Shown: one piece after another, positions 1 through 64,000 of the stretch | How positions within the stretch are numbered: position 1 is the first letter of the stretch | Layout of the letters: every line of letters begins with the position of its first letter | DNA from: Fusobacteriaceae bacterium | GTDB taxonomy: Bacteria > Fusobacteriota > Fusobacteriia > Fusobacteriales > Fusobacteriaceae | DNA: 64,000 bases | Reading direction: 5' to 3' | NCBI GenBank assembly: GCA_031272775.1 | Contig: JAISTB010000037.1 | Location: 1-64,000 of the forward strand | Made by a program: the position numbers and the translations under genes | The notes under the pieces: generated by a model | Seen by the model: only the letters and a program-made list of their open reading frames with translations | What the model was told of the DNA's origin: nothing | Database searches by the model: none

Positions 1-49
1 AAGAAAAGCGACCAGATACAAGCGACCGGTCGCGTAAATGCACTATCAT
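1..49 (-). CDS. Partial gene running off the left edge (unidentified)
   Basis: On the minus strand an ATG at 49, or an in-frame ATG at 55, opens a frame that stays open to the window edge, giving only about 16 to 18 residues. A GGGAA stretch lies about 8 bases before the ATG at 49. A clear sigma70 promoter at 131-159 points this way with no other gene between, so some transcript must begin here. The visible residues are too few to name a family. Confidence 0.35.
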   Translation of the reverse strand, partial: MIVHLRDRSLVSGRFS

Positions 50-130
50 GTTCATTGTTCCCAGCTTTCGTTGTATTCCTCAGATGTATTGTGACAAAAA
101 AATATTACTTAATGTGATGTGCGTACCAAC

Positions 131-159
131 ATTATAGCATAAATATGAAAATTTGTCAA
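131..159 (-). promoter_or_regulatory. sigma70 promoter reading leftward
   Basis: Read on the minus strand, a perfect -35 box TTGACA (154-159) is separated by exactly 17 bases from a perfect -10 box TATAAT (131-136). Transcription would start near 124 and leave the window. The -35 box touches the stop codon of the small gene at 160-297, so this marks the boundary between the TRAP operon and the next unit. Confidence 0.75.
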
Positions 160-297
160 TTATTTTGTGCGCAATGTCCGTCTTCTCAATTCCCGCCAGA
201 GTCCCACGAAAAACAACACAAATTTGATCTTCCGGATCTCCCACGGGATTTTCCCGAGGGATTTTGTCATTCCTTCCTCGATTTCCTTTTCGGTCAT
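160..297 (-). CDS. Small basic protein, 45 residues, unknown
   Basis: An intact reading frame of 45 codons starts with ATG at 297, preceded by a strong Shine-Dalgarno (AAAGGAGG, 5 bases before the start). It follows the Gfo/Idh dehydrogenase stop after 26 bases, so it looks like the last gene of the TRAP operon. The N-terminal third is acidic (MTEKEIEEG). The middle has a short hydrophobic run (KFVLFFVGLW) and the C-terminus is strongly basic (RELRRRTLRTK), so it could be a membrane-associated peptide or the stump of a decayed longer gene. I recognise no family. The good ribosome site argues that it is translated. Confidence 0.5.
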   Translation of the reverse strand: MTEKEIEEGMTKSLGKIPWEIRKIKFVLFFVGLWRELRRRTLRTK

Positions 298-323
298 AAA
301 GCCTCCTTTCGCCGTTTCGGCGC

Positions 324-1493
324 TTATCTCCCTACATCCCTGCCCAGGGAAATGGGCGCGGACATCTTGAGATGATCCACATTCCGTGTCTTTTCGTGAA
401 AATGGGGCATGAGAGCCGCCAGTCCGCCCTTTTTGTAAAAAGGATCGTCGGACGCGATGGGGAGCTTCACGGCGCTTTTCGTGCAGGCGGATTTGTAGAT
501 GGCCGTAATGAGTTCGATCGTATCCCTGCCCTGACGTCCGTCAATCAGCAGATCCTCTTCTCCCCGGATGGCGGCGAGGAAATTCCCGATCTGGGCCGGA
601 TGGCCTTCGGTCGTAAGGCTCGGCAGGGCCTGATAGGCGGCGTCCACAGAGGCCCGGGTTCCGTCGTCAATCGCCGGAAAACCGTTTTCGAGGGCTTTGG
701 AGGCGAAGGGCTTCCAGGGAACGGAGAGCCGGGCTTTTTTGCATTGGAAAACCAGTTCCTGCTCCTCGTCGTGGGTCAGGAGGTTGGCGTTCAGTTGGGC
801 CACGGCGCCGGGATAGCTGAGGACCGCCGACGCGAAGTCTTCGCATTGGGAGTTGTCGTGGCCGACGTTTCCGATAACGGCCGAAACGCTTTGGGGCTTT
901 CCCAGCATCCAGAGCAGGAGGTCGATATGGTGAACCGCGTGGTTGAGGACGCAGCCGCCCCCTTCTTTTTCCCAGGTTCCGCGCCAGGAAAGATCGTAAT
1001 AATTTTCTCCGCGCCACCAGAGGGAATTGACGACGGCCAAAAGCACCTCTCCGGCGATTTTGTCCCGGAGCAGCCGCTGAACTTTTTGATTGGGCGTCTT
1101 GAAGCGGTTCTGGGCGACGGCGGAAAGGATCTTGCCGCTGATGTCGGCGGCCTTGACCATGGCGTCGCATTCTTCGAGGGAGCCCGCCATGGGCTTTTCG
1201 CACAGGACGTGCTTTCCTGAGGACAGGGCCGCCACGGCGACCTCGGCGTGGAGGGAAGGGGGCAGGCAGACGGAGACAGCGTCCACTTCGGGGAGCTTCA
1301 GGGCCTCCCGGTAATCGGAAAAGGTCTTCGCTTTCAGCCCCTTGGCGGCAACCAGTTCCTTCGCCTTTTCCTCAAAGACGTCGCAAACGGCGACGATTGT
1401 GCAAAGATTTCCAAACTGCGCGTAGGCGTCGGCATGGACGGCGGCGATGGCGCCCGCGCCCGCGATCATAACGCCGATCGGTTTTTTATTCAT
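324..1493 (-). CDS. Gfo/Idh/MocA family NAD(P)-dependent oxidoreductase
   Basis: 389 residues from ATG 1493, which has GAGGAGAG just upstream; an ATG seven codons earlier lacks a better site. The N-terminal Rossmann fold shows GAGAIAAVHADAY (about residues 12-24). The family motif CEKPMAG follows at about residue 100, with the active-site lysine that contacts cofactor and substrate. The later block LNHAVHHIDLLLWMLG carries the conserved histidines of the substrate domain. Members oxidise or reduce sugars, inositols or sugar acids. It lies 22 bases after dctM of the TRAP transporter, so it probably acts on the imported compound. The exact substrate cannot be read from sequence. Confidence 0.9.
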   Translation of the reverse strand: MNKKPIGVMIAGAGAIAAVHADAYAQFGNLCTIVAVCDVFEEKAKELVAAKGLKAKTFSDYREALKLPEVDAVSVCLPPSLHAEVAVAALSSGKHVLCEKPMAGSLEECDAMVKAADISGKILSAVAQNRFKTPNQKVQRLLRDKIAGEVLLAVVNSLWWRGENYYDLSWRGTWEKEGGGCVLNHAVHHIDLLLWMLGKPQSVSAVIGNVGHDNSQCEDFASAVLSYPGAVAQLNANLLTHDEEQELVFQCKKARLSVPWKPFASKALENGFPAIDDGTRASVDAAYQALPSLTTEGHPAQIGNFLAAIRGEEDLLIDGRQGRDTIELITAIYKSACTKSAVKLPIASDDPFYKKGGLAALMPHFHEKTRNVDHLKMSAPISLGRDVGR

Positions 1494-1515
1494 AAAATCT
1501 CTCCTCAAAAACATT

Positions 1516-2799
1516 TTATCCGTAAATCAGATCCGGCAGCCAGGTCACGATTTTCGGGAAAATCAAGGCCAGCGCCAGGGTCAGCAAGATGGTCACAATA
1601 TAGGGGAAAAGCGGTTTGACGACTTTTTCCATCGGTATTTTTCCGATACCGCAGGAAATGAACAAAAATGTCCCCACGGGCGGCGTGATGGCCCCCAATT
1701 GCATGAGGATCACCATGACGACGCCGAAATGGATCGGGTTGAAGCCGAAGGCGTTGCCGATGGCGAGTACTGTCGTCGCGAACATGGCAATGATCACCGT
1801 GGGGTCCAGGAACATGCCGAGGACGATAAAGACCACAAAGAGGAAGAGCACGGCGTAAACGGGGTTTCCCAGCGTCTTCACGGCGAAATCCTGCACTTCC
1901 TTTTGAAAATGGAGCCGGACGAGCACGTTGGACAAAACGCCCGCCGCCGCGATGGTCATGTAGACCACGGACGTCGTCACGGCGGAATCCCTGACGATAT
2001 CGAGGAGATCGGAAATTTTGAGCGTTTTGGAAATCACAAAGCCGTAAAAGAGCCCGTAGAGGATCGCGAGAACGCCGGATTCCGTCGGCGTCACAAAGCC
2101 GAACACAATGCCCGAGAGGATGATCAGCGGCATCAGGAGCGCCCCGAAGGATCTGAAGGCCGTGAGAAAAAAGTTTTTCAGGGAAAACTTTGTCGTAGCG
2201 ATGTGATATCCCCGTTTGATATACACGAGATACACCACAAGCATTTGCATGAGGCCGATGAGGATCCCGGGCCCCACGCCTCCCATAAAGAGCCTGCCGA
2301 TGGGAATTTCCGTATAAAAAGAGTATAAAATAAAGGCTATGCTGGGCGGGATAATCGGTGAGAGCATGGAAGATCCTGCCGTTACGGCCACGGCGTAGTC
2401 TGTGTCATAGCCCTGTTCCTCCATGGCGGGGATCAGCATGCCGCCGATGGCCGCCGCGTCCGCCGCGCCGGAACCCTGGATGCCGCCGAAGAGCATACTC
2501 GTCACGACATTCACGTGGCCCAGTCCCCCTTTGAACGAGCCCACCGCCGCGTTGGCGAAATCCACCAGTTTATCGGTGATTTTGGCCTTCGTGATGATAT
2601 TTCCCGCGATGATGAAATAGGGGATGGCCAGAAGCGAAAGGCTGTTGATGCTGCCGAACATCTTGATGATCGTGAGGTTGAGGGAAATGTTGCCGGCCTT
2701 CAAAAAAATAATGCCCGCCATCAAAAGAGACAGGAAAATCGGGAAACCGAGGAAAATAAAAGCGAGTAAAACAATAAAAATAAACAGCGTCGTCAGCAT
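1516..2799 (-). CDS. dctM: TRAP transporter large membrane subunit DctM
   Basis: 427 very hydrophobic residues forming about a dozen membrane segments. Family hallmarks include GGIQGSGAADAAAIGGMLIP (about residues 104-123) and PPSIAFILYSFYTEIPIGRLFMGG in pieces at about 150-175. DctM is the channel subunit of tripartite ATP-independent periplasmic transporters, which use an ion gradient to import organic acids or sugar acids delivered by a binding protein. Its start overlaps the end of dctQ by 7 bases, implying coupled translation. The length is normal for the family. Confidence 0.95.
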   Translation of the reverse strand: MLTTLFIFIVLLAFIFLGFPIFLSLLMAGIIFLKAGNISLNLTIIKMFGSINSLSLLAIPYFIIAGNIITKAKITDKLVDFANAAVGSFKGGLGHVNVVTSMLFGGIQGSGAADAAAIGGMLIPAMEEQGYDTDYAVAVTAGSSMLSPIIPPSIAFILYSFYTEIPIGRLFMGGVGPGILIGLMQMLVVYLVYIKRGYHIATTKFSLKNFFLTAFRSFGALLMPLIILSGIVFGFVTPTESGVLAILYGLFYGFVISKTLKISDLLDIVRDSAVTTSVVYMTIAAAGVLSNVLVRLHFQKEVQDFAVKTLGNPVYAVLFLFVVFIVLGMFLDPTVIIAMFATTVLAIGNAFGFNPIHFGVVMVILMQLGAITPPVGTFLFISCGIGKIPMEKVVKPLFPYIVTILLTLALALIFPKIVTWLPDLIYG

Positions 2800-3347
2800 G
2801 GTTCATCCTCCCCGGCCGGTTTCGGCTTTTCGCTCCGTCCGGCGCTTTTCCTTCTGGAGAAGGGATGCTCGCCGAAGAGAAAGATCAGCAGATAATCGTA
2901 AAACAAAAACGCGCAGCCGATGGGGATGGCGGCGTAGAACCAGACCGTGGAGAGGGCGATATTCTGCAAATAATTGTCCCGCATGGAGAGCGTGACTTTG
3001 ATTCCGTAGCCTACAAGGACGGCCAGGACCGCCAGAACCGTGAGCTGGGCAACCTTGTCGAGAGCGCTTTTGAAGCGCTTGGGGACGAATTTTTCCACGA
3101 GAAACTGGATGCTGATGTGGGAATTTTCCTTGACGCCGAGACTTGCCGCCAGAAAGGCCAGCCAGATCGCGCACATCCTCAGCAACTCATCCCCCCAGGC
3201 GAAAGGCCGGAGGGATGAGAAACTGCGAATGAAATAGCGCAGGACGATATTCGTTGCCGCGATGCCCACCGCGACCGCCGTGATCAGCACCAGGGCCGTC
3301 AGGCGGAGTCCGTTCAGAAAGGCGTCCAGTTTTTTCAAAAAACCCAT
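2793..3347 (-). CDS. dctQ: TRAP transporter small membrane subunit DctQ
   Basis: 184 residues with four predicted membrane helices, the usual layout of DctQ. An N-terminal helix (LTALVLITAVAVGIAATNIV) is followed by the family-typical stretch WGDELLRMCAIWLAFLAASLG at about residues 50-70 and a further helix pair. The C-terminal tail is charged and cytoplasmic. The ATG at 3347 has an AGGAGG site nine bases upstream. It lies between dctP (51 bases upstream) and dctM (7-base overlap), so the three subunits are co-transcribed. DctQ forms the membrane complex with DctM and is required for transport. Confidence 0.92.
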   Translation of the reverse strand: MGFLKKLDAFLNGLRLTALVLITAVAVGIAATNIVLRYFIRSFSSLRPFAWGDELLRMCAIWLAFLAASLGVKENSHISIQFLVEKFVPKRFKSALDKVAQLTVLAVLAVLVGYGIKVTLSMRDNYLQNIALSTVWFYAAIPIGCAFLFYDYLLIFLFGEHPFSRRKSAGRSEKPKPAGEDEPC

Positions 3348-3398
3348 GATACGGTTCCTCCTGTTGATTTCATTCCGCTGTGATGAGGATGCTTAAAT

Positions 3399-4382
3399 TC
3401 AGTCGATTTTACTCAAATAATCGATGAAGTCGCTCCAGTTCTGTCCCTTTTTCCGGTATTCGTCCAGCATGGGGGCGCAGGCCTTCTTCCATTCGTCGAT
3501 ATCTTTGATTTCCGTCACGATGACGCCGTCTTTTTTCATTTGTTCAAGGGCCTTGCCCTGATCGTCGTCGTCCAGTTTTTCCTGATAGGCCGTTGCCTCG
3601 GCGGCTACTTTCCGGACAAGCTGCTGCAGGTCGTCGGGAAGGGATTCAAACCATTCCGTATTGAAGAAATAATAAATACAGGCGATGATGTGGTTTGTGA
3701 TCGCGAGATTCTTGGCGTTGTCCTGGAACTTGGACGCGTTGAGGGAACTGGGGGAACCTTCGGCGCCGTCCACAACTTTCTGCGAGAGGGCCGTGTAGAT
3801 TTCGTTCCAATCCATGGTGACGCCGGACGCGCCAAGGTGTTCGAACATGCTGATGTAAATGGCGTTGGGTCCCCGCATAACCAGCTTTTGCATGTCCGCC
3901 AGCTTTGTCACGGGTTTTGAGGTCAGGATGTCCCGGGAGCCCTGGGATTGTCCGGCCATGGCCGTAAAGCCTTTTGCTTTGACAAATTCATTGACTTTGG
4001 GTTCCGCGGCCTTCAGGACTCTGCGGTAATGATTGTTGTCTTTGAACATAAAGGGGAACTCAAACATCATCAGGGGTTCGAGGCCTTTATAAGCGCCCGG
4101 TCCCGTTCCGGGGGCGGCTACGACCATCTCCAGGTCCTTCGTGAGCGTCATGGCCACCTGTTCGGCCTGATTCCCGAGCTCGGCGCCGTAGTTGGCCGTC
4201 GCTTTGATTCTGCCCTTGGATTGCGCGTTGATCTGCTCCACAAAATACTTCAGGCCTTTGCCCACCGTGGAACCTTCGGCAAGGTTTGTGGACGTGCGGA
4301 GCGTGTACACTTTTTCCGCGGCGAACAGAGCGCCGGAAATGAGGAATACAAGGGTCAATACTGCTGCAAGCGTTTTCTTCAT
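3399..4382 (-). CDS. dctP: TRAP transporter periplasmic binding protein DctP
   Basis: 327 residues beginning with a signal peptide (MKKTLAAVLTLVFLISGALFAAE, cleavage probably after about residue 21). The mature part has the DctP fold: an early strand with RTSTNLAEGS, a central segment with VMRGPNAIYISMFEHLG carrying the conserved arginine that pairs with the ligand carboxylate, and NEIYTALSQKVVDGAEGS, the family signature. This suggests a carboxylated ligand. The start has CAGGAGG nine bases upstream. It is the first gene of the operon, behind the promoter at 4451-4479. The nearby sugar-type dehydrogenase hints at a sugar acid, which is inference. Confidence 0.93.
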   Translation of the reverse strand: MKKTLAAVLTLVFLISGALFAAEKVYTLRTSTNLAEGSTVGKGLKYFVEQINAQSKGRIKATANYGAELGNQAEQVAMTLTKDLEMVVAAPGTGPGAYKGLEPLMMFEFPFMFKDNNHYRRVLKAAEPKVNEFVKAKGFTAMAGQSQGSRDILTSKPVTKLADMQKLVMRGPNAIYISMFEHLGASGVTMDWNEIYTALSQKVVDGAEGSPSSLNASKFQDNAKNLAITNHIIACIYYFFNTEWFESLPDDLQQLVRKVAAEATAYQEKLDDDDQGKALEQMKKDGVIVTEIKDIDEWKKACAPMLDEYRKKGQNWSDFIDYLSKID

Positions 4383-4450
4383 GTGTTGCCTCCTGTGCGT
4401 TCAATTTTTTGCCGGATCCCGTAAAGAATCCGGTTTTTTCCTCCAATCCG

Positions 4451-4479
4451 GTTATACTATATTTTTTCAAAAAAAGCAA
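4451..4479 (-). promoter_or_regulatory. Promoter of the TRAP operon
   Basis: On the minus strand TTGCTT (4474-4479) and TATAAC (4451-4456) are 17 bases apart. Transcription would begin near 4444, about 60 bases before dctP. It is back to back with the plus-strand promoter at 4502-4530, so one regulator could bind between them. Confidence 0.6.
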
Positions 4480-4501
4480 CGAAAAATCACTAAAAAAACG
4501 A

Positions 4502-4530
4502 TTGACAAGCAGTCAAAAAAAACGTAAAAT
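4502..4530 (+). promoter_or_regulatory. Promoter of the decarboxylase-arginase fusion
   Basis: TTGACA (4502-4507), a 17-base spacer, then TAAAAT (4525-4530). Transcription would begin near 4537, just ahead of the two candidate start codons at 4556 and 4580. Confidence 0.7.
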
Positions 4531-4579
4531 ACATTGGAATGTAAAGGGGAACGAGATGAAAAACACCCGGGAGGCGTCC

Positions 4580-6928
4580 ATGTCCAAGCTGGATCAGAGC
4601 AAAACACCTTTGTTTACGGTACTCAAAGACGTTTATGTCAAAAGGGATATCCTGCCCTTCCACGTGCCCGGGCATAAGCGGGGCAAAGGCGCGGATCCGG
4701 AATTCAGAGATTTTGTGGGCATGGGGCCCCTGACCATGGACGTGACGATCTTTGAGATGGTGGACGGCCTGCACCATCCGACGACCTGCATCAAAGAAGC
4801 GCTGGAACTGGCCGCCGACGCCTACAACGTGAAAAAGAGCTTTTTCGCGGTAAACGGAACCTCCGGAGCCATTCAGGTTATGATCATGTCGGTCATGAAC
4901 TCCGGGGACCAGATCCTTGTCCCAAGAAATGTGCATAAATCCGTAACCGCGGGCATTATCCTCTCCGGCGCGGAGCCCGTCTACGTCAACCCCGAAATCG
5001 ACGAAAATCTGGGAATCGCCAACGGCATTTCCCCCAAGTCCATAGAAACCGCTTTGAAGCAACATCCCGACATCAAAGCGGTCCTGATCATCAATCCCAC
5101 TTATTACGGCGTGGCCACGGACATCAAAAAAATCGCGGGCATCGTGCATGAATACGATATTCCGCTGTTGGTGGACGAAGCCCACGGCCCCCATCTCCAT
5201 TTTCACGACGATCTGCCCACCTCCGCCGTCGACGCGGGGGCCGACATCTGCACACAGAGCACGCATAAAATCATCGGCGCCATGACCCAAATGTCCATGC
5301 TGCACGTCAATTCCGACCGCATAGACATCAACCGGGTGCAGCAGACGCTGAATTTGTTGAGCACCACCTCGCCCTCCTATCCGCTGATGGCCAGTCTCGA
5401 CTGCGCCAGACGGCAGATCGCGACGGAAGGGCGGGAGCTCCTCGACCGGGCCATCAAACTGGCCAGACGCTTCCGGGGGGAAGTCAACCGGATTCCCGGG
5501 ATTTACTGCTTCGGCGAGGAACTGATCGGCAAACCCGGCTTTTTTGCCCTGGATCCCACGAAAATTACCGTAACCGCCAGAGACTTGGGCCTGACCGGCG
5601 CGGATTTGGAGCACATCCTCACGGAAGACTACAATATCCAGATGGAATTATCCGATTTTTATAACGTCCTCGGCCTCATTACGATTGGCGACGACGACGA
5701 AAGCGTCGACCGGCTCATCGGGGCCTTCAGGGATATCAGCCGCCGCTTTTACGGCAAAGAGGACATCCTGAAGCGGGAATTCATCAAGATGCCGCCGATC
5801 CCCGAGGAGATTTTGAACCCCCGGGAAGCCTTCTACAGCGCGAAAAACAAGATCAAATTCGCCGAAAGCGAGGGCAAGATCTGCGGGGAGCTCATCATGG
5901 CCTATCCGCCCGGCATTCCGGTCATCACGCCCGGCGAGCGGATCACCAAGGACATCCTCGACTATGTCCACGACTTGAAAGAAGCCCGCCTCAACGTCCA
6001 GGGTCCCGAGGATCCCGAGCTGGAATATCTCAACGTCATCGAGGAAGACGACGCCGTCTACATCTACGCGGAAAAGATGAAGAGCGTCCTCTTCGGCGTC
6101 CCCATGAATCTGGGCGCCAACCGCTCCGGCATCGAGTTCGGGCCCGAAACCCTCGTCAACACCTATCCTGAGACCTTTGACGAAATGCAGTTTATCGATG
6201 TGGAAAAACAGCGGGAAAACTTCAACGAGTGGAACCTCAAATATAAAAACACGGTCCTCAATACCTGTGAGAAAATCGCGGGCACGGTCTATCAGGCCGT
6301 CAAGGACGGCTACCGCCCCATTACCATCGGCGGCGACCATTCGGTCTCGCTGGGCACAGTCTCCGGCGTCTCCCTGGAAAAGGACATCGGTCTCGTCTGG
6401 ATCGGCGCCCACGGCGACATGAATACGGACAAATCCACGATTACCGGCAATATCAACGGCATGTCGCTGGCGCTCCTGCAGGGAATCGGCGACAGGGACC
6501 TCGTCAACTGCTTTTACGACGGGGCCAAGGTCGACAGCCGGAATGTGGTGATCTTTGGCGTCAGGGACCTCGATTTCAAGGAAAGGGAGATCATCGAGCA
6601 GGTGGGCGTCAAGGTGTTCTGGTACGACGAAATTGCCCAGAAAGGGCTGGAAGCCTCCCTGGAGGAAGTCAGGGACTATCTGAAGACCGAAAATGTCCAT
6701 GTGAGCTTCGATCTGGACGCGTTGTCGCCGGAATACGCGCCGGGCGTCAGCGTTCCGGTCCGCAAGGGCTTCGGGGCCGACGACGTCTTTCAGCTCTTCA
6801 AGTTTTTGTTCAAGACCTATTTCGTGACTTCCATCGATATCGTGGAATTCAACCCCGTTAACGACAAAAACGACATGACGCTGGGCTTTGTCAACGAGCT
6901 TACGAACTATGTGGTCAATCCCGATTAG
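4580..6928 (+). CDS. Fusion of a PLP amino-acid decarboxylase with an arginase-like domain
   Basis: 782 residues from ATG 4580 (GGGAGG five bases upstream); an in-frame ATG at 4556 with GGGGAA is a possible alternative. Residues 1 to about 490 are an Orn/Lys/Arg decarboxylase of the aspartate-aminotransferase fold, with VPGHKRG near the start, the aspartate motif VDEAHGPHLHF and the PLP lysine K230 in STHKIIG. Residues from about 500 are a ureohydrolase of arginase type: GVPMNLGANRSG, GGDHS (H587), FDLDALSPEYAPG (D711, D713) and VEFNP. Two positions are unusual: the metal motif normally D-A-H-x-D reads GAHGD, and the catalytic histidine in G-N-x-H-G is Asn (GNING). The decarboxylase half looks intact; polyamine synthesis (putrescine, cadaverine or agmatine) is likely. 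Whether the second half still hydrolyses arginine is doubtful. Confidence 0.88.
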   Translation: MSKLDQSKTPLFTVLKDVYVKRDILPFHVPGHKRGKGADPEFRDFVGMGPLTMDVTIFEMVDGLHHPTTCIKEALELAADAYNVKKSFFAVNGTSGAIQVMIMSVMNSGDQILVPRNVHKSVTAGIILSGAEPVYVNPEIDENLGIANGISPKSIETALKQHPDIKAVLIINPTYYGVATDIKKIAGIVHEYDIPLLVDEAHGPHLHFHDDLPTSAVDAGADICTQSTHKIIGAMTQMSMLHVNSDRIDINRVQQTLNLLSTTSPSYPLMASLDCARRQIATEGRELLDRAIKLARRFRGEVNRIPGIYCFGEELIGKPGFFALDPTKITVTARDLGLTGADLEHILTEDYNIQMELSDFYNVLGLITIGDDDESVDRLIGAFRDISRRFYGKEDILKREFIKMPPIPEEILNPREAFYSAKNKIKFAESEGKICGELIMAYPPGIPVITPGERITKDILDYVHDLKEARLNVQGPEDPELEYLNVIEEDDAVYIYAEKMKSVLFGVPMNLGANRSGIEFGPETLVNTYPETFDEMQFIDVEKQRENFNEWNLKYKNTVLNTCEKIAGTVYQAVKDGYRPITIGGDHSVSLGTVSGVSLEKDIGLVWIGAHGDMNTDKSTITGNINGMSLALLQGIGDRDLVNCFYDGAKVDSRNVVIFGVRDLDFKEREIIEQVGVKVFWYDEIAQKGLEASLEEVRDYLKTENVHVSFDLDALSPEYAPGVSVPVRKGFGADDVFQLFKFLFKTYFVTSIDIVEFNPVNDKNDMTLGFVNELTNYVVNPD

Positions 6929-6935
6929 GGAACAG

Positions 6936-6973
6936 GATGTGTTTGCCGGATCCGCGGCAAATACATCTTTTTT
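6936..6973 (+). terminator. Rho-independent terminator or attenuator before pyrB
   Basis: A 13-base-pair stem pairs 6936-6948 with 6955-6967 (one G-U pair) around a 6-base loop and is followed by six T. It begins 8 bases after the fusion gene stop and ends 30 bases before the pyrB start, leaving no room for a promoter between. It therefore either stops the upstream transcript or works as an attenuator controlling read-through into the pyr operon. Confidence 0.75.
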
Positions 6974-7002
6974 ATGAAAACAACGCAGACAAGGGAGGGA
7001 AA

Positions 7003-8082
7003 ATGAGAAGTTTTTTATCGATCAAAGACCTTACGACGTCGGAAATTTACGGAATTCTCGATCTTGCCAAGCAGCTCGCCCTGCATACGATGCCCGACAT
7101 CCTCGCCGGTCGGATCATCGGGAGCCTGTTTTTTGAGCCCTCCACGAGGACGCGGCTTTCCTTCATCTCTGCCGCCTACCGGGTCGGGGCCCAGGTCCTC
7201 GGTTTTGATTCCCCCGACGCCAGTTCCATCAAAAAAGGGGAATCCCTGCGGGATACGATCAAGATGGTCGAGGCCTATACCGACGCCATCGTGATGCGCC
7301 ACTCCATCGAGGGGGCCGCCAAATTCGCCGCGGAGATCTCAAAGGTCCCCATATTGAACGCCGGCGACGGGGCCAATGAACACCCCAGTCAGACGCTTCT
7401 CGACCTTTACACGATCAAAGAGGAACTGGGGACCCTGGAAAATCTCAAAGTGGCCTTTGTGGGCGACATGAAGTACGGCCGTACCGTCCATTCCCTCGCC
7501 AAAGCCCTCGCCAATTTCGGCTGCGAGTTTTATTTCGTCGCGCCGGAACTGATCCAGATCCCCTCCCACATCACGCAGGAACTGAAAAGCAGGGGCGTTC
7601 GCTATACGCTTTTGCGCAATTACGAGGATATCCTGCCCGAAATCGACATCCTCTACATGACGCGGATCCAGCGGGAGCGTTTCGACAATCCCGACGAATA
7701 TCAGCAGGTCAGCGGCGTCTACCAGATCGACCGGGAGCGGATTCTCGGAAAATGCAAAGATGAGATGATCATTCTCCATCCGCTGCCCCGGGTGGACGAG
7801 ATCGCCATCGACCTTGACGACACGAAGCACGCCCGCTACTTCCAGCAGGCGGCAAACGGTATTCCGATCCGCTCGGCCCTCTTTGTGGCGGCGCTGGAAA
7901 TCAAGCCCATCGGCCCCGCCAAAGAAGCGAAAGAGGAAGAAAATCAGAGCGTCATTGCCTGCGAGCGTTCCAAGTGTCAAAACATCATGTGCGTCACCCA
8001 CTACGAGCAGACGAAAAACAAGATTCTGAGAACCTCCTACGGCGATTTTTGCTATTACTGCGGCAAGGAAATCCCGGGATGA
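7003..8082 (+). CDS. pyrB: Aspartate carbamoyltransferase with a C-terminal PyrI-like zinc domain
   Basis: 359 residues from ATG 7003 (AAGGGAGGG six bases upstream). An in-frame ATG at 6937 lies in the terminator stem and is less likely. PyrB joins carbamoyl phosphate and aspartate, the first committed step of pyrimidine synthesis. The carbamoyl-phosphate motif FEPSTRTRLSF is at about residues 42-52, followed by GDGANEHPSQTLLDLYT, MTRIQRERF and the C-terminal HPLPRVDEI. The catalytic part ends near residue 305. The tail has C320-x4-C325-x24-C350-x2-C353, close to the zinc site of E. coli PyrI, but the nucleotide-binding half of PyrI is absent. It is the first gene of pyrBKDFCE. Confidence 0.95.
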   Translation: MRSFLSIKDLTTSEIYGILDLAKQLALHTMPDILAGRIIGSLFFEPSTRTRLSFISAAYRVGAQVLGFDSPDASSIKKGESLRDTIKMVEAYTDAIVMRHSIEGAAKFAAEISKVPILNAGDGANEHPSQTLLDLYTIKEELGTLENLKVAFVGDMKYGRTVHSLAKALANFGCEFYFVAPELIQIPSHITQELKSRGVRYTLLRNYEDILPEIDILYMTRIQRERFDNPDEYQQVSGVYQIDRERILGKCKDEMIILHPLPRVDEIAIDLDDTKHARYFQQAANGIPIRSALFVAALEIKPIGPAKEAKEEENQSVIACERSKCQNIMCVTHYEQTKNKILRTSYGDFCYYCGKEIPG

Positions 8083-8129
8083 GCATATAAAAAAGAAAAC
8101 AAATATAGTTTATGATAAAAGGAGGCCCC

Positions 8130-8951
8130 ATGTTTTTAGAAAACGCCGCGGTACTGGCAAACGCCAGGGTCGCGGAGAATAAATACCTGATGAAAGTCGT
8201 CTCTCCGAAGACGGTCGGAGCGGCGAAGCCCGGGCAATTTTACATGCTCCGCTGCAAAGACGATTATTTTACGCTGCGAAGGCCGGTCAGCGTCCACGGC
8301 GCCGACGCGCTTACCAACGTTCTCGAATTCTACTATGAAGTAAAGGGGGCGGGAACCCGGGATTTGGCCGGATTTGCGCCCGCCGACGGCATAGAAATCC
8401 AGGGCCCGCTGGGAAAAGGCTTCACGACCGCGGAAAAAGGCCGGGAGCTTCTGGTGGTAGGCGGCGGAATGGGGCTTGCCCCGATGAAATACCTGACGGA
8501 GATCCTCAAGCGGGACAATAACGTGACGCTGGTCGCCGGCGGCAGAGACGCGGAGGCCCTGCGGATCTTAAGCAATTTCGATCTCACGGGGATATCGGTC
8601 TTCGTCACTACGGACGACGGCGCCGTGGGCGCAAAGGGGACCGTGATTCCCAAGGTTTCCGAGCTTTTGAGCGAAAAAAAATACGACCGGATCTATGTCT
8701 GCGGCCCCGCGCCCATGATGATCCTCGTGGGTCAGCTGGCCCTGGCCGAGCGCGTCCCCTGCGAGATTTCCATGGAATCGCGGATGGCCTGCGGCGTCAA
8801 GGCCTGTGTGGGCTGTTCCTTCCTGACCAACGAGGGCATGAAGAAGGTCTGCGCCGACGGCCCGGTCTTCGACGGGACGCTGATTCGGGAGATCAACAAT
8901 ACCGAACAAAAAAATTGCGGGACCTGCGGATGCGCGGGGGAGGTGAAGTGA
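8130..8951 (+). CDS. pyrK: Dihydroorotate dehydrogenase electron-transfer subunit
   Basis: 273 residues from ATG 8130 with AAAGGAGG upstream; the ATG at 8112 precedes that site and is unlikely. It is a ferredoxin-reductase-like protein: an FAD part with LRRPVSVHG at about residues 50-58, an NAD-binding part with VVGGGMGLAPMKYL at about 108-121, and a [2Fe-2S] cluster motif CGVKACVGCSF followed by VCADGPVF near residue 235-265. PyrK passes electrons from PyrD to NAD+. The C-terminal tail NCGTCGCAG adds three cysteines beyond the usual cluster. Its stop overlaps the pyrD start, so the two subunits are translated together. Confidence 0.95.
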   Translation: MFLENAAVLANARVAENKYLMKVVSPKTVGAAKPGQFYMLRCKDDYFTLRRPVSVHGADALTNVLEFYYEVKGAGTRDLAGFAPADGIEIQGPLGKGFTTAEKGRELLVVGGGMGLAPMKYLTEILKRDNNVTLVAGGRDAEALRILSNFDLTGISVFVTTDDGAVGAKGTVIPKVSELLSEKKYDRIYVCGPAPMMILVGQLALAERVPCEISMESRMACGVKACVGCSFLTNEGMKKVCADGPVFDGTLIREINNTEQKNCGTCGCAGEVK

Positions 8952-9883
8952 TGTCGGCATTACGGACGGAATTTTTGGGCGTAACGATGAAAAACCCGGT
9001 CGTTACGTCATCGGGCTGCTTCGGTTTCGGCCTCGAATACAGGGACTATTTTGATCCCGACCTCCTGGGCGGCATCGGCCTCAAGGGGACGACCCTGAGC
9101 GCCCGTACGGGAAATATGGGGACCCGGGTTACGGAAACCCCCGCCGGTATGCTCAACACCGTGGGTCTGGAAAATCCCGGCGTTCACTATGTCAAAGACG
9201 CGACGATTCCGGAAATCCGGGCGGCGGGCGTCAAAGCGCCGTTGATTTTCAACATGAGCGGCAGTACCTTGGACGAGTATGTGGAAATGGCCAAAATCGT
9301 CGATACCATAGCCGACGTGGCCATTGTGGAGCTCAATATCTCCTGTCCCAACGTGAAGGACGGCGGCATGGCCTTCGGCGCCAACCCTTGCGCGGCGGGG
9401 GACGTGACGGCGGCGGTCCGCAGACAGACGAAAAAACCCCTTGTGGTGAAGCTCACGCCCAACGTGACCGACGTGGCCGCCATTGCCAAAATCGTCGAAG
9501 AAGCGGGGGCGGACGGGATTTCTGTGATCAACACGCTTTTGGGCATGGCCATCGACGTGCGGACGAGAAAGCCCGTCCTCGGCAATATCTTTGGCGGACT
9601 CTCGGGACCCGCGGTAAAACCGGTCGCCCTGCGAATCGTATACCAGGTATACAAAGCCGTCGGAATCCCCATCGTGGGCATGGGCGGCATTTCGTCGACG
9701 GAGGACGCCCTGGAGTTTATCTTCGCGGGGGCGACGCTTGTGTCCATCGGGACGGGAATATTCAAGAATCCGCTCCTGCCCGTGGAGATCATCGAGGGGC
9801 TTGAAAAATACTGCGCGGACAACGGGATTGCCAATATAAGCGAGCTCGTCGGAGCGGCGCATAAAGGAGAGGTGAAGGTATGA
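8951..9883 (+). CDS. pyrD: Dihydroorotate dehydrogenase, NAD-linked catalytic subunit
   Basis: 310 residues, a TIM barrel binding FMN. The start at 8951 shares one base with the pyrK stop. Motifs are NPVVTSSGCFGFG near the N-terminus, NISCPNVKDGG at about residues 130-140 holding the class 1B active-site cysteine, and the phosphate-binding end GMGGISSTEDALEF. Class 1B enzymes work as a PyrD-PyrK heterotetramer and reduce NAD+, which suits an anaerobe; the adjacent pyrK confirms the class. The stop overlaps the pyrF start by 4 bases. Confidence 0.96.
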   Translation: MSALRTEFLGVTMKNPVVTSSGCFGFGLEYRDYFDPDLLGGIGLKGTTLSARTGNMGTRVTETPAGMLNTVGLENPGVHYVKDATIPEIRAAGVKAPLIFNMSGSTLDEYVEMAKIVDTIADVAIVELNISCPNVKDGGMAFGANPCAAGDVTAAVRRQTKKPLVVKLTPNVTDVAAIAKIVEEAGADGISVINTLLGMAIDVRTRKPVLGNIFGGLSGPAVKPVALRIVYQVYKAVGIPIVGMGGISSTEDALEFIFAGATLVSIGTGIFKNPLLPVEIIEGLEKYCADNGIANISELVGAAHKGEVKV

Positions 9884-10596
9884 CGGACGGCAGGGAACGC
9901 ATGATCGTGGCGCTGGATTTTCCATCCTATGAAAAGGCCCATGATTTTATCGAAAAATTGGGGGATCACGTGGGGTTTTACAAAGTGGGGCTTGAGCTTT
10001 TTCTCAATTCCCGGGGCAAAATCGTCGAATTTTTGAAGGAAAAGAAAAAGCGGATCTTTCTCGATCTGAAATTTCACGACATCCCCAATACGACGGCCCA
10101 GGCCGCGGTATTCGCGGCGAATCAGGACGTCTTTATGTTCAATGTCCATGCGGGGGGCGGCAAGAAAATGATGAAAACCGTCGCGGAGGAAGTGAGGAAA
10201 GTGAACCCGAAGACGCTCTTGATCGCGGTGACCGTATTGACCAGCATTTCCGAAGCGGAAGCTCGGGAGACCTTTCATTCGACCCTGGACATCAAAGCCC
10301 TGGCCGTCAATCTCGCCCGGCTCACAAAAGAAGCGGGTTTGAACGGCGTCGTCTGCTCGCCCTGGGAAGCGGCCGAAATCAAGAAGGAAATCGGGCGGGA
10401 CTTTGTGACGGTCTGCCCCGGCATCCGGCTCAAGGACAACGCTACCGATGATCAGGAGCGGATCATGACGCCTTGGGACGCCATCAAAAGCGGCTGCGAC
10501 TACCTTGTGATCGGACGCCCGGTGACAAAGGCCGAAGATCCGCTGACAGCCGCCGATACCATCGCCCGGGACATCGAACGGGCTCTGGAGGCGTGA
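9880..10596 (+). CDS. pyrF: Orotidine 5'-phosphate decarboxylase
   Basis: 238 residues, normal for the family. It converts OMP to UMP. The catalytic motif is FLDLKFHDIPNTT at about residues 58-70, with the Asp-Lys-Asp catalytic set in D-x-K-x-x-D-I form. Earlier MIVALDFPSYEKA holds the first catalytic aspartate, and the C-terminal DYLVIGRPVT binds phosphate. Its ATG overlaps the pyrD stop (ATGA) and pyrC follows after 4 bases. Confidence 0.96.
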   Translation: MTDGRERMIVALDFPSYEKAHDFIEKLGDHVGFYKVGLELFLNSRGKIVEFLKEKKKRIFLDLKFHDIPNTTAQAAVFAANQDVFMFNVHAGGGKKMMKTVAEEVRKVNPKTLLIAVTVLTSISEAEARETFHSTLDIKALAVNLARLTKEAGLNGVVCSPWEAAEIKKEIGRDFVTVCPGIRLKDNATDDQERIMTPWDAIKSGCDYLVIGRPVTKAEDPLTAADTIARDIERALEA

Positions 10597-10600
10597 GGCC

Positions 10601-11839
10601 ATGCTCGTCAAAAACGCCAGACTCATCACAGCCGAAAACAAAGAAATCCTGCGGGATATTCTGATCACCGCGGGGCTTATCACAAAAATCGAAGCGTCGA
10701 TACCCGAAACGGAAGCCCGGGACGGGGAGGTCCTTGACGCAGGCGGAAAGCTCGTCCTTCCGGGCCTTGTAGACCCCCACACCCATATGCGGGACCCCGG
10801 TCTCACCCACAAGGAGGATTTTTCGACCGGGAGCCTTGCCGCCGCGAGAGGGGGCGTGACTGTATTTCTCGATATGCCGAATACTTCTCCGGCCACAATC
10901 ACCCCGGAGATTCTCGAAGAGAAAAAGAAACAGGCTGTCGGACGCGCCTGGGTGGACTACGGCTTTTATTTCGGCGGCTCAAAATCCGACAACAGCGCCG
11001 AAATTCCCAAGACCTGGGGAAAAGTGGCGGCCACAAAGGTATTTTTAAACGTCTCCACCGGCGATATGCTCGTGGAGGATGTGGCGGTCCTCGAGCGGAT
11101 CTTCCGGAACTCGAAATTGGTGGCCGTCCACGCCGAAGGCGACATGGTCCACAGAGCCATTGATCTTTGCGAAAAAACCGGCGTTCCCCTCTATCTCTGC
11201 CACCTGTCCCTGGCCTCGGAAGTGCAGGCGCTCGCCGCCGCCAAGGCCAAGGGCCTTCCGGTCTACGGCGAAGCGACGCCCCATCACCTCTTTCTCACCG
11301 GGGAAGACCGGGAAAAAGACGGATATACGCGGCAATTCCTGCGGATGAAGCCCGAGCTCAAGGAAAAAAGCGACGTCGACTGTCTCTGGCGGGCCATACA
11401 GGAGGGCGTCATCGATACGATCGGGACGGACCACGCGCCACATACCCTGGAAGAAAAAACCGCGAAGCTGACCTCGGGCGTTCCGGGCGTCGAGCACAGT
11501 CTCGAGATGGTCCTGCGGGCCGTGGAGGAAGGAAAAATCACCCTCGCGAGGCTGACGGAACTGATGTCGGCAAAACCCGCCGAAATCTTCGGCATCGCGG
11601 GGAAGGGCGGCATAAAGCCAGGGAACCACGGGGATCTTGTCATCGTGGATACGAGGGACCACAGTCTGATCGGAGAGGACAAAATCATTTCCAAATGCGG
11701 CTGGACGCCCTACGCCGGATTCAAGCGGGGCGGGCGGGTGTTGACGACGGTCCTTCGCGGCCGGGTCGTCTATGACCGGGGAAATTTTTCCGGGCCCTGG
11801 GGCCGGGAAGTCACCTACAACAACTCAAGCGACGAATAA
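10601..11839 (+). CDS. pyrC: Dihydroorotase (class I, amidohydrolase)
   Basis: 412 residues. It closes carbamoyl aspartate to dihydroorotate, the second step of the pathway. The zinc motif DPHTHMRDPG is at about residues 58-67, VHAEGD and YLCHLS supply later histidines, and GTDHAPHTLEEK at about residue 290 is the conserved aspartate-histidine block. The metallo-dependent hydrolase ends with the small beta domain (GDLVIVDTRDHS). The length and the position between pyrF and pyrE separate it from hydantoinases and allantoinases. Confidence 0.95.
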   Translation: MLVKNARLITAENKEILRDILITAGLITKIEASIPETEARDGEVLDAGGKLVLPGLVDPHTHMRDPGLTHKEDFSTGSLAAARGGVTVFLDMPNTSPATITPEILEEKKKQAVGRAWVDYGFYFGGSKSDNSAEIPKTWGKVAATKVFLNVSTGDMLVEDVAVLERIFRNSKLVAVHAEGDMVHRAIDLCEKTGVPLYLCHLSLASEVQALAAAKAKGLPVYGEATPHHLFLTGEDREKDGYTRQFLRMKPELKEKSDVDCLWRAIQEGVIDTIGTDHAPHTLEEKTAKLTSGVPGVEHSLEMVLRAVEEGKITLARLTELMSAKPAEIFGIAGKGGIKPGNHGDLVIVDTRDHSLIGEDKIISKCGWTPYAGFKRGGRVLTTVLRGRVVYDRGNFSGPWGREVTYNNSSDE

Positions 11840-11851
11840 ACGGAGGAAAAA

Positions 11852-12475
11852 ATGAATAAAGAAAGCGCAATTGCCGAGGCTTTGTTAAAAACCGGCGCCG
11901 TCAAACTCAATGTGAAGACGCCCTTCACGTTTGTATCGGGCATCAAAAGCCCGATTTACTGCGATAACAGACAGATGATCGCCCATCCCGCCGAGCGCAG
12001 GCTCTTTGTGGAGGCCTTTCTGGAAAAACTGAAGGGAAAGGACTACGATATCCTCGCGGGCACGGCCACGGCGGGCATTCCCTGGGCCGCCTTCCTCGCT
12101 TGGGAGACCGGCAAGCCCATGAGCTACATCCGGGCCGAGAAGAAGGACCACGGCGCGGGAAAACAGGTCGAAGGGGCCGATCTTGCGGGGAAAAACGTCA
12201 TCATCATCGAAGATCTGATCTCCACGGGAGGGAGTTCCCTGAAGACCGTGGAGGCCGCTTTTGACGCGGGCGCGGCAAACGTATCGGTTTTGGCCGTCTT
12301 TTCCTATGAATTTCCCAAGGCCGAAAAAGCCTTCGCGGAAAAGGGCGTCAAATGGGAGACCATATCGAATTTCCCGGCCCTCATTGCCATCGCCTGTGAA
12401 AAGAACTACCTCACGAAGGAGGAGGCCGACGCGGCCTCGGCGTGGAACAAGGCCCCCGACAGCTGGGGAAGATAG
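11852..12475 (+). CDS. pyrE: Orotate phosphoribosyltransferase
   Basis: 207 residues. It links orotate to PRPP to make OMP. The PRPP-binding motif is VIIIEDLISTGGSSL at about residues 116-130, and the flexible-loop lysines lie in YIRAEKKDHGAGKQ. ATG 11852 has CGGAGG upstream, 12 bases after pyrC. It is the last pyrimidine gene; ftsY follows after 16 bases. No carAB, pyrR or pyrH is seen in the window. Confidence 0.96.
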   Translation: MNKESAIAEALLKTGAVKLNVKTPFTFVSGIKSPIYCDNRQMIAHPAERRLFVEAFLEKLKGKDYDILAGTATAGIPWAAFLAWETGKPMSYIRAEKKDHGAGKQVEGADLAGKNVIIIEDLISTGGSSLKTVEAAFDAGAANVSVLAVFSYEFPKAEKAFAEKGVKWETISNFPALIAIACEKNYLTKEEADAASAWNKAPDSWGR

Positions 12476-12491
12476 AAAAGGGGGAGCAAAC

Positions 12492-13358
12492 ATGGGCTTT
12501 TTCATGAAATTGAAATCATTTTTTACGGGACGCCGACCCCTCGACGACACGCTCTACGAGGAATTGGAAGACGTCCTGATCCAGTCCGATATCGGCTATG
12601 AGATGACGGGCCGGATCATCAAGGCCCTCGAAAAAGAAGTCAAGGCCCGGGGCGTCGCCGATACCGAAGGGGTATACGGGACGCTGCGGGACATCCTGTC
12701 GGGTTTTCTGATCCGGGAAAATCTTGAAATTCCCCTCACGGAGGGAGAACTCAATGTGATCCTCGTGACCGGCGTAAACGGCGTCGGCAAGACGACCACC
12801 ATCGGAAAGCTCGCCGCCCGATACGCGGCGCAGGGAAAGCGGGTCGTGCTGGGCGCGGCGGACACGTTCCGGGCGGCCGCCGTGGAGCAGCTGGAGGAAT
12901 GGGCGAAACGGGCCGGCGCGGACTTTGTCAAAGGGAAAGCCGGAGACGACCCCGGGGCGGTCTGTTACGATACGCTGGATTACGCCCTGCGAAAGGGCTT
13001 TGACATCGCTATCATCGATACGGCGGGCCGGCTTCACAACAAGAACAACCTGATGAAGGAGCTGGAAAAAATCAACGGCGTCATCAAAAAAAAGCTGGGC
13101 GGGCGGCCCTATGAATCCCTTCTGGTTATCGACGGGACAACAGGGCAGAACGCCATCGCCCAGGCCAGGACCTTCAACGAGGCGACGGACTTGACGGGCT
13201 TTGTGATCACGAAGCTCGACGGGGCCTCCAAGGGCGGCGTCGTCTTCAGCGTTTCGGACCTGACGGGAAAGCCGGTCAAATTTGTCGGTATGGGGGAGAA
13301 AATCGACGACCTGCGGGTTTTTGACCCCGCGGAGTTCATTGCGGCAATATTTGGATGA
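12492..13358 (+). CDS. ftsY: Signal recognition particle receptor FtsY
   Basis: 288 residues from ATG 12492 (GGGGGAGC upstream). It docks ribosomes carrying membrane proteins at the translocon by GTP-dependent pairing with Ffh. The short helical N domain (DTLYEELEDVLIQSDIG) is followed by the GTPase G domain: VTGVNGVGKTTTIGKLA (G1, about residues 95-111), DTFRAAAVEQL, DTAGR (G3), TKLDG and GMGEKIDDL. The long acidic A domain of E. coli FtsY is missing, as in many other phyla. It is presumably read through from the pyr operon, since no promoter is visible before it. Confidence 0.95.
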   Translation: MGFFMKLKSFFTGRRPLDDTLYEELEDVLIQSDIGYEMTGRIIKALEKEVKARGVADTEGVYGTLRDILSGFLIRENLEIPLTEGELNVILVTGVNGVGKTTTIGKLAARYAAQGKRVVLGAADTFRAAAVEQLEEWAKRAGADFVKGKAGDDPGAVCYDTLDYALRKGFDIAIIDTAGRLHNKNNLMKELEKINGVIKKKLGGRPYESLLVIDGTTGQNAIAQARTFNEATDLTGFVITKLDGASKGGVVFSVSDLTGKPVKFVGMGEKIDDLRVFDPAEFIAAIFG

Positions 13359-13417
13359 AATGCGTCAAAAACCGAACAATTGTACATTTTCAAAGCGTTT
13401 TGTATCGTGAAAAATAC

Positions 13418-13446
13418 TTGCAAAAGGAATGAAAATGTGGTAACAT
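13418..13446 (+). promoter_or_regulatory. Promoter of the pta-ackA unit
   Basis: TTGCAA (13418-13423) and TAACAT (13441-13446) are 17 bases apart in an AT-rich gap. Transcription would start near 13453, about 67 bases before pta. Confidence 0.55.
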
Positions 13447-13519
13447 TAAATTATTCATATCAAACAACAAGAGATTGCGAAGCAATCCAAGATTTTTTAT
13501 TTTCCAAGGAGGAATCGCT

Positions 13520-14509
13520 GTGAGCATTCTGGTGAACATCAGAGAAAAAGCGCGAAAAGATCTGAAAAAAATCATCCTGCCGGAAGGACAGGACGAACGC
13601 ATCATACGGGCCGCGGCCAGAGTCGTGGAACTGGGCGTTGCCATACCGGTCGTCATCGGCGTCAAAGAATCCATTGAACGCATGGCGGGGGACCTGGATA
13701 TTTCCATGGCGGGTGTGGAAATCGTCGAGCTGGACAAAGTGACGAATCTCGACGAATATGCTACAGAATTTGCGAAAATGCGGGAGAAAAAGGGCCTGAC
13801 CTTTGAAAAGGCCAAAGAAACCCTGATCAAAGAGCCGGTATTCTACGCGGCCATGATGGTGCGGCAGGGCGAAGCCCACGGCGTCGTATCGGGGGCGACC
13901 TCGCCGACGGCTCAGGTCATCCGGGCGGGACTTCAGATCATTGGGACGAAGCCCGGCATCAAGACCGTTTCCTCCTGCTTCCTCATGGAGCTGACCGAAC
14001 GGCAGGAAACCTACGGAGAAGTATTGCTTTTCGCCGACTGCGCGGTAATTCCCGTGCCGACGGCCGAACAGCTGGCGGACATCGCCGTTTCCACGGTAGC
14101 CACGGGCCGAAGCATCGTGGGCATCGAGGGCAAAGTGGCCCTCATGACCTTTTCCACCAAGGGGTCCGCGGATCATCCCGATATCGATATCGTCAAAGAA
14201 GCGGGGAAAATCCTGCGGGAGCGCGAGGTGGACTTCCCCTTTGACGACGAACTTCAGGCCGACGCGGCCCTCGTCAAGTCCGTGGCGGCCAAGAAAGCCC
14301 CCGAATCTCCCGTGGCCGGTCACGCCAACATTCTGGTGTTCCCGAATCTCGCCGCCGGCAATATCGGCTACAAGCTCGTCCAGCGGCTGGCCGGGGCAAA
14401 CGCCTACGGTCCCATTATCCAGGGGCTCAACAACCCCATCAACGACTTGTCCCGGGGCTGTTCCGCCGAGGACATCGTCGACCTCGTGGCCATGACCGCG
14501 ATCCAGTAA
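13520..14509 (+). CDS. pta: Phosphate acetyltransferase
   Basis: 329 residues from a GTG start at 13520 (AAGGAGG nine bases upstream). It moves the acetyl group of acetyl-CoA to phosphate, giving acetyl phosphate for AckA. It is the short form without the N-terminal regulatory domain. Motifs are ILPEGQDERIIRAA at about residues 17-30, VSGATSPTAQVIRAGLQIIG at about 130-150 and the C-terminal NLAAGNIGYKLVQRL. The order pta-ackA-PFOR-PFOR sets out pyruvate to acetate with ATP formation. Phosphate butyryltransferase is a relative, but the ackA neighbour favours Pta. Confidence 0.95.
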   Translation: MSILVNIREKARKDLKKIILPEGQDERIIRAAARVVELGVAIPVVIGVKESIERMAGDLDISMAGVEIVELDKVTNLDEYATEFAKMREKKGLTFEKAKETLIKEPVFYAAMMVRQGEAHGVVSGATSPTAQVIRAGLQIIGTKPGIKTVSSCFLMELTERQETYGEVLLFADCAVIPVPTAEQLADIAVSTVATGRSIVGIEGKVALMTFSTKGSADHPDIDIVKEAGKILREREVDFPFDDELQADAALVKSVAAKKAPESPVAGHANILVFPNLAAGNIGYKLVQRLAGANAYGPIIQGLNNPINDLSRGCSAEDIVDLVAMTAIQ

Positions 14510-14546
14510 GGACAAAAGAAAAAGAAAACCATATCAGGAGGAAAAC

Positions 14547-15749
14547 ATGAAAGTATTGGTAATCAATTGCGGCAGCTCCTCGCTCAAGTATCAGCTGATC
14601 AATCCCGAGCAGGGCGAAGTGTTTGCCAAGGGACTTTGTGAAAGGATCGGAATCGCCGGATCCAAAATGGAATACGAAGTCCCCGCCAAAGATTTTGAAT
14701 TGAAGGCGGAAAAACCCATGCCGACCCACAAAGAGGCGCTGGAGTTCGTCATGGCCGCCATTACGGATTCCGTGAACGGCGTCATCAAGAGCCGGGACGA
14801 AATCGACGCCATCGGCCACCGGGTCGTGCACGGCGGAGAAGATTTCTCCGGCTCCGTCCTTGTGAACAAAGATGTGCTGGCCGCCATCGAGAAGAACAAC
14901 GATCTCGCGCCCCTGCACAATCCGGCCAATCTTCTGGGTATCACGACCTGTATGGAACTCATGCCCGGAAAGCCCAACGTCGCCGTATTTGACACGGCCT
15001 TTCACCAGACGATGCCCCCCGACGCCTATATGTACGCGCTCCCCTATGAGGATTACAAAGAATTAAAAGTGCGGAAATACGGCTTCCACGGGACATCCCA
15101 CCTCTTTGTTTCCTCGACCATGAGGGAAATCATGGGGAATCCCCAACACTCGAAGATCATCGTCTGTCATCTGGGGAACGGCGCGTCCATGTCCGCGGTC
15201 AAAGACGGAAAATCCGTCGACACGTCCATGGGACTCACGCCGCTGCAGGGGCTTATGATGGGCACCCGCTGCGGAGACATCGATCCCGCCGCCGTTCTGT
15301 TCATCAAAAATAAACGAAACCTGACCGACGCTCAAATGGACGACAGAATGAATAAAAAATCCGGCATTTTAGGCATATTCGGGACCTCTTCGGACTGCCG
15401 GGATATGGAAGACGGCGTAAACGCCGGCAATGAGCGGGCAAAACTGGCCGAGGATATGTTCTGTTACCGGATCAAATCCTATATCGGCGCTTACGCGGCC
15501 GTTATGGGAGGCGTCGACGCCATCTGCTTCGCGGGCGGCATCGGGGAAAACGCCGCGGGCATCCGGGCTAAAATTCTCGAAGGCCTCGAATTCCTCGGCG
15601 TCAAGCTCGACAAAGAAGTCAACGGCAAACGACAGAAGGGAAATGTCAAGCTGTCGGCCGCCGATTCGAAAACCCTTGTGTATAAGATCGCGACAAACGA
15701 GGAATTGGTTATCGCCCGGGATACCTACGCCATCGTAGGAAAAAAGTAA
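14547..15749 (+). CDS. ackA: Acetate kinase
   Basis: 400 residues, the normal length. It makes ATP from acetyl phosphate. The start MKVLVINCGSSSLKYQL is the family signature (N7 and S10-12 bind nucleotide). HRVVHGGEDF at about residue 92, VFDTAFHQTMP at about 147-157 (catalytic aspartate), GFHGTSH, HLGNGASM and the ATP site GGIGENAAGIR at about 329-339 are all present. AGGAGG precedes the ATG. It is 37 bases after pta and 30 bases before the first PFOR gene, probably one transcript. Confidence 0.97.
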   Translation: MKVLVINCGSSSLKYQLINPEQGEVFAKGLCERIGIAGSKMEYEVPAKDFELKAEKPMPTHKEALEFVMAAITDSVNGVIKSRDEIDAIGHRVVHGGEDFSGSVLVNKDVLAAIEKNNDLAPLHNPANLLGITTCMELMPGKPNVAVFDTAFHQTMPPDAYMYALPYEDYKELKVRKYGFHGTSHLFVSSTMREIMGNPQHSKIIVCHLGNGASMSAVKDGKSVDTSMGLTPLQGLMMGTRCGDIDPAAVLFIKNKRNLTDAQMDDRMNKKSGILGIFGTSSDCRDMEDGVNAGNERAKLAEDMFCYRIKSYIGAYAAVMGGVDAICFAGGIGENAAGIRAKILEGLEFLGVKLDKEVNGKRQKGNVKLSAADSKTLVYKIATNEELVIARDTYAIVGKK

Positions 15750-15779
15750 CGCACGTCAGATTCAGGGAGAGAATATAGC

Positions 15780-18700
15780 ATGAGTAAATGGAAAGACGCA
15801 ATGGATGGCAACACAGCCGCCGCGTATATTTCTTACGCGTTCACGGAGGTGGCGGGGATCTTTCCGATCACGCCCTCGTCGCCCATGGCCGAGCTCGTCG
15901 ATGAATGGGCCGCCAAAGGAAAGAAAAATCTTTTCGGACAGACCGTAAAAGTCGTGGAAATGCAATCGGAAGGAGGCGCTTCGGGGACAGTCCACGGATC
16001 GTTGCAGGCCGGCGCTTTGACGACGACCTATACGGCCTCCCAGGGACTGCTTCTCATGATCCCCAATATGTACAAAATCGCCGGGGAATTTCTGCCGGGC
16101 GTATTTCACGTGTCGGCAAGAACCCTCTCGGTTCACGCCCTCTCGATTTTCGGCGACCATTCCGACGTCATGGGCTGCCGGATGACAGGCTTCGCCATGT
16201 TGTCGTCGGCCTCGCCGCAGGAAGTCATGGATTTGGGCGCCGTGGCGCATCTTTCGGCCATCAGGGGCAGGATCCCCTTCCTGCATTTCTTTGACGGCTT
16301 CCGGACGTCCCACGAAGTGCAGAAAATTGACGTGCTGGATTACGAGGACCTGCGTCCCCTGGTGGATTGGGCCGAAGTCGACGCCTTCCGCAAGCGGGCG
16401 CTGAATCCCGAACACCCCTGCACCCGGGGAACGACGGTCAATCCCGACATCTTCTTCCAGTCGAGGGAAGCGGGCGACGAATACATCCAAAAATTACCCG
16501 ACATCGTCGAAAATTACATGAAAGAAATCAATAAACTCACGGGAAGAAACTACGAACTCTTCGAATATTACGGCGCGCCGGACGCCGACCGGGTCGTGAT
16601 CGCCATGTGTTCCGTGGCGGAGACGGTCCGGGAAGTCGTCGATAAATTAAACGCCGGCGGGGAGAAGGTCGGCATGATTGCCGTCCGGCTCTACAGGCCC
16701 TTCTCGCCGAAGCATTTGATCGCGGCGCTGCCGAAAAGCGTCAAAAAAGTCGCGACCCTCGACCGGACCAAGGAACCGGGCTGTATGGGCGAACCGCTTT
16801 ACCAGGACGTTTGCACGGCCTTTCAGCAAAAGGGCGTCCAGATCGCCGTGACCGGCGGCCGCTACGGCCTTGCCTCCAAGGACACGACGCCGGATCAGAT
16901 CGCCGCCGTCTACGTCGAACTGGCCAAGGACGAACCCAAAAACAGCTTTACGATCGGGATCACCGACGACGTCTACGGCTCGTCGCTCCCCTCCGTGGCC
17001 GGATTTACCGTAGAGGACAAAGACGCCAGCGCGTACAAGATCTGGGGCCTCGGATCCGACGGCACAGTGGGCGCGAACAAAAACTCCATCAAAATTATCG
17101 GAGAAACGACGGATTTTTACACCCAGGCCTATTTCGTCTACGATTCCAAAAAATCCGGCGGTCTGACCCAGTCCCATCTGCGGGTCGGGAAAAATCCCAT
17201 CCGCTCGACTTACCTGGTGGGCGCGGCGGATTTTGTCGCCTGCCACAACCCCACTTACGTCGACAAATACGACCTCGTCCGGGAACTGAAGGCGGGCGGC
17301 GTATTTCTGCTCAACTGTCCCTGGAAGACCGTCGCGGAGCTTGAGACGGCCCTTCCCCCGTCCATGAAAAAAGCCCTCGCCGAAAAAGACGCGAAGCTCT
17401 ATGTGATCGACGCCATCGGCATCGCGCGGGAGCTGGGTCTCGGCAACCGGACCAACAGCATTCTGCAGGCGGCCTTTTTCAAGCTGACCGACATCATCCC
17501 GCTGGAGTTGGCCGTCAAAGAAATGAAAGAAGCCATTTACAAGACTTATTACACCAAGCGCGGACAGGACGTCGTCGATCAAAACTACGCCTCCGTGGAC
17601 AGGGGCCTCACCGAAATTACCCGGATCGCGATCCCCGAAAGCTGGAAGGGGCTCACGCCCGAGAGCGCCGATTACAGCGCCCTGCCGGAATTCATCCGGG
17701 AGATCGTCATCCCCATGAACAGACAGGAAGGAGACGCCATTCCCGTGTCTCTCTTGAAAAAATACGGCTGCGAAGACGGCAGTTGGCCCCACGGCACCTC
17801 AAAATACGAGAAGCGAGGCGTCGCCGTCGATGTGCCCCAATGGTCGCCGGAAAACTGTATCCAGTGCAACCGCTGCGCCTTCGTTTGCCCCCACGCGGCC
17901 ATCCGGCCGGCGCTTCTGGACGAAAATGAGAAGAAAGCCGCTCCCGCCTCCTTTGAGACACTGAAAGCCACAGGGCCCGGCCTCGACAAATACGCCTACC
18001 GCGTGCAGGTCTCGCCCTACGATTGCACGGGCTGCGGCAGCTGCGCCAATCTCTGCCCCGCCAAAGAAAAGGCTCTCGTCATGAAGCCCTTTGCCACCCA
18101 AGCGGCCCAGGGGGCAAACTGGGACTACTTCTACGACAAGGTCTCGGTCAAGACCGACGCCGTCAATAGCAGGACCGTGAAAAATTCCCAGTTCGCCAAA
18201 CCCTATTTCGAATTTTCAGGCGCCTGCGCGGGCTGCGCGGAAACGCCTTACATCAAACTGGCGACGCAGCTTTTCGGGCGCAAAATGGTCATCACCAACG
18301 CCTCGGGCTGTTCGACGGCCTACGGCGCTTCCATGCCCTCGACGCCTTACACGGCCGATGAGAGGGGGATCGGTCCCGCCTGGGCCATGTCGCTCTTTGA
18401 GGACAACGCCGAATACGCCTACGGTTTTCTTGTGGGCCATGAGGCCGTGAGCCTCGAGCTCTGCCAGCGGGTATTGGATCTCAAAAACGCCGGCGTCGCC
18501 GTCGCGGAAGCGGAAGAGTACCTTGCCAAACGGAACGATTTCGAAGCCTCGGATCTCGCCGCGGAAAAACTCACGGCGGCTCTTGCGGCCCTTCCCGCCG
18601 GGAAACTGACGGGCGACGTCGCGGAAGCGGCCCGATACATTCTCAAAAACAGCGAGTACCTGACGAAAAAATCCTTCTGGGCCTTCGGCGGAGACGGCTG

Positions 18701-19319
18701 GGCCTATGATATCGGCTATGGCGGTCTTGATCACGTGCTGGCGGCGGGGAAGGACATCAACGTCCTCGTCCTCGACACGGAAGTCTACTCCAACACAGGC
18801 GGCCAGTCCTCCAAATCCACGGGGACCGCGGCTGTGGCCAAATTCGCCGCGGCGGGGAAGGAAGTCAAGAAAAAGGACCTCGGACGCATGGCCATGAGCT
18901 ACGGCTACGTCTATGTGGCCCAGGTGGCCATGGGCTACGACTTGAACCAGACGCTGACCGCCCTCAGGGAAGCGGAAGCCTATCCGGGACCTTCCCTCGT
19001 CATCGCCTATTGCCCCTGTATCGAGCACGGGCCTAAGATCGGCATGGGACACAGCCAGGAAGAAATCAAGCGGGCCGTGGAGGCCGGGTACTGGCAGTGC
19101 TACCGCTACGATCCCCGACGGAAGGACGAGGGAAAAAATCCCTTTATCCTCGATTCCAAAGCGCCCACAGGCGACCTGCAGGCCTTTCTCGATTCCGAGA
19201 ACCGCTTCGGCTCCCTGGCGCTGGCCTATCCCGACAGGGCCGATTACCTCTACGCCAAGGCGAAAAAAGACGCCCTCGAGCGCTACGAGGTCTACAAGCG
19301 CCTCGCTGAGGAAAAATAA
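15780..19319 (+). CDS. nifJ: Pyruvate:ferredoxin (flavodoxin) oxidoreductase, first copy
   Basis: 1179 residues, a full single-chain PFOR that turns pyruvate and CoA into acetyl-CoA, CO2 and reduced ferredoxin. Domain I has FPITPSSPMAE at about residues 28-38. The ferredoxin-like domain at about 695-765 carries two [4Fe-4S] motifs, CIQCNRCAFVCPHA and CTGCGSCANLCPA. The C-terminal TPP domain has the proximal cluster CAGCAETPY and GDGWAYDIGYGGLDHVL (about 975-991). An immediate second copy follows at 19398. This copy differs at several positions (CAGCAE against CPGCGE; GDHSDVMGCR against GDHQDVYAAR), so the two are diverged paralogues and not a fresh duplication. Confidence 0.95.
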   Translation: MSKWKDAMDGNTAAAYISYAFTEVAGIFPITPSSPMAELVDEWAAKGKKNLFGQTVKVVEMQSEGGASGTVHGSLQAGALTTTYTASQGLLLMIPNMYKIAGEFLPGVFHVSARTLSVHALSIFGDHSDVMGCRMTGFAMLSSASPQEVMDLGAVAHLSAIRGRIPFLHFFDGFRTSHEVQKIDVLDYEDLRPLVDWAEVDAFRKRALNPEHPCTRGTTVNPDIFFQSREAGDEYIQKLPDIVENYMKEINKLTGRNYELFEYYGAPDADRVVIAMCSVAETVREVVDKLNAGGEKVGMIAVRLYRPFSPKHLIAALPKSVKKVATLDRTKEPGCMGEPLYQDVCTAFQQKGVQIAVTGGRYGLASKDTTPDQIAAVYVELAKDEPKNSFTIGITDDVYGSSLPSVAGFTVEDKDASAYKIWGLGSDGTVGANKNSIKIIGETTDFYTQAYFVYDSKKSGGLTQSHLRVGKNPIRSTYLVGAADFVACHNPTYVDKYDLVRELKAGGVFLLNCPWKTVAELETALPPSMKKALAEKDAKLYVIDAIGIARELGLGNRTNSILQAAFFKLTDIIPLELAVKEMKEAIYKTYYTKRGQDVVDQNYASVDRGLTEITRIAIPESWKGLTPESADYSALPEFIREIVIPMNRQEGDAIPVSLLKKYGCEDGSWPHGTSKYEKRGVAVDVPQWSPENCIQCNRCAFVCPHAAIRPALLDENEKKAAPASFETLKATGPGLDKYAYRVQVSPYDCTGCGSCANLCPAKEKALVMKPFATQAAQGANWDYFYDKVSVKTDAVNSRTVKNSQFAKPYFEFSGACAGCAETPYIKLATQLFGRKMVITNASGCSTAYGASMPSTPYTADERGIGPAWAMSLFEDNAEYAYGFLVGHEAVSLELCQRVLDLKNAGVAVAEAEEYLAKRNDFEASDLAAEKLTAALAALPAGKLTGDVAEAARYILKNSEYLTKKSFWAFGGDGWAYDIGYGGLDHVLAAGKDINVLVLDTEVYSNTGGQSSKSTGTAAVAKFAAAGKEVKKKDLGRMAMSYGYVYVAQVAMGYDLNQTLTALREAEAYPGPSLVIAYCPCIEHGPKIGMGHSQEEIKRAVEAGYWQCYRYDPRRKDEGKNPFILDSKAPTGDLQAFLDSENRFGSLALAYPDRADYLYAKAKKDALERYEVYKRLAEEK

Positions 19320-19397
19320 GACCCGGGAGCAAATCAACCCAAGCGACAAACTACCTGTTATATAAAATTAATTGTTTAGAAGGAGGAATATTGTCTT

Positions 19398-22300
19398 ATG
19401 AGTAAAATCATGCAAACAATGGACGGAAATCAGGCTGCGGCATACGCTTCTTACGCCTTTACGGAAGTAGCGGGGATCTATCCCATCACGCCGTCGTCCC
19501 CCATGGCCGAGTATGTGGACGAATGGGCTGCCAAAGGGATGAAGAACATCTTCGGGGTCCCCGTAAAAGTAGTGGAAATGCAATCGGAAGGAGGCGCCGC
19601 CGGCACCGTTCACGGTTCGCTGCAAGCGGGGGCCCTGACGACGACCTATACCGCTTCCCAGGGACTGCTGCTCAAAGTGCCCAACATGTACAAAATTGCC
19701 GGCGAATTGCTGCCCGGCGTGATCCACGTATCGGCGAGATCGTTGTCGGCTCAGGCCCTTTCGATCTTCGGGGATCATCAGGACGTTTACGCGGCCCGGC
19801 AGACGGGATTCGCCATGCTGGCGTCCAATTCCGTGCAGGAAGTTATGGATCTGGGCGGCGTCGCGCATCTGGCCGCCATCAAGACACGTGTACCGTTTTT
19901 ACACTTTTTCGACGGGTTCAGAACATCCCATGAAATACAGAAAGTCGAAGTGATCGATTTCGAAGTCTTCAAAAAACTGATCGACATGAAGGCCGTGGAG
20001 GAATTCCGGGCCCGGGCCCTCAATCCCGAACATCCCGTAACCAGGGGAACGGCCCAGAACGAGGACATCTATTTCCAGACCCGGGAAGCCCAGAACAAGT
20101 TCTTTGACGCGGTACCCGACGTCGTGGCGGGCTACATGGCCGACATCTCCAAGGCCGTGGGCCGCGAATACAAGCCCTTTACCTATTACGGGGCCCCTGA
20201 CGCCGAAAACATTCTTGTGGCCATGGGTTCCGTGTGTCCGGTGGCCGAGGAAACCGTCGACTATCTGAACAAAAAAGGACAGAAGGTCGGCATTCTCGAA
20301 GTTCATCTGTATCGGCCCTTCTCGGAAAAATACTTCTTTGACGTACTGCCGAAGACCGTCAAGAAAATCGCGGTCCTCGACCGGACCAAAGAGCCCGGAT
20401 CCCTCGGAGAGCCGCTGCTCCTGGACGTAAAGTCGCTGTTCTTCGGGAAAGCCAACGCGCCCCTGATCATCGGCGGACGCTACGGACTCTCGTCCCGGGA
20501 TACGAACCCGACCCATGTGGCGGCTGTCTATGAGAACCTCGCCAAGGCCGAACCCAAGGACAAATTTACCGTGGGCATCATCGACGACGTGACCGGCACG
20601 AACATTCCCCTTCCCGAAGAAGTGGACCTCGACCTGCCGGGAACCCGAGAATGTCTGTTCTTCGGACTCGGCGCCGACGGCACCGTGGGCGCCAACAAAA
20701 ACTCTATCAAGATTATCGGCGATCACACGGAGCAGTACGCCCAGGCCTATTTCGCCTATGACTCCAAGAAGTCCGGCGGCGTGACCCGCTCCCATCTGCG
20801 CTTCGGGAAAAATCCCATCAAGTCCAGCTATCTCGTAACTCAGCCGCATTTTGTGGCCTGTTCCGTACCGGCTTATCTGGACAAATACGACATGACCTCG
20901 GGCATCCGCAAGGGCGGGAGCTTCCTGTTGAACTGCATCTGGAGCAAGGAAGAGGCCGTGGCCAACATCCCCAACAAAGTTAAACGGGATCTCGCGAAAA
21001 AAGGCGCGAAATTATACATCATCAACGCGACGAAACTGGCCGAGGATATCGGGCTCGGACAGCGGACGAATACGATCATGCAGTCGGCCTTCTTCAAACT
21101 GGCGGACATCATCCCCTATGAGGAAGCCCTGACCTACATGAAGGAATACACGAAGAAGACCTATCAGAAAAAAGGCGAGGAAATCGTCAAGATGAATTAC
21201 GCGGCCATTGACGTCGGCGCCGACGGCCTCGTGGAAATCCCCGTGGATCCGGCCTGGGCCAATCTCAAAGACGAGTCCGCGGCGGCGGAATGCGCCACTT
21301 GCGGCGCGCTCTGCAACGGCGGAGACGACGCGACCATCAATTTCGTCAAGAAGATCGTGGAACCCGTAAACGCCATGCAGGGTTACGGGCTGCCCGTATC
21401 GACCTTCAACGGCTATGAGGACGGAACCTTTGAAAACGGCACCGCCGCCCATGAAAAGAGAGGCATCGCCGTAGACGTACCGGTTTGGGTACCCGAGAAC
21501 TGTATCCAGTGCAACCAATGCGCTTATGTCTGTCCCCACGCGGTCGTACGCCCCTTCCTGTTGACGAAGGAAGAAAAGGAAAAGGCGCCCGTAGAACTTG
21601 CGACGCTGAAGGCCGTGGGCAAAGGGCTCGAGAATCACGAATTCAAAATCCAGATTTCGCCCCTCGATTGCACGGGCTGCGGCTCCTGCGCCAATGTCTG
21701 TCCCGCGCCCAAGGGAAAAGCGCTGGTCATGAAACCCATCGCCGATTCCGTGGCGGCCGGCGAAGTGCAGAAAGCCGACTATGTCTTCAACCAGGTAAGC
21801 TATAAGACCGAATTTATGACGTCCGACACCGTAAAGGGATCTCAGTTTGCCCAGCCGCTCTTCGAGTACTCGGGCGCCTGCCCCGGTTGCGGCGAGACGC
21901 CTTATCTGAAGCTGATCACCCAGCTGTTTGGAGACCGGATGATGGTCGCCAACGCCACAGGCTGCTCCTCCATTTACAGCGGATCGGCGCCCGCGACGCC
22001 CTATGCCAAGAACAAAGACGGCAAAGGACCCTCCTGGGGTTCCTCCCTCTTTGAGGACAACGCCGAGTATGGCATGGGTATGCACGTGGCCGTGGAAACC
22101 CTCCGGAACCGGATTCAGTCCATTATGGAAACGAATATGGACAAAGTTTCCCCCGAGACCCAGCTCATGTACAAGGAATGGATCGCGACCCGGGACGACG
22201 GCGCAAAGAGTGCCGAATGCGTCGCGAAGCTCGTGCCCTACCTTGCCGCCAGAGCCGCCGAGGGCTGCCCCATCGCCAAAGAGCTGCTGTCGCTCAAGCA

Positions 22301-22988
22301 ATATTTCGCCAAGAAATCCCAGTGGATCTTCGGCGGAGACGGTTGGGGCTATGACATCGGCTACGGCGGACTGGATCATGTGCTGGCGTCCAAGGAAGAC
22401 GTCAATGTGGTTATCCTCGATACGGAAGTCTACTCCAACACGGGCGGACAGGCGTCCAAGTCGACGCCCACGGGGGCTGTGGCCAAATTCGCCGCCGCCG
22501 GAAAACCCGTCAAGAAAAAGGATATGGCCGCTATCGCCATGTCTTACGGACATATCTATGTGGCCCAGGTTTCCATGGGCGCCAATCAGGCCCAGTTCCT
22601 GAAGGCCGTCAAGGAAGCGGAAGCCTACAAGGGACCCTCGCTGATCATCGCCTACGCGCCCTGTATCAATCACGGCGTAAGAAAGGGCATGAACAAGGTC
22701 CAGACGGAAATGAAGCTCGCCACAGAATGCGGTTACTGGCCGATTTTCCGCTACAATCCGGCCCTCGAAGCCGAAGGGAAGAATCCCCTTGTTCTCGACT
22801 GCAAGGAACCTGTTTGGGAAAAATACGACGAGTACTTGCTTGGCGAGACGAGATACGCGACGCTGATGGCGTCCAAGCCCGCCGAAGCGAAAGAACTCTT
22901 CGCCCGGAACAAGGCCGAGGCCCAGCGGCGCTGGAGACAATACCAGAGACTGGCCTCCCTGGATTTCTCCGCGGAAAAGGCGCAGTAA
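19398..22988 (+). CDS. nifJ: Pyruvate:ferredoxin (flavodoxin) oxidoreductase, second copy
   Basis: 1196 residues with the same domain order as its neighbour: YPITPSSPMAE, GDHQDVYAARQTGFAML, clusters CIQCNQCAYVCPHA and CTGCGSCANVCPA, proximal cluster CPGCGETPY and TPP motif GDGWGYDIGYGGLDHVL. It carries an insertion with extra cysteines, C632-x2-C635-x3-C639, in a loop before the ferredoxin domain that the first copy lacks. AGAAGGAGG precedes the ATG. The 78-base gap after the first copy has no clear promoter or terminator, so both are probably on one transcript ended at 23037. Its motifs look the more conventional of the two, so it may be the main enzyme; that is inference. Confidence 0.95.
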   Translation: MSKIMQTMDGNQAAAYASYAFTEVAGIYPITPSSPMAEYVDEWAAKGMKNIFGVPVKVVEMQSEGGAAGTVHGSLQAGALTTTYTASQGLLLKVPNMYKIAGELLPGVIHVSARSLSAQALSIFGDHQDVYAARQTGFAMLASNSVQEVMDLGGVAHLAAIKTRVPFLHFFDGFRTSHEIQKVEVIDFEVFKKLIDMKAVEEFRARALNPEHPVTRGTAQNEDIYFQTREAQNKFFDAVPDVVAGYMADISKAVGREYKPFTYYGAPDAENILVAMGSVCPVAEETVDYLNKKGQKVGILEVHLYRPFSEKYFFDVLPKTVKKIAVLDRTKEPGSLGEPLLLDVKSLFFGKANAPLIIGGRYGLSSRDTNPTHVAAVYENLAKAEPKDKFTVGIIDDVTGTNIPLPEEVDLDLPGTRECLFFGLGADGTVGANKNSIKIIGDHTEQYAQAYFAYDSKKSGGVTRSHLRFGKNPIKSSYLVTQPHFVACSVPAYLDKYDMTSGIRKGGSFLLNCIWSKEEAVANIPNKVKRDLAKKGAKLYIINATKLAEDIGLGQRTNTIMQSAFFKLADIIPYEEALTYMKEYTKKTYQKKGEEIVKMNYAAIDVGADGLVEIPVDPAWANLKDESAAAECATCGALCNGGDDATINFVKKIVEPVNAMQGYGLPVSTFNGYEDGTFENGTAAHEKRGIAVDVPVWVPENCIQCNQCAYVCPHAVVRPFLLTKEEKEKAPVELATLKAVGKGLENHEFKIQISPLDCTGCGSCANVCPAPKGKALVMKPIADSVAAGEVQKADYVFNQVSYKTEFMTSDTVKGSQFAQPLFEYSGACPGCGETPYLKLITQLFGDRMMVANATGCSSIYSGSAPATPYAKNKDGKGPSWGSSLFEDNAEYGMGMHVAVETLRNRIQSIMETNMDKVSPETQLMYKEWIATRDDGAKSAECVAKLVPYLAARAAEGCPIAKELLSLKQYFAKKSQWIFGGDGWGYDIGYGGLDHVLASKEDVNVVILDTEVYSNTGGQASKSTPTGAVAKFAAAGKPVKKKDMAAIAMSYGHIYVAQVSMGANQAQFLKAVKEAEAYKGPSLIIAYAPCINHGVRKGMNKVQTEMKLATECGYWPIFRYNPALEAEGKNPLVLDCKEPVWEKYDEYLLGETRYATLMASKPAEAKELFARNKAEAQRRWRQYQRLASLDFSAEKAQ

Positions 22989-23004
22989 AAGAGGAAATTT
23001 GCAT

Positions 23005-23037
23005 AAAAAAACCCGCCGAACAACCGGCGGGTTTTTT
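23005..23037. terminator. Bidirectional terminator between PFOR and ispA
   Basis: A perfect 7-base-pair GC stem (23012-23018 with 23025-23031) with a 6-base loop is flanked by A7 on one side and T6 on the other. It can end the fermentation transcript from the left and the prfA-ispA transcript from the right. Confidence 0.9.
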
Positions 23038-23053
23038 ATGATTCCCTCTCCTT

Positions 23054-23944
23054 TTATTTTTCTCTGCTCCCCACAAAATCCGCCAGCTCCAGCATAAGCT
23101 CAGCTTCCGGCCCGCCGAATTCGTCGGCGAGGGCGGCCTTTGCCCGCTCTACGGTCTCCCGCAGCAGGCGTTTGCTCTCGTCCATGCCGATGATGGACGG
23201 ATAGGTGGATTTTCCGAGCCCGGCGTCGCTGCCGATGGGTTTGCCCAATTTTTCGAAATCGCCTTCCACGTCGAGGATGTCGTCCTTGATCTGAAAGGCG
23301 AGCCCCAGCGCTTCGGCGTATTGTTCGAGAGCTTCATACTCCCGCCCCGAAGCGTCTCCGATGATTGCGCCGCATTCCACGGGCAGCTTCAAAAGCCGTC
23401 CGGTCTTGTAGGCGTGCATAAACTGCAATTCCGAAAGATCTATTTTACGGCCTTCCCCTTCGATATCGACAATCTGCCCCGAGAGCATGCCGCCGATCCC
23501 GGCGTAATCGGCTGTTTTTGCGATAATCCGAACCGTCTGCTCCGGCGTCAGCAGGTCTTTGTTTCGCTCGGAGAGCACTTGAAAGGCAAAGGTCAGGAGC
23601 GCGTCCCCCACGAGGATCCCCTGGGCTTCGCCGAATTTTTTATGGGTCGTCAGCTTTCCTCTGCGGTAATCGTCGTTGTCGATGGCGGGCAGGTCGTCGT
23701 GGACGAGGGAATAGCCGTGGATCATCTCGATGCCCATGGCCGTGGGAATCCCCGCTTCCATTGGTTTTCCCAGCAAGCGCAACGTCAGGAACAGCAGGTT
23801 GGGCCGTATCCTTTTCCCGCCGTTCAGTATGGCGTAGCGCATCCCTTCCTTGATCACGTTTTCGTACGGGATTGCGGCCAGCGTCAGGTCGAGCTCTCTT
23901 TCCAGGATTTCATTGTTTTCCGCCAAGTAGTGTTTTAATTCCAT
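23054..23944 (-). CDS. ispA: Polyprenyl (farnesyl/geranyl) diphosphate synthase
   Basis: 296 residues, class I all-alpha prenyltransferase. The first aspartate-rich motif is LVHDDLPAIDND (about residues 80-91) and the second is QIKDDILDVEGD (about 220-231); GGKRIRPNLL precedes the first. It condenses isopentenyl units into farnesyl diphosphate for cell-wall lipid carriers and quinones. The ispA-type spacing in the first motif (DDLPAID) favours FPP synthase over the longer-chain enzymes. It follows xseB after 9 bases, the common xseB-ispA pair, and is the last gene of the prfA operon. The ispG gene for the same pathway is at 29444. Confidence 0.92.
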   Translation of the reverse strand: MELKHYLAENNEILERELDLTLAAIPYENVIKEGMRYAILNGGKRIRPNLLFLTLRLLGKPMEAGIPTAMGIEMIHGYSLVHDDLPAIDNDDYRRGKLTTHKKFGEAQGILVGDALLTFAFQVLSERNKDLLTPEQTVRIIAKTADYAGIGGMLSGQIVDIEGEGRKIDLSELQFMHAYKTGRLLKLPVECGAIIGDASGREYEALEQYAEALGLAFQIKDDILDVEGDFEKLGKPIGSDAGLGKSTYPSIIGMDESKRLLRETVERAKAALADEFGGPEAELMLELADFVGSREK

Positions 23945-23953
23945 GCTCCCTCC

Positions 23954-24169
23954 TCAAGATTCCGTCTTGATTTCTTCCGTGGTCCCGTCGGCGCCGACTT
24001 TGAAGATCTTTCCTTCCGCTTCCTTCAGCATATCCGAAGCCTCCTTGATCAGGTCCATGGCTTCTCCGTAGGCCTTGACGGATTCGTCGAGACTCAGTTC
24101 CCCGTTTTCCAGTTTGCCGATGATGGCGTCTATCGTTGCCAGATGTTCCTCAAATGTTTTCGCGCTCAT
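23954..24169 (-). CDS. xseB: Exodeoxyribonuclease VII small subunit
   Basis: 71 residues from ATG 24169, which lies inside the end of rsmD (20-base overlap). XseB binds XseA to form a nuclease that degrades single-stranded DNA. The short helical protein has the typical FEEHLATIDAIIGKLENGEL and SLDESVKAYGEAMDLIK stretches. No xseA is present in the window. An upstream reading of the frame exists but would run deep into rsmD and is not needed. Confidence 0.9.
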   Translation of the reverse strand: MSAKTFEEHLATIDAIIGKLENGELSLDESVKAYGEAMDLIKEASDMLKEAEGKIFKVGADGTTEEIKTES

Positions 24170-24722
24170 CCGCCGCCTCCTCATAAAACGTAAACACCTT
24201 GTTCCGGTATTCCCGCTCGCTTGTTTGATGAAAATTCTTGATATTCGGGGGCAATTTTTCCCCCTTGTGATGCTCGCAGACAATGAGTCCGCCCGGGGCC
24301 AATACCTTGTGCCGGGCGATATTTTCGACGACCCGTTTGCACAATTCCTCCGTGTAGGGCGGATCCATAAAGATCAGATCGAATTTTTCCCCCTTGCGCC
24401 CGAGGATGCTGAGCGCCCGGAACACGTCATTTTTGTAGGCCCGGCAGCTTTCGGCGAATCCGAGCGTATTGGTATTTTCGATAATGATCGAAAGGGCCTC
24501 GGGATCGGACTCGATCATGACCGCCCGGGCCGCGCCTCGACTCAGGGCTTCGAGGGCCATGGCGCCGCTGCCGCTGAAGAGGTCCAGGAAAACGCTCCCG
24601 GGAATCCGGGCCGCCAGAATCGAAAAAAGCGCTTCCCGCAAGACGCCCAGCGTCGGCCGGGTTTCCGTTCCTTTTTTGCTTTTGAGGGTCCTTCCCTTAC
24701 GCGTTCCCGCGATAATGCGCAT
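24150..24722 (-). CDS. rsmD: 16S rRNA (guanine966-N2)-methyltransferase
   Basis: 190 residues. The N-terminus MRIIAGTRKGRTLKS and TRPTLGVLREALFSIL are typical of RsmD. The SAM motif is FLDLFSGSGAMALEALSRGA (about residues 45-64), and the catalytic DPPY sits in IFMDPPYTEEL (about 115-125). It methylates G966 of 16S rRNA during 30S assembly. In many genomes rsmD is next to coaD; here it lies between queA (8 bases upstream) and xseB (overlap). Confidence 0.93.
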   Translation of the reverse strand: MRIIAGTRKGRTLKSKKGTETRPTLGVLREALFSILAARIPGSVFLDLFSGSGAMALEALSRGAARAVMIESDPEALSIIIENTNTLGFAESCRAYKNDVFRALSILGRKGEKFDLIFMDPPYTEELCKRVVENIARHKVLAPGGLIVCEHHKGEKLPPNIKNFHQTSEREYRNKVFTFYEEAADERENI

Positions 24723-24730
24723 AATGCCTC

Positions 24731-25762
24731 CTATCGGATAAACATGGCGTCTCCGAAACTGAAAAAATGGTATTTTTCACGAACCGCCCGATCGTAGGCC
24801 GTAAGCATGATCTCCCGCGTGGCAAAGGCCGAGACGAGCATCAGCAGCGTCGATTTGGGCAGGTGAAAATTCGTGATCAGGGCGTCCACGACCCGGAATT
24901 GAAAGCCCGGATAGATGAAAATGTCGGTGCTCCCCTTCCCCGGGGCCACAACGCCTTTTCCGTCGGCAATGGTTTCCAGCGTCCGCACCGTCGTCGTACC
25001 AACGGCCACGATACGTCTTCCTTGGGCCTTGGCCTCGTTGATGAGGGCGCAAGCCTCCGGACTTGCCTCGAAGGTCTCCTCGTGCATTTTGTGGTCTCTG
25101 GCGTCGTCCGCTTTAACCGGCCGGAACGTTCCCAAGCCCACGTCGAGAAAAATATCTACTATTTTTATCCCTTTTTCTTTGATCTTTCCCAAGAGCTCTT
25201 TCGTAAAATGAAGTCCCGCCGTCGGCGCGGCCACCGATTCCCCGCGCTCGGCGTAGACGGTCTGGTAGCGGTCCTTCTGTCGCAGTTCTTCGACGATATA
25301 GGGCGGCAGGGGCATATTGCCGAGACGGTCGAGAATCTCCTCAAAGACGCCCTCATAGGTAAAGCGGATCAGGCGTTTTCCGTCTTCGCCGACCCCCGAC
25401 AGCTGGCCCCGGAGCTCGCGGTTTTCTCCGACGATGAGGCTTTGTCCGGTTTTCAGGCGCTTGGCGGGCTTCAAGAGACATTCCCAGTTGTCTCTGTCGA
25501 TCCGCTTCAGGAGCAGGATTTCAACGACGCCCCCCGTTTCCTTATGCCCGTAGAGCCTCGCGGGAATGACCCGGGTCGCGTTCCGGACGAGGACGTCGCC
25601 GGGCCGGAGTTCATCCAAAATCCCGTAAAAAAGTGTTTCCTTGATGGCCCCGGTCCGCCGGTCCACGATCATCAGGCGGGAATGGTCCCTGGGTTCCCGG
25701 GGCTGCTGCCCGATCAGTTCTTTGGGGAGCGGGTAATCATAATCAATCAGCTTTGTCGACAT
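24731..25762 (-). CDS. queA: S-adenosylmethionine:tRNA ribosyltransferase-isomerase
   Basis: 343 residues. It adds the cyclopentenediol precursor to preQ1-modified tRNA in queuosine synthesis. Signatures are YPLPKELIGQQPREPRDHSRL near the N-terminus, AAPTAGLHFT at about residues 163-172, VGLGTFRPVKADD at about 205-217 and the C-terminal NFHLPKSTLLMLVSAF. The start overlaps the prmC end by 16 bases. No other queuosine genes are visible in the window. Confidence 0.96.
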   Translation of the reverse strand: MSTKLIDYDYPLPKELIGQQPREPRDHSRLMIVDRRTGAIKETLFYGILDELRPGDVLVRNATRVIPARLYGHKETGGVVEILLLKRIDRDNWECLLKPAKRLKTGQSLIVGENRELRGQLSGVGEDGKRLIRFTYEGVFEEILDRLGNMPLPPYIVEELRQKDRYQTVYAERGESVAAPTAGLHFTKELLGKIKEKGIKIVDIFLDVGLGTFRPVKADDARDHKMHEETFEASPEACALINEAKAQGRRIVAVGTTTVRTLETIADGKGVVAPGKGSTDIFIYPGFQFRVVDALITNFHLPKSTLLMLVSAFATREIMLTAYDRAVREKYHFFSFGDAMFIR

Positions 25763-26856
25763 TTTCCCACCACGACGCGGTCGTTGCCGCCGTAATCCTT
25801 TCCGGTCAGCGCGACATCGAAACGATGCTTTTCGAGAATATCGCCAACGGCCGCCGCCTGGGCCCTGCCGATCTCAAATACGAGCCAGCCCCCTTCCGTG
25901 AGGTAATCGCCGGCTTCCCGGGCGATGGCCTCATAAAAGCGCAGACCGTCAGCCCCGTCGGTCAGGGCTGATTTTGCCTCGTAGCGCAATACTTCGGGCA
26001 TGAGTTCCTCATATTCTTTTTGGGAAATGTAGGGCGGATTGGACACGATCAGCTGATAGCGCTCTCCTTTGAGGGCCGAGAACAAGTCCGATTTTATAAA
26101 TTTGATATTATTTGTATTGTTTTTGAGCTTGTTTTTTTCCGAAAGGGAAAGGGCCGCGGGATTGATGTCGACGCCGGTCACGTCCGCCTCCGGCAGTTCC
26201 ATGGCAAGCGCGATGCCGATGGCGCCGCAGCCGCAGCCGAGGTCAAGGACTTTGGGCTTTTCCATGCCGCTCAAGAGATGTTTCGCCTGCTCCGCGACAA
26301 CTTCGGTGTCGGGCCGCGGGATCAGGACGCCCTCCGCCATCAGAAAAGGATACCCGTAAAATTCCCATTCGCCGATAATATACTGAAGCGGTTTTCTGTA
26401 TTTTCCTCGCCGGACGAGCAACTCCCGGATCAGATCCTTTTCCGGATCCGCGATCTCTCCCCGGAGCCGGGCGGTCAAAAGGGAGCGCCGGACCTTGAGC
26501 GCGTGGGCAAAGAGATGTTCCGCGTCTGTCCCGGCGTTGGGGACGCCGTATTTTTCAAGGTATTCGGCGGATTTTCGCAGCAACTCCCGGTTTTCCGCAA
26601 GCCAATCGACCTTCCCGGCGCTTTCCGCGGCGAGGATCCCGTCGACGTCGCCGCCGTTTTCGGCCACTTTGCGCAGACAGGCTTTGATCTGCTCTTTCTC
26701 GGTTGAGGACAGTTCCCGGTCAAAATTCGCGTAGAGGTAAATCTTGTCGCAGCACAGCACGCGGGCGATGATTTTTTCACCGGCGAGCCGCGCCTTGGGA
26801 ATATTTCGTTCCTCCAGATACCGGGCGGAAAATTTCAGGATCTCCAACAGGTTCAT
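25747..26856 (-). CDS. prmC: Release factor glutamine N5-methyltransferase with doubled N-terminal domain
   Basis: 369 residues against about 280 for typical PrmC. It methylates the glutamine of the GGQ motif in release factors, and prfA lies directly upstream with a 4-base overlap. The catalytic [17 protein letters not shown] is at about residue 260 and the SAM motif [16 protein letters not shown] at about 205. The extra length is at the front: residues 1-65 ([20 protein letters not shown]...) resemble residues about 90-150 ([20 protein letters not shown]...), so the helical substrate-recognition domain appears twice. The second copy connects normally to the catalytic domain. Confidence 0.94.
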
Positions 26857-27941
26857 GACTGCTCCGTCTCGCCCGAGAGGAGCTCCGCCTGGTGGAAGGT
26901 GATCAGGGCGTCGATCATTTCGTCAAGGTCTCCGTCGAGGAAGGCCTCGAGTCGGTAGACCGTAAACTTGATCCGATGATCCGTGATCCTCCCCTGGGGG
27001 AAATTATAAGTCCGGATTTTTTCCGAGCGGTCGCCGGTCCCCACTTGCAGCCTGCGCTGGCTCTCCACGGCCGAACGCTGTTTTTCGCTCTCCATGTCGT
27101 AGAGCTTTGAAAGCAGATGCCGCATGGCTTTTTCGCGGTTTTTGAGCTGGGAGCGCTCGTCCTGGCACTGGACGACGATGCCCGTGGGCAGATGGGTGAT
27201 CCTGACCGCGGAATCGGTCATATTCACGTGCTGTCCGCCCGCGCCGCCCGAGCGGTACGTATCAATTTTCAGGTCTTTGGGATCCACCTTGATCTCGGCG
27301 ATGTCCTCGATCTCCGGTAGCACGGCCACCGTCGCCGTCGACGTGTGGACGCGGCCCTGGGATTCCGTCTCGGGCACCCGCTGCACCCGGTGTACGCCCG
27401 ACTCGAATTTCAGCCGGGACCAGGCGCCGAGTCCGTTGATGTTGAAGACGACCTCCTTGAAGCCGCCGATGCCCAGCTCCTGCTTTTCCATGACTTCTAT
27501 CTTCCAGCGCCGTCTCTCCGCGTAGCGGCTGTACATCCGGAAGAGGTCCCCAGCGAAGAGGGCCGCCTCGTCGCCGCCCGCGCCCCCTCGGATCTCCACG
27601 ATGACGTTTTTGTCGTCGTTTTTGTCCCTGGGGAGCAGCAGAATTTTCAGCTCCTGCTCCAGGACCGGCAGAGCCTCCTCGAGGGATTTGAGCTCTTCAT
27701 GCATCATGTCCCGCATGTCGGCGTCCTTCTCATTTTTCAGGGCTTCCTTGATGTATTCGAAATCGGCGTTTTTCGCCTTGTACTCCTGGTATTTCCCGAC
27801 GACGGGCTCCAATTCTCGCAGATTTTTGTTGCACTCGATCATGAGACCGGGATTGTCCACGATCTCCGGCGAACTCAGCGTCCGCTGCAATTCCTGATAT
27901 TTTTCCACTACTTCTTCCAATTTTCCGAACAAGTTCTTCAA
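26853..27941 (-). CDS. prfA: Peptide chain release factor 1
   Basis: 362 residues, the normal length. It reads stop codons UAA and UAG and releases the peptide. The catalytic GGQ is in [19 protein letters not shown] (about residue 235). [18 protein letters not shown] precedes it, as in RF1; the exact tripeptide anticodon is not clear to me, but this block and the partner prmC support RF1 over RF2. It is the first gene of a six-gene operon behind the promoter at 27977-28006. Confidence 0.95.
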
Positions 27942-27976
27942 CTCCTTACTTTATCCGCAACTCTTTACGCAAAAAA

Positions 27977-28006
27977 ATTATATCATAGAAAAAGGCCAAA
28001 AAGCAA
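27977..28006 (-). promoter_or_regulatory. Promoter of the prfA operon
   Basis: On the minus strand TTGCTT (28001-28006), an 18-base spacer and a perfect TATAAT (27977-27982). Transcription would start near 27970, about 30 bases before prfA. Confidence 0.65.
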
Positions 28007-28012
28007 TAAAAG

Positions 28013-28036
28013 AAAGGACCCGAAAGTCCTTTTTTT
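28013..28036. terminator. Terminator after the sigma-factor operon
   Basis: A 7-base-pair stem (28013-28019 with 28026-28032) closes a 6-base loop. T-rich sequence follows in both directions. It ends the minus-strand operon whose last stop is at 28044. Confidence 0.8.
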
Positions 28037-28043
28037 CTTCGAC

Positions 28044-28466
28044 CTATTGCTTCGGTTGCTGTTCCTCCCCGCTGCCGAGCCGTTCCAGAGCCTCTTCCCG
28101 GGCCGCCATGTACTGGTCCTGGGTAATGTAGCGGCGGATCTCGATCTGGCTGTCCAGCCGGTCTTTCAAGATCTGCGCCTCGATGGCGCCCATTTTATCA
28201 AAAAGCGCGAAGATCTTGTCCCGGTTCTTCTCCGAACCTTCCAGGACATATTTGTTGATCTCCAACTCGGCTTGTTTCTTGTCCAGCAGGGTCATTTTGT
28301 ATTTTACGCTGACCGTCTCGATGGTTTTTTTGGCCAGTTCTATGTTTTCGCGGGTAACGCCGACTTTGAGCAAATCCGCGTCGGTTACGATACCGAGCCC
28401 GCTATTGGCGGCGAATACCGTCAATGAGAGCAGCATTGCCACAGCCAATAGATAGTTTTTTTTCAT
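28044..28466 (-). CDS. Small exported helical protein beside an ECF sigma factor
   Basis: 140 residues with a signal peptide (MKKNYLLAVAMLLSLTVFAANS, cleavage near residue 19). The mature part is almost wholly charged amphipathic helix (DKKQAELEINKY, NRDKIFALFDKMG, RRYITQDQYMAAREEALERL), ending in a QQPKQ tail. The pattern and place suggest a CpxP/Spy-like periplasmic chaperone or sensor working with the sigma module; this is inference, as I see no sure LTxxQ motif. A FadA-like adhesin is a weaker alternative. GGAGG precedes the ATG. It is third in an operon with the sigma factor and a membrane protein. Confidence 0.6.
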   Translation of the reverse strand: MKKNYLLAVAMLLSLTVFAANSGLGIVTDADLLKVGVTRENIELAKKTIETVSVKYKMTLLDKKQAELEINKYVLEGSEKNRDKIFALFDKMGAIEAQILKDRLDSQIEIRRYITQDQYMAAREEALERLGSGEEQQPKQ

Positions 28467-28520
28467 CTGTAAGTCCTCCGGCGTGTACTTGTTGTGATCT
28501 GAAAACTGGATGGGTTCGCC

Positions 28521-28937
28521 TTAGAGCACGTCTTCCAGATCGAATAAGTTGTCGGTGTTGATTTCCGGCGCTTTTTCATTGGCTTCGAAGATTTCCCCGT
28601 TCAGGATATGATCCAGAGTGAGGTCGCCGCCCAGATCCCGCGCGTTGATAAAGCTGACTTTGTCGATTTTGATCTCGGGGAGCTGCATCTTGCCGATGTC
28701 CGTATGGCGGGAGTTACGCATTTTTTCCCAACTGGAGGTCAATGAGGCCATCACCGTGGGTTTTTCCATCTGCTTCATGGACTGGAACGTCGATCCGCCG
28801 ACGATGCCGAATAGGAACAGCCCGACCGAAGCCACGGCCAGTTTTTTATTCTTTCTCTTTTCAGCGAAAAACAAATTTTTGTAGATATTCGTCAACACAC
28901 GGCTTTTCGGTGAAGTCTTTTCGGATAATTCAGACAT
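28521..28937 (-). CDS. Putative membrane anti-sigma factor
   Basis: 138 residues from ATG 28937 (GGGAGGG nine bases upstream); a TTG two codons earlier is too close to that site. The first 40 or so residues are polar and basic, then one membrane helix follows (KLAVASVGLFLFGIVGGSTF, about residues 32-51), then an external region ending in acidic residues (NTDNLFDLEDVL). It starts inside the stop region of the sigma gene. One helix with a cytoplasmic head and outer tail, directly after an ECF sigma gene, is the normal layout of an anti-sigma factor. No zinc-binding HxxxCxxC motif is present, so it is not the ZAS type. Confidence 0.55.
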   Translation of the reverse strand: MSELSEKTSPKSRVLTNIYKNLFFAEKRKNKKLAVASVGLFLFGIVGGSTFQSMKQMEKPTVMASLTSSWEKMRNSRHTDIGKMQLPEIKIDKVSFINARDLGGDLTLDHILNGEIFEANEKAPEINTDNLFDLEDVL

Positions 28938-28939
28938 TT

Positions 28940-29389
28940 TCAATTCCCTCCCATGTCCTTAATGGCTTTATAGTAGACGGATTTTACCGTCGAGATATTC
29001 ATGTTTTTCATTTCCGCGATTTCTTTGAGCTTGTAACCGTAAATGTCTTTGAGCATTACGATCTCCCTTTCGGGCGGTGAGAGCATGTGCAGCTTTTCTT
29101 CGAGAATCAGCGGCGTGTCCGCGTTGTTCTCGTCGGCGATCATGAGGATTTCCTCGTTGAGATCCAGATTTTCCTTTCGCTTGCGGAAGAAATCATAAGT
29201 CTTGTTGATCGCGATTTTGTAGATCCAGGTGTAAATGTTGCTTTCTTCCCGGAATTTGCTGAGATTCCGGAACACGCTCATAAATACTTCCTGGGAAATA
29301 TCCTCAGCGTCTTCCGTATTTTTGACGATGCCCAGGACCTTGTAGTATATTCTGTCAAAATACTGCTCAAATATTTCATCAAAGTCCAT
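28940..29389 (-). CDS. ECF-type RNA polymerase sigma factor
   Basis: 149 residues, short even for this class. Region 2 is at the N-terminus (YFDRIYYKVLGIVKNTEDAEDISQEVFM) and contains the core-binding DAED..QEVF and the -10 reading helix with NIYTWIYKIAINKTYDFFRKRK. Region 4 (LSPPEREIVMLKDIYGYKLKEIAE..NISTVKSVYYKAIK) is a helix-turn-helix that reads the -35. It starts an operon with a membrane protein and an exported helical protein. A sigmaE-like promoter directly upstream (29418-29444) suggests it activates its own operon, probably in envelope stress. Confidence 0.88.
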   Translation of the reverse strand: MDFDEIFEQYFDRIYYKVLGIVKNTEDAEDISQEVFMSVFRNLSKFREESNIYTWIYKIAINKTYDFFRKRKENLDLNEEILMIADENNADTPLILEEKLHMLSPPEREIVMLKDIYGYKLKEIAEMKNMNISTVKSVYYKAIKDMGGN

Positions 29390-29417
29390 CTGCTATTCCT
29401 CACCATTTCTCTTAGTA

Positions 29418-29444
29418 TTAGACGAACGGAACACGGAAAAAGTT
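29418..29444 (-). promoter_or_regulatory. sigmaE-like promoter, probably autoregulatory
   Basis: Read on the minus strand, AACTT (29440-29444) is followed after 16 bases by GTCTAA (29418-29423). This resembles the -35 (GGAACTT) and -10 (GTCnnA) boxes of sigmaE-type ECF promoters. It sits 29 bases before the sigma factor start and overlaps the ispG stop codon. No sigma70 promoter competes in the gap. The match rests on short motifs. Confidence 0.45.
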
Positions 29445-30487
29445 TAACAATTGTGCTCCGCGATCAATTTTTTGAGTTCGGGCAGAATATCTTTTTCGTC
29501 TACTTTTTTTACGATCTCCCCCTTCCGGAAGAGCACGCCGACCCCCTTGCCGCCCGCAACGCCGTAATCGGCCTCCCGGGCTTCCCCGGGTCCGTTGACG
29601 ACGCAGCCCATGACGGCGATCCGCACAGGTTTTTTCTCGTGGGCAAATTCTTTTTCAACGGCCTTGGCGAGGCCGATCAGATCGATCTCCGTCCGCCCGC
29701 ACGTGGGGCAGGAAACGATTTCCGGTCCGTCTTGTCGCAGGCCCAGCGTTTTGAGGATCTCCCGGGCCACTTTGATTTCCTCCACGGGATCCTCGGTCAG
29801 GGAAACCCGGATCGTGTCGCCGATCCCGTCGGCCAGAAGGGCGCCTATCCCTATGGCCGATTTGATGCTCCCTTGAAACATGGTTCCGGCCTCGGTCACG
29901 CCCAGGTGCAGCGGGTAGTCGCAGACCTTTGCCATTTGCCGGTAAGCGGCTATCATCGTCGTGATATGGCTTGACTTCAGCGATACGACAATATCGGAAA
30001 AGCCGAATTTTTCCAGCAGATCCGCGTGATAACGGGCGCTCTCGACCATGGCTTCCGGCGTCACGCCGCCGTGGCGCTCAAGAATGTGCTTTTCGAGAGA
30101 ACCGCCGTTGACGCCGATCCGGATTGGAATCCCCGCGTCTTTGGCCGCCCGGGCCACTTCCCGGACTTTTTCGTCGGCGCCTATGTTGCCGGGGTTTATC
30201 CGCAATTTGTGAATACCGTTTTTGATGGCCGCCAGGGCGAGCCTGTGATCGAAATGGATGTCCGCCACAAGGGGCAGGGGACTTTCCGCCGCGAGGATCT
30301 TCACGGTCTCCGCCGCCTCCGGCGTATTGACCGTCACCCGGACCAGTTCACAACCGGCTGCGGCCAGGGCTCTGATCTGCGTCAACGTCGCCGCCGCGTC
30401 GGCCGTATCGGTATTCGTCATGGATTGGATTACCACGGGGCGTCCGCCCCCCAGGGCAATCTCCCGGATATGCACAATCCGCGTCAT
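29444..30487 (-). CDS. ispG: 4-hydroxy-3-methylbut-2-enyl diphosphate synthase
   Basis: 347 residues, typical of the bacterial two-domain form. It is a [4Fe-4S] enzyme of the MEP isoprenoid pathway. The barrel domain has VIQSMTNTDTADAAAT at about residues 19-34 and PLVADIHFDHRLA. The cluster ligands are in CPTCGRTEIDL (about 260) and GCVVNGPGEAREADYG (about 300). GGAGG precedes the ATG at 30487. It is downstream of the M23 peptidase gene by 64 bases and probably ends that transcript. ispA at 23054 acts later in the same pathway. Confidence 0.96.
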   Translation of the reverse strand: MTRIVHIREIALGGGRPVVIQSMTNTDTADAAATLTQIRALAAAGCELVRVTVNTPEAAETVKILAAESPLPLVADIHFDHRLALAAIKNGIHKLRINPGNIGADEKVREVARAAKDAGIPIRIGVNGGSLEKHILERHGGVTPEAMVESARYHADLLEKFGFSDIVVSLKSSHITTMIAAYRQMAKVCDYPLHLGVTEAGTMFQGSIKSAIGIGALLADGIGDTIRVSLTEDPVEEIKVAREILKTLGLRQDGPEIVSCPTCGRTEIDLIGLAKAVEKEFAHEKKPVRIAVMGCVVNGPGEAREADYGVAGGKGVGVLFRKGEIVKKVDEKDILPELKKLIAEHNC

Positions 30488-30551
30488 TTTTCCTCCGTCT
30501 GTTTGTAAAAATGAGCGCTCCAGCGAACGCCCATTTTCTTACTATGTTCAA

Positions 30552-31832
30552 TCAGATTTTTTTCAAATACTTCATCGGGTTTCTGACCTGCCCGTCTTTT
30601 CTGATCTCAAAGTGCAGGTGAGGTCCCGTCACCCGTCCGGTCTGACCCGTTTTCCCGATCAGCTGCCCTGCTCTGACCTCCGCGCCGACTTTGGTGTTGA
30701 TGGCGCTCAGATGCGCGTAGCGGGTTTCATAGCCGTCGGGATGCTTAACGACAATGACCTTGCCGTAACCGCCCATATAGCCCGTATAGGAGACTTTGCC
30801 GCTCCGGGAGGCCTTCAGCGGTACGTATTTGGCCACGAGATCCACGCCCGTATGGAGCATGTACCTGCGCAATACCGGATGGAAGCGGTTCCCGAAGGGA
30901 CTCGCCACGCCCGCGAAGGTTACGGGATAGCGGAAGACGCCCGCCCCCGCCACGGCCTTGTCGATAATGGCGCTTTTCTTCGCCGCGGCCTTTTCCTCGG
31001 GGGTTTCAGCCACGGGGGCCTTGCCTGCGGTTTTGGCGATATTGATGTTCTTGTCGCCCTTGGGGAGCTTCATGTCCCTGACGTCTTTCTTCTTGTCGGC
31101 GTCAACTTTGGCTACCGCGTCAAAATCAGGATTCTTGATGAAGATGGACTGCCCGATCTTGAGGTTTTTCGCGTTGACGTCGTTGTAGGCCAGGATGTCG
31201 TCCACTTTGATCTTGAACTTCTGCGCGATTTTGTACAGGGAATCGCCCTTGACGATTTTGTACATCATGCCGTTTTCCGGCAAAATATGAATCTTGTCAC
31301 CGATTTTAAGCGCCTTTTTGCCAAGGACCGGGTTGTTGGCCACGAGGGCTTCCCGGGTCACGTTGTGCGCCTTGGCTATGCTGTCCAGCGTATCGCCCTT
31401 TTTGATCTCATATTCGATCGCCTCGGGGATGACCTTTTTCGCTTCCTCCGTAAGGGCGACTTCCGTCACCTGGGATTCCGCTCCGGCCGTGTCGGCCGCC
31501 ACAGCCTCGGGAGCGCCTGTCTCCTGCGCGGTTGTGGTCTCCGCTGTCTTAAGATCGTTGGAAAGATTATATTTCCGCTCGAATGTGTAGTAAATGTCAT
31601 CAACCAGTTCCAGTCCGCCGTTATCCACGTCGCTTTTTTCGTAATACTCTGTAAATTGTGCCAGATCGACGATTTCCGGAGAACCGGAGTGCATCTCCAC
31701 AAATATACTGATTACCGTAAAGAACAACAGGGTAAAAAAAGTAACCGTAGCGATTTTGCCAGGTTTGAAATTGGCAACGCCGTATACGATCCGGTTAACT
31801 GATGGAGAATTTCTGTGTATGCCCTCAGCCAT
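30552..31832 (-). CDS. Membrane-anchored LysM/M23 peptidoglycan endopeptidase
   Basis: 426 residues. One N-terminal membrane helix ([19 protein letters not shown], about residues 27-45) anchors the protein. Two LysM repeats follow: [19 protein letters not shown] (about 143-186) and [19 protein letters not shown] (about 190-233). A charged linker then leads to an M23 metallopeptidase with [18 protein letters not shown] (zinc H and D) and GPHLHFEIR near the end. It likely cuts peptide crosslinks for wall growth. The start overlaps the rho stop by 8 bases. LysM plus M23 behind a single anchor resembles MepM and NlpD types; the intact HxxxD and HxH suggest an active enzyme. Confidence 0.92.
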
Positions 31833-33072
31833 CTTTTCGATCCCCTCTCTCGTAATATTTTAACAGCTCTTTGTTGCTCTCTGTCATCTGTATCGCATCA
31901 ATCAGCTTCCTCGCTGCTGTTGCCCTGTCAAATTGCGCCAGGTAGCGCCTGATACTCCAAATGCTCTCCAATTCCTCCTTACCGATCAGGAGTTCCTCTT
32001 TCCGGGTCCCCGACCGCTGGATGTCAATGGCGGGAAATACCCGCAGCTCCGCTAAATTCCTGTCCAGCTGAATGTCACAATTGCCGGTGGATTTGAATTC
32101 CTCGTAAATGATGTCGTCCATCTTGCTGCCCGTATCGATGAGGACGCTGGCGACGACGGTCAGCGAACCGCCGCCCTTGATGTTTCGGGCAGTCCCGAAG
32201 AAGTTCTTCGGATAATAGAGCGCCGTGGGGTCGATTCCCCCCGAGAGGAGCTTGCCGCTCGACGGCATCACGATGTTGTAGGCCCGGGAGAGCCGCGTCA
32301 GGGAATCCATGAGGATCACGACGTCCTCTCCGTTTTCGACTTTCCGTTTGGCCTTTTCCAGAATGCTCTGGGTCACTTTGATGTGGTTTTCCGGGTTATC
32401 GTCAAATGTCGAGGCAAATACCTGGGCGCCGTCCACATTTTCCGTTATGTCCGTCACTTCCTCGGGACGTTCGTCGATGAGGAGGATCCAGACTTCGAGG
32501 TCTTTGTTGTTTTTGATCAGGGAATTGGCCATGCTCGTGATCAGCATGGTCTTTCCGGCCTTGGGCGGGGCGATGATCAGGGCCCGCTGCCCCTTGCCGA
32601 TAGGCGCGATCAGGTCGATAATGCGACCGGAAATGTCTTTTTTCCCGGTCTCCAACTGATACATCTCCGTGGGATACGAAGGCACGAGATCCTCGAAGGG
32701 CTTGCGCGCTTCGGCTTCCTCGGGACTTCCGCCGTTGACCATAACGACCTTTTTCAAGGCGTAATTTTTTTCGTTTTCGCTGGGTTCCCGGACCTCGCCG
32801 ACAATGATGTCTTCAGTCCGGAGCTTGAAGCGCCGGATTTGCGTCACGGAAACGTAGATATCCTTTTCCACTGAAGTGGCCCGCAAAAATCCGTAGCCTT
32901 CGGGCAGAACGTCCAGCGTCCCCCAGGCGATATCCTCGCCGGGTTTCCCCTCGGTGTATTCCTCCAAAAGCTGGATCAGTTCCGGTTTTTTGACGCCGCT
33001 TTTGAGAGAAAGCCCCACGCCTTTTGCGATTTCCGTCAGTTCCTTGTATAAGAACTTGTCGTATTTGCTCAT
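31825..33072 (-). CDS. rho: Transcription termination factor Rho
   Basis: 415 residues from ATG 33072 (GGAGAAAAC upstream); an earlier in-frame start would add 17 unlike residues. The N-terminal helix bundle ([24 protein letters not shown]) is followed by the RNA-binding cold-shock fold ([15 protein letters not shown]) and the hexameric ATPase: Walker [16 protein letters not shown] (about residues 173-187), Walker [17 protein letters not shown] and the Q/R loop [17 protein letters not shown]. It unwinds RNA to release polymerase. It sits between miaB and the LysM/M23 gene. Confidence 0.97.
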
Positions 33073-33091
33073 GTTTTCTCCGTTGGGAGCG

Positions 33092-34474
33092 TCATTTGTT
33101 CTCTTTACAGTTTTTGAGGACATCCATATTTGAATTAGACGCAGTATTGTTCAATAAAGTTGAAAAATTGATCAAATTTCCATATAGCGTCCATGTGCGG
33201 CAGGTGTGCACGCGGACGTCGGCAAAGTTTCCCTTGAGGGCGCCGTCGCCCTCAAAGAGGACGATTTTGTTTGTGGAGGAGCGTCCGCTCAGGATTCGCG
33301 GGTTCTTTTTGCTCGGTCCCTCCACGAGGACCCGGAGGACCTTGTCGTAATAGGTCTCGTTGATTTCCCGGGAAATCCTGTCCTGGACGGCCATGAGCCG
33401 GTTCAGCCTGTCTTTTTTGACCGCTTCCGGGATTTGCCCGGGCAATTCCGCCGCGACGGTCCCCGTCCGGGGCGAATACAGAAAGGTAAAGGCGTTGTCG
33501 AAGCGCACGGTTTCCACGACGTCCAGCGTATGGCGGAAGTCCGCCTCGCTTTCGCCGGGAAAGCCCACAATGATATCGGTCGTCAGGGCCATGTCGGGGA
33601 TCCGCTCCCGGATCCGGGCCGCCAGGGCCAGATAATCTTCTTTGGTATAGCCGCGGTTCATGCGTTTGAGGATTTCCGTTGCTCCCGACTGCATGGGCAG
33701 ATGGACGGAACGGGCGATTTTTTCATTTGCGCCCATGACCTCGATGAGCGCCTTTGTAAAATCCCGCGGATGGGGGGATACAAAGCGGATCCGGAATTCG
33801 CCGGGAATCGCGCAGATATCGCTCAGCAGGCCCGCGAACCCGTCGCTTTCGCCCAAATCCCCGCCCCAGGAATTGACGTTCTGACCCAGGAGCAGGATCT
33901 CCCGATGTCCTTTTTCGAGACAGGCCCGGACTTCCCGCAGGATATGCTCCCTGGGGACGGAACGCTCCCGGCCCCGCACATAGGGCACAATGCAATAAGT
34001 GCAGAAATTGTCGCAACCGTAGCTGATGACTACCGATGCGCTTTTGTCTTCGCCGAAATCCGCCGGAAGCTCCTCCGGCAATTTGTTCGCGTCGCCTGTG
34101 GCCACAAGGGGATTTTTCCCGTCGGCCGCCAGTTCCCGCAACATTTGTGGAATCAAGCCGATATTCTGATTTCCCAGAACAAGGTCCACATAGGGGAAGC
34201 GCTCGATAAGCGCCCGTCCCTGCTCCTGGGCAAAACAGCCTGTTACGCCAATAATCGTACCCCTTTGTTTTTTTATGGCGCTCAATTCGCCGATTTTCCC
34301 GAAAATTTGTGTGGCGGCCCCTTCCCGCACCGTGCAGGTGTTGAGGAGCACAAGGTCCGCCTTTTGGATACGGTCCGTCATCCCGTATCCCATGGTTTCG
34401 AGAATTTTTTTGATTTTCGCGCTTTCGTTCACGTTCATCTGGCAGCCGTATGTCAAAATTGCCGCATACTTCAT
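33092..34474 (-). CDS. miaB: tRNA-2-methylthio-N6-dimethylallyladenosine synthase
   Basis: 460 residues. It adds a methylthio group to i6A37 of tRNA. The N-terminal UPF0004 domain has [21 protein letters not shown] and GVTGCFAQE with three cluster cysteines. The radical-SAM motif is [19 protein letters not shown] (about residues 155-173), followed by [10 protein letters not shown] and the C-terminal TRAM domain ending near [20 protein letters not shown]. About 24 more residues follow (INFSTLL...NCKENK), AT-rich in DNA and not usual for MiaB. The promoter at 34522-34550 precedes it. Confidence 0.95.
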
Positions 34475-34521
34475 TTTTTGCCCCCATATTCCGTTGCGCG
34501 TTTACAAAAAACATTTTTCAT

Positions 34522-34550
34522 ATTATATCATCATTTCCTTATTTGCGCAA
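34522..34550 (-). promoter_or_regulatory. Promoter before miaB
   Basis: On the minus strand TTGCGC (34545-34550), 17 bases, then TATAAT (34522-34527). Transcription would start near 34515, about 40 bases before miaB, and probably covers miaB, rho, the M23 gene and ispG. Confidence 0.65.
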
Positions 34551-34611
34551 GTATTTTTTTCTATTTTGCTCGGTTTTTGCGCGACGTTAGCGCCAAAAAA
34601 CGGTTTTTCCG

Positions 34612-35832
34612 CTATTTCAGTTTTCTGCGTAACATGTCCCATTCTTCCAGAACGACTTCACACGCGATCTTGACGAAGGAATTGGGGTTGGCCGCTTCGG
34701 TGACCGTATCGCCATCCGCCGCGACGAGAGTCATGGCGGGAAGCGTAAACGTCCGGTTTTCGCCCCGGGGGCTTACGACCTCCAGTTCCTGTCCGCTCAC
34801 GACGCGGTTTCGGATCGCCAGCAAATAACGGCCGTCAGGCAGTTTTTTTTCGACTTTCGCCACAAAGAGCTTCGTCTGAAAATACGACTGGGTCTCCTCG
34901 TCGTTCTGCCCTTCCTTGCCTGGTCGGCCGAAATAAAAGCCCGGGCTGAACAGCCTGTTGGACGTGGCGGCCAGTTCTTCGAGCCAGCGGGGATCCGGCG
35001 CGAATTTTCCGGCTTTCCAGCGGTCTATGGCCTCCCGGTAGACTTTGACACAATTGCCCACGTAATAAATCCCCTTCATGCGGCCCTCGATTTTCAGGGA
35101 GTCGACGCCCGCGTCCAAAATTCGGTCCAGAAACTCCACGGCGCACAGGTCCTTGGCGCTGAAGATATAACTGCCGCGCTCATCTTCGATGACGGGCATA
35201 TACTGACCCGGACGCTTTTCCTCGACGACGGCGTAGCGCCAGCGGCAGGATTGGGCGCAGTCGCCCCGGTTGGCGTCCCTTCCCGTCAGATGATTGGAGA
35301 GGACGCAGCGGCCCGATACGGCCATGCACATGGCCCCGTGAACGAAGACTTCCAGCTCCATGTCGGGGACTCGGTCCCGGATTTCTTTAATCTCGTCGAG
35401 GGTCATTTCCCGGGCCAGAACGACCCGGGACGCGCCCATGTCCCGCCAGGCCCTGACGGAACGCCAGTTTGTGTTGCTGGCCTGGGTGCTGACGCTGATC
35501 GGGAGCCCGCTTTCCTCCCGGACGACGGCGAAAACTCCGAGGTCCGCCACGATCACGCCGTCGGCGCCGACGCTTTCCAAAAAACGAACATAAGCGGGGA
35601 GCTGATCCAACTCCCCGTTGTGCGGTATCGTATTCAAGGTGATATAGACTTTCTTTCCCCGGGCGTGGGCCCAGGCGATGGCCCCGCTGAGTTCTTCGTC
35701 GGAAAAATTGCCGCTGCCCGCCCGGAGATGGCAGAGCCTCCCCCCGAGATAGACGGCGTCGGCGCCGTAGTGAAGGGCGGTCTTCAATTTTTCCAGATTT
35801 CCGGCCGGCGCCAGCAGTTCCACGGTTTTCAT
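34612..35832 (-). CDS. U32-family protein, probable tRNA 5-hydroxyuridine synthase TrhP
   Basis: 406 residues, labelled peptidase U32 in many databases. The N-terminal barrel begins ELLAPAGNLEKLKTALHYGADAVYLGG in the family manner. The signature EVFVHGAMCMAVSGRCVLSNHLTGRDANRGDCAQSCRW spans about residues 165-202 and gives four conserved cysteines for an Fe-S cluster. The related E. coli and B. subtilis proteins (TrhP/YrrN-YrrO) hydroxylate U34 of tRNA with prephenate, so this role is more likely than proteolysis. It is 17 bases after dnaB and has CGGAGG upstream. Confidence 0.85.
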   Translation of the reverse strand: MKTVELLAPAGNLEKLKTALHYGADAVYLGGRLCHLRAGSGNFSDEELSGAIAWAHARGKKVYITLNTIPHNGELDQLPAYVRFLESVGADGVIVADLGVFAVVREESGLPISVSTQASNTNWRSVRAWRDMGASRVVLAREMTLDEIKEIRDRVPDMELEVFVHGAMCMAVSGRCVLSNHLTGRDANRGDCAQSCRWRYAVVEEKRPGQYMPVIEDERGSYIFSAKDLCAVEFLDRILDAGVDSLKIEGRMKGIYYVGNCVKVYREAIDRWKAGKFAPDPRWLEELAATSNRLFSPGFYFGRPGKEGQNDEETQSYFQTKLFVAKVEKKLPDGRYLLAIRNRVVSGQELEVVSPRGENRTFTLPAMTLVAADGDTVTEAANPNSFVKIACEVVLEEWDMLRRKLK

Positions 35833-35849
35833 AAATCCTCCGTTTCCGT

Positions 35850-37193
35850 TTATTCCATGTGGGGGGTATAATTGTCAAAGCGGGTAAATTCACGGAAGAA
35901 GCGCAGTTTTACCTTGTCGGTGGGGCCGTTTCTGTGCTTGGCGATGATCACGTCCACGAGGCCCTTTTCCTCGCTGTCCTCGTTGTAATAGTCGTCCCGG
36001 TAGAGGAACATGACGATGTCGGCGTCCTGCTCAATGGAACCGGATTCCCGTAAATCCGACAACAAGGGGATTTTCGGGTTTCGCGCTTCCACGGCCCGGG
36101 AGAGTTGGGAAAGGGCTATTATCGGAATATCGAGCTCACGGGCCACGCCCTTCAGCGCCCGGGAGATTTCGGAAATCTCCTGCTGCCGGTTGAAATCGCC
36201 GCGGCCGCCGCTCCTGCCGTGGATCAGCTGCAAGTAGTCGATCACGATGAGGTCGAGCTTGCCCGTGGATTTCATGCGGCGGGCGATCGTGCGGATCTCC
36301 AGTTCGTTGATTACGGGCATGTCGGCGATATAGACGTTTGTCTTGGCCAGCCGTCCGAGGGAGACGCCCAGCGCGCCGAAATCACTTTCCGAGAGGAAGC
36401 CGTTTTTGATCTTTTCGAGTTCGATTTTCGCGTCCACGGCCAAAAGACGCTGGGTCAGCTGGGACTCGGACATTTCGAGGCTGAACACGAGGACCGAATG
36501 CTTTTCCTCCGATTTGGCCGCGTTCAGGGCGATATTGAGGGCAAAGGCCGTCTTTCCCATGGAAGGTCGGGCCGCGATAATGATGAGGTCGGAATTTTGA
36601 AAGCCGCCGGTCAGTTGATCCAGCCCCGCGTAGCCTGAAGATACGCCGGTCAGGCCCTTTGTCTTGAAGACTTTGTCGATGCGGTCGATCTCCCCCTGCA
36701 GGGCCTCGGCCAGAGGAATGATATTTTTGGCCCGCTTGCTTTCGGTGATTTTGAAGATGTTGCGTTCGGCCCGGTCAATGATATTTTGTACGTCGTCGTT
36801 TTCGTTGATGGCGTCTTCGACGATCTTCGTGCCGATTTCTCCCAAGCGGCGAAGCCGCGCCTTGTCTTGAACGGTCTGGGCGTAAGAGAGAATATTGGCC
36901 GCCGTGGGGACGCTGTCGAGGATTTCCGACAGGATTTCCTCTCCGGCGCTGTCTTTGAAATTTCCGCTTTTTCGAAGCATTTCGGCCACAAGGGCCACGT
37001 CGATCTTCTCGTTTTTCTCAAACAGTTGCAACATGGCGTCGTAGATGCTCTTGTGGGCCCGGGTCGTAAAATCCTCGGTTTCCACGATTTCCATGACGTC
37101 GTCGATGCGCTGGGGCGCGAGAAAAAGCGCGCAAAGTAAAGCCCGCTCCACTTCCACGCTCGAAGGCAGTTTTTTCAGGTTATCGTTTTCCAT
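35850..37193 (-). CDS. dnaB: Replicative DNA helicase
   Basis: 447 residues, normal length. The N-terminal primase-interacting domain begins SSVEVERALLCALFLAP. The RecA-like ATPase has Walker A AARPSMGKTAFALNIA (about residues 208-223), LVFSLEMSESQLTQRL, Walker B LIVIDYLQLI and IIALSQLSRAVE..PLLSDLRESGSIEQDADIV at the end. It is the hexameric helicase of the replication fork. It follows rplI after 13 bases, the common rplI-dnaB pair. Confidence 0.97.
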   Translation of the reverse strand: MENDNLKKLPSSVEVERALLCALFLAPQRIDDVMEIVETEDFTTRAHKSIYDAMLQLFEKNEKIDVALVAEMLRKSGNFKDSAGEEILSEILDSVPTAANILSYAQTVQDKARLRRLGEIGTKIVEDAINENDDVQNIIDRAERNIFKITESKRAKNIIPLAEALQGEIDRIDKVFKTKGLTGVSSGYAGLDQLTGGFQNSDLIIIAARPSMGKTAFALNIALNAAKSEEKHSVLVFSLEMSESQLTQRLLAVDAKIELEKIKNGFLSESDFGALGVSLGRLAKTNVYIADMPVINELEIRTIARRMKSTGKLDLIVIDYLQLIHGRSGGRGDFNRQQEISEISRALKGVARELDIPIIALSQLSRAVEARNPKIPLLSDLRESGSIEQDADIVMFLYRDDYYNEDSEEKGLVDVIIAKHRNGPTDKVKLRFFREFTRFDNYTPHME

Positions 37194-37206
37194 AGTATTC
37201 TCCGCT

Positions 37207-37662
37207 TCAGAGGGATTCTTCCACGAGCAGCTTGACTTCCGCCTTGACGTCCGTAAAGAGCTTTACGGCCACCGTATGCTCGCCGAGGGATTTGACGGCG
37301 CTGTCGCCGATTTTTTTCTTGTCCACAAGAACGCCGAAGGTCTCCTCAATGGCCTGGGCGATTTCCTTTCCGGTCACGGAACCGAAAAGCTTTCCGTTTT
37401 CGCCGGTTTTTACGGCGAGTCGCACGGCCTTGGACTCAAGCAGCGTCTTCAGCTGCCGGGCTTTTTCCTTTTCGGCCTCGTTTTTTTGGTCTTCTTTTTT
37501 CTTCAGATTTTCGATCTTTTTGAGCTCGTCGGCCGTGGCGAGAATCCCCTTTTTATTCTTGATCAGAAAATTGTGGGCGTAACCGTCGGAAACAAGGACA
37601 ATATCGCCCTTTCTACCCTGACCGGCCACGTCTTCCAGCAAAATTACCTTGAGTTTTGCCAT
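37207..37662 (-). CDS. rplI: 50S ribosomal protein L9
   Basis: 151 residues from ATG 37662; a longer in-frame opening reaches 37728 but runs into the upstream gene and lacks the family start. The N-terminal domain MAKLKVILLEDVAGQGRKGD and SDGYAHNFLIKN is the L9 signature. A long charged helix follows (KKIENLKKKEDQKNEAEKEKA), then the C-terminal domain with GKLFGSVTGKEIA. L9 binds near domain V of 23S rRNA and helps keep the reading frame. Confidence 0.97.
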   Translation of the reverse strand: MAKLKVILLEDVAGQGRKGDIVLVSDGYAHNFLIKNKKGILATADELKKIENLKKKEDQKNEAEKEKARQLKTLLESKAVRLAVKTGENGKLFGSVTGKEIAQAIEETFGVLVDKKKIGDSAVKSLGEHTVAVKLFTDVKAEVKLLVEESL

Positions 37663-37690
37663 AGGTATCAACCCCTTTGCGAATGAGATT

Positions 37691-38500
37691 TTATGATTTC
37701 TTCCGGAAATGCAGGACCCTCCGGTCAAAGGCGGCGACGCCCCCCACGATAAAGGAAAAGACCGGAATCGCGATCGTCACATAACACGAAAGGAAATGAA
37801 AGAGATAACGGTAGCGAAAATTGGGAAAATTGTAGCAAAGCGCCTCATAGATGCTCTTCATGCCGTAGAAGGCGAAGATCACCAGCCCCATTTCCTTGAT
37901 ATTGATGATGTAATAATTGCCGGGCAGCCAGAAGCGGTCCAGGAAAAAAGGCGCGATATAGAGGATCAGCCACCAGTAGGAAATGTCCCAGTCCAAATAA
38001 GAGGCGTGTTCCATAAACAGATAGCTCAAAAACGTGCAAAACATGGCCGAGAGAAACATGGCCGAAATCAGGCTCTTTGTCCCTTCCCCGATGAGGATCG
38101 CGAATTTTTCAGGATCTACTTTCAAGAGGGCGCTGATGGTCTTGAGCAGTTCCTCATTGCCCGTCACATAGCGGACCGCGAAGCTTGACCCCAGGACAAG
38201 CCCGATACTCGCGGCCAGGGAAACGACGACGATCTTGTCGAAGGTCTTCCAGTTCCGATCCCGGAGCTTCGCGTAGAGAAACTCCACGACGCAGAAAAGC
38301 CCGATGTAAAAAAACAACAGTTGCGGCATAAATACGCCGATGACAATGACGGGCGCCGCGTTGATCACGACCTTTTCCCGAAGGCTCAATCCCCAGACTT
38401 TCCGGAATTTGTACACCGGAATCAGGAAAGAGAGAAAAGGGAAGAGGAGCGACAGCCCAAACAACAAAAGGATAATGACAATCCCGCTTAGTATACTCAT
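37691..38500 (-). CDS. DUF2232 (YybS-like) membrane protein
   Basis: 269 residues with seven or so membrane helices (LSGIVIILLLFGLSLLFPFL at the start; YTVIAIPVFSF-type helix near the end). The position before rplI-dnaB and the topology match the DUF2232 family, whose B. subtilis member YybS lies in yybS-gdpP-rplI-dnaC. No GdpP phosphodiesterase gene is present here. GGAGG precedes the ATG at 38500. The function of the family is not known to me. Confidence 0.7.
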   Translation of the reverse strand: MSILSGIVIILLLFGLSLLFPFLSFLIPVYKFRKVWGLSLREKVVINAAPVIVIGVFMPQLLFFYIGLFCVVEFLYAKLRDRNWKTFDKIVVVSLAASIGLVLGSSFAVRYVTGNEELLKTISALLKVDPEKFAILIGEGTKSLISAMFLSAMFCTFLSYLFMEHASYLDWDISYWWLILYIAPFFLDRFWLPGNYYIINIKEMGLVIFAFYGMKSIYEALCYNFPNFRYRYLFHFLSCYVTIAIPVFSFIVGGVAAFDRRVLHFRKKS

Positions 38501-38510
38501 TCAGCCTCCG

Positions 38511-39974
38511 TCACTCGATGAGGATATCCCCATTCTCGAAAAAGTCCGCCAGTTGGTCGCCCATGTTTTTTTCCGGCTTTTTCTTCCCGGCCGCCTCGGG
38601 TTCCGCCACCACATAGTGTAGCAGAATTCCCGGATGGATCCGGTTCCGGACGATCTGTAAAAAGGGTTCTCCATAGCTCCTTTGCTCCATGAGGCCCTTG
38701 GAATAGGCGTCATCCTTTGAAAAGCTTATGTAGAGCACATTCCGGTCGACCCGATAGGGCCGCGCCGAGCGCAGGATCGCGCGGTACGTGGGCTTTTCCT
38801 TTTTGGCCGCATTTAAAATATCGTTCCATTTCGTACGGATTTCCTCGAGGGAAAGGGAAATGTCGGGATCGACGCCGCCCTGTCCGCCGCCCGCGGCGAC
38901 GACTTTCTCTTCGACCCGCTCGATGATCTTTTCCCGGATCTCCACTTCTTTGACGCTGTTCATGATCCGGTCCGCGATCACATAGCCCACGAGTCTTTTG
39001 TCTTCCTCGTATTTGAATTTGTTCAGCCCGTCATAAACGGCGCCGATAATGTGCAGTCCGTCTTCGGCGGGGAGCTCGTTTTTGCTCATGAGATTCTTGC
39101 AGTATTTGGCGAAATCCTTGAAAAAGAGCTCAACCTCAAGGGATTCGAGCCAGTATTCATCAAGTTTCAGCGTGGCGTCCCGGAGGTTTCCCCCGAGGAC
39201 GATGTCGAGAAAATCTTTCATTTTCTTTGCGGGCGTGACCCCGAGGGTCTGCTCGCAGCGCTCCACGGTGATCTTTTCGCCGTAGCAGGTGATCATCAGG
39301 CGCTCGAGGATGGAAATGGCGTCCCGCATGCCTCCGCCCGCGCTCTCGTAGATCATGGCGTAGACGTCCTCGTCGAGGTCGATGGCTTCTTCCTTCGCGA
39401 TATATTCGAGGCGTTGGCGCATTTCCGCAAAGACCACGGTCTTGAAGTCGTAGCGCTGGCAGCGGGAAATGATGGTCGGGAGGACCTTGTCGGGCTCCGT
39501 CGTCGCCAAAATGAAAATCACGTGATCGGGGGGTTCCTCCAGCGTCTTCAGGAGCGCGTTGAAGGCCTCCTTCGTCAGCATATGGGCCTCGTCGATGATA
39601 TAGATCTTCTTCCGGCCGCTGGAGGGCTGGTAGTTGATTTTTTCCTTGATCTGCCGGATCTCGTCGATCCCCCGGTTGGAGGCGGCGTCGATTTCCACGA
39701 GGTCGATGAAATTCCCCTCGTTTATGGCGACGCAGTTGTCGCAGGTATTACAGGGTTCGTCGGTAAAGCCCTCATGGGCGAGACAGTTGACGCCCTTGGC
39801 GATGAGCCGGGCAATCGTGGTCTTACCGAGGCCGCGGGGACCCGTAAAGAGATATGCGTGAGAAATTTTGCCGCTTCTGAGCGAGGCCTTCAAGGTGCGT
39901 ACGATTTCTTTCTGCCCCGCGATCTCCTCAAAATCTTTGGGTCTGTATTTCCGGTATAACGTAATATGCTGCAT
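38511..39974 (-). CDS. dnaX: DNA polymerase III gamma/tau subunit
   Basis: 487 residues from ATG 39974. Signature YRKYRPKDFEEIAGQ opens the AAA+ clamp loader. Walker A is FTGPRGLGKTTIAR (about residues 40-53), the zinc site is CLAHEGFTDEPCNTCDNC (about 61-78), Walker B is KKIYIIDEAHML and the sensor region LATTEPDKVLPTIISRCQRYDF follows. The C-terminal part after residue 360 is short and ends acidic (FFENGDILIE). I see no slippage run of A that would suggest a programmed frameshift. A TATAAT at 40019-40024 (minus strand) with a poor -35 may be its promoter. Confidence 0.95.
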   Translation of the reverse strand: MQHITLYRKYRPKDFEEIAGQKEIVRTLKASLRSGKISHAYLFTGPRGLGKTTIARLIAKGVNCLAHEGFTDEPCNTCDNCVAINEGNFIDLVEIDAASNRGIDEIRQIKEKINYQPSSGRKKIYIIDEAHMLTKEAFNALLKTLEEPPDHVIFILATTEPDKVLPTIISRCQRYDFKTVVFAEMRQRLEYIAKEEAIDLDEDVYAMIYESAGGGMRDAISILERLMITCYGEKITVERCEQTLGVTPAKKMKDFLDIVLGGNLRDATLKLDEYWLESLEVELFFKDFAKYCKNLMSKNELPAEDGLHIIGAVYDGLNKFKYEEDKRLVGYVIADRIMNSVKEVEIREKIIERVEEKVVAAGGGQGGVDPDISLSLEEIRTKWNDILNAAKKEKPTYRAILRSARPYRVDRNVLYISFSKDDAYSKGLMEQRSYGEPFLQIVRNRIHPGILLHYVVAEPEAAGKKKPEKNMGDQLADFFENGDILIE

Positions 39975-40031
39975 GATATCCACTCCGTTTCGGGACGAAA
40001 GCAATTTTGTAAAACTTCATTATATATTCTA

Positions 40032-40883
40032 TCATATTTTTGGAAAAAGTGAAAGCCGATTCTTTTCTTTCCCGAAACCGGCGCCGATGGCGGACGCCGG
40101 GCAGGATTTCCGGCAGCGGCCGCAGCGGATGCACTCGGGGCCGTTGATGTTTTTGAGAACGTCCACATTCATGGGGCAGGTCCCCGCGCAATGCCCGCAG
40201 CCCGTGCATTTGTCCCGGGCGATCCCGTAGCGGTACAGCGACAGGCCGTTGAAGCCGGCGTAAAGGGCCCCCAGGGGGCAGAGATACTTGCAAAATGGGC
40301 GGTAAATCATAATTCCCAGCGCAATCAAAAAAAGCAGGATCCCCAATTTGAAGAAAAAGAGAAAGCCCAGCAGATTCCGGATCCCGCCGTTGGCGACTGC
40401 CAGAGGAAGCCCCGCGAAGAGCGTCCCGCCGGGGCAGATCCACTTGCAAAACCAAGGCAGGCCGAGGCCGAAGACATCCAGCGCCAAAAGGGGCAGTAAG
40501 ATCACAAAAACCACTAAAATTCCATATTTCAAGCGCCGGAGGGGGCGATCCCCGGGAAAGGTTCCGATCTTCCGAAAGAAGGGAATTTTCCACAGCAGAT
40601 CCTGAAAAAAGCCGAAGGGACAGAGCCAGCCGCAGACAAAACGGCCCAGGGCGGCCCCGAAGACAAACAAAAACCCCAGGGCGTAAAAGGGAAAGCGCCC
40701 CGCGGCCAGAAGCCCCTGCAACGCTCCCATGGGGCAGGAACCCAGCGCTCCCGGGCAGGACCAGCAATTGAGTCCCGGCAGACAGAGGGATTTCAGCCGC
40801 CCCTGATAAATCGTTCCCCGGAGAAAGCCCTTGAGATAAAAATTGCTGAGCAGAAAAAAGACGGCCTGAAATCGCTCGCGCAT
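40032..40883 (-). CDS. Membrane polyferredoxin, NapH/CcoG-like 4Fe-4S protein
   Basis: 283 residues from ATG 40883, four bases after the stop of the small CxxC protein. Five or six membrane helices alternate with CxxxCP motifs (CGWLCPFGFFQ, CKWICPGGTLF, CKYLCPLGALY). Two classical [4Fe-4S] motifs close the protein: CTGCGHCAGTCPMNVDV and CIRCGRCRKSCPASAI (about residues 215-270). Such proteins move electrons across the membrane to redox partners. It follows tlpA and a tiny CxxC protein, so it may supply reducing power to a periplasmic thiol system; that is inference. The length is near that of NapH relatives. Confidence 0.85.
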   Translation of the reverse strand: MRERFQAVFFLLSNFYLKGFLRGTIYQGRLKSLCLPGLNCWSCPGALGSCPMGALQGLLAAGRFPFYALGFLFVFGAALGRFVCGWLCPFGFFQDLLWKIPFFRKIGTFPGDRPLRRLKYGILVVFVILLPLLALDVFGLGLPWFCKWICPGGTLFAGLPLAVANGGIRNLLGFLFFFKLGILLFLIALGIMIYRPFCKYLCPLGALYAGFNGLSLYRYGIARDKCTGCGHCAGTCPMNVDVLKNINGPECIRCGRCRKSCPASAIGAGFGKEKNRLSLFPKI

Positions 40884-40887
40884 GGGA

Positions 40888-41043
40888 TCACCCGATCCCG
40901 ACGCATTCAAGGCAGACCCGGACGGCCCGCTGCAGGATAAGCCGGACTTCCCCGTCATGGAAGCCTATCCAGAGAAAAAGTGCACCGAAAAAGAACAAAA
41001 TGATCGTTATTCGGTTACTTGACCGCTTGCAGAACTTCTTCAA
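40888..41043 (-). CDS. CxxC membrane microprotein (CD1871A-like), overlapping tlpA
   Basis: A 51-codon frame on the minus strand begins with TTG at 41043 (GGAAGG eight bases upstream), inside the last 29 bases of tlpA, and ends at 40888. The protein starts with basic residues (MKKFCKRSSNR), has one hydrophobic helix (TIILFFFGALFLWIG) and ends VCLECVGIG. This basic start, one helix and C-terminal ICxECIGIG-type tail match the small CD1871A-type CXXC proteins I know from clostridia, where they also sit near thioredoxin-like and 4Fe-4S genes. The stop lies 4 bases before the polyferredoxin ATG, so the three genes look translationally coupled. Confidence 0.7.
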   Translation of the reverse strand: MKKFCKRSSNRITIILFFFGALFLWIGFHDGEVRLILQRAVRVCLECVGIG

Positions 41044-41542
41044 TTTTGGCCTTCCAATCCGCTTTGCTCGCCGATCCGATGAGATGCTTGCCGATAACCT
41101 TCCCTTCGCTGTCTACAAAGACCGTATCGGGGATAAACTGGATATTGCCCAGCCAGGGGAAAAGCTCCGTCGCGGGCAGCATATGCGTGTAGTCCGCCTT
41201 GGTTTTTCCGACGATCTCCCGGGCCTTTTGTACCTGCGCCTCGTCCAGATCGCCGTTTTCCTTGAGCGTATCGATCACGAGCCCCACAACGGCAAAATCC
41301 CTGTCGGCATATTCCCGGCTGATCTCGCCGAGATGCGGCATTTCCTCAAGACAGGGCGGGCAGAACGTCCCCCAGACATTGAGCAGCGTGACTTTGTGTT
41401 TGGCGAAATCCGCCCGGGTGAAGGTCCCCCCGTCAAGGGTCTTGGCGGTAAATTCGGGGAATTTCTCCCCCGCGCAAAAAAGCTGCGCCGACAGCGCTAA
41501 TAGGCCCAGAAATATCACTATTTTCGCTTTCAGATGGTTCAT
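41015..41542 (-). CDS. Exported thioredoxin-like protein (TlpA/ResA family)
   Basis: 175 residues from ATG 41542 with AAGGAG upstream. A signal anchor (IVIFLGLLALSAQLFCAG, about residues 6-23) exports it; the cysteine near the end of that stretch could allow lipid attachment, though a proper lipobox is not clear. The mature fold has NVWGTFCPPCLEEMPHL with the active site C-P-P-C (about residues 71-74), then PDTVFVDSEGKVIG with the cis-proline region. It reduces or repairs thiols outside the cytoplasm. Its end overlaps the CxxC microprotein, and the polyferredoxin follows. Confidence 0.88.
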   Translation of the reverse strand: MNHLKAKIVIFLGLLALSAQLFCAGEKFPEFTAKTLDGGTFTRADFAKHKVTLLNVWGTFCPPCLEEMPHLGEISREYADRDFAVVGLVIDTLKENGDLDEAQVQKAREIVGKTKADYTHMLPATELFPWLGNIQFIPDTVFVDSEGKVIGKHLIGSASKADWKAKIEEVLQAVK

Positions 41543-41591
41543 ATTGCCACTCCTTGTTTCCTTTTGCAAATAAAAATCGGTTTTTTCGTCC

Positions 41592-42140
41592 TTACAGGAT
41601 CTGCATCCCTTGTTTTGCCTTTTTGACCGTTTCGACGTCCGTCAGCGTCTCCGCCAGCAGAAAACCGAATTCCAGAGCCCGTCCGGCGCCGACGCCCGTA
41701 ATGAGATTGCCGTCCTTTTCGACGATGTTTCCGGTCACCTGATAGGCGCCCATCTGATCCCGGACGCCGCTGTGACAGGTCAGCTTCCGGTCCGCCGCGA
41801 GGCCGTTTTTCACGAGGACCGTCGGCGCGCCGCAAATGACGCCGACCAGTTTCCCGCCGTTGTAGTAGGCCTTGAGGACGTCCCCCACGGCTTTGGACTC
41901 GCCCAGGCGGGCGTAGCCGGGATAGCCCCCGGGCAGGATCAGGAGATCCCCGTCGCCGAGGTCTGTTCCCGCCAGCGGCAGATCCGCCGTTACCGCCACC
42001 CCGTGGGATGAGGCGACGCTTTTTCCTTCTCCGATGGCGACGGTCTTGACCGTGACGCCGCAGCGGGTCAGAATGTCATGGGGCGCGAAGGCCTCGATGA
42101 TCTCGAAGCCCTCGGCCAACAGAATATACGCTTTTTTCAT
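41592..42140 (-). CDS. DJ-1/PfpI family protein
   Basis: 182 residues, the length of DJ-1/YajL relatives. The fold starts KKAYILLAEGFEIIEAFAP with the conserved glutamate, LLILPGGYPGYARLGES follows, and the nucleophile elbow is GVICGAPTVL with cysteine at about residue 103. Roles reported for the family include protein and metabolite repair and chaperone activity; which applies here is unknown. It follows the small gene at 42153 after 12 bases. Confidence 0.88.
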   Translation of the reverse strand: MKKAYILLAEGFEIIEAFAPHDILTRCGVTVKTVAIGEGKSVASSHGVAVTADLPLAGTDLGDGDLLILPGGYPGYARLGESKAVGDVLKAYYNGGKLVGVICGAPTVLVKNGLAADRKLTCHSGVRDQMGAYQVTGNIVEKDGNLITGVGAGRALEFGFLLAETLTDVETVKKAKQGMQIL

Positions 42141-42152
42141 ATTTCCTCCCTT

Positions 42153-42404
42153 TTACGCGTCGAGCTTCCCTTTCCGGATCATGGAAAGGGCGAACTCGTG
42201 GGCGTCCAAAACGGCCGAATCGTGGGTCTGCTTGCGTTCGCCCTCATGGCAGCTGTTGATCACGATCTGCCTGTGTTCGAAGACGTTTCGCTCCAGTTGT
42301 TCCACGCTCAGCGCTCCGGCTTTGTACTGCGCCACCAGCGCGTCATACATTTCGCCGAAGGTCTTGTCATACAGCTCTTCGGCCCAATCGTCAAAAAAAT
42401 CCAT
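42153..42404 (-). CDS. Small acidic protein, 83 residues, unknown
   Basis: 83 residues from ATG 42404 with GAAGGGAAG upstream; a longer frame to 42440 lacks a better site. It is helical and charged (FFDDWAEELYDKTFGEMYDALVAQYKAGALSVEQL), with a central EHRQIVINSCHEGERKQTHD block and no membrane segment. It lies between galM (77 bases upstream) and the DJ-1 gene. I recognise no family. The codon pattern and ribosome site suggest a real cytoplasmic protein. Confidence 0.65.
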   Translation of the reverse strand: MDFFDDWAEELYDKTFGEMYDALVAQYKAGALSVEQLERNVFEHRQIVINSCHEGERKQTHDSAVLDAHEFALSMIRKGKLDA

Positions 42405-42481
42405 GGTCTTCCCTTCTTTTGTACGTTTTGATCTGTTCAACAGGTATTTCTGTTTCAGCGGAAATGTCGTGTTCCTCTGAT

Positions 42482-43534
42482 CTACCGTTCCACGGAAAAG
42501 CGGAACAGGGTCTTTTGCTTATACGGATGATTTTTGTCCGTAATTTTGAGTTTCTCCGGCGCGAAGCGGAATATATCCGTAAAATTCTGGGTTTCGAGGC
42601 AGATGGCTTGATGTTTTTTACAAATTTTTCCGTTTTCCATGGGACCGATGCCGTCGCCGTAATTGGCCGTATAGACGACCACGATGTTCTGGTCGCTGTA
42701 TACCTCCATTTTTCTGCCGCTGTCGGGGTCTTTGAGCGCGCCGGCGTATTTGTTTTCTTTTTTGTCGATCACAAAGCCGTGGTCAATGCCGCCGCCCACA
42801 ATGGCGATCTGGGGATCATCGGCCGAAAGCGCCTTCCCGATTTTTTTCCATGAGCGGAAATCAAAGGGCGTTTCCGCAACGTCCCGGGCCTCCACGGGCA
42901 GCGTGTCCTCATCGACCGCCGAGTATTTGGACGCGTTTAATTTCAGCAAGTGATCGCCAATGGTTTTTTTGCAGTCCCCGCTTAAGTTGAAATAAGCGTG
43001 GTTTGTGAGGTTGAGAAAGGTGGGGCGGTCGCTTTCCCCCGCGTAGTCAATCAGGAGGTCGGCGTCCTTCAAAATATAGTTGACCTTGACCTTGACGTTT
43101 CCTGGAAAGCCCTGATCGCCGTCGGGACTCTCCAAGGTCAGCGAAAGGCCCACATAGTCGTCGCCCCGGAGTTCCTCCGCCGTCCACACCCGCCGCGAAA
43201 AGCCCTCGGCGCCGCCGTGCAGCGTATTCCGATCTTTGTGGTTGATCGAAAGGGGCCAGGTCTTGCCGTCCAGGACAAATTCCCCTTTGGCGATCCGTCC
43301 CGCCACGCGTCCCACGAGCGCGCCCACGGTCCCGGGCTTTTCCTCGTAGTCCGTTACGGTCGGAAGACCGATCAGCACGTTTTCCATCCTGCCGCTGCGG
43401 TCTGGGGTCGTAATCTTCCTCAGAATCCCGCCGTAGGTGATGATTTCCACCTCCAGTTGGTCGTTTTTCAGGGTATATTTCGTTACCGCTTCGTTTTTCT
43501 TTGTAACGCCGAAGGCTTCACTGATGATATCCAT
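42482..43534 (-). CDS. galM: Aldose 1-epimerase (mutarotase)
   Basis: 350 residues from ATG 43534 with GGAGGAAAA upstream; the frame runs on upstream without family similarity. It interconverts alpha and beta forms of sugars such as glucose and galactose. The N-terminal part has ITYGGILRKITTPDR and VGRVAGRIAKGEF. The catalytic histidine is in LNLTNHAYFNLSGD (about residues 173-186), and the glutamate is in AICLETQNFTD near residue 315. No other galactose genes are adjacent. Confidence 0.94.
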   Translation of the reverse strand: MDIISEAFGVTKKNEAVTKYTLKNDQLEVEIITYGGILRKITTPDRSGRMENVLIGLPTVTDYEEKPGTVGALVGRVAGRIAKGEFVLDGKTWPLSINHKDRNTLHGGAEGFSRRVWTAEELRGDDYVGLSLTLESPDGDQGFPGNVKVKVNYILKDADLLIDYAGESDRPTFLNLTNHAYFNLSGDCKKTIGDHLLKLNASKYSAVDEDTLPVEARDVAETPFDFRSWKKIGKALSADDPQIAIVGGGIDHGFVIDKKENKYAGALKDPDSGRKMEVYSDQNIVVVYTANYGDGIGPMENGKICKKHQAICLETQNFTDIFRFAPEKLKITDKNHPYKQKTLFRFSVER

Positions 43535-43578
43535 GATATTTTCCTCCTTGTGCCGTTTTGTCGCGGGCAATCCCGATG

Positions 43579-44031
43579 TTATTTTTTGATGTCTTTCGTA
43601 TCGATGATCAAGGTCACGGGGCCGTCGTTCAAAAGCTCCACCTTCATGTCGGCGCCGAATTCCCCGCATTCCGTATGGACTCCCGTTTCCCGGGAACGTC
43701 GGATATACCGCTCGTAGAGAGGTATGGCGGTCTCGGGTCTCGCGGCCTCCGTAAAGCCTGGCCGTCTGCCCTTGACGCAGTCCCCGTAGAGCGTAAACTG
43801 TGAGATCACAAGGACTTCGCCGCCGATTTCCGTAAGACCGAGGTTCATTTTCCCGTCGGCGTCCTCAAAGACCCGAAGCGAGTTGATTTTGGCCGCGAGC
43901 CAGTCCGCGTCGGCCTCCGCGTCGCTGTGGGTGATCCCCAGGAGGACCAGGAAGCCCTGTCCGATTTTGCCGAGGAGCTTCCCTTCCGCGGCAACGCTGG
44001 CGTATTTGACTCTTTGCACGACTGCGCGCAT
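43579..44031 (-). CDS. dtd: D-aminoacyl-tRNA deacylase
   Basis: 150 residues from ATG 44031 with GGAGGAAAAA upstream. It hydrolyses D-amino acids, and mischarged glycine, from tRNA. The start [13 protein letters not shown], the motif [18 protein letters not shown] (about residues 78-95) and the C-terminal [11 protein letters not shown] with the Gly-cisPro pair are the family hallmarks. It lies between the M20 peptidase and galM, and close to tyrS, one of the synthetases that can charge D-residues. Confidence 0.95.
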
Positions 44032-44068
44032 TTTTTCCTCCCCGGCTTTTCGCCTGTTCAATGTCCGT

Positions 44069-45232
44069 TCAGACAAAAAGCCCTTTCTCGCTTTGGCGGA
44101 AGAATTCAAGAACAAGAGCCGTCAGCAACGGAAAGCCCTTTTTCAGGCTTTCGATATCGATCCATTCCTCCCGGGTGTGAGCGCCGTCGCCCACATAGCC
44201 GCCGATGGAAACGCTGGGGACGCCTATGGAAAAGGGTATGTTGCAGTCGGTGGAACCCGAGTGGAATTCCGGCGCTTTTCCCGTATAGAGGGCCGCCGCG
44301 TCGGCCACTTTCCGCTCATAGGCCGACTGGAGATCCTTGTCGACGTCTCCCATGCAGGGCCGCAGGCCCATGATTTCAGTATCTACGGTAATCCCCATTT
44401 GCCGGTAGGCCGAGGTCATCGTCTCAAAAAGGCCCATCATGGCGTCCAGGTGCTCCCGAACGTCGGAGCGGTATTCAAAGAGCATTTCCGCGTTTTGGGC
44501 GATGGTGTTGACCGAGGTGCCGCCGGAAATCGAGCCCACGTTGTAGGTCGTCTTGCCTCCTTCGGGGACTTTAAGCCCGTAGAGGGCGTTGATCAGCGAA
44601 GACATGCAGGCGATGGCGTTGCGGTTCCCAAAATTGCTGAAGGAATGGCCCCCTTCGGTTTTGATCGTCACCTTGTAGCGGGCGGAGCCCACGGAATAAT
44701 TGTAGCAGCCCTCATAGGTTCCGTCAAAGGAAATAAAGTATTTCATTTGTTTGCCGTAGGTCTCACAGATCTTTCTTGAGCCCCGGAGATTGCCCAGGCC
44801 TTCTTCGCCGCTGTTGCAGACAAAAAGGATCCCGTAATCGGGCGTGAAATTGTTTTTCACCACATAGCGGGCGATCAGCATCAAAAGCGCGAGATTGGCC
44901 GTGTCGTCGCCTACCCCCGGAGAATACAGCCGGCCCTTTTCTTCCCGGAGCGGCATGGGTTCCGTATCGGGAAATACGGTGTCCGTGTGGGCCATAATCA
45001 CCGCCAGTTCGTTTTTCCCTTCGGTTTTCCAGGGAAGGACGACATTGTCCGCGTCGTCAATGGCGGCGCCCGGCACGCCGTTTTTGTCAAACCAGGCCTT
45101 GCAAAAGGCCGCCCGCTTCTCCTCGTGGTTGGAAGGGGCCGTGACGCCGCAGAGTTCTTTGATCAAATCCAGCAGTTCCTCGTGCATCCCCGCCACATCG
45201 GCAAGGATTTTTTCGTTCAATTGAAAAGACAT
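44069..45232 (-). CDS. M20-family metallopeptidase (PepT-like)
   Basis: 387 residues from ATG 45232 with GGAGG upstream. Zinc ligands and catalytic residues are seen in [13 protein letters not shown] (about residues 84-96), [12 protein letters not shown] (about 110-121) and [13 protein letters not shown] (about 145-157), and a terminal [11 protein letters not shown] contains the last conserved part. A dimerisation domain lies between, starting [16 protein letters not shown]. It probably cleaves small peptides or acylated amino acids. The exact substrate class (PepT, PepV or carboxypeptidase) is not settled. Confidence 0.88.
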
Positions 45233-45252
45233 GTTTCCTCCTGTTCCCGCGC

Positions 45253-45927
45253 TTATTTGGCGGCGGGTTCTGTTTTGTCCGTATTCGCGCCGTAATCGCA
45301 GCAGTCCCGGATCTCGCATTCCGCGCAGCGGGGTCGTCGCGCGACGCATTTGTCCCGCCCCTGCAGGATCAGAAAGTGGGAAATGTTGATCCATTGGTCC
45401 CGGGGAATGATTTTCATCAGTTCCCGCTCGATTTTGACGGGATCCTCGAGGTCCGACACGAGGCCGGTCAGGTTGGCGAGACGCTTCACATGGGTATCGA
45501 CAGTAATCCCGTCGGCAAGCCCCCAGATCTCTCCCCTGACGACATTGGCGGTCTTCCGCCCCACGCCGGGCAGTGCCGTCAGCTGGTCCATATCCCGCGG
45601 AATTTCCCCGCCGTAAACCTCAAGCAGCTTTCGGGCGCAGGCCTGGATGTTTTTCGCTTTGTTGTGATAAAAACCCGTGCTGCGGATCCGTGCTTCGAGA
45701 TCTGACAGCGGCATGGCCGCAAAGTCTTCGGGTCGGTTGACTTCCCGGAACAGCTTTTCCGTGACCATATTGACCCTGACGTCGGTGCATTGGGCCGAGA
45801 GGATCACGGAAACCAGCAGCTCAAAGGGCGATCCGTAACTGAGGGCGCATTGGGGTTCGCCGAATTTTTCCCGCAGTCGTGCGAGAATCTCCGCGGCCTT
45901 TTTTTCTTTTTTTCCTTTTTTCGGCAT
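45253..45927 (-). CDS. nth: Endonuclease III
   Basis: 224 residues. It removes oxidised pyrimidines and nicks the DNA. The helix-hairpin-helix is LTALPGVGRKTANVV (about residues 117-131) with the catalytic lysine, and the catalytic aspartate is in TVDTHVKRLANLTGLV (about 145-160). The C-terminal cluster CVARRPRCAECEIRDC has the C-x6-C-x2-C-x5-C spacing. It starts 2 bases after tyrS. The lysine-rich N-terminus and the PAAK tail are additions outside the fold. Confidence 0.95.
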   Translation of the reverse strand: MPKKGKKEKKAAEILARLREKFGEPQCALSYGSPFELLVSVILSAQCTDVRVNMVTEKLFREVNRPEDFAAMPLSDLEARIRSTGFYHNKAKNIQACARKLLEVYGGEIPRDMDQLTALPGVGRKTANVVRGEIWGLADGITVDTHVKRLANLTGLVSDLEDPVKIERELMKIIPRDQWINISHFLILQGRDKCVARRPRCAECEIRDCCDYGANTDKTEPAAK

Positions 45928-45929
45928 GA

Positions 45930-47156
45930 TTACCCCTCGGCCAGGACGAGCTTGTAGTATTTTTTCTTTCCGAGACGGACGAGGGGCTCTCCTTGTTTGA
46001 AGAGCTCCGCCGTCAGCGGCAGGTCATGGCTTGTGACTTTTTGCTCATTGAGGCTCATACCGCCCTGATCGATCAGTCGTCTGCCGTCGCTGGTGGTCTT
46101 GAGAGCGCCGCTTTTGGCGAGAAAGGCCACGATGCCGATCCCCAGATCCGCCGGCGCAAGCGTCAGGGCCGGGACATGGCTCATGTCTGCGCCGCCCGAA
46201 AAAAGAGCTTCCGTGGCCGAGCGGGCTTTTTCCGCCTCGGCCTCTCCATGGATCAGACGCGTCACCTCAAAGGCGAGGACTTTCTTGGCCTCGTTGATTT
46301 TTTCGTCCCGGAGGCTTCCGAGCCGCCGGACTTCGTCCATGGGGAGAAATGTCAGGAGCGCCAGGCATTTTCCGACGTCGCCGTCTTCCACGTTCCGCCA
46401 GTACTGGTAAAAGTCGTAGGGCGTCGTCTTGGCGGGATCGAGCCACAGAGCGCCTTTGGCGGTCTTTCCCATTTTCTTCCCCTCGCTGTTTGTCAGCAGC
46501 GGAAAGGTCATGGAATAGGCCGGTTTTTTCGCTTTCTTCCGGATCAGCTCCACGCCCGCGATCATGTTGGACCACTGGTCGTCGCCGCCCATTTGCATGA
46601 CGCAGCCGTATTTTTCGTTCAATACGTAAAAATCATAGCCCTGCATCAGCATGTAGTTGAATTCGAAAAAGGACAGGCCCTGCTCCATGCGGCTTTTGAA
46701 ACATTCGGCGGCCAGCATCCGGTTTACGGAAAAATGGGTTCCCACTTCCCGCAGAAAATTCACGTAATTCAGCTCAAGGAGCCAGTTGGCGTTATTGTCC
46801 ATGATCGCTTTGCCGTCGGAAAAATCAATGAATTTTTCCATTTGCCGGCGGATGCAATCGGCGTTTTTGGCGATGATTTCCCGCGTCAGCATGGGCCGCA
46901 TGTCCGTCCGTCCGCTGGGGTCCCCGACCATGACGGTGCCGCCGCCTACGAGGGCGATGGGCCTGTGGCCGAAGCGCTGCATATGGGCCATGGCCATCAT
47001 GGCGATGAAGTGGCCCACGTGGAGGCTGTCCGCCGTGGGGTCAAAGCCGATATAAAAAGTGATTTTTTCCTTCGCCAGCAACTCCCGGATCTCTTCTTCG
47101 TGGGTGAATTGCGCGATAAATCCCCGTTCCTGCAATACGTCAACAACACTTGCCAT
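45930..47156 (-). CDS. tyrS: Tyrosyl-tRNA synthetase
   Basis: 408 residues, class I synthetase. The HIGH motif is HVGH in [19 protein letters not shown] (about residues 38-56), and the KMSKS motif appears as KMGKT in [19 protein letters not shown] (about 228-246). A C-terminal S4 RNA-binding domain follows from about residue 345. No T-box leader is seen upstream; the leader is only about 55 bases. A plausible promoter lies at 47217-47246. It heads a long series of minus-strand genes down to 40032. Confidence 0.96.
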
Positions 47157-47216
47157 TTTTCCGTTTCCTCCGTTTTCGATACTTTCCTGTCCTTCGGTTT
47201 TCTTTTTTATGCGATA

Positions 47217-47246
47217 ATTATATCACAGTTTTTCGGTTTTTTGAAA
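47217..47246 (-). promoter_or_regulatory. Probable promoter of tyrS
   Basis: On the minus strand TTTCAA (47241-47246), an 18-base spacer and TATAAT (47217-47222). The -35 box is weak, the -10 box perfect. Confidence 0.5.
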
Positions 47247-47282
47247 TGATATTTTGGCGTTCCGCCGGATTTTCGCCGGGAT

Positions 47283-47307
47283 AAAAAAAGGGACGCCTGC
47301 GCGTCCC
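47283..47307 (-). terminator. Terminator of cspA
   Basis: Stem 47290-47296 with 47301-47307, loop of 4, then seven T on the minus strand (47283-47289). It begins 8 bases after the cspA stop. Confidence 0.88.
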
Positions 47308-47314
47308 GCTTTTT

Positions 47315-47512
47315 TCAGACTACTTTGATGTTGGATGCCTGAGGTCCCTTCTGCCCGTCGACAACGTCGAAGGTCACTTCTTCGTTCTCGTTGAGGGTCT
47401 TGAAGCCGTCTTTCTGAATCTGGGAAAAATGCGCGAATACATCTTTTCCGTCTTCACCGGTGATAAAACCAAAGCCCTTTTCGGGGTTGAACCATTTTAC
47501 TTTTCCTTTCAT
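47315..47512 (-). CDS. cspA: Cold-shock domain protein
   Basis: 65 residues from ATG 47512 (GGAGG upstream). RNP1 is KGFGFIT and RNP2 is VFAHFS, both with the aromatic residues that stack on bases; the start [16 protein letters not shown] is the family signature. Such proteins bind single-stranded RNA and DNA and melt structures. It stands alone, with a terminator after it and a long AT-rich leader before it. Confidence 0.96.
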
Positions 47513-47675
47513 TGTTCCTCCATAAATAATAAGATTTGAATGATACAAAAATTCAGGTTTTTATGACAGTCCCTATGACTGCTGGATCTTTAATACTTAC
47601 GGAAGATACAATGGTAAATCTCTGTAATTATTAAAATCTCATAAAACGAAATTTCTATCACTTCGCCAAATTATA
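47513..47675 (-). promoter_or_regulatory. cspA promoter (-10) and long 5' leader
   Basis: A TATAAT on the minus strand (47670-47675) would start transcription near 47663, leaving a leader of about 150 bases before cspA. The -35 box is poor. The leader contains a small hairpin (AGTC-ATAGG-GACT type). Long leaders are usual for cold-induced csp genes, where structure changes with temperature. The rest of 47676-47837, up to the dehydrogenase stop, is AT-rich and I see no gene in it. Confidence 0.5.
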
Positions 47676-47837
47676 CTACATTTCTTGCAAAAAGTACAGC
47701 TTTTTATGAAATTTTTTCAAAATATTTTTGATTTTTTTGCATACTTCGGCTTTTCGTTGTGCGTTATTTGGCTGTAATGCTGTTTTTGTGCGTTTTTGTC
47801 GAATTGATATTTTTTCCCGCCAGGGGGGCCTTCTCTT

Positions 47838-48602
47838 TTACCGCACGCTGTATCCGCCGTCGACGACCACGTCGGAACCCGTCGTATATCCGGCCGCGCC
47901 GGAGGCGAGATAGAGAATCGCCGGAATCAGCTCTTCGGGATCTCCCATGCGATGCTGGGGAATCAAAGGCATCCAGGCGTCTTTGAGTTCCTGCGGGGTA
48001 TCCACTGACATGGGGGTCGCGATATACCCGGGGCTGATGGAATTGACCCGGATCCCGTAGGGGGCCCATTCCACGGCCAGGGAACGGGTCATGTGGATGA
48101 CGCCGGCCTTGGAGGCGTTGTACGACGCCTGCCACTGAGGGACATTGACGATGGAGCCGCTCATGGACGCCATGTTGATGATGCTGCCCCGGATGCCCGC
48201 CGCGATCATTTTGCGGCCGACGGCCTGGCAAATGAGGAATTCGCCGGTCAGATTGATCTCAATGACTTCGCGCCACTGGGCCGCCGTGGCGTCAAGTGTG
48301 TCCTGATGTATGCAGACGCCGGCGTTATTGAAGACCACATGAACGCCGCCAAGCGTTTCAAAGACGTCCGCCACCGCCTTTTCGACGTCCCGCTCCTTCG
48401 TGACGTCCACGCGGTAATCATAACATTTCCCGCCTTCGGCCTCAATCAAGCGCACGGTTTCGTCGGCGCCGGAGCGCGCGAAATTCACGACGGTCGCCCC
48501 GGCCCGGGCCAATCCCAGAGCGACAACCTGCCCTATGCCTCTGCCGCCGCCGGTCACCAGGGCCACTTTTCCCTTCAAGCTGAACATTTCTTCGAGATAC
48601 AT
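47838..48602 (-). CDS. Short-chain dehydrogenase/reductase
   Basis: 254 residues, the classical SDR length. The cofactor motif is TGGGRGIG (about residues 17-24), NNAG is at about 91-94, and the catalytic tetrad is completed by S in INMASMSGS and Y-x3-K in SYNASKAG. The C-terminal VVVDGGYSVR is common to the classical group. The N-terminal MFSLKGKVALVTGG and the DV after strand 3 do not decide between NAD and NADP. The substrate is unknown; sugar acids or polyols are frequent for such enzymes. It is a single gene with its own likely promoter. Confidence 0.92.
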   Translation of the reverse strand: MYLEEMFSLKGKVALVTGGGRGIGQVVALGLARAGATVVNFARSGADETVRLIEAEGGKCYDYRVDVTKERDVEKAVADVFETLGGVHVVFNNAGVCIHQDTLDATAAQWREVIEINLTGEFLICQAVGRKMIAAGIRGSIINMASMSGSIVNVPQWQASYNASKAGVIHMTRSLAVEWAPYGIRVNSISPGYIATPMSVDTPQELKDAWMPLIPQHRMGDPEELIPAILYLASGAAGYTTGSDVVVDGGYSVR

Positions 48603-48644
48603 TGCGTCTTACCCCCTTCGGTCTTTGATGTTGGTCTTGCGTCT

Positions 48645-48673
48645 ATTGTACCACGGAATTTCTTCGGCGTAAA
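48645..48673 (-). promoter_or_regulatory. Probable promoter of the short-chain dehydrogenase
   Basis: On the minus strand TTTACG (48668-48673), 17 bases, then TACAAT (48645-48650), about 45 bases before the gene. Confidence 0.45.
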
Positions 48674-48801
48674 GCCCGATTTTTCCTGTCAGAGGGACCG
48701 TAAATCCCGGATTCGGCCGCTCTTTCCGGATCTATGCCCACGAATCCCGGATTTGATGAAAAAAATGCATAATTTTTTCCGGGGAATTTTCCATTTTGCT
48801 C

Positions 48802-48830
48802 TTGACATTTCTCTTGAAATATGGTAAATA
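48802..48830 (+). promoter_or_regulatory. Promoter of an orphan RNA
   Basis: TTGACA (48802-48807), 17 bases, TAAATA (48825-48830) on the plus strand. No gene starts before the terminator at 48935-48978, so it appears to drive only a short RNA. The stretch 48674-48801 shows nothing else that I can identify. Confidence 0.6.
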
Positions 48831-48836
48831 TGATAG

Positions 48837-48978
48837 TGTAAACTTGTCGACAAGATAAAAATTGCCAGCGGTGTAAATATAGTGCGTGTATTTATACCCG
48901 AAACAAGTTTTACCTATCCTCATGATGTCCTATTAAACGAAGACCTGTTTTACATAGAACGGGTCTTCGTTTATTTTT
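48837..48978 (+). ncRNA. Candidate structured small RNA of about 140 bases
   Basis: Between a sigma70 promoter and a strong terminator there is no open reading frame with a ribosome site. The RNA can fold: 48837-48846 pairs with about 48903-48913 (10 pairs, one bulge), enclosing a hairpin of 10 pairs (48870-48879 with 48889-48898, one G-U). The terminator is a 15-pair stem (48935-48949 with 48958-48972, one G-U) followed by ATTTTT. The MORN gene downstream has its own promoter at 48995-49023, so a simple leader role is less likely. I recognise no known riboswitch or RNA family. Confidence 0.5.
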
Positions 48979-48994
48979 CCCTTTGAGGAAGTAC

Positions 48995-49023
48995 TTGAAA
49001 AGGAAGCCGCTTTGTGTTAGAAT
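48995..49023 (+). promoter_or_regulatory. Promoter of the MORN-repeat operon
   Basis: TTGAAA (48995-49000), 17 bases, TAGAAT (49018-49023). Transcription would start near 49030, 38 bases before the first MORN gene. Confidence 0.6.
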
Positions 49024-49067
49024 AAATTGTAGATCACGAAGAAATCAAAACGAGCGGGAGACGCAAA

Positions 49068-49904
49068 ATGAAAAGAATTCTATGGGCCCTGTGTTTTGTG
49101 GCCGCGTTGAATATTAGCGCCGCGGGGGCGGGCGTTACGGAACTGGCCCGGGGCGAAGACGGGCTGACGTACGACGCCGGGAGCGGCGCCCCCTACACGG
49201 GGACGGCCGCCGATTACTATGAAGGCGGCGGGAAAAAAGCGGACATCCCCTTTGCGAACGGGAAAATTCACGGGATCCTGAAGCTCTACCACGAAAACGG
49301 GAATTTGCAGGGGGAAATTTCCTACAAGGACGGGATCGCCGACGGCATTGTCCGGGAATATTACGAGAGCGGCCTTTTGAAAACGGAAACGCTCTACCGG
49401 GACGGGCTCAGGAACGGCATGACCAAATCCTATTACGAAAACGGGAAAATCAAATCCTTCGCCAATTTTGCAGCCGACAAGAAAAGCGGCGTCGAAAAAA
49501 TCTACGACGTCGACGGCAATCTGCTCTCGGAAACGGAATACGCCGGAGGTCTGCGCAACGGGGAGGCCAAACGCTGGTCCGCCGACGGGACCCTGATCGA
49601 GGAGGCCAATTACCGGAACGATAACTATGACGGCGTGATCCGCCGTTATTACCGGAACGGGAAACCCGCGACGGAAGTGACCTACAAAGACGGCAAGGTC
49701 AGCGGAAAGGCCAGACAGTTCAGCGAAAGCGGCGAGGAACGAAATCCGCAGGGCAAGCTGGAAGGGCTCAAGGACGGCGGTAAAGCGCCCGAACTGAAAA
49801 TCCACGGAAATATTCCCGACGAGGAGAAAGACGCCCCGGCGGCTTCAAAGAAAAAGCCGGAAAAAAAGCCCGTGGAAAAGAAGACCGAAACAAAAAAGAA
49901 GTGA
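49068..49904 (+). CDS. Exported MORN-repeat (YwqK-like) protein, first of three
   Basis: 278 residues with a signal peptide (MKRILWALCFVAALNISAAGAG). About seven repeats of roughly 20-24 residues follow, with cores such as YYENGKIKS, YYESGLLKTET, YRNGKPATEVTYKDG and the G-x-x-x-x-Y-x-x-G pattern. The tail after residue 245 is lysine-rich and low in complexity (KKKPEKKPVEKKTETKKK). MORN-type beta hairpins form elongated scaffolds and often sit at the cell surface in fusobacteria. Databases often call them antitoxins of a YwqK family, but no toxin is adjacent. Neighbouring genes at 49942 and 50896 are paralogues. Confidence 0.8.
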   Translation: MKRILWALCFVAALNISAAGAGVTELARGEDGLTYDAGSGAPYTGTAADYYEGGGKKADIPFANGKIHGILKLYHENGNLQGEISYKDGIADGIVREYYESGLLKTETLYRDGLRNGMTKSYYENGKIKSFANFAADKKSGVEKIYDVDGNLLSETEYAGGLRNGEAKRWSADGTLIEEANYRNDNYDGVIRRYYRNGKPATEVTYKDGKVSGKARQFSESGEERNPQGKLEGLKDGGKAPELKIHGNIPDEEKDAPAASKKKPEKKPVEKKTETKKK

Positions 49905-49941
49905 ACGAGCATAAAAAAGTCATAAAGATGAGGGTTGAACG

Positions 49942-50865
49942 ATGAAAAAAATACTGATTGCGATCATGTTGTGCGCGGCGGCGCTCTGCGCCAAAGTCGT
50001 CAATTCCGGCGACCTTGAAAAAAGGAACGGACTCTGGTATGAGACGAAACAGACGAAACCCTTCAGCGGGACGGCCAGGGCTTTTTACGAAGGGGGGCAG
50101 ACGCGCACGGAGCTGAGCTTTGTGGAAGGCGTCCCCGAAGGCCCCTCCAAAGGCTATTTCCCCGACGGTAAACTGCGGTCGGAGGGCAATTTTGCCCAAG
50201 ACAAAAAGACCGGCGTCTGGAAGCACTATTTTGAAAACGGGAACGTGCAGATCGTGGAGGAATACAGCGGCGACAGCTGCGTTGTCCGCGAGTATTACGA
50301 AAGCGGAATCCTTTCCATGGAGCGGGTCATCAAAGACGGCAAGCTCAACGGCCCCCTCAAATGGTACTATGAGACCGGGAAGCCCCAGGGGGAATGCAAT
50401 TTTACCGACGACCTCCAGGACGGCGTCGAAACAAAATATTACGAAGACGGCGTCACGAAAAAATCCGAATACGCCTGGGTCAAGGGCGTCATTACCGGCC
50501 GCGGGGCGGAATATTACCCGGGCGGAGCGCTCAGGATCGAGGCGCAGTACAAGGATGACAAGAAGGACGGGCTTTACCGGGAGTTTTTCGAGGGCGGCGG
50601 CCTTCTGGGCGAGGTAAATTTCGCCGGCGACAAAAGGGAGGGCCTCTTGAAGCAGTACGACGCGGCGGGGAAGCTGATCCTCGAAGTGCCTTACAAAGAC
50701 GATCTCAAAGAGGGCCTCATGAAGGAATATTTCCCCACGGGACAGGTCAAGACGGAAGCGGCCTTCTCCAAGGACCTTCTGAACGGATTCGTCAAGGAAT
50801 ATGACGAAAAGGGTAATGTGATTACAACAGTCGAATTCAGGGACAATGAACCCCTGGTCAAATAG
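49942..50865 (+). CDS. Exported MORN-repeat (YwqK-like) protein, second of three
   Basis: 307 residues with a signal peptide (MKKILIAIMLCAAALCAKV). Around ten hairpin repeats follow, for example FYEGGQTRTELSFVEG, YFENGNVQIVEEYSG, YYESGILSMERVIKDG and FFEGGGLLGEVNFAGD, each giving the Tyr/Phe-x-x-G-x-(hydrophobic) beat every 22-24 residues. Unlike its two neighbours it has no lysine-rich tail and ends EFRDNEPLVK. Its first mature segment KRNGLWYETKQTKPFSGTA resembles the third gene (QKDGLLYEIKRNKPFTGVV), so they arose by duplication. It begins 37 bases after the first copy. Confidence 0.8.
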   Translation: MKKILIAIMLCAAALCAKVVNSGDLEKRNGLWYETKQTKPFSGTARAFYEGGQTRTELSFVEGVPEGPSKGYFPDGKLRSEGNFAQDKKTGVWKHYFENGNVQIVEEYSGDSCVVREYYESGILSMERVIKDGKLNGPLKWYYETGKPQGECNFTDDLQDGVETKYYEDGVTKKSEYAWVKGVITGRGAEYYPGGALRIEAQYKDDKKDGLYREFFEGGGLLGEVNFAGDKREGLLKQYDAAGKLILEVPYKDDLKEGLMKEYFPTGQVKTEAAFSKDLLNGFVKEYDEKGNVITTVEFRDNEPLVK

Positions 50866-50895
50866 GGATTCGGCAGGAAAGCAGGTGATTTGCAG

Positions 50896-51714
50896 ATGAA
50901 ACGAATACTGATTTTATACGCGTTTACATTTTCTCTGCTGACGATCGCGGCCACACTCGACAAAAGCAAAGTCGTCCAGAAAGACGGCCTTCTGTATGAG
51001 ATCAAACGCAACAAGCCGTTTACCGGCGTGGTCAAAGGGACCTGGGAAAACGGATCCCCGGAATTTGAGGGGACATTCGCCAAGGGGATCGCCGACGGCC
51101 CCTTCCGGAGTTTTTATGACAACGGCATGCCCGAAAAGGAAATCGCCTACGCGGCGGGGAAAAAGGAAGGTCCCTCGCGGCTCTTTTACCGGAACGGAAA
51201 ACTCAAAAAAGAGGCCCTTTACAAAGATGACCGGCTCGAAGGGGTCGTGACCGATTATTACGAGAGCGGCGCGAAAAAATCGGAAATCGCCTACGTCGCG
51301 GACAAAAAAAACGGCGAAGCCAGAATTTACGGCAAGAACGGGACCCTCAGCGACGTGATCCCCTACCGGGACGACAAGATTCACGGCGTCGCGAAGAAAT
51401 TTGACGAAAACGGAAAACCCAAAAGCGAGATCAGCTATGAAAATAACGTCAAGAACGGACCCGGCACCTATTATCACAAAAATGGGAACGTGAGGGCAAG
51501 GGTGACCTGGGAGCGGAACAAGCTGGGCAAGCTCGTCCAGGTCTATGACGAGAAGGGAAAACTCGAAGACACCGTGACCTTTACCGAAGAGGATTTCGAG
51601 CAAAAGAAAAAGGCGGTAAAGCCGCCCGCGAAAAAGCCCGCAAAGGCGAAGAAAGCGCCGGCCAAGCCTGCCCAAGCGGCAAAGGCGAAGAAAGCGGCCG
51701 CCGCGAAAAAATGA
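50896..51714 (+). CDS. Exported MORN-repeat (YwqK-like) protein with lysine/alanine tail, third of three
   Basis: 272 residues from ATG 50896 (CAGGTGA upstream). A signal peptide (MKRILILYAFTFSLLTIAAT) precedes about seven repeats such as FYDNGMPEKEIAYAAG, FYRNGKLKKEALYKDD and YHKNGNVRARVTWERN. From about residue 240 the protein is nearly all K, A and P (PPAKKPAKAKKAPAKPAQAAK), a basic tail that could bind nucleic acid, lipid-rich surfaces or cell-wall polymer. The same kind of tail closes the first copy. The hydrolase-fold gene starts 16 bases later, so all four are one operon. Confidence 0.8.
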   Translation: MKRILILYAFTFSLLTIAATLDKSKVVQKDGLLYEIKRNKPFTGVVKGTWENGSPEFEGTFAKGIADGPFRSFYDNGMPEKEIAYAAGKKEGPSRLFYRNGKLKKEALYKDDRLEGVVTDYYESGAKKSEIAYVADKKNGEARIYGKNGTLSDVIPYRDDKIHGVAKKFDENGKPKSEISYENNVKNGPGTYYHKNGNVRARVTWERNKLGKLVQVYDEKGKLEDTVTFTEEDFEQKKKAVKPPAKKPAKAKKAPAKPAQAAKAKKAAAAKK

Positions 51715-51730
51715 AAACAGGTGAAAAGGG

Positions 51731-52399
51731 ATGCGTTATCGCGTAATACTGGCCCACGGCTTCGGGAAATCCTACCGGGACATGGAGCCCCTCGAAAAAA
51801 ACCTGACCGCCTTGGGCTACGAGGTGGACAATTTGAATTTTCCGCTGACCTTTCCGGCCATCGAAAAATCCGCGGGCATTCTCCGGGGATTTTTATTGGA
51901 TCTCAAAGAAAGAGGGCTCTCCGACGAGGACGAAATCGTTCTGATCGGCTACGGCCTGGGCGGCGTCCTGATCGAAAAGACCCTGGCGGATCCGGAAGTC
52001 CGGGATATCGTCGACAAGATCCTCCTGATCGCGTCCCCCGTGCGGGATTCGGTGATCAGGCGGCGGATCAAGCGCATATTTCCCCTGCTGGACAAGATCT
52101 TCAAGCCCCTCAAAGCCCTCAAAAAAGGCAGGAAGTTCGCGATCGACAATCCCCGGGTGGAGATCGGGGTCATCATCGGGACCGAACCCTGCGGCTTTTT
52201 CAAAAAATGGCTCGGCGAGTACAGCGACGGCGTCCTGAGCCGCAAGGAATGCGAGCTGGATACGGCCAAGGACACGCTGGTCCTGCCTCTTGTACACAAG
52301 GAAATTCATAAAAAGCCGGGCACGGCCAAATACATCAGCGAATTCATCACCAAGGGGAAGTTCCGGGTCTATACGGAAACCTTCCATCGGAGCGAATGA
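51731..52399 (+). CDS. Alpha/beta-hydrolase fold protein lacking the nucleophile serine
   Basis: 222 residues, no signal peptide. The N-terminus YRVILAHGFGKSYRDMEPLEKNLTALGY is typical of lipase-like hydrolases with the oxyanion HGFG. The nucleophile elbow, normally G-x-S-x-G, reads GYGLGG (about residues 77-82), with glycine where the serine or cysteine should be. The last part ends CELDTAKDTLVLPLVHKEI, where the catalytic histidine of family members would fall. Either it is a non-catalytic relative or the substrate differs. It follows the third MORN gene after 16 bases and is closed by the terminator at 52404. Confidence 0.7.
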   Translation: MRYRVILAHGFGKSYRDMEPLEKNLTALGYEVDNLNFPLTFPAIEKSAGILRGFLLDLKERGLSDEDEIVLIGYGLGGVLIEKTLADPEVRDIVDKILLIASPVRDSVIRRRIKRIFPLLDKIFKPLKALKKGRKFAIDNPRVEIGVIIGTEPCGFFKKWLGEYSDGVLSRKECELDTAKDTLVLPLVHKEIHKKPGTAKYISEFITKGKFRVYTETFHRSE

Positions 52400-52403
52400 C
52401 GCG

Positions 52404-52429
52404 GGGCGAAAGGGTTTCGCCCTTTTTTT
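52404..52429. terminator. Terminator shared by convergent operons
   Basis: Stem of 8 pairs (52404-52411 with 52415-52422), loop of 3, then T7 on the plus strand. It lies between the hydrolase-fold gene and the convergent TSUP gene, which ends at 52428. Confidence 0.85.
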
Positions 52430-53246
52430 ATCGGAAAAGCCCGGCCAAAAGCTCCGTCACGTTGAGGTGGAAGACGGACTCAAGGATCATCTTCGTGAGC
52501 ACGATCCCGGTCACCGTAAGAAACACCGGCTTGATCAGGCGGCTGCCGCCCTTGACGGCAAAGCGCGCGCCGAGGAAGCCCCCGACCATCATGACGAGGC
52601 CGATGGAGACGGCCAGCAAATAGTGGGCCTTGCCGAAAATCGAGAACATGATCACGCTGGCGACGTTGCTCGCGAGGTTGTAGACCTTGGCGTTGCCGCT
52701 GGCGTTGGGAAAATCATAGCCCAGGATCTTGACGAGCCCGAAGATCAGGAAGGAGCCTGTGCCCGGTCCGAAAAACCCGTCGTAAAAGCCCATGACGAAG
52801 GCCATGAGCCCCCAATGCAGCGTGTTTTTTCGCGTGAGACCGCGGAACTCGTTTTTCGTTCCCATATTTTTATTGTACAAAGTATAGCAAAGTACGCCCA
52901 GGAGCATCACAATGGCAATGGGGTACAGCCAGTCCGCCTGGACAAAGCGGACGACCGTGAAGACGCCGAGGGCGGCCCCGATAAAAGAGCAGAGGACTGT
53001 TTTCCCGGCGAGCCGCCAGTTGACCAGGCCCGACTGGGCGAATTTGGCGAAGCTCGAAGTCGCGGAAAAGAAAGCCCCGATTTTGTTCGTTCCCAGGGCG
53101 ATGTGGGGCGGAAGGCCCGAGGCCAGCCAGGCCGGGAGCGTGATGAGCCCGCCGCCGCCCGATATGGCGTCGATAAAGGCCGCGCAAAAGCAGGCGAGGG
53201 CGAGGAAAATCAGCGAAGCGGGTCTGAGTCCGAATAAGGTCGGCAA
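52428..53246 (-). CDS. TSUP (TauE/SafE) family anion permease
   Basis: 272 residues from a TTG at 53246 (AAAGGAGA eight bases upstream); an ATG at 53291 would put the ribosome site inside the protein and the -10 box next to the start. Eight or so membrane helices with the family marks DAISGGGGLITLPAWLASG (about residues 29-47), LGTNKIGAFFSATSSFAKF and GFYDGFFGPGTGSFLIFG (about 153-170). Members export or import sulfite, sulfoacetate, thiosulfate or other organic anions. No sulfur genes are adjacent, so the substrate is open. It converges on the MORN operon. Confidence 0.88.
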   Translation of the reverse strand: MPTLFGLRPASLIFLALACFCAAFIDAISGGGGLITLPAWLASGLPPHIALGTNKIGAFFSATSSFAKFAQSGLVNWRLAGKTVLCSFIGAALGVFTVVRFVQADWLYPIAIVMLLGVLCYTLYNKNMGTKNEFRGLTRKNTLHWGLMAFVMGFYDGFFGPGTGSFLIFGLVKILGYDFPNASGNAKVYNLASNVASVIMFSIFGKAHYLLAVSIGLVMMVGGFLGARFAVKGGSRLIKPVFLTVTGIVLTKMILESVFHLNVTELLAGLFR

Positions 53247-53281
53247 GGTAACATCTCCTTTGTTTCCCGGATTACCCGTAT

Positions 53282-53310
53282 AGAATACCACAAATCGCGA
53301 AAAATGGCAA
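53282..53310 (-). promoter_or_regulatory. Promoter of the TSUP gene
   Basis: On the minus strand TTGCCA (53305-53310), 17 bases, then TATTCT (53282-53287). It places the start near 53275 and thereby supports the TTG start at 53246. Confidence 0.55.
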
Positions 53311-53378
53311 CGGGTATTTGAAAATTCCGCTTACGCGCTTCGCTTTGTCGCTTTGTGACAACATTTTTCAAAAAAAGC

Positions 53379-53407
53379 TTGCAAAAATGGATGAATTAGG
53401 CTATAAT
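53379..53407 (+). promoter_or_regulatory. Promoter of the ilvE leader
   Basis: TTGCAA (53379-53384), 17 bases and a perfect TATAAT (53402-53407). Transcription would start near 53414. The leader is then about 280 bases and includes a short coding frame and a terminator. Confidence 0.7.
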
Positions 53408-53468
53408 AGGGAAAAAGTTTTTGGATTTTCATCAATTTTACAAAAATTACAAAAATCAAGGTGACCCT

Positions 53469-53540
53469 ATGTTTGAAACAAGCATGAGATTGATCGTCTA
53501 TATTCTACTGCTTTCGTGGAGTTATTACAATCTCATATAG
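53469..53540 (+). CDS. Leader peptide of ilvE, 23 residues, rich in Leu/Ile/Val
   Basis: ATG 53469 opens a 23-codon frame ending in TAG at 53540, with AAGGTGA six bases upstream. Nine of the 23 residues are branched-chain (five Leu, three Ile, one Val), including Leu-Leu-Leu with codons CTA CTG CTT at codons 13-15. It lies behind a promoter and ahead of a terminator and a branched-chain aminotransferase gene, the arrangement of ribosome-mediated attenuation. As the peptide is short, similarity cannot prove it. Confidence 0.65.
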   Translation: MFETSMRLIVYILLLSWSYYNLI

Positions 53541-53549
53541 CGTATCAAA

Positions 53550-53679
53550 GATCGGTTTCAAAGGATAAATATTCCGATGTCAAGTATTGCGGAACAGGGG
53601 CAGGAATTTTCCAAACATGGAAAATGTTCACATTCAGCAAAATGAATTTCATTTGACAACCAGATCAGGTTGTCTTTTT
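53550..53679 (+). promoter_or_regulatory. Attenuator before ilvE: terminator with competing antiterminator
   Basis: The terminator is a 7-pair stem (53655-53661 with 53668-53674), loop of 6, then T5. A segment just after the leader stop, GATCGGTT (53550-53557), can pair with AACCAGATC (53658-53666, one bulged A), which would break the terminator. A ribosome stalled at the Leu codons leaves GATCGGTT free; one that reaches the stop would cover it. A further hairpin at about 53609-53634 may steady either form. No T-box element is present. Confidence 0.6.
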
Positions 53680-53697
53680 GATTAAAGGGGGGTTCAA

Positions 53698-54762
53698 ATG
53701 AACATTACAAAGGTAAAGGCGGCAACGCTGAAAGCGAAACCGGATTGGAGCGATCTCGGATTCGGCAAGTATTTTACGGACTACATGTTTACGATGGAAT
53801 ACACGGAAGGAACGGGCTGGCACGACGCCAAAATCGTTCCCTACGGACCCGTATCCCTCGATCCGGGCGCCATGGTGCTCCATTACGCCCAGGAAGTTTT
53901 TGAAGGTATGAAGGCCTATAAGGCCAAAGACGGGAGAATTCTCATTTTCCGGCCCGAAATGAACGCGCGGCGCATGATGCGTTCCTGCGACCGGCTTGTG
54001 ATGCCCCAACTGCCCGAGGAAATGTTCGTGGAAGCGGTCGAGGCCATTGTATCGGCCCAGAAAGACTGGGTTCCGGCCCTTCCGGGGACGACGCTCTACA
54101 TTCGGCCCTTTATGTATGCCGATGACGTCGTGATCGGGGTGCATCCCGGCAAGACCTACAAATTCGTGATTATCCTGACTCCCGTGGGCAGCTATTACGC
54201 CGAGGGCATCAACCCCGTCAAGATCCACGTGGAGGAGGAATATGTCCGGGCGGCCAAGGGCGGCACGGGTTTCTGCAAATGCGGCGGCAACTACGCGGCC
54301 AGCATCATCGCCCAGGAAAAGGTCATGAAGGAAGGCTACGCCCAGGTGCTGTGGCTCGACGGCGCCGAGCGTAAATACGTCGAGGAAGTGGGCACCATGA
54401 ACGTCATGTTCAAGATCGACGGCGAGGTCTGGACCGCGCCGCTGGACGGGAGTATCCTGCCCGGCGTGACCAGGGACTCCTGTATCGCGATTCTCAAGGA
54501 CTGGGGCGTCAAGGTGCGGGAAGAGCTGATTCCCATTGATTTTCTCATGGACGCGGGCAAATCCGGAAAATTGGAAGAAGCCTTCGGCGTCGGGACGGCG
54601 GCCGTGATTTCCCCCATCGGACTTCTGCGCTACAAGGGCGATATCGTCACCATCAACGACTTCAAGACCGGCCCCCTCGCGAAAAAACTCTATGATTTTT
54701 TGACCGGTATGCAGTACGGGGATCTGCCCGACAAATACGGCTGGATCCATGAGGTAAAGTAA
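53698..54762 (+). CDS. ilvE: Branched-chain amino acid aminotransferase
   Basis: 354 residues, the longer bacterial form. It interconverts Leu, Ile and Val with their 2-oxo acids, using PLP. EGTGWHDAKIVPYGPVSLDPGAMVLHYAQEVFEGMKAY is the family N-terminal region (about residues 40-77). The lysine region is GFCKCGGNYAASIIAQ (about 190-205), and the later EEVGTMNVMFKID and SILPGVTRDSCI bind PLP phosphate. AAAGGGGGG precedes the ATG. An attenuator sits directly upstream. The next gene, an unknown protein, starts after 19 bases. Confidence 0.96.
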   Translation: MNITKVKAATLKAKPDWSDLGFGKYFTDYMFTMEYTEGTGWHDAKIVPYGPVSLDPGAMVLHYAQEVFEGMKAYKAKDGRILIFRPEMNARRMMRSCDRLVMPQLPEEMFVEAVEAIVSAQKDWVPALPGTTLYIRPFMYADDVVIGVHPGKTYKFVIILTPVGSYYAEGINPVKIHVEEEYVRAAKGGTGFCKCGGNYAASIIAQEKVMKEGYAQVLWLDGAERKYVEEVGTMNVMFKIDGEVWTAPLDGSILPGVTRDSCIAILKDWGVKVREELIPIDFLMDAGKSGKLEEAFGVGTAAVISPIGLLRYKGDIVTINDFKTGPLAKKLYDFLTGMQYGDLPDKYGWIHEVK

Positions 54763-54781
54763 ATCAAAAAGGACGAAGGCA

Positions 54782-55303
54782 GTGGAAATCAAAACCTATT
54801 TCGATAAACTGACGGAAGTCTACAGACACGATTTTGACATGATCACCCCCGTGGAGATCGGCGGAAAAAAATATCTCGGCTACGGGCATTTTTACGGGAA
54901 ATCCGCCCGCTATGTGCTTGTAAAGCGGGCCACGCTCTGGACCGCCGAGGCTTTCGAACACGTGGTGTTCATGGCCGGCGGGGAGGATCTCGAGGCGGAT
55001 TTCGCGGAAGCGCGCCACTTGATCGAAAACCACATGGAGGAAAACTATGTCAGAAACGGCAATAAATACCCGGAAAAAGACCATATGTACAGTTTTTTAA
55101 CGGTTGTGATATTGACAAATCTGACTTTTGGGGGTATCATAAGAGAAAAGGTCAACAAATATAAATTTACTAAGAATTATATGTTTACTGTCCGTGGTTA
55201 TTCAGAAGGGAGAATAATCATGGTAAACGTAGAAAATCAGGATATACTACTGAGCAGAGCCGCTAAAAAAATGGAAAAATTTTTTAAAACAATTTTTAGT
55301 TAG
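54782..55303 (+). CDS. Conserved-looking protein of unknown function between ilvE and cstA
   Basis: 173 residues from a GTG start. The first 100 residues are GC-rich in DNA and the last 73 AT-rich, but the frame is unbroken and the end reads like a real domain (KFTKNYMFTVRGYSEGRIIMVNVENQD, then basic AAKKMEKFFKTIF). A K/R-rich end after a strand like this recalls an uncharacterised clostridial family (I am unsure of its DUF number). It is soluble, with no signal peptide. A promoter for cstA lies inside it at 55112-55140. An in-frame ATG at 55220 with AGGGAGA could also make a 27-residue product. Confidence 0.6.
   Translation: MEIKTYFDKLTEVYRHDFDMITPVEIGGKKYLGYGHFYGKSARYVLVKRATLWTAEAFEHVVFMAGGEDLEADFAEARHLIENHMEENYVRNGNKYPEKDHMYSFLTVVILTNLTFGGIIREKVNKYKFTKNYMFTVRGYSEGRIIMVNVENQDILLSRAAKKMEKFFKTIFS
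55112..55140 (+). promoter_or_regulatory. Promoter inside the unknown gene, ahead of cstA
   Basis: TTGACA (55112-55117), 17 bases, TATCAT (55135-55140). It could give cstA its own transcript with a leader of about 170 bases. Confidence 0.5.
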
Positions 55304-55316
55304 GAGGAGGAACAAA

Positions 55317-57044
55317 ATGAGTAGCTTGGCAATCTTATTAGGATCCATCGTGATTTTCATCATTGCTTATCTGACTTACGGTTCCTGGCTCGCGAAAACA
55401 TGGGGAATTGATCCCACCAAGGAGACGCCCGCCCACACGGAAGACGACGGCGGCGTGGACTATGTACCGGCAAAGGCGCCTGTACTCCTGGGGCATCATT
55501 TCGCTTCGATCGCGGGCGCGGGCCCGATTAACGGACCGATCCAGGCGGCTGTGTTTGGATGGGTACCCGTATTTTTGTGGATCGTGATCGGAGGCATTTT
55601 CTTCGGCGCGGTACAGGACTTTTCGGCCATTTTCGTTTCCATTCGCCACAAGGGACATTCCCTCGGCGAGGTTATTGAGGAGAATATCAGCCACCGCTGC
55701 AAGATCCTGTTCAGCGTATTCGCGTGGTTGGTACTTCTGCTGGTCGTAGCTGCCTTCGCGGATATCGTGGCTTCTTCGTTTAACGGATTTGCCCTGAAAA
55801 AAGAAGTTGTGGACGGCGTGGAAAAAGTCGTGCAGGTGGCCAATGACAACAACGGCTCCGTGGCGACGGCGTCCATGCTCTTCATTCCCCTGGCGGCCCT
55901 CTTCGGCTTCCTCGTTTACAGAAAGAACGCCCCGCTTTTGGTATCGAGCGTTGTGGGCGTAGCGTTGCTGGCCCTTTGCGTAGTCGGCGGACTGGCGTTC
56001 CCGATTCACATGAGCAAGAACTTCTGGCTCATCGTGATCTTCCTCTACATTGTTGTCGCTTCCGTAACGCCGGTGTGGATCCTGTTGCAGCCCAGGGATT
56101 ATCTGAACAGCTTCCTGCTGTACTTCATGATGATCGCGGCCGTTGTGGGCATCGTGGGGACGAACCCCGCCGTGAGCATTCCCGCTTCCACGGGCTGGTT
56201 CGCCAATAACGCCGCCAAATGGCCCATGTTCCCCTTCCTGTTTATTACGGTAGCCTGCGGCGCCATTTCCGGTTTCCACAGCATCGTAGGATCGGGCACG
56301 ACCTCCAAGCAGCTGGACAATGAAAAAGACGCGAAGATGATCGGATACGGCGGCATGTTGATCGAGTGCGTACTCGCCGTCATTTCCCTTCTGACGATCG
56401 CTTCCCTGGGCTATGAAGGCGCCAAGGGAATGGCGCCGCCTGTTGTATTCGCGACCGCCATCAAGAATTTCTTCGTGAACCTGGGCTTCGGCGCCTGGGC
56501 CGCAAACGCCACCTTTACGGTTATCCTGCTGGCCATTTCCGCCTTTGCGCTGACTTCCCTTGACACAGCCACAAGACTGGGCCGCTATATTTTCCAGGAG
56601 CTCTTCGCTTCCAAAGACGCCAACAGCAAGAACCCGCTGAACAACATGTTCGTCGCGACGATCATTACCGTATTCTTCGGCGGAATCCTGTGTATGGGCG
56701 GCTATCTCAACATCTGGCCGCTGTTCGGCGCCTGCAACCAGCTCGTAGCCGTTCCCGCGTTCCTCGCGGCGGCCACGTACCTCGGAAACAGAGGCCGGAA
56801 CAACAAGATGTTCTATTTCCCGACAATCTTCATGATGGCGGCTTGTATGGTATCCCTGTTTATGAGCTTTATCGCCAACGTGAAAATCCTTGCCGCCGGA
56901 AACGGAAAGCTTCTCGTTCAGGGGCTGCAGACCGTTGTGATCGTACCGATTTTCGTACTGGCCATTCTGCTCTTCGTAGAAGGCTGGAAGACCATCGTGA
57001 ACCCCCGCAAGGCAAAACTTGCCCAGGAACAGAGCGGCAAATAA
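55317..57044 (+). CDS. cstA: CstA-family (carbon starvation) transporter
   Basis: 575 residues with about 14 membrane helices. Family signatures are VDYVPAKAPVLLGHHFASIAGAGPINGP (about residues 48-75), PIFLWIV-type helix then IFFGAVQDF, and GFHSIVGSGTTSKQL (about 320-334). CstA and BtsT are peptide or pyruvate importers induced at carbon limitation; pyruvate fits the two PFOR genes in this window, but that is inference. AGGAGGAGG precedes the ATG. It lies 13 bases after the unknown gene and is closed by the hairpin at 57090. Confidence 0.93.
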   Translation: MSSLAILLGSIVIFIIAYLTYGSWLAKTWGIDPTKETPAHTEDDGGVDYVPAKAPVLLGHHFASIAGAGPINGPIQAAVFGWVPVFLWIVIGGIFFGAVQDFSAIFVSIRHKGHSLGEVIEENISHRCKILFSVFAWLVLLLVVAAFADIVASSFNGFALKKEVVDGVEKVVQVANDNNGSVATASMLFIPLAALFGFLVYRKNAPLLVSSVVGVALLALCVVGGLAFPIHMSKNFWLIVIFLYIVVASVTPVWILLQPRDYLNSFLLYFMMIAAVVGIVGTNPAVSIPASTGWFANNAAKWPMFPFLFITVACGAISGFHSIVGSGTTSKQLDNEKDAKMIGYGGMLIECVLAVISLLTIASLGYEGAKGMAPPVVFATAIKNFFVNLGFGAWAANATFTVILLAISAFALTSLDTATRLGRYIFQELFASKDANSKNPLNNMFVATIITVFFGGILCMGGYLNIWPLFGACNQLVAVPAFLAAATYLGNRGRNNKMFYFPTIFMMAACMVSLFMSFIANVKILAAGNGKLLVQGLQTVVIVPIFVLAILLFVEGWKTIVNPRKAKLAQEQSGK

Positions 57045-57089
57045 GCGAAACGCTTGACGCAACAAGACAATTGAATAGGAAAAATCCGG

Positions 57090-57116
57090 GGCTGCCGCTT
57101 ATGCGGCAGCCTCTTG
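57090..57116 (+). terminator. Hairpin after cstA
   Basis: A perfect 9-pair GC stem (57090-57098 with 57103-57111), loop of 4, then TCTTGT. The T-tract is short, so it may end transcription only in part or protect the 3' end. Confidence 0.65.
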
Positions 57117-57143
57117 TATTGGCGATAATTTCCCAAAAAAATC

Positions 57144-57172
57144 TTGCCACAAAGGAAAATATGCGCTATAAT
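57144..57172 (+). promoter_or_regulatory. Promoter of the KDPG aldolase gene
   Basis: TTGCCA (57144-57149), 17 bases, TATAAT (57167-57172), about 30 bases before the start codon. Confidence 0.65.
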
Positions 57173-57202
57173 GAGGTATAGCGAAATGATCGGGAGGAAA
57201 AG

Positions 57203-57859
57203 ATGTCGGGATCCGTCATCAAACTGATTGAACAATATAAAATCGTCGCGATCATCCGGGGCCTCTACGGACCGGCTCTGCTGAACCTGGCGGCAGCCCT
57301 GTACGCGGGCGGGATCCGGCTCCTTGAAGTGACCTTTGATCAAAGCGACCCCGACTGCCTCCGGAAAACCCCGGCGGCCATCGCGGAATTGCGCGAGCGC
57401 CTGGGAGAGGACATGCGCTTCGGGGCGGGAACGGTCTTGAGCGCGGAGCAGGCCAAAGCGGCCGGTCGGGCCGGAGCGGAATTTATCATTTCGCCCGATA
57501 CGAAGGCGGCTGTCGTCGAAACCACAAAGGCCATGGGTCTTGTGTCGATCCCCGCGGGGATGACGCCCACGGAGATCCTCCGCGCCCACGAGCTGGGCGC
57601 CGATATGGTAAAGGTCTTCCCGGCGGCGTGGCTGGGCCTTTCCTGGTTTAAGGACATCCGGAGCCCCGTCAATCATGTGCCCATGATGGCCACGGGGGGC
57701 GTCAGCGAGGAAAACCTCGGGGCCTACCTGGCGGCCGGTTACGCGGCGGCAGGCATCGGCGGCCGTCTGACGGACAAGAATCTCATCGCTCTGGGGCGCT
57801 TTGACGAGCTCACGAAGCGGGCGGCGGCCTGTGTGCGGGCGGCGGAGGCAGCAAACTGA
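57203..57859 (+). CDS. eda: 2-keto-3-deoxy-6-phosphogluconate (KDPG/KHG) aldolase
   Basis: 218 residues, a TIM barrel. Signatures are VAIIRGLYGP (about residues 15-24), GIRLLEVTFDQ (about 37-47, catalytic glutamate), FGAGTVLSAEQA (about 73-84) and the Schiff-base lysine in ADMVKVFPA (about 132-140). It splits KDPG to pyruvate and glyceraldehyde 3-phosphate, joining uronate or gluconate breakdown to pyruvate. It stands as a single gene with its own promoter. No edd gene is adjacent, so uronate or KHG substrates are possible. Confidence 0.92.
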   Translation: MSGSVIKLIEQYKIVAIIRGLYGPALLNLAAALYAGGIRLLEVTFDQSDPDCLRKTPAAIAELRERLGEDMRFGAGTVLSAEQAKAAGRAGAEFIISPDTKAAVVETTKAMGLVSIPAGMTPTEILRAHELGADMVKVFPAAWLGLSWFKDIRSPVNHVPMMATGGVSEENLGAYLAAGYAAAGIGGRLTDKNLIALGRFDELTKRAAACVRAAEAAN

Positions 57860-57895
57860 CGCGCCGGAAATTTCGCGACTCCGCAGAAAAAACAA

Positions 57896-57924
57896 TTGAC
57901 AAGGCCCCTGAAATATGATAAAAT
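57896..57924 (+). promoter_or_regulatory. Promoter of the rpmG-secE-nusG unit
   Basis: TTGACA (57896-57901), 17 bases, TAAAAT (57919-57924). Its start region holds an inverted repeat TGTCTG-6-CAGACA (57931-57948), and a second CAGAC-4-GTCTG hairpin lies in the leader. These may be leader structure or an operator. Confidence 0.72.
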
Positions 57925-58027
57925 ATCAAATGTCTGAAATTCCAGACATACAAAAACTCTGTCACCACAGACGCCTGTCTGCGGGAGGATCTCATGATTT
58001 GATACCGTTTAAGAGTGGAGGTGTAAA

Positions 58028-58180
58028 ATGCGCGTCAATATCCAGTTGGAATGTACGGAATGCAAGAGAAAGAATTACGTGACGACCAAAAACAAGAAAA
58101 ATACCACGGAACGCTTGGAATTGCATAAATTCTGTCCCTGGGACAACAAAGTCACAGTGCACAAAGAAACGAAGAAATAA
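58028..58180 (+). CDS. rpmG: 50S ribosomal protein L33
   Basis: 50 residues, too short to be found by length alone but clear by sequence: [25 protein letters not shown] and [21 protein letters not shown]. The first zinc pair (C9, C12) is present; the second pair is CPWD, so only one cysteine remains where C+ forms have two. GGAGG precedes the ATG. It leads the transcript with tRNA(Trp), secE and nusG, a common bacterial order. Confidence 0.95.
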
Positions 58181-58223
58181 CGGCCGGGCGGCTCAATTCC
58201 GCGTCGGTCGCTGAGGAACGCAC

Positions 58224-58299
58224 AGGTCAATGGCTCAATTGGCAGAGCATCGGTCTCCAAAACCGAGGGTTGGGGGTTCGAATCCCTCTTGACCTGCCA
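58224..58299 (+). tRNA. trnW: tRNA-Trp (anticodon CCA)
   Basis: 76 bases. Acceptor arm AGGTCAA (58224-58230) pairs with TTGACCT (58289-58295). The anticodon arm TCGGT/ACCGA encloses the loop CTCCAAA with anticodon CCA at 58257-58259, reading UGG. The T loop is TTCGAAT, and the discriminator G and CCA end are encoded (58296-58299). It is embedded between rpmG and secE, so it is processed from the same transcript. Confidence 0.96.
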
Positions 58300-58324
58300 G
58301 AAAATAATCAGGTGAATGATATAA

Positions 58325-58504
58325 ATGAGTGTACGAAAGATCATAGAAGAGTATTCCAAGGTCCAATGGCCGAAAAAGAGCGAAGTCATTGAGGCGACGG
58401 CGTGGGTTATCACCATGAGCGTCGTGCTGAGCGTCTATTTGGGCATTTTTGACTTTGTAGCCAATACGCTGTTGAAGCGACTCGTCATGTTGTTTGGAGG
58501 ATAG
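58325..58504 (+). CDS. secE: Preprotein translocase subunit SecE
   Basis: 59 residues, the short single-helix form. The amphipathic segment KVQWPKKSEVIEAT (about residues 12-25) is the conserved contact to SecY, and one membrane helix follows (AWVITMSVVLSVYLGIFDFVA). SecE holds the SecYEG channel together. It sits between tRNA(Trp) and nusG, one base before the nusG start. Confidence 0.94.
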   Translation: MSVRKIIEEYSKVQWPKKSEVIEATAWVITMSVVLSVYLGIFDFVANTLLKRLVMLFGG

Positions 58505-58505
58505 G

Positions 58506-59123
58506 ATGGAAGCTGAAAAAAGAGTGGAAAAAACCATTGTCAAGCGCTGGTTTATGATTCACACCTATTCAGGCTATGAGAAAAAAGTCAAGACCGACCT
58601 CGAGCAAAAGATTGAGACCCTCGACCTGGCCGATATTGTTACCCGGCTTCTGGTGCCGGAGGAAATTTCCAACGAAATCGTCCGCGGCAAAAAGAAAGTG
58701 GTCGCGAGAAAGCTGTTTCCGGGCTATGTGATGCTGGAAATGACGGCGACCCGGGAAGAAAGCAGCGACGGCATCTATTTCAAAGTGGATCCCGAAGCGT
58801 GGTTTCATATCCGGAACACCAACGGCGTCACGGGTTTCGTGGGCGTCGGCTCCGACCCCATTCCCATGGAGGAGGACGAAGTCAAGAACATCTTTCGTAT
58901 GACGGGCCTGGATCTGCCGGACGACATGAAAGTCCCCAAGGCGCAGGTCAAGATCAACTTCAAACTGGGCGATACGGTCAAGATTCTCGGCGGCGGCTTC
59001 AGCGGCCATCAGGGAAGCGTGTCCGAAATTGACATGGAACAGCAGAAAGCCAAGGTTATGATCGAAATGTTCGGGCGGATGACCCCGGTGGAAGTGGAAT
59101 TCGGAAGCCTGGAAAAATACTGA
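58506..59123 (+). CDS. nusG: Transcription antitermination/elongation factor NusG
   Basis: 205 residues from ATG 58506 (TTGGAGGATAGG upstream, within the secE end). The NGN domain has WFMIHTYSGYEKKVKTDLEQ (about residues 18-37) and RKLFPGYVMLEM (about 68-79), and TNGVTGFVG follows. The KOW domain is GDTVKILGGGFSGHQGSVSEID (about 160-181). It binds RNA polymerase and links it to Rho or the ribosome; rho itself is at 31825. Confidence 0.97.
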   Translation: MEAEKRVEKTIVKRWFMIHTYSGYEKKVKTDLEQKIETLDLADIVTRLLVPEEISNEIVRGKKKVVARKLFPGYVMLEMTATREESSDGIYFKVDPEAWFHIRNTNGVTGFVGVGSDPIPMEEDEVKNIFRMTGLDLPDDMKVPKAQVKINFKLGDTVKILGGGFSGHQGSVSEIDMEQQKAKVMIEMFGRMTPVEVEFGSLEKY

Positions 59124-59167
59124 GAGACCGGTTGAATACCGGCTTCATTTAGGAGGAACGGAAAAAA

Positions 59168-59596
59168 ATGGCAAAGAAAGAAGTAATCGGACAGATAAAA
59201 CTGCAGTTGCCTGCGGGTAAGGCAAATCCGGCGCCCCCGGTGGGACCTGCCCTCGGACAGCACGGCGTGAACATCATGGAGTTTTGCAAGGCCTTCAACG
59301 CCAAGACCCAGGAAAAGGCGGGATGGATCATCCCCGTCGTCATCACGGTCTACAACGACAGGAGTTTCACATTTATCACGAAGACCCCCCCGGCCTCGGA
59401 TCTCTTGAAGAAGGCGGCCAACATCGAAAAAGCCGCGAAAAATTCCAAGACGGACACGGCGGGAACCATTACGACGGCAAAATTGAGAGAACTGGCCGAG
59501 ACGAAGATGACCGACCTCAACGCCTCTTCCGTGGAAGCGGCCATGAAGGTACTGGCGGGTTCCGCCCGCTCCATGGGCATCAAAATCGCCGACTGA
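59168..59596 (+). CDS. rplK: 50S ribosomal protein L11
   Basis: 142 residues, full length. [29 protein letters not shown] is the N-terminal signature, with the proline-rich helix that thiopeptides contact. The RNA-binding C-terminal domain ends [22 protein letters not shown]. It binds the GTPase centre of 23S rRNA. TAGGAGG precedes the ATG, and rplA follows after 102 bases. Confidence 0.97.
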
Positions 59597-59698
59597 TTCC
59601 GGCGGTTCGGACAAATATCCATCCTTCCGGCCAAGGCGCGGAGGGCACATTCAGTGGTAGGAGCAATCCGTTTACCCACATAAGGAGGAACAAAAGCA

Positions 59699-60403
59699 AT
59701 GGCAAAGCACGGAAAAAAGTATGCGGAAGTCGCAAAACTCATCGATAGACAGAAGCTGTACGACGTCAAGGAAGCGATCGAAGTCGTGGAAAAGACCCGG
59801 ACGGCAAAATTTGTGGAAACCGTGGAAGTCGCCCTGAGACTGGGCGTAGACCCGCGGCACGCGGACCAGCAGATCCGGGGTACGGTCGTACTCCCCAACG
59901 GGACCGGCAAAACGGTGCGGATCCTGGCCATCACCCAGGGCGACAACATCGAAAAGGCCAAGGCGGCCGGAGCCGACTACGCGGGCGCCGAGGAATACAT
60001 CACCCAGATCCAGCAGGGCTGGCTTGATTTTGACCTCGTGATCGCGACCCCCGATATGATGCCCAAATTGGGTAAACTGGGAAAAATTCTGGGCACCAAG
60101 GGGCTCATGCCGAATCCCAAGTCCGGCACCGTGACCCCCAATATCGAAACGGCCATCCAGGAATTCAAAAAAGGAAAACTGGCTTTCCGCGTGGACAAGC
60201 TGGGTTCCATTCATGTGCCGATCGGCAAGGTCGATTTCGGCTCCGACAAGATCGAGGAGAACTTCAAGACCTTCATCGACCAGATCATCAAGCTGAAACC
60301 CGCGGCCTCCAAGGGGACCTACCTCAGGACCGTGGCGATTTCGCTGACCATGGGACCGGGCGTGAAGCTGGATCCGGCTCTCGTGACCAAATATGTTGGA
60401 TAA
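59699..60403 (+). CDS. rplA: 50S ribosomal protein L1
   Basis: 234 residues. Domain I includes [34 protein letters not shown] (about residues 40-73); the signature segment [31 protein letters not shown] lies at about 118-148. It forms the L1 stalk that moves deacylated tRNA out of the E site, and it often represses its own operon. AGGAGG precedes the ATG. Confidence 0.97.
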
Positions 60404-60420
60404 CTTCTTACGATAAAATC

Positions 60421-60545
60421 CAAACCAAAGACCGCAGGGGGCGAAAGCCTTAAATATCCTGCCGAGGTTTGATTATTTCATTCACAAACCTCAGATGCAG
60501 CACACCCCGTGTCAGCCCTTGCGGCTGCGGGGGGTATTTTGATGA
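60421..60545 (+). promoter_or_regulatory. L10 leader with attenuator hairpin
   Basis: The stretch 60421-60471 has the known L10-leader features: an outer CAAACC...GGTTTG pair, a CGCAGGGG side and the conserved GCCTTAAATATCCTGCCGAGG segment that binds the L10-L12 complex. GAGGTTTG (60464-60471) can instead pair with CAAACCTC (60485-60492). A GC-rich hairpin (60504-60509 with 60528-60535, containing CAGCC/GGCTG) followed by ATTTT comes just before rplJ. Together this allows L10 to reduce its own expression. Confidence 0.75.
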
Positions 60546-60567
60546 AATGAGGAGGTGAAAAATCAGA

Positions 60568-61083
60568 ATGGCAACACAAGCAAAGAAAGATCAGGTGGCG
60601 CTCCTGACGAAAAAAATCCAAGACGCCCAGTCCTTCGTTCTGATTGATTATCAGGGAATTACGGTAAACGAAGAAACGGAACTCAGAAGAAAAATGAAGG
60701 CGGCCGGGGCGGAATATCTGATCGCCAAGAACCGTCTGTTCAAGATCGCTTTGAAAGACGCCGGCGTAGACGAGAGCTTTGACGACGTCCTCGAAGGGAC
60801 GACGGCCTTCGCCTTCGGGTTTACGGATCCGGTGGCGCCCGCGAAGATTGCCTATGACCTTTCCAAGGCCAAGGAAAAAGAAAAGCGGTTCAAGATCAAA
60901 GGCGGATTTCTGACCGGCAAGAGAGTACAGGAAGCCGACGTGAAAGCGCTGGCCTTACTGCCTTCAAGGGATCAGCTCCTGTCCATGGTGCTGAACGCGA
61001 TGCTGGGACCGGTACGGAAGCTGGTCTACGCGACGGTGGCTATCGCCGACAAGAAGGAAGGAACGGCGGCCGCGGCGCAGTAA
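60568..61083 (+). CDS. rplJ: 50S ribosomal protein L10
   Basis: 171 residues. The N-terminal RNA-binding domain contains QSFVLIDYQGITVNEETELRRKMKAAGAEYLIAKNRLFKIAL (pieces at about residues 20-60), and the C-terminal helix that carries L12 dimers starts near LPSRDQLLSMVLNAMLGPV. It forms the base of the ribosomal stalk. GAGGAGGTG precedes the ATG. The leader at 60421-60545 probably controls both rplJ and rplL. Confidence 0.97.
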   Translation: MATQAKKDQVALLTKKIQDAQSFVLIDYQGITVNEETELRRKMKAAGAEYLIAKNRLFKIALKDAGVDESFDDVLEGTTAFAFGFTDPVAPAKIAYDLSKAKEKEKRFKIKGGFLTGKRVQEADVKALALLPSRDQLLSMVLNAMLGPVRKLVYATVAIADKKEGTAAAAQ

Positions 61084-61131
61084 AAGTTTATCATGATCAA
61101 TTCATTCGAATCGAAGGAGGAGTACAAGCAA

Positions 61132-61500
61132 ATGGCATTCAATAAAGAGCAATTTATTGCGGATTTGGAGGGCATGACGGTTCTGGAACTCAAAGAACTC
61201 GTTTCGGCCCTGGAGGAACATTTCGGCGTGACGGCGGCTGCGCCTGTGGCGGTAGCGGCTGCGGGCCCGGCGGCGCCTGTGGAAGAGGAAAAGAATTCCT
61301 TTGACGTGACCCTGACGGCGGCGGGACCCAACAAGATCGCGGTCATCAAAGAAGTCAGAACCATCACGGGCTTAGGCCTCAAAGAAGCGAAAGACCTCGT
61401 AGATAAGGGCGGCGTTATCAAAGAAGGCGCATCCAAGGAAGACGCGGACGCGATCAAAGAAAAACTCACAGCCGCAGGAGCAACGATAGAATTAAAGTAA
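61132..61500 (+). CDS. rplL: 50S ribosomal protein L7/L12
   Basis: 122 residues from ATG 61132 (AAGGAGG upstream). The N-terminal dimer domain has [26 protein letters not shown], an alanine-proline hinge follows ([19 protein letters not shown]), then the C-terminal domain [32 protein letters not shown] and AGATIELK. It recruits translation GTPases. It is 48 bases after rplJ and is followed by the hairpin at 61527. Confidence 0.97.
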
Positions 61501-61526
61501 ACGCTTTTGTTCGACACTAATCAAAT

Positions 61527-61557
61527 AGGCACTCTACAGGGAACAGAGTGCCTTTTT
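61527..61557 (+). terminator. Hairpin terminator or attenuator between rplL and rpoB
   Basis: A 9-pair stem (61527-61535 with 61545-61553) with loop of 9 is followed by T5. It probably lets part of the transcript run on into rpoB. The gap 61558-61707 is AT-rich; a TTGACA at 61660-61665 has no well-spaced -10, so a separate rpoB promoter is uncertain. Confidence 0.75.
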
Positions 61558-61707
61558 AGTGACGAATCCGGTGTCCGTCGTTTTTCAATTTTTTGTTGGA
61601 TATTTTATCAATTGCAAATATCATCGCGATTTGCGGGCATTCTCCAACTTTATTTTCAATTGACAAAATAAGAATATATTATAGCAACAGACAAGGGGTG
61701 TGAATGA

Positions 61708-64000
61708 ATGGGGAAATTAATCGAAAGATTAAATTTTGGAAGAATCAATGAAAGAGGTACCATGCCGCACTTTCTGGAATTCCAACTGGACTCCTACGAA
61801 GACTTTCTGCAGGTCAACGTGACGCCGGACAGCCGGGAAAACAAGGGCCTGGAATCGGCGTTCCGGGAGGTTTTTCCCGTGGAATCCTCCAACGGGGATA
61901 TCCGCCTGGAATATATCTCCTACGAGCTGCATGAGGCGGAACCACCATTAAATTCCGAACTGGAATGCAAAAGAAGGGGCAAGACCTTCTCGGCTTCCCT
62001 CAAGGTAAGATTGAGACTCATCAACAAAAAAAGCGGAAACGAGATCCAGGAATCGCTGGTCTATTTCGGTGAAGTGCCCATGATGACCGAAAGGGCCACA
62101 TTCATCATCAACGGCGCCGAGCGCGTCGTCGTGACCCAGCTCCATCGTTCCCCCGGCGTGTCCTTTGACAAGGAACAAAACATTCAGACCGGAAAGGACC
62201 TTTATTCCGGCAAGATCATTCCCTACAAGGGCACGTGGCTTGAATTCGACACCGACAAAAATGATTTCCTCTCCGTCAAGATCGACAGAAAGAAAAAGGT
62301 ACTGGCGACGGTATTTTTGAAGGCCGTGGATTTTTTCGAAAACAATACGGAAATCAAAGACTTTTTCCTGGAAACCAAGACCATCAACATCGAATCGGTC
62401 GTGAACAAGTACAAAGACAAGCTTGAGGCCAAAGGGGCCCTCCGGAAATCCATCGAAAAGAGCTTCATCAAAGAAGAAGTTTACGATCAGGAAACCGGCG
62501 AAGTCATTATCGACGCCAACACCGTCATCGACGAGACGATCATCGACATCCTGATCTCGAGCAAAGTGGGCGACGTGGTCTATTGGGAAGTCAAACCCGA
62601 AGACAGTCTCATCGCCAATACGCTTTTGAACGACAATACCCAGACCCGGGAAGACGCCGTTACCGAAGTCTTCCGGAAATTGCGGCCCGGGGATCTTGTG
62701 ACCGTGGAATCGGCCCGGAGTCTCATCCGGCAGATGTTTTTCAATCCGCAGCGTTACGATCTCGAACCCGTGGGCCGCTACAAGATGAACAAGCGGCTCG
62801 GTCTGGACATTCCCGAAAATGAGATTCTGCTGACCCGGGACGACATCATCGCCACCATGAACTATGTGATCGGGCTCAACAACGGCGTCGGCCACGTGGA
62901 CGACATCGACAACCTCTCCAACCGCCGTGTCCGCGGAGTCGGAGAGCTGCTCTTGATGCAGATCAAGGCCGGCATTTCCAAGATGGGCAAGATGGTCAAG
63001 GAAAAGATGACCGTGCAGGAAGCGGCCACATTGACCCCCCAGTCTCTTTTGAATACACGGCCCCTCAACGCCCAGATCCAGGAATTCTTCGGATCGGGCC
63101 AGCTGTCGCAGTTTATGGATCAGTCCAATCCGCTGGCGGAGCTGACGCACAAAAGAAGAATTTCGGCCCTCGGTCCCGGCGGCCTCTCGCGGGAACGGGC
63201 GGGTTTTGAAGTGCGCGACGTGCACGATTCCCATTACGGACGGATCTGCCCCATTGAGACGCCGGAAGGTCCCAACATCGGCCTGATCGGATCCCTGGCG
63301 ATTTACGCCCGGATCAACAAATACGGATTTATCGAGACCCCCTATGTCAAGGTGGTCAACGGGACGGCGGATTTCGGCTTTGTCGAATACCTGACCGCCG
63401 ACGCCGAGGAAGGGCTCTACTTTGCCCAGGCCGATACGACCATCGACAAGAAAAACCGGCTCAAGGGCGATATCGTCTGCCGCTACGGCCACGAGATCGT
63501 GAAAGTCAGCGCCGAAAAGGTGGATTACCTCGACGTGTCGCCGAAGCAGGTGGTGTCCGTCTCAGCCGGACTAATCCCCTTCCTGGAGCATGACGACGCC
63601 AACCGGGCCCTCATGGGATCCAACATGCAGCGTCAGGCCGTACCCCTTTTGCGGACCGAAGCCCCCTATATCGGGACGGGACTCGAGCGCAAGGTGGCCA
63701 TCGACTCCGGGGCCGTGGTGACCTCCAAAGTCAGCGGCGTCGTGACCTATATGGACGCGAGCCAGATCGTCATCACCGACGCCGACGAAAGAAAACACAA
63801 ATACAAGCTCCTGAATTTTGAACGCTCCAACCAGTCCATGTGCCTGCACCAGATTCCCATCGTCTCCATCGGGGAAACGGTCGAGGCCGGCGACATCATC
63901 GCCGACGGGCCTTCGACCTGCAAAGGGGATTTGGCGCTGGGAAAGAACATCCTCATGGCCTTTATGCCCTGGGAGGGCTACAACTACGAGGACGCGATCC
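61708..64000 (+). CDS. rpoB: RNA polymerase beta subunit, N-terminal part (cut by window edge)
   Basis: 764 codons visible from ATG 61708 (AAGGGGTGTG upstream); an overlapping ATG at 61704 is out of frame. Conserved blocks include GKLIERLNFGRINERG at the start, VYFGEVPMMTERATFIINGAERVVVTQLHRSPGV, the rifampicin region QFMDQSNPLAELTHKRRISALGPGGL (about residues 470-496) and HYGRICPIETPEGPNIGLI (about 509-527). The rifampicin-pocket residues look wild type (Q..MDQ..L..THKRR). The gene runs off the right edge in the middle, and rpoC would follow. Confidence 0.97.
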   Translation, partial: MGKLIERLNFGRINERGTMPHFLEFQLDSYEDFLQVNVTPDSRENKGLESAFREVFPVESSNGDIRLEYISYELHEAEPPLNSELECKRRGKTFSASLKVRLRLINKKSGNEIQESLVYFGEVPMMTERATFIINGAERVVVTQLHRSPGVSFDKEQNIQTGKDLYSGKIIPYKGTWLEFDTDKNDFLSVKIDRKKKVLATVFLKAVDFFENNTEIKDFFLETKTINIESVVNKYKDKLEAKGALRKSIEKSFIKEEVYDQETGEVIIDANTVIDETIIDILISSKVGDVVYWEVKPEDSLIANTLLNDNTQTREDAVTEVFRKLRPGDLVTVESARSLIRQMFFNPQRYDLEPVGRYKMNKRLGLDIPENEILLTRDDIIATMNYVIGLNNGVGHVDDIDNLSNRRVRGVGELLLMQIKAGISKMGKMVKEKMTVQEAATLTPQSLLNTRPLNAQIQEFFGSGQLSQFMDQSNPLAELTHKRRISALGPGGLSRERAGFEVRDVHDSHYGRICPIETPEGPNIGLIGSLAIYARINKYGFIETPYVKVVNGTADFGFVEYLTADAEEGLYFAQADTTIDKKNRLKGDIVCRYGHEIVKVSAEKVDYLDVSPKQVVSVSAGLIPFLEHDDANRALMGSNMQRQAVPLLRTEAPYIGTGLERKVAIDSGAVVTSKVSGVVTYMDASQIVITDADERKHKYKLLNFERSNQSMCLHQIPIVSIGETVEAGDIIADGPSTCKGDLALGKNILMAFMPWEGYNYEDAI

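What the first reader, a model, noticed from the sequence alone, without database searches (positions are those of the whole stretch)
4580..6928. Decarboxylase fused to an arginase domain that has lost a metal ligand and the catalytic histidine
The N-terminal half has an intact PLP decarboxylase (K230 in STHKIIG). The C-terminal half aligns to arginase, with GGDHS, FDLDALSP and VEFNP in order. In arginases the metal motif is D-A-H-x-D and the proton-shuttle histidine is in G-N-x-H-G; here they read GAHGD and GNING. So the positions of rat D124 and H141 are Gly and Asn. The domain may be a non-catalytic arginine sensor or scaffold, use an altered metal site, or have a new substrate. Fusing it to a decarboxylase points to polyamine control.
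Basis: partly seen in the sequence, partly recalled or inferred. Interest (0 to 1): 0.72.

Follow-up and report, generated by a model that had tools for sequence, protein, structure and literature searches.

The report
Putrescine enzyme with likely dead arginase half
This gene makes a known two-part enzyme of the Fusobacteriaceae (an ornithine decarboxylase joined to an arginase); in this one species the arginase half has lost two key residues that its closest relatives keep, which looks like another, independent case of an arginase loss already described in mouth fusobacteria.

Summary
ORF 4580-6928 (+, 782 aa) is an ornithine decarboxylase (PLP lysine K230) fused to an arginase domain in which the metal-bridging Asp (rat D124; residue 609) is Gly and the proton-shuttle His (rat H141; residue 626) is Asn. 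All other metal ligands and most substrate contacts remain. The architecture is not new: it is ODA, known in Fusobacteriaceae, with the F. nucleatum arginase domain solved (PDB 8d27) and reported inactive through other substitutions (Ser609, Asn713). What is new is where and how the site is lost. Of 51 fusion sequences compared, 46 keep every metal ligand and the His, including both congeners at the same pyr-operon locus (86 and 83% identical domains). The tree needs three separate losses: the oral clade, this species, and genus g10 (L059, far more decayed, yet also G609/N626). Here each change is one nucleotide and the rest of the domain is conserved. The genome keeps argCBDF, so ornithine for the decarboxylase need not come from arginine. 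Most likely the decarboxylase works and the arginase half is a weak or dead passenger or scaffold. An arginine-sensor role is possible but untested. New variant of a known kind, modest interest.

The parts
4580..6928 (+). oda: ornithine decarboxylase/arginase fusion, 782 aa (an in-frame ATG at 4556 is an alternative start; 4580 matches the start of the relatives)
4604..5698 (+). OKR_DC_1 decarboxylase major domain (residues 9-373) with PLP lysine K230
   Evidence: Pfam 316 bits; K230 in STHKIIG, conserved in the relatives shown
5267..5269 (+). codon of the PLP lysine K230
5798..5989 (+). OKR_DC_1_C decarboxylase C-terminal domain (residues 407-470)
   Evidence: Pfam 40 bits
6083..6892 (+). arginase-family domain (residues 502-771)
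   Evidence: Pfam 191 bits; 8d27 415 bits; model matches 8d27 with TM 0.93
6404..6406 (+). codon GGC = G609, the place of the Mn-bridging Asp (rat D124)
6455..6457 (+). codon AAC = N626, the place of the proton-shuttle His (rat H141)
6937..12475 (+). pyrB, pyrK, pyrD, pyrF, pyrC, pyrE directly downstream (8 nt from the oda stop to the pyrB ATG); same order in the sister species L002

Best explanation
This is the Fusobacteriaceae ornithine decarboxylase/arginase (ODA). The N-terminal half makes putrescine from ornithine (inferred from orthology to the assayed F. nucleatum enzyme). In this species the C-terminal arginase half has recently lost the Asp that bridges the two Mn ions and the catalytic His, so arginine hydrolysis is expected to be absent or very weak (inferred). 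The loss is tolerated because the cell can make ornithine through argCBDF (genes shown, flux inferred). The folded domain is kept as part of the fused protein, as a structural passenger or scaffold. It is an independent repeat, with different substitutions, of the arginase loss known in oral Fusobacterium.
For: Fusion and fold. Loss confined to this species, both congeners intact at a syntenic locus. Tree: window + L015 100/100, with L016 100/100; oral clade g4 its own clade 100/100; L059 on a deep separate branch. No second arginase-family gene in the genome. argC, argB, argD, argF over NCBIfam cut-offs, argH present, no arginine deiminase. Domain still constrained: dN/dS 0.068 against the sister (decarboxylase 0.043), 14 polarised changes against 12 on the sister branch. 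F. nucleatum precedent for a dead arginase half with a sufficient ODC half: PMC12826042 and PMC8503589.
Against: No activity was measured. Each Mn site still has three protein ligands (MnA H587, D613, D711; MnB H611, D711, D713), so weak metal binding or residual activity is possible. Both congeners have the same arg genes and keep the active site, so ornithine synthesis does not by itself explain the loss. Strong conservation of the rest of the domain could mean an active non-catalytic role rather than a passenger.
Confidence: 0.68

Rival explanations
1. The site is altered but not dead: it binds one or two metals with the remaining ligands and keeps low arginase activity, or works on another guanidino or amidino substrate.
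For: Five of six metal ligands and the contacts N130, D183, E186 and E277 are kept. Unlike F. nucleatum, D234, D181 and D183 are also kept.
Against: The bridging Asp serves both metals and is Asp in all 46 intact fusions, and the proton-shuttle His is lost as well. No new conserved acidic residue appears nearby in the alignment.
Confidence: 0.14
2. The domain has become a non-catalytic arginine or ornithine sensor that regulates the fused decarboxylase.
For: Substrate contacts are kept while two catalytic residues are lost, and the domain is not clearly decaying. The same G609/N626 pair arose separately in L059.
Against: L059 has also lost N615, H611, D613 and D665, so its pocket is not preserved. 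In F. nucleatum the ODC half alone restores growth and has similar activity to the whole protein (PMC12826042, PMC8503589). Without metals the guanidinium site is incomplete.
Confidence: 0.12
3. The two residues are sequencing or assembly errors in a draft genome.
For: Draft genome of 41 contigs; no second genome of the species is held, so the bases could not be checked against reads.
Against: Two independent substitutions, no frameshift or stop, 99% complete and 0.09% contaminated genome, while the rest of a 782-codon gene is conserved.
Confidence: 0.05

Closest known systems
Ornithine decarboxylase/arginase (ODA, oda) of Fusobacterium nucleatum; arginase domain PDB 8d27
   Same: Same two-domain order and length; decarboxylase half about 75% identical to the sequenced oral-clade members; arginase half 415 bits to 8d27. 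Also lost residue 609 of the arginase site.
   Different: F. nucleatum has Ser609 and Asn713 and keeps the catalytic His; this protein has Gly609 and Asn626 and keeps Asp713, Asp663 and Asp665.
ODA of the two congeneric MAG species G050 (JAISST, Md513_bin107) and G051 (JAITPM, Pq454_bin26)
   Same: Orthologues by sequence (88 and 83% over the whole protein) and by position beside the pyr genes.
   Different: Both keep DAHGD and GNIHG, so a full arginase site.
Bacterial arginases (Bacillus RocF type; PDB 6nbk, 6nfp, 1cev)
   Same: Same fold and motif order.
   Different: Free-standing, with an intact dinuclear Mn site and catalytic His.
Trypanosoma brucei arginase-like protein without a Mn cluster (Hai et al. 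2015; known here only as cited in PMC8503589)
   Same: An arginase fold kept without the metal site.
   Different: Eukaryotic, not a fusion; its paper is not held, so residues were not compared.

Membership tests
Fusobacteriaceae ODA fusion | AAT-fold ornithine decarboxylase with PLP lysine at the N-terminus | tested here: met
   OKR_DC_1 316 bits; K230. Substrate preference not measured.
Fusobacteriaceae ODA fusion | C-terminal arginase-fold domain in the same chain | tested here: met
   PF00491 191 bits; model TM 0.93 to 8d27
Fusobacteriaceae ODA fusion | Found in Fusobacteriaceae only | tested here: met
   Full-length fusions only in family f1 among 98 genomes of the phylum; literature says the same (PMC8503589)
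Catalytic arginase | Complete dinuclear Mn site (H101, D124, H126, D128, D232, D234) | tested here: not met
   D124 is Gly609; the other five are kept
Catalytic arginase | Proton-shuttle His (H141) in GNxHG | tested here: not met
   Asn626
Catalytic arginase | NCBIfam rocF_arginase (TIGR01229) curated cut-off | tested here: not met
   185.7 bits against 227.6; not scored for the intact congeners, so this alone does not separate them
Catalytic arginase | Mn-dependent hydrolysis of arginine to ornithine and urea | not testable with these tools
   needs purified protein
F. nucleatum-type inactive ODA | Ser609 and Asn713 | tested here: not met
   Gly609 and Asp713
F. nucleatum-type inactive ODA | Shares one loss event with the oral clade | tested here: not met
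   The congeners that group with it at 100/100 are intact

The most novel reading that the evidence does not exclude
ODA is a system in which the arginase half repeatedly loses catalysis (at least three times) yet is kept folded because it has a second, non-catalytic job, such as sensing arginine or ornithine or holding the decarboxylase assembly; this species caught the change early, with only the catalytic residues gone.
Probability: 0.2. Interest if true: 0.55.

Novelty: new variant of a known kind. Interest (0 to 1): 0.33.

Why it matters
The published loss was tied to oral Fusobacterium species. An independent loss by other substitutions in a different genus, with intact sister species for comparison, shows that the arginase half is dispensable for catalysis more widely, and gives a natural three-species set (one lost, two intact, same locus) for asking why the domain is kept.

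Tried and rejected
Full-length AlphaFold model: pLDDT 41, unusable, so domain arrangement could not be judged. The arginase-domain model (pLDDT 78) is poor at residues 16-55 and at 123-127 next to the active-site loop, so metal geometry was not read from it. Arginine deiminase as ornithine source: no PF02274 match in this genome. A link between arginase loss and arg genes: none strict, since the congeners and genus g9 have argF and an intact site while the oral clade lacks argF and lost it. Shared ancestry with the oral-clade loss: rejected by the tree plus intact congeners. Strong relaxation: domain-to-decarboxylase branch ratio is 1.65 here, 0.84 in the sister and 0.24 in G051, but the count test is not significant (Fisher p 0.33). 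Clustering of 2 of 5 rare changes in the active site: P 0.03 to 0.10 depending on how many residues are called active-site, only suggestive. dS is about 1.3-1.6 to the sister and saturated beyond it, so the loss could not be dated. The group labels printed used a wrong column for H101 and marked all rows 'dead'; the tree is unaffected and the residues were recounted. The 2022 Biochemistry paper on F. nucleatum ODA and the T. brucei paper are not held.

Full report
Observation. The ORF at 4580-6928 (+) encodes 782 aa with an Orn/Lys/Arg decarboxylase (Pfam 316 bits) and an arginase domain (191 bits). The decarboxylase lysine K230 is in place. The arginase half aligns without gaps in the key blocks to PDB arginases and reads GAHGD and GNING where arginases read DAHGD and GNIHG. 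Residues 609 and 626 are therefore Gly and Asn in place of rat D124 and H141. All other metal ligands are present.

Known family. [quoted passage not shown] nucleatum. PMC8503589 reports that such fusions occur only in Fusobacteriaceae, that the F. nucleatum protein is an ornithine decarboxylase, and that its arginase half is unlikely to be active because two Asp are Ser and Asn. [quoted passage not shown] My search of 98 genomes of the phylum found full-length fusions only in the same family.

Where the loss lies. I compared 51 fusion sequences of the family. 46 keep Asp at 609, His at 626 and all other metal ligands. The five exceptions are three oral-clade sequences (genus g4: Ser609, Asn713), the window, and L059 from genus g10 (Gly609, Arg611, Gly613, Asn626, Gly713). 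The two congeners of the window, G050 and G051, are intact and sit beside the same pyr genes. In the tree the window pairs with G050 (100/100) and then G051 (100/100), the oral clade is separate (100/100), and L059 branches deeply, though on a long branch. Three losses are the fewest that fit. The window and L059 share Gly609 and Asn626 by convergence.

State of the domain. Of 106 arginase columns invariant in 40 intact fusions, the window changed five: I589V, V605L, D609G, H626N, K766M. Polarised changes are 14 on the window branch and 12 on the sister branch. Amino-acid branch ratios hint at mild relaxation (1.65 against 0.84 and 0.24) but the count test is not significant. So the domain is still under constraint or the loss is recent; the data cannot tell these apart. 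L059, by contrast, changed 22 of those 106 columns and has the longest arginase branch, yet its reading frame and its decarboxylase lysine are intact.

Source of ornithine. The genome has one arginase-family gene and no arginine deiminase match, but it has argC, argB, argD and argF in a row, all over their NCBIfam cut-offs, and argH. No argJ was found; a M20-family hydrolase lies near the cluster but fits no arg equivalog. Ornithine synthesis is thus likely but not proven complete. Both congeners have the same four genes, so this permits the loss but does not explain why it happened only here.

Mechanism. Shown: the fusion, the two substitutions, their restriction to this species, and the arg genes. 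Inferred: the decarboxylase makes putrescine; the arginase half is inactive or nearly so; it is kept as a folded passenger or scaffold. The claim of inactivity rests on the general role of the bridging Asp and proton-shuttle His in arginases (established knowledge) and on the F. nucleatum precedent. Three ligands per metal site remain, so residual activity is a real rival. A sensor role is not excluded but has no positive evidence.

Verdict. Observation confirmed; interpretation partly supported; a new variant of a known kind.

Noticed in passing
L059 (genome G044, genus g10), 1513-3858: A third ODA with a far more degraded arginase site (GARSG, GNIN, SFDFG) but an intact frame and intact decarboxylase lysine; shares Gly609 and Asn626 with the window.
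   Followed up: partly
window 6937-8082: Aspartate carbamoyltransferase with a Cys-rich tail of about 60 aa that weakly resembles the PyrI zinc domain (PF02748 E 0.019, below cut-off).
   Followed up: partly
window 4580-12475: oda lies 8 nt upstream of a pyrBKDFCE run, conserved with G050 and, as far as its contig was read, G051; the pyr genes were not found beside oda in the other genera examined. Possible co-transcription of putrescine and pyrimidine genes.
   Followed up: partly
alignment column 605 (window codon 6392-6394): Val605 is Leu in the window, L059 and two of the three oral-clade sequences, all with a lost site, and Val or Ile in the rest; it lies four residues before the lost Asp.
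   Followed up: no
L056 (genome G012), 289-aa ORF: A free-standing arginase about 60% identical to the ODA arginase half, without the decarboxylase in the same frame; may be a split or an unfused relative.
   Followed up: no
window 1516-4382: A complete TRAP transporter set (dctM, dctQ, dctP) on the opposite strand upstream of oda, conserved in the sister species L002.
   Followed up: no

Follow-up and report, generated by a model that had tools for sequence, protein, structure and literature searches.

Ferredoxin:thioredoxin reductase (FTR), a soluble enzyme of the cytosol or the plastid, reduces disulfides by one-electron iron-sulfur chemistry. The three-gene module described here, which encodes an exported thioredoxin-fold protein (TlpA), a membrane microprotein ending in a CxxC motif and a membrane polyferredoxin, would likewise reduce a disulfide by one-electron Fe-S chemistry, but its polyferredoxin is not a soluble protein and has no FTR domain (the catalytic domain was absent among its Pfam matches). 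Like CcdA, DsbD and ScsB, the module would bring electrons across the membrane to proteins of the TlpA/ResA/CcmG type, and its distribution, complementary to theirs, suggests that it does the same job. Unlike them, it lacks DsbD_TM, the proposed conduit being an iron-sulfur protein together with a single-helix CxxC subunit.

With proteins of the NapH/NosR/PceC type the module polyferredoxin shares a Fer4_5 membrane module, two CX3CP motifs and a C-terminal 2x[4Fe-4S] domain. For NapH-like proteins a transfer of electrons through the membrane, on to flavin domains outside the cytosol, has been proposed (PMC8238504), and the chemistry of CX3CP is given as unsettled in a second source (PMC5928378). 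The module polyferredoxin differs in having a further four-cysteine motif and a cysteine pair (C146/C150), neither of which is found in NapH, and in having a CxxC microprotein and TlpA as partners rather than an FMN domain. Pfam found FMN_bind neither in the three module proteins nor in the products of the two genes that precede tlpA; it was found only beside a paralogue in another genome (locus L154, below). PMC8238504 also describes DUF4266, which is secreted, small and encoded in DsbD/flavinylation clusters, and which ends in a CXC motif. DUF4266 resembles the microprotein in being small and extracytosolic, in carrying its redox motif at the very C-terminus and in having a thioredoxin-like gene nearby, but the motif and the membrane partner are different, and the likeness is one of description. 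The parts of the module are all of kinds already known. In the literature searched we found neither their combination nor a NapH-like protein that has a CxxC microprotein for a near-obligate partner.

The window is a 64,000-nucleotide stretch of DNA from a Fusobacteriaceae bacterium (GCA_031272775.1, contig JAISTB010000037.1, positions 1 to 64,000). On its minus strand lie, in order, tlpA (41542-41015), a 51-codon frame that begins with TTG 41043 and whose stop ends at 40888, and the polyferredoxin gene (ATG 40883 to 40032). The 51-codon frame overlaps the end of tlpA (stop 41015) by 29 bases and finishes 4 bases before the polyferredoxin ATG, a geometry described in an earlier note on this DNA and confirmed from the sequence. 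A Shine-Dalgarno-like GGAAGG (41050-41055, minus strand) lies within tlpA, 6 bases 5' of the TTG. No start codon precedes TTG 41043 in the frame, and this TTG was retained because the next TTG would, it appears, cut into the membrane helix. Scans for promoters and terminators yielded no usable signal for a tlpA-microprotein-polyferredoxin operon.

The product of the small gene (40888-41043, minus strand) is a 51-residue membrane microprotein with one transmembrane helix and the C-terminal sequence CLECVGIG. Searched against NCBIfam, it is a member of NF040920 (CD1871A_fam), scoring 53.2 bits where the cut-off is 32 (2e-14), and residues 14-51 cover all 38 model positions; the earlier assignment to the CD1871A type therefore holds. 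The sequence has a start rich in K/R, followed by a single hydrophobic helix and the tail VCLECVGIG. The word 'overlooked', which the same note had applied to this frame, is right for the window but not in general, since the family has a name in NCBIfam and a copy is already annotated in the RefSeq entry of Peptoclostridium acidaminophilum, where TlpA, CD1871A and a 4Fe-4S protein lie close together. The family itself is only a name with no function attached, and a literature search of limited coverage found no paper on NF040920 or on the trio. No Pfam model matched the microprotein, and a search of solved structures gave matches at chance level only. A chance open reading frame is ruled out by the NF040920 match and by pS exceeding pN in all 18 non-overlapping pairs of microprotein relatives; the family is under purifying selection. 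The CxxC motif (C44 and C47; 40903-40914, minus strand) lies four residues from the C-terminus, and C44, E46, C47, G49 and G51 are invariant in all 81 rows of alignment A4. Because the N side is more positively charged than the C side in 78/81 rows, the protein is predicted to be N-in/C-out, so that the CxxC should face outside. Selenocysteine variants were not seen in the best 80 of 554 polyferredoxin loci (below), where all 80 small frames have C-x-E-C and a stop-free motif.

The polyferredoxin (283 residues; 40032-40883, minus strand) matches Fer4_5 (PF12801, 6.6e-16) with 58.4 bits against a gathering cut-off of 22, and also contains Fer4 domains. Its score of 59.7 bits against the NapH/MauN model TIGR02163 is far below the cut-off of 213, and it is, judged by its sequence, NapH-like but not NapH. 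All 18 of its cysteines are present in 81/81 rows of alignment A5. Eight are ferredoxin ligands, in the cytoplasmic 2x[4Fe-4S] domain (C226-C261; 40101-40208, minus strand) recognised by Pfam, by the structure search and in A5. Four more form the two NapH-type CX3CP motifs (C84 and C88, 40620-40634; C198 and C202, 40278-40292; both minus strand), which are predicted to lie on the cytoplasmic side. The remaining six have no counterpart in E. coli NapH. They form the N-terminal motif C34-x5-C40-x2-C43-x6-C50 (40734-40784, minus strand) and C146-x3-C150-P (40434-40448, minus strand), and hydropathy, charge and the cytoplasmic ferredoxin domain together suggest that all six lie outside the membrane. 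Against this topology, loop 23-65 has about four K/R residues, which is atypical of an outside loop.

Among solved structures the polyferredoxin was matched by its ferredoxin domain only, and its membrane fold was unmatched. AlphaFold2 modelled the polyferredoxin with a pLDDT of 84.7 and a pTM of 0.83; a model of a read-through fusion of microprotein and polyferredoxin reached 79.9 and 0.77. In the fusion model the microprotein forms helices at 11-29 and 32-47, the latter of which stops at the CxxC. The N-terminal cysteine loop scored 66/65 in this model compared with 76/57 in a single-chain model of another sequence, so that confidence there did not clearly rise, which counts against the conduit reading given below. 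MAFFT (alignment A6) lays the microprotein tail on the N-terminal cysteine motif of the polyferredoxin. This overlay is probably due to chance and possibly reflects an old duplication; it was not taken as homology.

The partnership between the genes was measured in loci collected without reference to the small gene. An alignment of the three polyferredoxins of the window genus was used to scan genome contigs, and the best 80 of 554 confirmed loci were kept, 2 of the 80 being from the sister genomes of the window. In all of these best 80 loci a microprotein ending in C-x-E-C-x-G-x-G-stop lies directly upstream, at positions from a 14-base overlap to 102 bases before the aligned polyferredoxin start. 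A TlpA is adjacent in 71 of the 80 (63 as a same-cluster upstream ORF, 7 by upstream tblastn and 1, L078, downstream), with a median distance from tlpA to microprotein of -1 base in the 64 cases measured; in L074 there are two TlpA ORFs upstream, one of which gives a distance of 1285. In the other nine (L017, L020, L034, L035, L039, L047, L057, L066 and L079) a strong TlpA is encoded elsewhere in the genome, with E of 7e-44 or better in every case. The microprotein thus follows the polyferredoxin more tightly than TlpA does. The gene order and operon-like packing seen in the window are borne out, being conserved well beyond it in relatives.

A second sample consisted of 299 further clostridial genomes, all belonging to the same phylum as G106, a C. 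difficile genome. Of these, 40 gave a match to NF040920 (28 above the cut-off) and 43 to the polyferredoxin (E<=1e-30), which include all 40 with NF040920. The polyferredoxin lies within 1.5 kb in 29 of 30 NF040920 loci, and it accompanies all 10 of the remaining loci, in one case across a gap of about 0.7 kb. Starting from the small protein, a polyferredoxin was present in 40/40 genomes here; starting from the polyferredoxin, the microprotein was present in every one of the best 80 of 554 loci. In the 3 extra polyferredoxin genomes the immediate upstream neighbour is a microprotein of divergent sequence, C[LF]SCIG[IVL][QE]-stop, and overall the microprotein is found at 44 of 46 polyferredoxin places in the sample. 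Each of the two exceptions, L154 (L154:1230-3393, genome G162) and L155 (L155:660-2790, G280), is a second copy, found in a genome where the standard pair is present as well. In L154, Pfam identified the neighbours as an FMN_bind protein and an Oxidored_molyb protein; L155 has near-identical frames (Pfam was run on L154 only). These copies may be the same conduit with another extracytoplasmic redox partner. Taxa that carry the module include Roseburia, Blautia/Dorea-type Lachnospiraceae, Peptoniphilus, Finegoldia and C. difficile. At one locus (L149:1873-3204) a group II intron reverse transcriptase is inserted between the microprotein and polyferredoxin genes. Two sources label CD18710 a conjugative transposon and CD1863-CD1870 conjugation genes of CTn5 (PMC12772354, PMC3158075). 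CD1871A itself was not met with in either, but from these labels a mobile element may contain or adjoin this C. difficile namesake of the family.

The microproteins of L150-L165, other than L154 and L155, are of a second type (type 2), with tails C[LFT]SCIGxx or CLACMGLVR that score under or near the NF040920 cut-off; the model could be widened to include them. In the 18 type-2 relatives, C34, the first of the six extra cysteines, is offset by one residue (5 rows examined), and C146 is replaced by Ser in 5 of the 18, which counts against our preferred reading that the polyferredoxin and the microprotein form a transmembrane conduit to TlpA. The substitution also bears on the main rival reading, that the CxxC tail supplies two ligands of an extracytoplasmic Fe-S cluster shared with C146/C150, from which electrons exit to TlpA or to other acceptors. 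Such a cluster would account for the nearly fixed distance of the CxxC from the C-terminus, ending CxxC-[IVM]-G-[ILV]-x, and for the two spare outside cysteines of the polyferredoxin. The five relatives with Ser at C146 nevertheless retain the CxxC, and the inner residues of the motif vary (LE, ME, LQ, LS, TS, FS, LA) as they do in redox motifs; we regard a shared cluster as unlikely, though worth keeping in view. The FMN_bind neighbour that replaces the microprotein in L154 fits an outward exit of electrons, as expected under both the conduit and the shared-cluster readings.

DsbD_TM (PF02683) was found in 209/299 genomes, in 18/43 with the module compared with 191/256 without it (p=4.6e-5, which is overstated as the genomes are not phylogenetically independent). 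A TlpA of the window type (A8, E<=1e-15) was found in 78/299 genomes; among these, DsbD_TM was present in 59/61 without the module compared with 7/17 with it (Fisher p=8.4e-7, again overstated as kinship is ignored). In genomes that hold 50 of the 78 non-fusobacterial loci among the best 80 of 554, there was no DsbD_TM match in 37/50, and PF13386 adds only one above its cut-off (G124). Two observations count against the conduit reading: 18 of the 43 module genomes do have a DsbD_TM match, and only 17 of the 43 have a TlpA of the window type, many of the other module loci lying beside weaker TlpA matches or none.

Within Fusobacteriota, DsbD_TM was matched in 66/98 genomes (64/95 outside the window genus). 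Of the three genomes of the window genus none has a strong CcdA match; G051 has no DsbD_TM match and the other two have weak ones only (29.6 and 37.8 bits), which lie in long frames, of 461 and 470 codons. None of TlpA, the microprotein and the polyferredoxin matched DsbD_TM or DsbD_2 (PF13386). The DsbD_TM match of the window genome is an HMA-DsbD_2 protein of 451 residues followed by an FtrD-like protein (L002:1024-3101, contig C14), a pair that is perhaps concerned with metal handling. The presence of this one DsbD_2/DsbD_TM protein allows a reading in which it serves the window TlpA and the small gene has no thiol role. However, it carries an HMA domain, adjoins an FtrD-like gene and lies on another contig, the sister genome G051 retains all three genes with no DsbD_TM match at all, and 37/50 module genomes (above) likewise have no DsbD_TM match, so that this reading is very improbable. 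The earlier statement that the pathway works without a DsbD/CcdA homologue thus stands in part: no DsbD_TM match in the genome has the strength or size of the CcdA of other Fusobacteriota, but the HMA-DsbD_2 protein on the other contig has to be excepted. With that qualification, the complementary distribution and the predicted outer cysteines of the polyferredoxin lend support to a route to TlpA that does not depend on CcdA.

The presumed recipient, the product of tlpA (175 residues; 41015-41542, minus strand), was classed as an exported thioredoxin-fold protein by its Redoxin/AhpC-TSA domain (PF08534, 2e-17; PF00578) with a WxxxCxxC motif, here WGTFCPPC. The active-site CPPC (C61 and C64) lies at 41351-41362 (minus strand), and C61, P63 and C64 are invariant in the 20 rows of alignment A8. 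The protein does not reach the NCBIfam equivalog cut-offs for TlpA and ResA. Upstream of tlpA are a DJ-1/PfpI-type gene and a small gene (window 41592-42140 and 42153-42404), a pair that is present in one sister (L004:49-896) and absent from the other (L003). Elsewhere, the module TlpA is fused to a rhodanese domain in L006:2702-3847 and L029:2911-3840, which hints at extracytoplasmic sulfur or persulfide chemistry, and in L019:2626-3783 and L025:2540-3817 (Peptoniphilus and others) it has an N-terminal region of about 240-270 residues with no Pfam match.

Relatives of TlpA, ResA and CcmG are thiol-keepers in cofactor assembly. On this background TlpA and the microprotein could be maturation factors that hold the outer cysteines of the polyferredoxin in the reduced state so that clusters can be inserted, while its electrons go elsewhere. 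That the small gene keeps closer company with the polyferredoxin than TlpA does would suit such a role. We think it rather improbable, since 10 of the 17 TlpA genomes with the module have no CcdA, which would leave TlpA itself with no known reductant.

A reductive route to TlpA is the simplest account of a polyferredoxin and a microprotein that can hardly be separated, of an exported TlpA that is usually present and of a CcdA that is frequently absent. We consider it probable, with some reservation, that the module is a transmembrane conduit, with the NapH-like polyferredoxin as large subunit and the CxxC microprotein as small subunit, that reduces TlpA in place of CcdA/DsbD. The basis for this is the partnership, the gene order, the conservation of cysteines, the complementarity with CcdA and the purifying selection. 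Beyond these, we infer the topology, the cluster content, the direction of the electrons and the contact between the proteins, as follows. Low-potential (ferredoxin-level) electrons would enter the two cytoplasmic [4Fe-4S] clusters of the polyferredoxin, and the membrane cysteine sites would carry them to an extracytoplasmic Fe-S site formed by the N-terminal four-cysteine motif. This outside site would pass them to the CxxC at the end of the outward tail of the microprotein; once reduced, the CxxC would in turn reduce exported TlpA by thiol-disulfide exchange. The job of CcdA/DsbD would then be done by iron-sulfur chemistry instead of a thioredoxin relay.

The genus of the window is represented by three genomes, of which the window's own measures 2.09 Mb and is 99% complete. 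The small gene is present in all three and in none of the 95 others searched in the phylum, and both sister genomes (L003, L004) have tlpA, microprotein, polyferredoxin and dnaX in order. In a tree of 126 polyferredoxins the three sequences of the genus form one clade (100/99), and the other named leaves are Bacillota. As this clade lies inside a tree whose other leaves are Bacillota and genomes without a name, the genus appears to have taken up the module once, horizontally, from Bacillota. The Fusobacteriaceae MAGs Pq454 and Md513 are from termite-gut samples.

These results provide the family NF040920 with a partner, show how it is distributed and propose a role for it, and they add divergent C[LFT]SCIG members below the cut-off. 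CcdA/DsbD is missing from many anaerobes that export thioredoxin-like proteins, and the module is a specific candidate for the reductant of those thiols, one that applies to the module taxa named above. The module may represent a third kind of transmembrane thiol-reductant pathway, in which one-electron Fe-S wiring is coupled to two-electron disulfide chemistry at the CxxC of a 45-50-residue subunit, common in CcdA-free gut Clostridia and acquired by a termite-gut fusobacterial genus; our judgement on this broader proposal is evenly balanced. If true, it would be a membrane device that converts ferredoxin electrons into extracellular thiols.
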